Positions 1 to 10,182 of a stretch of 10,182 bases of DNA are shown piece by piece. The notes under the pieces were generated by a model. That model did not search any database. It had not been told where the DNA came from and worked only from the letters and a program-made list of their open reading frames with translations. A program made the position numbers and the translations under genes. The stretch covers positions 1 through 10,182 of the forward strand of contig JAUWSP010000050.1 in assembly GCA_030610025.1 (NCBI GenBank), read 5' to 3'. The DNA is from Acidobacteriota bacterium. GTDB lineage: Bacteria > Acidobacteriota > Thermoanaerobaculia > Multivoradales > JAHEKO01. Positions within the stretch are counted from its first letter, which is position 1; each line of letters starts with the position of its first letter.

Positions 1-1
1 G

Positions 2-1093
2 GAGTGGATCGATGAGCAGTCCGACTGGCCGATTCTGGTGACCTCCATCGCCAAGAAATGGCTCAAAGAGGGGCTTCACGATCGAGGAATCACTCGCGAT
101 CTGTCCTGGGGCGTCCCGGTGGATCGCGAACGATTCGAGGACAAGGTGTTCTACGTCTGGTTCGACGCTCCGATCGAATACATCGCCGCGACTCAGGAGT
201 GGGCCAACCAGGAGCCGGGAGCTCGGGATTGGCGTTCGTGGTGGTACGAGGCGGACGACGTTCGCTACGTGCAGTTCATGGCCAAGGACAACGTCCCGTT
301 TCACACCATCAGCTTTCCCGGCACCATCCTGGGCTCCGGTGAGCCATGGAAGATGGTCAGCTTCATCAAGGGCTTCAACTGGCTGACCTACTATGGGGGG
401 AAGTTCTCGACAAGTCGCAAGCGTGGCGTTTTCATGGACCGGGCGCTTGAGAAGTTCCCCGCGGATTACTGGCGCTACTGGCTGATCGCCAACGCTCCGG
501 AGAGTGACGACACGGACTTCACCTTCGAGTTCTTCACCGGCGGCGTGAACAAGGATCTGGCCGACACCTTTGGGAACTTCGTCAATCGGCTCTGGAAATT
601 CGCGGAGTCTCGCTTCGACGCGGTCGTGCCCGAGGGTGGAGAGCCCGGTGAGGCCGAGCGGCAACTGGCCAGGGACCTCGACGCCAAGTTGGCTGACTAC
701 ACCTCCCACCTGGAGGAGATGCAGTTTCGCAAAGCGCTGTCGGATCTGCGGGCAATGTGGGTCCTCGGTAACGAGTACCTGACGCGCGCGGCTCCCTGGA
801 AAGTGATCAAGGAGGATCCGCCGCAGGCGGCGATGATCGTGCGCACCGGCATGCAGCTCATTCGCCTGTTTGCGGTCCTCTCCTGGCCGGTGATTCCGTC
901 CACCAGCCTACGGGTCCTAAGGGCCCTCGGTGAGCAGGACGAGATCCCTGACTGGCCCTCTGGCTCGGTTGCCGAAGACCTGCAGAGCCTGGCCGCCGGG
1001 ACCCCCCTCGGAGAGCTCGGAATTCTCTTTCGCAAGATTCCTCCCGAGGAACTGGAGTCCCTCGAGCAGGAGTTCGGTGGGGCTAGTTCTTAG
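2..1093 (+). CDS. metG: Methionyl-tRNA synthetase, 3' part (5' end outside window)
   Basis: This class I aminoacyl-tRNA synthetase charges tRNA-Met with methionine in the cytoplasm. The reading frame is open from base 2, so the start and the N-terminal HIGH-motif region lie upstream; about 363 codons remain of a usual 510-570. Visible landmarks are DRGITRDLSWGVPV near the fragment start, FYVWFDAPIEYI, and the ATP-binding KMSKS equivalent written KFSTS (bases 401-415), followed by RKRGVF. The C-terminal helical anticodon-binding domain follows, with the characteristic N-E-Y-x4-APW segment at about 767-799. The protein ends shortly after the conserved LFRKI segment, so it lacks the fused Trbp111/EMAP-type tRNA-binding domain of some MetRSs. 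KFSTS in place of KMSKS is a known variant of bacterial MetRS. The stop codon overlaps the tail of the convergent MFS gene by 11 bp. Identification is very secure. Confidence 0.97.
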   Translation, partial: EWIDEQSDWPILVTSIAKKWLKEGLHDRGITRDLSWGVPVDRERFEDKVFYVWFDAPIEYIAATQEWANQEPGARDWRSWWYEADDVRYVQFMAKDNVPFHTISFPGTILGSGEPWKMVSFIKGFNWLTYYGGKFSTSRKRGVFMDRALEKFPADYWRYWLIANAPESDDTDFTFEFFTGGVNKDLADTFGNFVNRLWKFAESRFDAVVPEGGEPGEAERQLARDLDAKLADYTSHLEEMQFRKALSDLRAMWVLGNEYLTRAAPWKVIKEDPPQAAMIVRTGMQLIRLFAVLSWPVIPSTSLRVLRALGEQDEIPDWPSGSVAEDLQSLAAGTPLGELGILFRKIPPEELESLEQEFGGASS

Positions 1094-2288
1094 ATCGCGC
1101 CCTGGCCTGCCTGGCCCAGCGGATCAGCAAGAACCCCCCGACGATCGCAAGCGCGATCTCGAACACCCCGCACAAGACAAAGGCGAAGGCGAAGCCGCGG
1201 GTGGTGAAGGCCCAACCGCCCATGATGGGTCCGAGGGCGAAGCCCATCGAGCCCGCCAGATTGAACCCCCCCATCGCGCTGGCTCGAGTCTTGGGGTCGC
1301 TCCATTCAGAGACCAGAAGGATGGCTGGCGGAAACATGACGGCGGCGAAGATGCCGAGGGCCACCATCATGCCCTGCAGGGAGCTCAGATCGGTGAATCC
1401 CAGGCCGCAGAGTGCCAGGCCGTAGAGCAGGGAGCCGACGACCAACGGGCCGCCGGCGCCGATGCGCTCTGCCAGCCTGCCTGAAAAATACTGCAGGAAG
1501 GCAAATGGGAGCAGGAACAGCGCCAGGTATCGGCCACGCAGTGCCGGATCGGTGGCGCCCAGGGAGTCGATGTAGAGAGGAAACACGACCACGAAGAGCC
1601 CAACTGCCAGCCGATCCACGAAGTGAAACGAGAATGGAAGCGCCACCTGGGGCCTGGACCTGAGGGTCGCGAGAATCTCCCGCACTCGGAGCTGGCGGGT
1701 GAGGGTCGGTGATTCACGGAGGAGGAGAGAGAGCGCTGCTAGAACGGCAAAGGAGATGGCCGCCGCAAGCAGGGGAGCGCGGGCACCGAACCAGCGGGTC
1801 AGGTAGCCGCCCATGGGGGCACCGATGGCAACGCCAAAGATGAGCGAGGCACCCATGAGGCCCATGAAACGGCCCTTGCGCCCGTGGACGGGATGATCGA
1901 GCATCATCGCCATGACGGTCGACCAGCCCAGAACCGAAAATGCGCCCTGGACGAATCGAAAGGCGAGGAGTAGAGGGATCGAATGGAGCTTGCCGTAGAT
2001 CAGGTAGATCAGTGCCGAGCCGGCGAAGCCGATCACGACGAGGGGCTTGCGCACGCCGAATCGATCGCTCGCCAGTCCCCAGATCGGGGCGAAGATGATG
2101 TAGGCGAGAGTCTCGACCGAGAAGAAGAGCGTGGCGTCCGCAATGGATCCACCCAGATCCTCGATGATGAACTCCTTGAGCCCGGCCACCACCAGGGTGA
2201 GGTTGAACATCGCCCCGAACAGCAGCGTCGCGGGCAGTACGACCGTCCGGCCCACGCCCTGGGTATCGATGTTGCCCTGGCTCTTCAT
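1083..2288 (-). CDS. Major facilitator superfamily (MFS) transporter
   Basis: This is an inner-membrane secondary transporter of about 401 residues, the usual size for a 12-helix MFS protein. Hydrophobic segments run through the whole length. The loop between helices 2 and 3 carries MFS motif A, GLASDRFGVRK (about residues 71-81 from the chosen start). Basic residues end the protein (RWARQARARSKN), as expected for a cytoplasmic tail. The frame stays open upstream to 2393, but that extension (with CRTCLSERQGQ) is polar and unlike an MFS N-terminus, so the ATG at 2288, giving MKSQGN and then the first hydrophobic helix, is preferred. The Shine-Dalgarno sequence is weak there, with only GAG nearby. 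The gene is divergent from feoA and converges with metG, so it is probably its own transcription unit. The substrate cannot be read from sequence; drug efflux, sugar phosphate or metabolite export are all possible. Confidence 0.9.
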   Translation of the reverse strand: MKSQGNIDTQGVGRTVVLPATLLFGAMFNLTLVVAGLKEFIIEDLGGSIADATLFFSVETLAYIIFAPIWGLASDRFGVRKPLVVIGFAGSALIYLIYGKLHSIPLLLAFRFVQGAFSVLGWSTVMAMMLDHPVHGRKGRFMGLMGASLIFGVAIGAPMGGYLTRWFGARAPLLAAAISFAVLAALSLLLRESPTLTRQLRVREILATLRSRPQVALPFSFHFVDRLAVGLFVVVFPLYIDSLGATDPALRGRYLALFLLPFAFLQYFSGRLAERIGAGGPLVVGSLLYGLALCGLGFTDLSSLQGMMVALGIFAAVMFPPAILLVSEWSDPKTRASAMGGFNLAGSMGFALGPIMGGWAFTTRGFAFAFVLCGVFEIALAIVGGFLLIRWARQARARSKN

Positions 2289-2425
2289 CGTAGAAGTCTC
2301 AACCACATCCAACCGACGGCTGTCCTGGTGCTGCCCTTGTCTTTCAGAGAGGCAAGTGCGGCAGAGGATATGCGAAGTCGGCCAGCGCTCCAAATCCCGG
2401 GCTTGGTGACCTGATTGCAGGTTCC

Positions 2426-2472
2426 GGCGGCGCCTGCTGAAAGGGCTCGCAATGGTAGACTGTGGCGCCGCC
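2426..2472. repeat. 9-bp inverted repeat bracketing the candidate feoA promoter
   Basis: GGCGGCGCC at 2426-2434 is the exact reverse complement of GGCGCCGCC at 2464-2472. Allowing one mismatch the arms extend to 12 bp (TCnGGCGGCGCC). The 29-nt spacer contains the candidate -10 element. The arrangement could be a paired operator or a hairpin at the start of the feoAB transcript. GC-rich chance repeats are also possible in this genome. It does not resemble a Fur box. Confidence 0.45.
2453..2461 (+). promoter_or_regulatory. Candidate extended -10 promoter for feoAB
   Basis: TGGTAGACT is a TGN-extended -10 hexamer (TAGACT against TATAAT). No convincing -35 is present at 16-18 bp, which is common for extended -10 promoters. 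Transcription would start near 2468, giving a leader of about 38 nt before the feoA ATG at 2506. The same TGNTAGA(A/C)T pattern occurs upstream of the M48 protease and HU genes. Confidence 0.4.
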
Positions 2473-2505
2473 AGAAGTTGGCGAACGAGTCGTTCGAGAC
2501 AGCCA

Positions 2506-2808
2506 ATGGACCATCTGGAAATCTCTGCAAGTGATCAAGCCGCGAGATCTGCCGATCTGGGAGACCGGGTGCCCCTCGACCAGATCGAGATCGGGCATTG
2601 CGCCAGGGTTACCGAGGTCGACGCCAGTGAGGCTGACGTCGAGCAGCTGATGGCGATGGGTGTCTGCGTTGGGCGTCGGATCATGCTCATGCAGACCGGT
2701 GACCCGATGATTCTCAAGGTCCTCGGGACCCGAATCGGTGTCTCGGCCAGATTGGCGCGCCACGTCAAGGTACAGCCCTGTCTGGGTGACATGTTCGGCG
2801 AAGGTTGA
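2506..2808 (+). CDS. feoA: FeoA family ferrous iron transport protein
   Basis: FeoA is a small cytoplasmic SH3-like protein that supports Fe(II) uptake by FeoB. The product from this start is 100 residues; the FeoA domain occupies roughly residues 22-94. It shows the family pattern: PLDQIEIGHCARVTEV, then a segment ending in LMAMGVCVGRRI (the usual L-x-x-M-G-hydrophobic-x-x-G motif) and later GDPMILKVLGTRIGVSARLARHVKV (GDP...R...ISL-like ending). An upstream in-frame ATG at 2452 exists, but it lies within the putative promoter -10 and would add 18 residues without family resemblance, so 2506 was chosen despite a poor Shine-Dalgarno. The gene sits directly before feoB and probably overlaps it, the normal feoAB order. 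Identification is strong; the exact start is less so. Confidence 0.9.
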   Translation: MDHLEISASDQAARSADLGDRVPLDQIEIGHCARVTEVDASEADVEQLMAMGVCVGRRIMLMQTGDPMILKVLGTRIGVSARLARHVKVQPCLGDMFGEG

Positions 2809-4864
2809 CTGCCGCTGGCGAGAGGCTCTTCTCATTCCCACGATCCAAGCACCGTTGCCCCCTGGCCGAAAGGCACTCGATGCCGACGAAGTCTGCATCG
2901 CCCTGGTTGGCAACCCCAACGCTGGCAAGACGACGCTGTTCAATGCCCTGACCGGCCTGCGGGCCAAGACGGCAAACTTCCCAGGCACCACGATCGAGCG
3001 CCGGGTTGGCCATACCCGCCTGGCTGAGCACCGGGTCAAGCTGCTCGACCTGCCTGGCCTCTACAGTCTGGCTTCCATTACGCCTGAGGAGCGGCTGGCC
3101 CGGGAGGTGCTTCTCGGTCAGCAAGCCCAACAGTCTCAGCCCCAGGGGATTATTCTGCTGCTGGACGCGACGACCCTGGAGCGTAACCTGTACCTGGCGA
3201 GCCAGGTGCTGGAACTGGGGCTGCCCACGGTCGCAGCTCTCAATATGGTGGACCTGGCCGAGCGCTCGTCCATCGAGATCGACCTGGAGAAGCTCGAGGC
3301 CGAGCTGGGCTGCCCGGTAGTACCGGTGGTGGCCCGCAGTGGCCGAGGGCTCGACATCCTACGGCAGCACCTGGAGAGGATGATCGATCCTGCCGGATCG
3401 TCCCTGGCCAGAACGTCGAGCGAGCCCTTCTGTGATTGCTCGGGTTGCCCCTACAAAGCGCGCTACGACTGGGCCGAGGAGGTCGGGGCTCGCTGCATCA
3501 ACGGCCGGACCACGGCCCACGGAGTCAAGACCGATCGGATCGACGCCGTCCTGACCCATCGGTGGGTCGGGGTGGCGGCCTTCCTGTCGGTCATGTTCGC
3601 GGTCTTCGCGCTGATCTTCTGGGTGGCCCAATACCCGATGGACTGGATCGACGCCGGGTTCGGCTATGTGGGAAGCGTCGTCGGTCGCTGGGTGCCGCCT
3701 GGAGATTTCCGCAGCCTGTTGGTCGACGGTGTCATCGGTGGCGTCGGTGGAGTGTTGGTGTTTCTGCCTCAGATATGCATCCTCTTCTTCTTCCTGGCGC
3801 TACTCGAGGACACCGGCTACCTGGCGCGAGCCGCCTTCGTCATGGACCGGCTGATGCGCCGCGTGGGCCTGCCAGGTAAGGCCTTCGTGCCGATCCTGTC
3901 GGCGCACGCCTGTGCTATTCCGGCCATCATGTCGACCCGGGTCATCGAGGATCGACGCGATCGGCTGGTGACGATCCTTGTCTTGCCGCTGTTCTCTTGT
4001 TCGGCTCGGATCCCGGTCTACACGATGATCACGGCGCTACTGTTTCCGTATCGGCCGGTGCTGGCGGGACTGGTCTTCACTGGGGCCTACACCCTGGGGA
4101 TCGTCGCGGCTCTGATCATGGCCCTGGTCTTCAAGCGGTCGATCCTGCCAGGCGAGTCCAGACCGCTGGTTCTCGAGCTGCCCAGCTACAAGCTGCCGAG
4201 CCTGCGGACCGCCCTCTTGATGACGCTGGACAGAGCCAAGATCTTTGTCAAGCGTGCCGGCACCATCATTCTCGCCGTCTCCATTCTCTTGTGGTTCCTG
4301 GCCTCGTACCCCAGGAGCGAGCCACCAGCCGCCGCTCTGGCCTTGCAGGTAGAGGCTCAGGAGCTGGTGTCGGCGGGCCAGTCGGATTCGGCCTCAGCGC
4401 TCGAAGAGGAGGCGGCTCAGCTCACGGCCCAGGGTAGGCTGGCGCAGTCCCTGGCCGGCCGAGCAGGGCGTGCCATCGAACCGATACTGCGGCCATTGGG
4501 CTTCGACTGGCAGATCGGGATTGGAATCCTGAGCTCCTTCGCGGCCCGTGAGGTGATCGTCTCCACCCTGGCCGTGGTCTATGGAGTGGGTGAGTCCGCT
4601 GTTGAAGAGGATCCGACCTCTCTCTACGACAGCTTGCGCGCCTCGATGCGCTCCGACGGAACTCCTGTCTTCACGACAGCGACGAGTGTCAGCCTGCTGA
4701 TCTTTTATGTTCTGGCCATGCAATGCCTCTCTACGCAGGCGGTGACCCGCAGAGAGACCAACAGTTGGAAATGGCCGATGTTCCAGCTGCTCTACATGAC
4801 GGTGTTGGCCTACACCGTCACCCTTGTCGTGTATCAGGTGTTGCGGACCTGGACCCCGGGCTGA
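2786..4864 (+). CDS. feoB: Ferrous iron transporter FeoB (GTPase-permease)
   Basis: FeoB is the inner-membrane Fe(II) permease with an N-terminal cytoplasmic G domain. From this start it is 692 residues. All G motifs are visible: G1 GNPNAGKT (about 42-49), G2 Thr in FPGTT (65-69), G3 DLPG (88-91), G4 NMVD (153-156) and G5 ARSG (183-186). A cysteine-rich stretch CDCSGC (216-221) follows, before the membrane domain. The membrane domain contains LEDTGYLARAAFVMDRLMRR, a conserved-Cys segment ACAIPAIMSTR where E. coli has GFGCNVP, then FSCSARIPVY, and late GFDWQIGIG...FAAREVIVSTL. A polar, Glu/Ala-rich loop at about 4309-4470 separates membrane segments. The start is uncertain. The frame is open to 2738, but that would overlap feoA by 71 bp; GTG 2786 has no clear Shine-Dalgarno; TTG 2858 would give an N-terminus of normal length. 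No feoC is seen. Confidence 0.93.
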   Translation: MTCSAKVDCRWREALLIPTIQAPLPPGRKALDADEVCIALVGNPNAGKTTLFNALTGLRAKTANFPGTTIERRVGHTRLAEHRVKLLDLPGLYSLASITPEERLAREVLLGQQAQQSQPQGIILLLDATTLERNLYLASQVLELGLPTVAALNMVDLAERSSIEIDLEKLEAELGCPVVPVVARSGRGLDILRQHLERMIDPAGSSLARTSSEPFCDCSGCPYKARYDWAEEVGARCINGRTTAHGVKTDRIDAVLTHRWVGVAAFLSVMFAVFALIFWVAQYPMDWIDAGFGYVGSVVGRWVPPGDFRSLLVDGVIGGVGGVLVFLPQICILFFFLALLEDTGYLARAAFVMDRLMRRVGLPGKAFVPILSAHACAIPAIMSTRVIEDRRDRLVTILVLPLFSCSARIPVYTMITALLFPYRPVLAGLVFTGAYTLGIVAALIMALVFKRSILPGESRPLVLELPSYKLPSLRTALLMTLDRAKIFVKRAGTIILAVSILLWFLASYPRSEPPAAALALQVEAQELVSAGQSDSASALEEEAAQLTAQGRLAQSLAGRAGRAIEPILRPLGFDWQIGIGILSSFAAREVIVSTLAVVYGVGESAVEEDPTSLYDSLRASMRSDGTPVFTTATSVSLLIFYVLAMQCLSTQAVTRRETNSWKWPMFQLLYMTVLAYTVTLVVYQVLRTWTPG

Positions 4865-4913
4865 GAGCGCCCCCTGCCGAATCGAGGGTCGGTCCATTTC
4901 GTTTGGATGGTTG

Positions 4914-5381
4914 CTACTTCTGTCGCAGCTGGTGACGCATTTTTCCCAGCAGCCTGTTGAGGAAGTTGTCCCGTGAGAGAAAGGGAATCACCGGGGGTCT
5001 TCGCCAGCCGATTTCGCGTGCCAGGGCTGTGGCCCCAGGATGGGTGGCGTTCAGCTTGAGCGCCCGAGTCAGGGCGTCCACAGCCTTGCGTCGATTGCGG
5101 GCCAGAAGATAGACCCGCGCCAGGTTGACATAGTTCTCGGGCTCATAGAACTGAACCTTGATGGAGTGCTGGCAGAGGGCGAGTCCCTCCTTGACCCTTC
5201 GTTCGTAGCGGGCAATTCCGTAGCCCAGATAGGAGTAGAACAGGCCGTGGAGCTCCGCACCCTGGCGGTCGGCCTCTGCCACCTTGCCGAGGACGGCCAG
5301 GCCCTGCTTCCATTGGCCCCGCTTGCAGGCCTCGACCCCTTTGAGTGCAGCCTGATTGAGCTCGGTTTTTGTGGTACTCAT
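4914..5381 (-). CDS. Small TPR-repeat protein
   Basis: This 155-residue protein consists of tetratricopeptide-like helical pairs. Approximate units are at 11-36 (ALKGVEACKRGQWKQGLAVL), 45-77 and 81-114 (PENYVNLARVYLLARNRRKA, then VDALTRALKLNATHP). The C-terminal 30 residues are different: basic and proline-containing, RRPPVIPFLSRDNFLNRLLGKMRH, and may be a peptide that docks on a partner. No signal peptide is visible, so a cytoplasmic location is inferred. The ATG at 5381 has AAGGA at 5388-5392 with 6-nt spacing, a good ribosome-binding site. It lies 64 bp downstream of the M48 protease gene on the same strand and probably shares its transcript. TPR proteins are generic scaffolds, so no specific role can be assigned; an assembly or chaperone role with the protease is only a guess from position. 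Confidence 0.85.
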   Translation of the reverse strand: MSTTKTELNQAALKGVEACKRGQWKQGLAVLGKVAEADRQGAELHGLFYSYLGYGIARYERRVKEGLALCQHSIKVQFYEPENYVNLARVYLLARNRRKAVDALTRALKLNATHPGATALAREIGWRRPPVIPFLSRDNFLNRLLGKMRHQLRQK

Positions 5382-5387
5382 GGCTTG

Positions 5388-5392
5388 TCCTT
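5388..5392 (-). promoter_or_regulatory. Ribosome-binding site of the small TPR gene
   Basis: AAGGA on the minus strand, 6 nt before the ATG at 5381, supports that start codon and independent translation from the upstream protease gene. Confidence 0.6.
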
Positions 5393-5445
5393 CGCTCCGG
5401 TCATCGACTCAGTTCTTTTGGAATGGGAGGCTCGAGTTCGGGCGG

Positions 5446-7158
5446 TCAGCTTTCGACGACCATTCGCGCCCGCAGGCGCTCGGCAGCCGGAGACTGCGGG
5501 GCGTAGGTCAGGATCTGCTGGATGCGCTCGATCCCCTTCACGTGGTCGCCAACGCTCTGGTAGAGGATCACCTCTCCGAACAGGGCCTCGGCCAGCTCGT
5601 CGAGTCTCTGACTCACGACTCTCGCCTGACCTCCATCCGGGTACGTCTTCAGATAGGTCGCCCCGTTGGCCAGCTCCTCATACTCGGAGGCCAAGGTCGC
5701 AAGGCGCTGCTCTGCCAGGTCACGGAGCTCCGGGTCCCCTGATTCCAACGCCAGCCGCTGCAGAGCGGAGAGCTCGTCGAGATACGGGGCCAGGCCGCGA
5801 AGCCCTCTGGCCGCACGCTCGCCTGCGTCGCTGTCGGGTGCGGCGGCAAAGGCCTCGAGATAGTACTCCACGGCCTCACTCTGCCGGCCGAGCCGGCTGT
5901 AGGCATTGCCGAGTGCCAGGGCCACGTCGGGCCGCTCCGGAGATTCCGGATAGTTACTGGCGAAGGTCTCCAGGAACTCTGTTTCGAAGATTCCTCCAGC
6001 GAAGGTCTCTACAGCCTTGGGATAGAGCTCACGACGGTATCGGTCGAACGAGGTGACCTCTTCGTCGAGTTGGGCCACGAGTGGGCTTTCCGGGGTCAGC
6101 TGACGAACCTGCTCGAGCTCGGAACGGTATGCGGCGATGAGCCTGCTCCAGTCCCGAGATAGCGGATTCTGACTCTCCAGAACGTCACGCAAAACGTGGA
6201 GCTTCTCCAGTCGCAGCCCATCAGCCGCCGGCCCTTGTGGCCAGGCGATCAACGCTTCCTCTTTGAGGTGTGGAATCAACTCGGGCTCGATCTTCGAGCG
6301 TTCGGCGAAGTCCAGAAGCAGGCCTTGTGTCTTTGCACGATACTCGTCTGCCGAGCTGGGATCCTGAATCTTGAGCAGGTCATCGCGTACGTTGGCGGCC
6401 TGGGCTCGGTCGTCGAAGAAGGGGTGGGTGCGCCAGTATCCGTATTCCTTCGATTGCGGCATATGGGCCAGCATTTTTTCCATCAATTGCTGTGTGCCGT
6501 TGGGATCAAAGCCGGCGGCGGCGGCCAGTCGCTGGCCCTCGTCATCGGCTTCATCCTCGAATTCGCGGCTGTAGCTCCGTAGGAGGAGCTCGCTGATGAC
6601 CGCGCCGGCGGCTGCGGTGCCCTGGATCAGATCCCCAGTCGAATTGCCGCGACCATAGGGGTCCGTAGGTACATCGTTGCGGTTGTTACTTTGACTGGCC
6701 CCGATCATGACGCCTACCAATAACGCCTGGCTCAAGATATTGAGCAGCGTAGCCTTGTGCTGCATCCGTGTCCCGTGTTGCAGCACCACGTGACCGATCT
6801 CGTGGCCCAGGAGGCTTGCCAACATATCGTCGGTCAGGCCAAGGTCGAGCATCCCTCGTGTGATGAAGATCTGGCCACCCGGCAGCGCGAAGGCGTTGGG
6901 CTCCGGCATGTCGGCGAGGTAGAAGGTGTAGGGGTAGTCCTGAAACTTCGATTCCTGGGCGATCCGATAGCCGATGTCGGCGACGCGCTGCATCTCGGCC
7001 GGGTTGTCGTATCTGCCGTAGAAGGCGAGCGCCTGCAGGGCGGCTTTCAGCGTCTTCTCGAACAGTTCCTCTTTGGCGATCTCCTGGGCACCGGCCGGCA
7101 TCGGAGCCAGCCCGAGGAGAAGGCAAGCGAGGACGAGGTGTGTTGCGGCTCTTCTCAT
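5446..7158 (-). CDS. Secreted M48 family zinc metalloprotease with TPR-like C-terminal half
   Basis: This is a 570-residue periplasmic protein of the BepA/YfgC-like M48 group. These proteases degrade or help assemble outer-membrane proteins. A Sec signal peptide is clear at residues 1-24 (basic start, LVLACLLLGLA core, AGA cleavage site); no lipobox is seen. The peptidase domain spans about 30-260. It has HEIGH at 119-123 (two zinc His and the catalytic Glu), and FEDEADDEG at 200-208, where E201 of the ExxAD pattern is the likely third zinc ligand. RTHPFFDDR at 243-251 contains the His corresponding to the BepA regulatory histidine region. Preceding LADMPEPNAFALPGGQIFIT matches the conserved M48 edge strand. 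The C-terminal half is helical with at least one TPR unit (about 411-441, DVALALGNAYSRLGRQSEAV). The ATG start has no obvious Shine-Dalgarno, and a promoter -10 lies only about 15 bp upstream, so a very short leader is possible. A Gly/Asn/Ser-rich segment near 153-178 is probably a flexible loop near the active site. Confidence 0.93.
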   Translation of the reverse strand: MRRAATHLVLACLLLGLAPMPAGAQEIAKEELFEKTLKAALQALAFYGRYDNPAEMQRVADIGYRIAQESKFQDYPYTFYLADMPEPNAFALPGGQIFITRGMLDLGLTDDMLASLLGHEIGHVVLQHGTRMQHKATLLNILSQALLVGVMIGASQSNNRNDVPTDPYGRGNSTGDLIQGTAAAGAVISELLLRSYSREFEDEADDEGQRLAAAAGFDPNGTQQLMEKMLAHMPQSKEYGYWRTHPFFDDRAQAANVRDDLLKIQDPSSADEYRAKTQGLLLDFAERSKIEPELIPHLKEEALIAWPQGPAADGLRLEKLHVLRDVLESQNPLSRDWSRLIAAYRSELEQVRQLTPESPLVAQLDEEVTSFDRYRRELYPKAVETFAGGIFETEFLETFASNYPESPERPDVALALGNAYSRLGRQSEAVEYYLEAFAAAPDSDAGERAARGLRGLAPYLDELSALQRLALESGDPELRDLAEQRLATLASEYEELANGATYLKTYPDGGQARVVSQRLDELAEALFGEVILYQSVGDHVKGIERIQQILTYAPQSPAAERLRARMVVES

Positions 7159-7170
7159 GGCAATGAAGAA

Positions 7171-7179
7171 ATTCTAGCA
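7171..7179 (-). promoter_or_regulatory. Candidate extended -10 promoter for the M48 protease gene
   Basis: The minus strand reads TGCTAGAAT, an extended -10 element (TAGAAT against TATAAT), ending 12 nt before the ATG at 7158. Transcription would start at or within a few bases of the start codon, implying a leaderless or near-leaderless mRNA, which agrees with the missing Shine-Dalgarno. The identical 9-mer is found upstream of the HU gene. No good -35 is seen. Confidence 0.45.
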
Positions 7180-7233
7180 GGATGCATGCCAGCCCTCTGT
7201 TACACGGATGACAGGGCGGCGGGCCGGCCTGAA

Positions 7234-7253
7234 GCTCTAAAGGGCTCTAAAGG
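7234..7253. repeat. Tandem 10-bp direct repeat at the end of the DUF502 gene
   Basis: GCTCTAAAGG occurs twice in a row without a mismatch (7234-7243 and 7244-7253). The second copy carries the DUF502 stop codon (7247-7249 on the minus strand). It probably arose by a slippage duplication. Confidence 0.8.
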
Positions 7254-7945
7254 GGAGGACTGCTTTGCAGGGTCTTCGGTCCTGTCATGTCGGGTAGCAG
7301 TATGCCCCCCGAGATCACCATCCGAATTCCCTGCTCGACCGAGATGGGCATGGGAATGGCCTCGCTGCGTGGTACCAGGAGAAGAAAGCCGCTGGTCGGG
7401 TTGGGGGTGGTCGGAACGAACACCAGCAGGATGTCGGAGGTCTTGGCATGTAGATTCGGCCAGCGGGCCGACTTGGTAACGAAGGCCAGGGCGAAGATAT
7501 TGTCCTTGGGGTACTCGATCAGCACGACCCGCTGGAAGGCCTCGCTTTGATCGAAGGAGACGGCCTCGAGCACTCCCTTGGTCGCCGAATAGATCGATTT
7601 GGCGACCGGAATTCTGCAGATCAGGGCCTCGGCACCATGAATCAGCCGCCGACCCACGACGTTGGTGGAAAGCCAGCCCAGGAGTAGAACCACCATTAGG
7701 GTCAGCACCAGGCCGAGTCCAGGAATGTGAAAGCCCGGAAGATAGACACCGATGGCCTTGTCGATGACGGGGGTGAAGATCCCGTCCATGAAGTCGAAGA
7801 TCTGCTTGAGAATGTAGACGGTCAGGGTGACCGGCACCAGAATCACCAGACCGGTTACGAGAACCCGCTTGAAGCGGGTACGTGCACGCGGCTTCGAGTG
7901 AGCCCCTTCAGGGGCGGCCTGGGGCTGTTCCAGCGAGTCAGTCAC
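7247..7945 (-). CDS. DUF502 family membrane protein
   Basis: This 232-residue protein matches the pattern of the DUF502 family, whose biochemical function is unknown. An N-terminal basic, probably cytoplasmic tail (SKPRARTRFKR) precedes hydrophobic segment 1 (about 28-48, RVLVTGLVILVPVTLTVYIL). A second segment lies at about 76-94 (GLGLVLTLMVVLLLGWLST). After it comes the family's conserved RIPVAKSIYSATKGV (111-125), then a beta-rich soluble part with FVPTTPNPTSGFLLLVPRSE. The start is GTG at 7945 with a weak Shine-Dalgarno; no better ATG precedes the first membrane helix. The palindromic element at 7994-8159 ends only 48 bp upstream, so it lies where the promoter or 5' leader should be. A poor -10-like GATACT sits just upstream of the GTG. 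Protease and TPR genes follow on the same strand, giving an envelope-themed group. Confidence 0.9.
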   Translation of the reverse strand: MTDSLEQPQAAPEGAHSKPRARTRFKRVLVTGLVILVPVTLTVYILKQIFDFMDGIFTPVIDKAIGVYLPGFHIPGLGLVLTLMVVLLLGWLSTNVVGRRLIHGAEALICRIPVAKSIYSATKGVLEAVSFDQSEAFQRVVLIEYPKDNIFALAFVTKSARWPNLHAKTSDILLVFVPTTPNPTSGFLLLVPRSEAIPMPISVEQGIRMVISGGILLPDMTGPKTLQSSPPL

Positions 7946-7993
7946 CTGCCTAGAGTATCAAGGGAGTGAAGGCTGTGGGGTAGAGTTGAGCCC

Positions 7994-8159
7994 CTAGTGT
8001 CCCGTGCGGTAAGTTCGCTACCTACCTCGCGGGTTCTTCCCGCCGCTGGCGGCGTTGCGCCTCCTCACCATAGTCCCGCTATGCTTGCGTCGGCGCGCCT
8101 TGCCAGCAACGTGAAGCCCACCGCGATCTAGGCAGCGAACTTACCGCACGAGACACTAG
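7994..8159. mobile_element. MITE-like / large REP-type palindromic element, 166 bp
   Basis: The stretch is an imperfect palindrome along its whole length. The 39-bp terminal inverted repeats (7994-8032 and 8121-8159) match at 35 of 39 positions, including the uninterrupted 17-mer CGTGCGGTAAGTTCGCT. Both ends are CTAG. Inside, further matching blocks pair in order: CTTC (8036-8039/8113-8116), GCTGGC (8045-8050/8102-8107), GCGCC (8057-8061/8092-8096) and, at the exact centre, CATAG/CTATG (8069-8073/8079-8083) around a 5-nt loop. No open reading frame of its own is credible. Terminal repeats, small size and intergenic position fit a non-autonomous miniature transposable element mobilised in trans, or a large palindromic repeat family. 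CTAG at both ends could be a 4-bp target duplication, but since CTAG is itself palindromic this cannot be separated from the terminal repeat. Whether other copies exist in the genome cannot be seen here. Confidence 0.75.
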
Positions 8160-8314
8160 CTGGGCGAGTGTAACAATTTTCCAGCTGGCTTTCCCGCCGA
8201 GTGTGCGGATTCGGCGAGCGCTTTTCTACCAGGATCTGGCTGACTCTCCGGTTTGACAGCAGCAGGCCTACTCGCTCGGGAACTGGAGCACAGGCCTGCG
8301 GTCCAGTCCTGATG
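8160..8314. other. Non-coding spacer between palindromic element and HU terminator
   Basis: No credible gene is seen on either strand. It holds a short hairpin, CGCCGA/TCGGCG at 8195-8200 and 8211-8216 with a 10-nt loop. If the DUF502 gene has a promoter beyond the palindromic element, it should lie here on the minus strand, but no good -10/-35 pair was found. Confidence 0.5.
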
Positions 8315-8358
8315 GACAAAAGCCCCGCCACGGAGCGATGTGCTCCGCAGCGGGGCTT
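8315..8358 (-). terminator. Intrinsic terminator of the HU gene
   Basis: On the minus strand a perfect 9-bp stem AAGCCCCGC/GCGGGGCTT encloses a 2x2 mismatch and a further 6-bp stem (CGGAGC/GCTCCG) with a 5-nt loop, followed by TTTTGT. It starts 22 bp beyond the HU stop codon. The stability and U-tract make it a textbook Rho-independent terminator. It should insulate the DUF502 group from HU transcription. Confidence 0.93.
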
Positions 8359-8380
8359 CCTGAACTCGTTGATTGCCTAA

Positions 8381-8674
8381 CTACTCGGCAACCCGGTCCT
8401 TCAGACCCTTGCCAGGCTTGAAGAACGGGTAGTTCTTGGCAGCGATCATGATGGTCTGGCCGGTGGCTGGGTTACGGCCCTGCCGGGCGGCTCGACTCTT
8501 CGTGCCGAAGGTTCCGAAGCCAGGGATCTGGACCTTTCCGCCGCCATCCAGCTCGACAGCGATGATGCCGGTTCCGGGCTTGGTATCGAAGATCATGGAG
8601 ACAATCTCCAGCGCCTTCGCCTGCGACAGGTCACACTTGCTGGCGAGCTTCTCGGCCATTTCAGTCTTGTTCAT
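8381..8674 (-). CDS. hup: HU/IHF family DNA-binding protein
   Basis: This is a 97-residue histone-like nucleoid protein that bends and compacts DNA as a dimer. The family signature is plain: MNKTEMAEKLASK at the N-terminus, PGFGTF at 51-56, then the beta-arm with RAARQGRNPATGQTI (61-75), including the RNPATG tip and intercalating proline P69, and the C-terminal FKPGKGLKDRV (85-95). The region before PGFGTF (TKPGTGIIAVELDGGGKVQI) is about seven residues longer than in E. coli HU, probably lengthening the dimerisation helix-strand turn. The frame is open to a GTG at 8680, but the ATG at 8674 has GAGGAG at a 5-nt spacing and the GTG falls inside that Shine-Dalgarno, so 8674 is chosen. It is monocistronic: own promoter, long leader and a strong terminator. 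Whether it is HU or an IHF subunit cannot be settled; HU is favoured. Confidence 0.95.
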   Translation of the reverse strand: MNKTEMAEKLASKCDLSQAKALEIVSMIFDTKPGTGIIAVELDGGGKVQIPGFGTFGTKSRAARQGRNPATGQTIMIAAKNYPFFKPGKGLKDRVAE

Positions 8675-8904
8675 TTCCACTCCTCAGGTTTCTTGATCGG
8701 GAAGAGGTCCCTGATGGACCTGTTCTCCCCCCAGGTCAAAGATTTGTCGACGTCCTTCTTGCCGACGGTGCATGAGTAACTGCTGTTCTGGTCAATCGAC
8801 CTCTCTGGTTCTGGAGGGTCAGAGGACCCTCGGGTTGGAGCGCTGCCGTTGAGTGAGTTCGAAAGTCCTCTTCGGGCATACCCCTGATCCTTCGAGATGG
8901 CGAG
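8675..8904 (-). promoter_or_regulatory. Long structured 5' leader of the HU gene
   Basis: About 220 nt separate the putative promoter from the HU start. The leader holds a perfect 7-bp stem with a 4-nt loop (GAGGGTC/GACCCTC at 8814-8820 and 8825-8831) and a 5-bp stem (GGTCC/GGACC at 8706-8710 and 8716-8720) just before the ribosome-binding site. No known riboswitch class is recognised. Autoregulation or translational control is possible but not shown. Confidence 0.4.
8680..8685 (-). promoter_or_regulatory. Ribosome-binding site of the HU gene
   Basis: GAGGAG on the minus strand, 5 nt before the ATG at 8674. It decides the start, because the alternative upstream GTG (8680) overlaps this site. 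Confidence 0.85.
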
Positions 8905-8913
8905 ATTCTAGCA
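8905..8913 (-). promoter_or_regulatory. Candidate extended -10 promoter for the HU gene
   Basis: The minus strand reads TGCTAGAAT, identical to the element before the M48 protease gene. A possible -35, TTGAGT, lies 19 bp upstream, slightly too far for an optimal spacer but tolerable with an extended -10. Its position between the flavoprotein stop and HU fits a dedicated HU promoter. Confidence 0.5.
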
Positions 8914-8956
8914 TGATCCGGAACGAAAAACTCAAGGATTTACTGGATTCTGCTGG

Positions 8957-9637
8957 TCAGGCAATCTCGGGGTCCCAGATCTGACAGGCTCGAGCGAAGC
9001 TTTTCTTCGATAGTTCCGGCACCTGGGCATCGCTTGCGGGGTATCCAAGGACCAGGATCAGGTAAGGCTTCTCGCTAGGTGGACGGCCTAGAATCTCGTT
9101 GAGGAATCGCATGGGTGCCGGTGTGTGGGTGAGGCACGCGAGGCCGGCGTGGTGCAGAGCAGTGATCAACATTCCACTGGCAATTCCCACCGACTCGTTC
9201 ACGTAGTAGTGCTTCACTTTCGTGCCGTCATCGTCGATCCCGTGGAGTTGAGCGAAGACGACGATTAGATAGGGAGCTGTCTCGAGGAACGGTTTCTTGG
9301 CATCGGTGCCCAGTGGGGCGAGGGCTTCCAGCCATTCGTCTGGTGCTCGGTTCTCGTAGAAGCTGCGCTCTTCCTCTTCGGCGGCGATGCGAATTCGTTG
9401 CTTGACCTCTGGATCGCCAACCAGGGCGAAGTGCCAAGGCTGGCGGTTGGCGCCGCTGGGGGCGGTCATGGCTATGCGAATGCAATCTTCGACGACATCG
9501 CGAGGTACCGGCCTCGTCGAGAAATGCCGAACGGACCGCCTCCGGCGCATCTCTGCCAGGAGATCGGCCGTTCGCAGACGCATCTCGTCGATCGGGTACT
9601 CTCGATACTCACTCAGCGGTATGAGTCGTGGCGCCAT
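8957..9637 (-). CDS. Nitroreductase-fold flavoprotein, iodotyrosine deiodinase-like
   Basis: This 226-residue FMN enzyme belongs to the nitroreductase superfamily and resembles the iodotyrosine deiodinase (IYD) branch. IYD reductively removes halogens from halotyrosines. Family features are [15 protein letters not shown] (about 31-45, FMN phosphate binding), [13 protein letters not shown] (58-70), EYREYP near the start, and VPEL near the end. The active-site lid carries E90, Y94 and K115 with the same spacing (E-x3-Y-x20-K) as human E157, Y161 and K182, which bind the substrate zwitterion. THTP places T172 where IYD has the Thr that contacts FMN N5. Comparison is from memory of the human sequence. 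No membrane anchor is present, unlike vertebrate IYD. The ATG at 9637 is preferred over the adjacent GTG 9640 because GGAGGA lies 7 nt upstream of the ATG. It is 78 bp downstream of the MscS gene, same strand. Substrate is inferred; a nitroreductase role is the alternative. Confidence 0.88.
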
Positions 9638-9644
9638 CACGGGA

Positions 9645-9650
9645 TCCTCC
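9645..9650 (-). promoter_or_regulatory. Ribosome-binding site of the IYD-like gene
   Basis: GGAGGA on the minus strand lies 7 nt before the ATG at 9637 and only 4 nt before the GTG at 9640, favouring the ATG. Confidence 0.8.
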
Positions 9651-9715
9651 GAAGAATCGGTGCTCTGGAATTCCTCTCCAAGCCGGTCGTTTGGAAGGTT
9701 CGGTTCGGTCGACAG

Positions 9716-10182
9716 TCAAGGAGTCGATGTCGGTGCCTGGTGCAGGTAGACATCTCTCTTGGGATAGGGGATCTCGATGCCCTCATCACCGAAGCGTTTG
9801 TAGATCTCGGTGATCAGAGAGTCGACCACGCGGCCCCTGAGCACCGGTTCGTGAATCCAACCCAGGAGCTCGACGTCGAGTCCGGAATCCCCAAACGAGC
9901 GGAAACGAACTTTCGGCTCCGGGTAGACATCGATCGAGTCGTTGGAGTGGGCCACCTCCTGGAGGACCTCGCGGACTCGATCGATATCGCTGCCATAGGC
10001 CACGGTCACCTTCACCCGGACCCGCTCTTTTTCCGATGGGCCGCCGCTCTCATTGGTGATCTTGGCGTTGGCGATGACGGCGTTGGGCACCGTGATCTCG
10101 ATGTCATCCCTGGTCAGCAGCCGGGTGCTCCGGAGGCCTATTTGCGAGACGCGCCCCCGTTCCCCGCTGTCGAGCACGATGA
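9716..10182 (-). CDS. MscS-family mechanosensitive ion channel, C-terminal part (5' end outside window)
   Basis: The last 154 or so residues of a small-conductance mechanosensitive channel, an inner-membrane protein that releases solutes on hypo-osmotic shock. The visible part begins in the beta domain: GERGRVSQIGLRSTRL, then the hallmark VPNAVIANAKITN, corresponding to the IPN...I.N segment of E. coli MscS. The alpha/beta domain follows (VKVTVAYGSDIDRVREVLQE) and the typical C-terminal strand GIEIPYPKRDVYLHQ. The pore helices lie beyond the right edge, so subfamily and total length cannot be judged. There is no recognisable terminator in the gap before the IYD-like gene, so read-through into it is likely. 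Confidence 0.95.
   Translation of the reverse strand, partial: IVLDSGERGRVSQIGLRSTRLLTRDDIEITVPNAVIANAKITNESGGPSEKERVRVKVTVAYGSDIDRVREVLQEVAHSNDSIDVYPEPKVRFRSFGDSGLDVELLGWIHEPVLRGRVVDSLITEIYKRFGDEGIEIPYPKRDVYLHQAPTSTP

Follow-up and report, generated by a model that had tools for sequence, protein, structure and literature searches.

A multi-copy palindromic element of Acidobacteriota with IS630-type ends, a conserved core and a one-sided fold

The 166-bp palindrome analysed in this work is one copy of a family of short elements which, judging from their sequences, are very probably non-autonomous cut-and-paste elements (MITEs) of the IS630/Tc1-mariner type, moved in trans. The family has numerous copies, ends that match those of IS630 elements, CTAG as insertion target, one member that splits a gene with a recognizable single-CTAG pre-insertion site, and no conservation of position; we infer from these features that excision and joining are performed by an IS630 enzyme. 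The palindrome lies in a 10,182-bp stretch of an Acidobacteriota genome (assembly GCA_030610025.1, contig JAUWSP010000050.1), named here the window, which is contig C278 of a 594-contig draft of 3.35 Mb that is 84.6% complete. The original prediction, made from the window alone, saw a dispersed MITE-like family moved in trans by a transposase or a RAYT. The further copies and the matching IS630 ends support the first part, so that the MITE reading was right in kind, and the RAYT option is not supported. What is new is the breadth of the family, its fixed length, the combination of a single core with exchangeable ends, and the better folding of one strand.

An inverted-repeat search placed the near-perfect palindrome with 39-bp ends exactly where it had been predicted (Table 1). 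Its arms (7994-8032 and 8121-8159, 39 nt each) are complementary at 35 of 39 positions (90%) and exceed every other inverted repeat of the window, of which the largest measures 28 nt. The central CATAG/CTATG stem with its 5-nt loop was recovered as well, and the unit can indeed fold as one long hairpin: the + strand gives a single structure of -99.7 kcal/mol (z -11.7), compared with a mean of -55.2 kcal/mol (sd 3.8) for 200 dinucleotide shuffles, none of which is as low as the native sequence. The - strand folds more strongly, at -121.3 kcal/mol. As had also been proposed, the unit is non-coding, short and bounded by terminal inverted repeats, with several copies, and it is located between a terminator-like hairpin and a gene start. 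Two features went beyond that first view: insertion targets the CTAG present at each terminus, and a stretch of ~50 bp centred on the apex (8050-8102) is incompletely symmetric and conserved between families. The full-length match of the window element to our covariance model scores 175.5 bits. No promoter was detected inside the element by a simple scan. Between the element and DUF502 (window 7949-7990), the stretches GCCTAGAGTATCA and TAGAGT are kept in the genus relatives G001 and G002 and possibly represent the DUF502 promoter. Elsewhere, the window carries a FeoA-FeoB iron-transport pair (2452-4864), in which the FeoB frame as listed starts within feoA.

Table 1. Features of the palindromic element and its surroundings in the window
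Feature	Coordinates	Strand	Remarks
Whole element	7994..8159	+	166 bp, F orientation; core GCGTTGCG...CGCCTTG on + strand
Left CTAG, insertion target	7994..7997	.	end statistics; empty site of copy L027
Left terminal repeat CTAGTGTCCCGTGCGGTAAGTTCGCT	7994..8019	+	positions 5-26 agree with IS630-family element L102 at 19/22
Conserved asymmetric core	8050..8102	+	common to families with different arms; profile of 119 unique sequences
Apical stem-loop	8069..8083	+	CATAG 8069-8073, loop TCCCG 8074-8078, CTATG 8079-8083
Right terminal repeat	8134..8159	-	CTAGTGTCTCGTGCGGTAAGTTCGCT read on - strand; right CTAG 8156-8159
DUF502 gene	7247..7945	-	Pfam PF04367, E 1.2e-30; downstream of element; start 7945, 48 bp from element
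Terminator-like hairpin	8320-8358		after HU-type gene; element between hairpin and DUF502 gene
HU-type DNA-binding protein gene	8381..8680	-	Pfam PF00216, E 1.5e-26; upstream of element

Besides the window's copy, the draft genome of origin (G000) contains six others of the family, whole or partial (C544, C432, C1, C95, C254 and C53). A contig end cuts four of these (C432, C1, C95, C254), and since copies stop at contig ends, their number in the draft is undercounted. A second family is found on C19, C432, C559 and C129; each member is 166 bp long, with other arms and with ends CTAGTGGACTGTAACG or near it, and carries the same ~53-bp apex as the window's family. Single ends and short derivatives of 37-47 bp are also present, and the end pattern occurs 37 times versus nine times for a reversed control pattern. 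The mini-palindromes (C295:6474-6520, C431:5705-5742 and 6482-6518, C543:3162-3199) consist of two ends only; they resemble products of internal deletion and might be misidentified as REPs. Both genus relatives have kept DUF502 and part of its upstream sequence, and the element is absent from the window's site in both. A full-length element of G001 is situated at L278:2247-2412, just past the 3' end of the DUF502 match; the window's copy flanks the gene on its other side.

Beyond the genus, a strict core pattern retrieved 21 stretches from the species-genome collection, five in MAGs titled Acidobacteria, Acidobacteriota or Thermoanaerobaculia and 16 in one MAG titled Desulfuromonadales LH_M60 (JAGXHK, our G435). 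The order in these record titles is also the host group of Chunjie, a bacterial MITE considered below. In the window's phylum, a covariance model built from 18 copies matched 84 of 396 genomes (at most seven candidates scored per genome), most of the listed matches being full-length and some partial; it also matched 32 of 297 genomes drawn from the phylum of G435. The latter group appears to be a phylum other than the window's, as inferred from the 52 of 297 genomes listed, which share none with the earlier draws; this fits the NCBI title. Nine copies fetched from it have the same build. A search of seven chosen genomes, which scored more candidates and in which some matches are one place counted on both strands, gave 20 matches in G000, 20 in G001, 17 in G006, 70 in G003, seven in G038, 29 in G086 and 51 in G435. 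LH_M60 is a small MAG (2.2 Mb) with many matches at contig ends, and per base it is the densest of the seven. Two genomes of its phylum, G478 and G514, hold longer composite palindromes on a related core (L337-L341), with two cores ~100 bp apart in L341. Carriage by phages or plasmids was rejected, as no element match was obtained in phages and plasmids (blastn, E 0.01) or, with two strict patterns, in viral contigs.

The anatomy of the element was deduced from 132 copies of 49 genomes, namely 24 copies from the first loci, 29 from the search in the window's phylum and 79 from 80 further regions. All 80 of these fetched regions matched the covariance model. Copies lacking a usable pair of ends (e.g. 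L034, L037, L038 and those truncated at a contig end) were left out, as was L270, itself truncated in this way. The length is 165-168 bp in 117 of the 132 copies. The ends (CTAGTGnCCYGT) and the core (CnGCGTTGCnCCTCCT and TCGnCGCGCCTTGCC; GCGTTGC...GCCTTG) have a high information content and the arms a low one, with minima at about positions 25-32 and 129-144. The arm sequences diverge yet stay paired: across an alignment (A5) of 45 hand-chosen sequences, nearly one per genome, 30 of 37 pairs have changed on both sides and 90.9% of cells are paired. The covariation score reaches 0.600; 500 shuffles give 0.150 ± 0.009 and never equal it, and sliding the partner yields no more than 0.139. Covarying pairs include seven of eight in the inner arms (helix 3) and all five of the apex (helix 5), where every pair of the stem at 8069..8083 has changed on both sides between families. 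As inner arms and apex covary too, the covariation is not merely the symmetry of transposase sites. A single copy at a conserved position with covarying stems had been named beforehand as the signature of a structured RNA or local hairpin. Copy number and position speak otherwise, the latter because G001 and G002 have no element at the site, while the covariation is there; mobile repeat and structured element are thus not alternatives here.

Some loci deserve separate mention. A family of G003 (L336:200-366) has ends CTAGACCAGCG, a length of 167 bp and the same core; it was met at six fetched loci (L331-L336), five of which lie within ~20 bp of a contig end. At L082:713-877, a second, partial element directly adjoins the first with a CTAG in common, and L097 and L102 likewise have an IS630 abutting an element. 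Integron attC sites are marked by RYYYAAC ... GTTRRRY core sites near their two ends; this pattern occurs in none of the 132 copies on either strand, and an attC site was rejected.

Both ends carry CTAG in 90 of the 132 copies, the first four bases being CTAG in 104 and the last four in 101; a single copy starts with GTAG. In 102 copies both ends contain TA; eight of these vary at the outer base and four at the inner base, and in no end pair is the same non-CTAG 4-mer present twice. IS630-type elements are described as duplicating a TA target (PMC2170065), and the end variants lean towards a TA duplication over a 4-bp CTAG duplication. By analogy with IS630, TA in the left CTAG of the window element would be the duplicated target and G the first base of the element. 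In copy L027, the insertion divides a cysteine-desulfurase-like gene at what had been a single CTAG: removal of the element and one CTAG restores a 427-codon ORF that aligns gap-free across the junction with the cysteine desulfurase 1t3i. The single CTAG so restored fits a duplication of either TA or CTAG. ORFs run through 64 of 123 restored sites, a count that is uninformative in GC-rich DNA and was not used. With simple gene calling, the terminal CTAG coincides with the TAG stop of a neighbouring gene in 56 of the 132 copies. Where both neighbours were called, 32 pairs are convergent, eight divergent and 49 co-directional.

A transposase whose terminal repeats match CTAGTGTC had been suggested as something to look for, and such transposases exist in IS630-family elements. 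PF13358 (IS630) genes were detected in 10 of 40 genomes searched, and a matched CTAGTG...CACTAG pair surrounds the gene at only three of 13 loci (L097, L098 and L102). The IS630 at L102 (G038) comprises a 363-codon ORF (PF13358, E 1e-24) flanked by CTAGTGTACCGTGCGGTTAATTCGCT and CTAGTGTCCCGTGCGGCTAATTCGCT; its ends match the window's family, and those of L097 (G003) match the second family. A profile of the three transposases matches 43 of 396 genomes at E 1e-40. Inverted ends of at least 17/28 bases, 1.1-1.2 kb apart, were found at 21 of 30 fetched IS630 loci (one of the 21 being L098 again) by a scan that required CTAG or TTAG at the ends, and were not seen at the other nine. When 24 IS630 elements were compared with 260 MITE ends, which are not mutually independent, 65 MITE ends matched an IS630 end at 18/22 or more (column-shuffle null: mean 2.4, maximum 15) and 28 at 19/22 or more (null: mean 0.3, maximum 5). 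In G038, the IS630 and the partly decayed MITE L037 agree at 25 of the first 26 bases. Agreement within one genome is not the rule: of six genomes in which the ends of co-resident IS630 and MITEs were compared, only G419 reaches 16/22 or more (18/22), with 14 in G086 and at most 12 in G003, G020, G137 and G362. Sixteen genomes hold both the IS630 subfamily and the element (odds ratio 2.5, p 0.0099, with two 396-genome draws taken as one set). IS481-type transposition, which uses CTAG targets, was an early candidate that was set aside once the IS630 ends matched.

No PF13358 gene was found in the incomplete drafts of the window's genome and of its genus relatives G001 and G002, and the profile of the L097/L098/L102 transposases has no match in G000. 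The IS630 partner may have been lost from the window's genome; alternatively, it may be missing from a draft that is incomplete and breaks in repeats. Stranded MITEs with no matching transposase in the same genome are known. Ordinary MITEs derive from a single insertion sequence by internal deletion. Such an origin from IS630 was rejected: in 32 IS630 loci the model detected no internal element and just two neighbouring ones with a common CTAG, in G003 and G038, where the IS630 abuts the palindromic element. An interior common to different end families is not explained by a plain MITE origin. In the mechanism that we propose, the IS630 transposase of an autonomous element would bind the ~26-bp ends, cut out the 166-bp unit and join it to the TA within a CTAG target. 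Duplication of TA upon joining would leave the fresh copy framed by CTAG, and insertion at a CTAG overlapping a TAG stop codon would keep the reading frame intact.

The two strands of the element are not equivalent in folding. Among 119 unique sequences (from 130 copies of 155-172 bp), the R strand, opposite to the + strand, folds better as RNA in 116 (mean -103.1 versus -88.0 kcal/mol) and in 113 with DNA parameters; all nine copies from the phylum of G435 behave in the same way. Because copies share ancestry, they were grouped into 24 arm families, among which R is better in 21 for the arms alone, 20 for the outer arms and 18 for the core alone. A-C mismatches prevail over G-T in paired columns of the + strand (G-U on R) in 38 genomes versus three, with five ties. 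At the level of families, this bias reaches significance only for the inner arms (11 to 1); the outer arms give 12 to 6 (p 0.24) and the apex gives 5 to 1 (p 0.22). Recent within-family changes on the F strand comprise 46 C>T and 38 G>A, i.e. no G>A excess, and recent one-sided pair changes (A-C 47, G-T 34) lean mildly in the direction of the standing bias. A mutational strand bias is disfavoured as the cause by the missing G>A excess, though the one-sided pair changes lean mildly its way. With respect to co-directional neighbours, orientation is near even, R being sense in 21 copies and antisense in 28. Our reading is that selection favours a folded R strand within the lineage of moving copies and not in host transcripts, with base composition as a serious rival.

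Why the interior is conserved is a question on which we hold two accounts, each at somewhat less than even probability. The element may need its whole fixed-length hairpin, with the conserved core, as a folded single strand, either RNA or displaced DNA. The competing account keeps the same IS630 MITE and regards the core as a site in double-stranded DNA only, for instance for a bending protein that brings together the ends of a short stiff DNA, with the strand bias as a by-product of base composition. A fixed length near 166 bp agrees with a geometric limit on the synapsis of the ends, transposition of the IS630 type is described as a double-strand reaction (PMC2170065), and C and T outnumber G and A in the + strand consensus, which alone favours G-U on the other strand over A-C mismatches. 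However, the apical stem changes in a compensatory manner instead of being fixed in sequence, the arms inside the ends covary, and the one-sided mismatch bias is absent from the IS630 ends themselves (GT 32, AC 29).

Extending the folded-strand account, we tentatively picture a hybrid parasite. Its centre would be an ancient one-stranded hairpin of fixed length, present as RNA or as displaced single-stranded DNA, which contains the conserved asymmetric core and on which the element depends for its own spread; the DNA-transposon ends around it would have been adapted to one IS630 transposase or another. If this rather speculative picture holds, selection might act on the lineage of moving copies and not on the host site. 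Orientation is near even and recent base changes are not in excess in the required direction, yet R remains the better strand in nearly all copies, in 21 of the 24 arm families and in every copy from the apparent second phylum.

Two further explanations fare far worse. It is very improbable that the palindrome is a REP/BIME or REPIN which a Y1 (RAYT) transposase moves as a single-stranded hairpin, cleaving at CTAG: the long hairpin, the better folding of one strand, the Y1 genes of 50 of 58 genomes of the order (its own included) and a CTAG joint identical to that left by single-strand transposition would suit it, but none of 30 fetched Y1 loci, a part of all Y1 matches, has the core or a CTAGTG...CACTAG pair, the element-rich G006 and G015 have no Y1 match, and the ends resemble those of IS630 far above the null. 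REP tags are given as GTAG or CGTC (PMC3733652), and the element ends in CTAG instead. Equally improbable is a host structured RNA or local regulatory hairpin that is not primarily mobile, since the strong covariation of helices 3 and 5, the core conserved in two genome sets and the consistently better-folded strand are set against an element that is multi-copy, missing from the window's site in two relatives, near even in orientation and, in one copy, inserted in a gene, and for which Rfam yields no family at gathering score and just three microRNA-precursor families (27.6-39.3 bits versus 110-268).

We recognized no paper describing the window's family in the open-licence literature, which is compatible with the earlier suggestion that it may be undescribed. 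From the descriptions consulted, its closest known element is RUP of Streptococcus pneumoniae, which together with IS630-Spn1 offers a short non-coding multi-copy unit with IS630-like ends and TA targets (PMC2229807). RUP differs by its length of 107 bp and its description from one species (PMC2229807), whereas the window's family measures 165-168 bp, is almost fully palindromic, sits at CTAG, spans two apparently different phyla and combines several end families with one core. ERIC/IRU and Correia/NEMIS are MITEs of ~100-200 bp with TA at their ends and transcripts that fold as long stem-loops; they are listed for enterobacteria and Neisseria, and the passages on them describe no apex common to different end families (PMC2229807). 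YPAL/RU-2 of Yersinia is similar in size (~168 bp), palindromic and known with empty sites, but is described with no TA at its ends, target duplications of 3-26 bp and internal inverted repeats (PMC2229807). Chunjie of Geobacter uraniireducens is likewise a bacterial MITE, and differs, on a comparison by description, in its 178-235 bp (PMC10969869). The main text of that 2024 review of prokaryotic MITEs contains neither "IS630" nor "Acidobacteri" (PMC10969869). Finally, REP/BIME/REPIN sequences with their RAYT are also dispersed palindromes moved in trans, but they have GTAG/CGTC tags and a Y1 transposase; nearly all ends of the pooled copies lack such a tag, and the 30 Y1 loci fetched showed no link to the element.

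To conclude, the usual view of MITEs is that of short-lived remnants, each left by internal deletion of one insertion sequence. If our interpretation is true, a fixed-length, one-core palindromic MITE present in apparently two phyla, with ends that differ between families and match different IS630 transposases, would amount to a persistent lineage of parasites in its own right. As the element breaks draft assemblies, genomes that harbour it are fragmented and its copies undercounted. The use of CTAG at stop codons offers a neat case of reading-frame-sparing insertion. Besides, the conserved core and the covarying arms make a folded-strand role in IS630-type movement testable.
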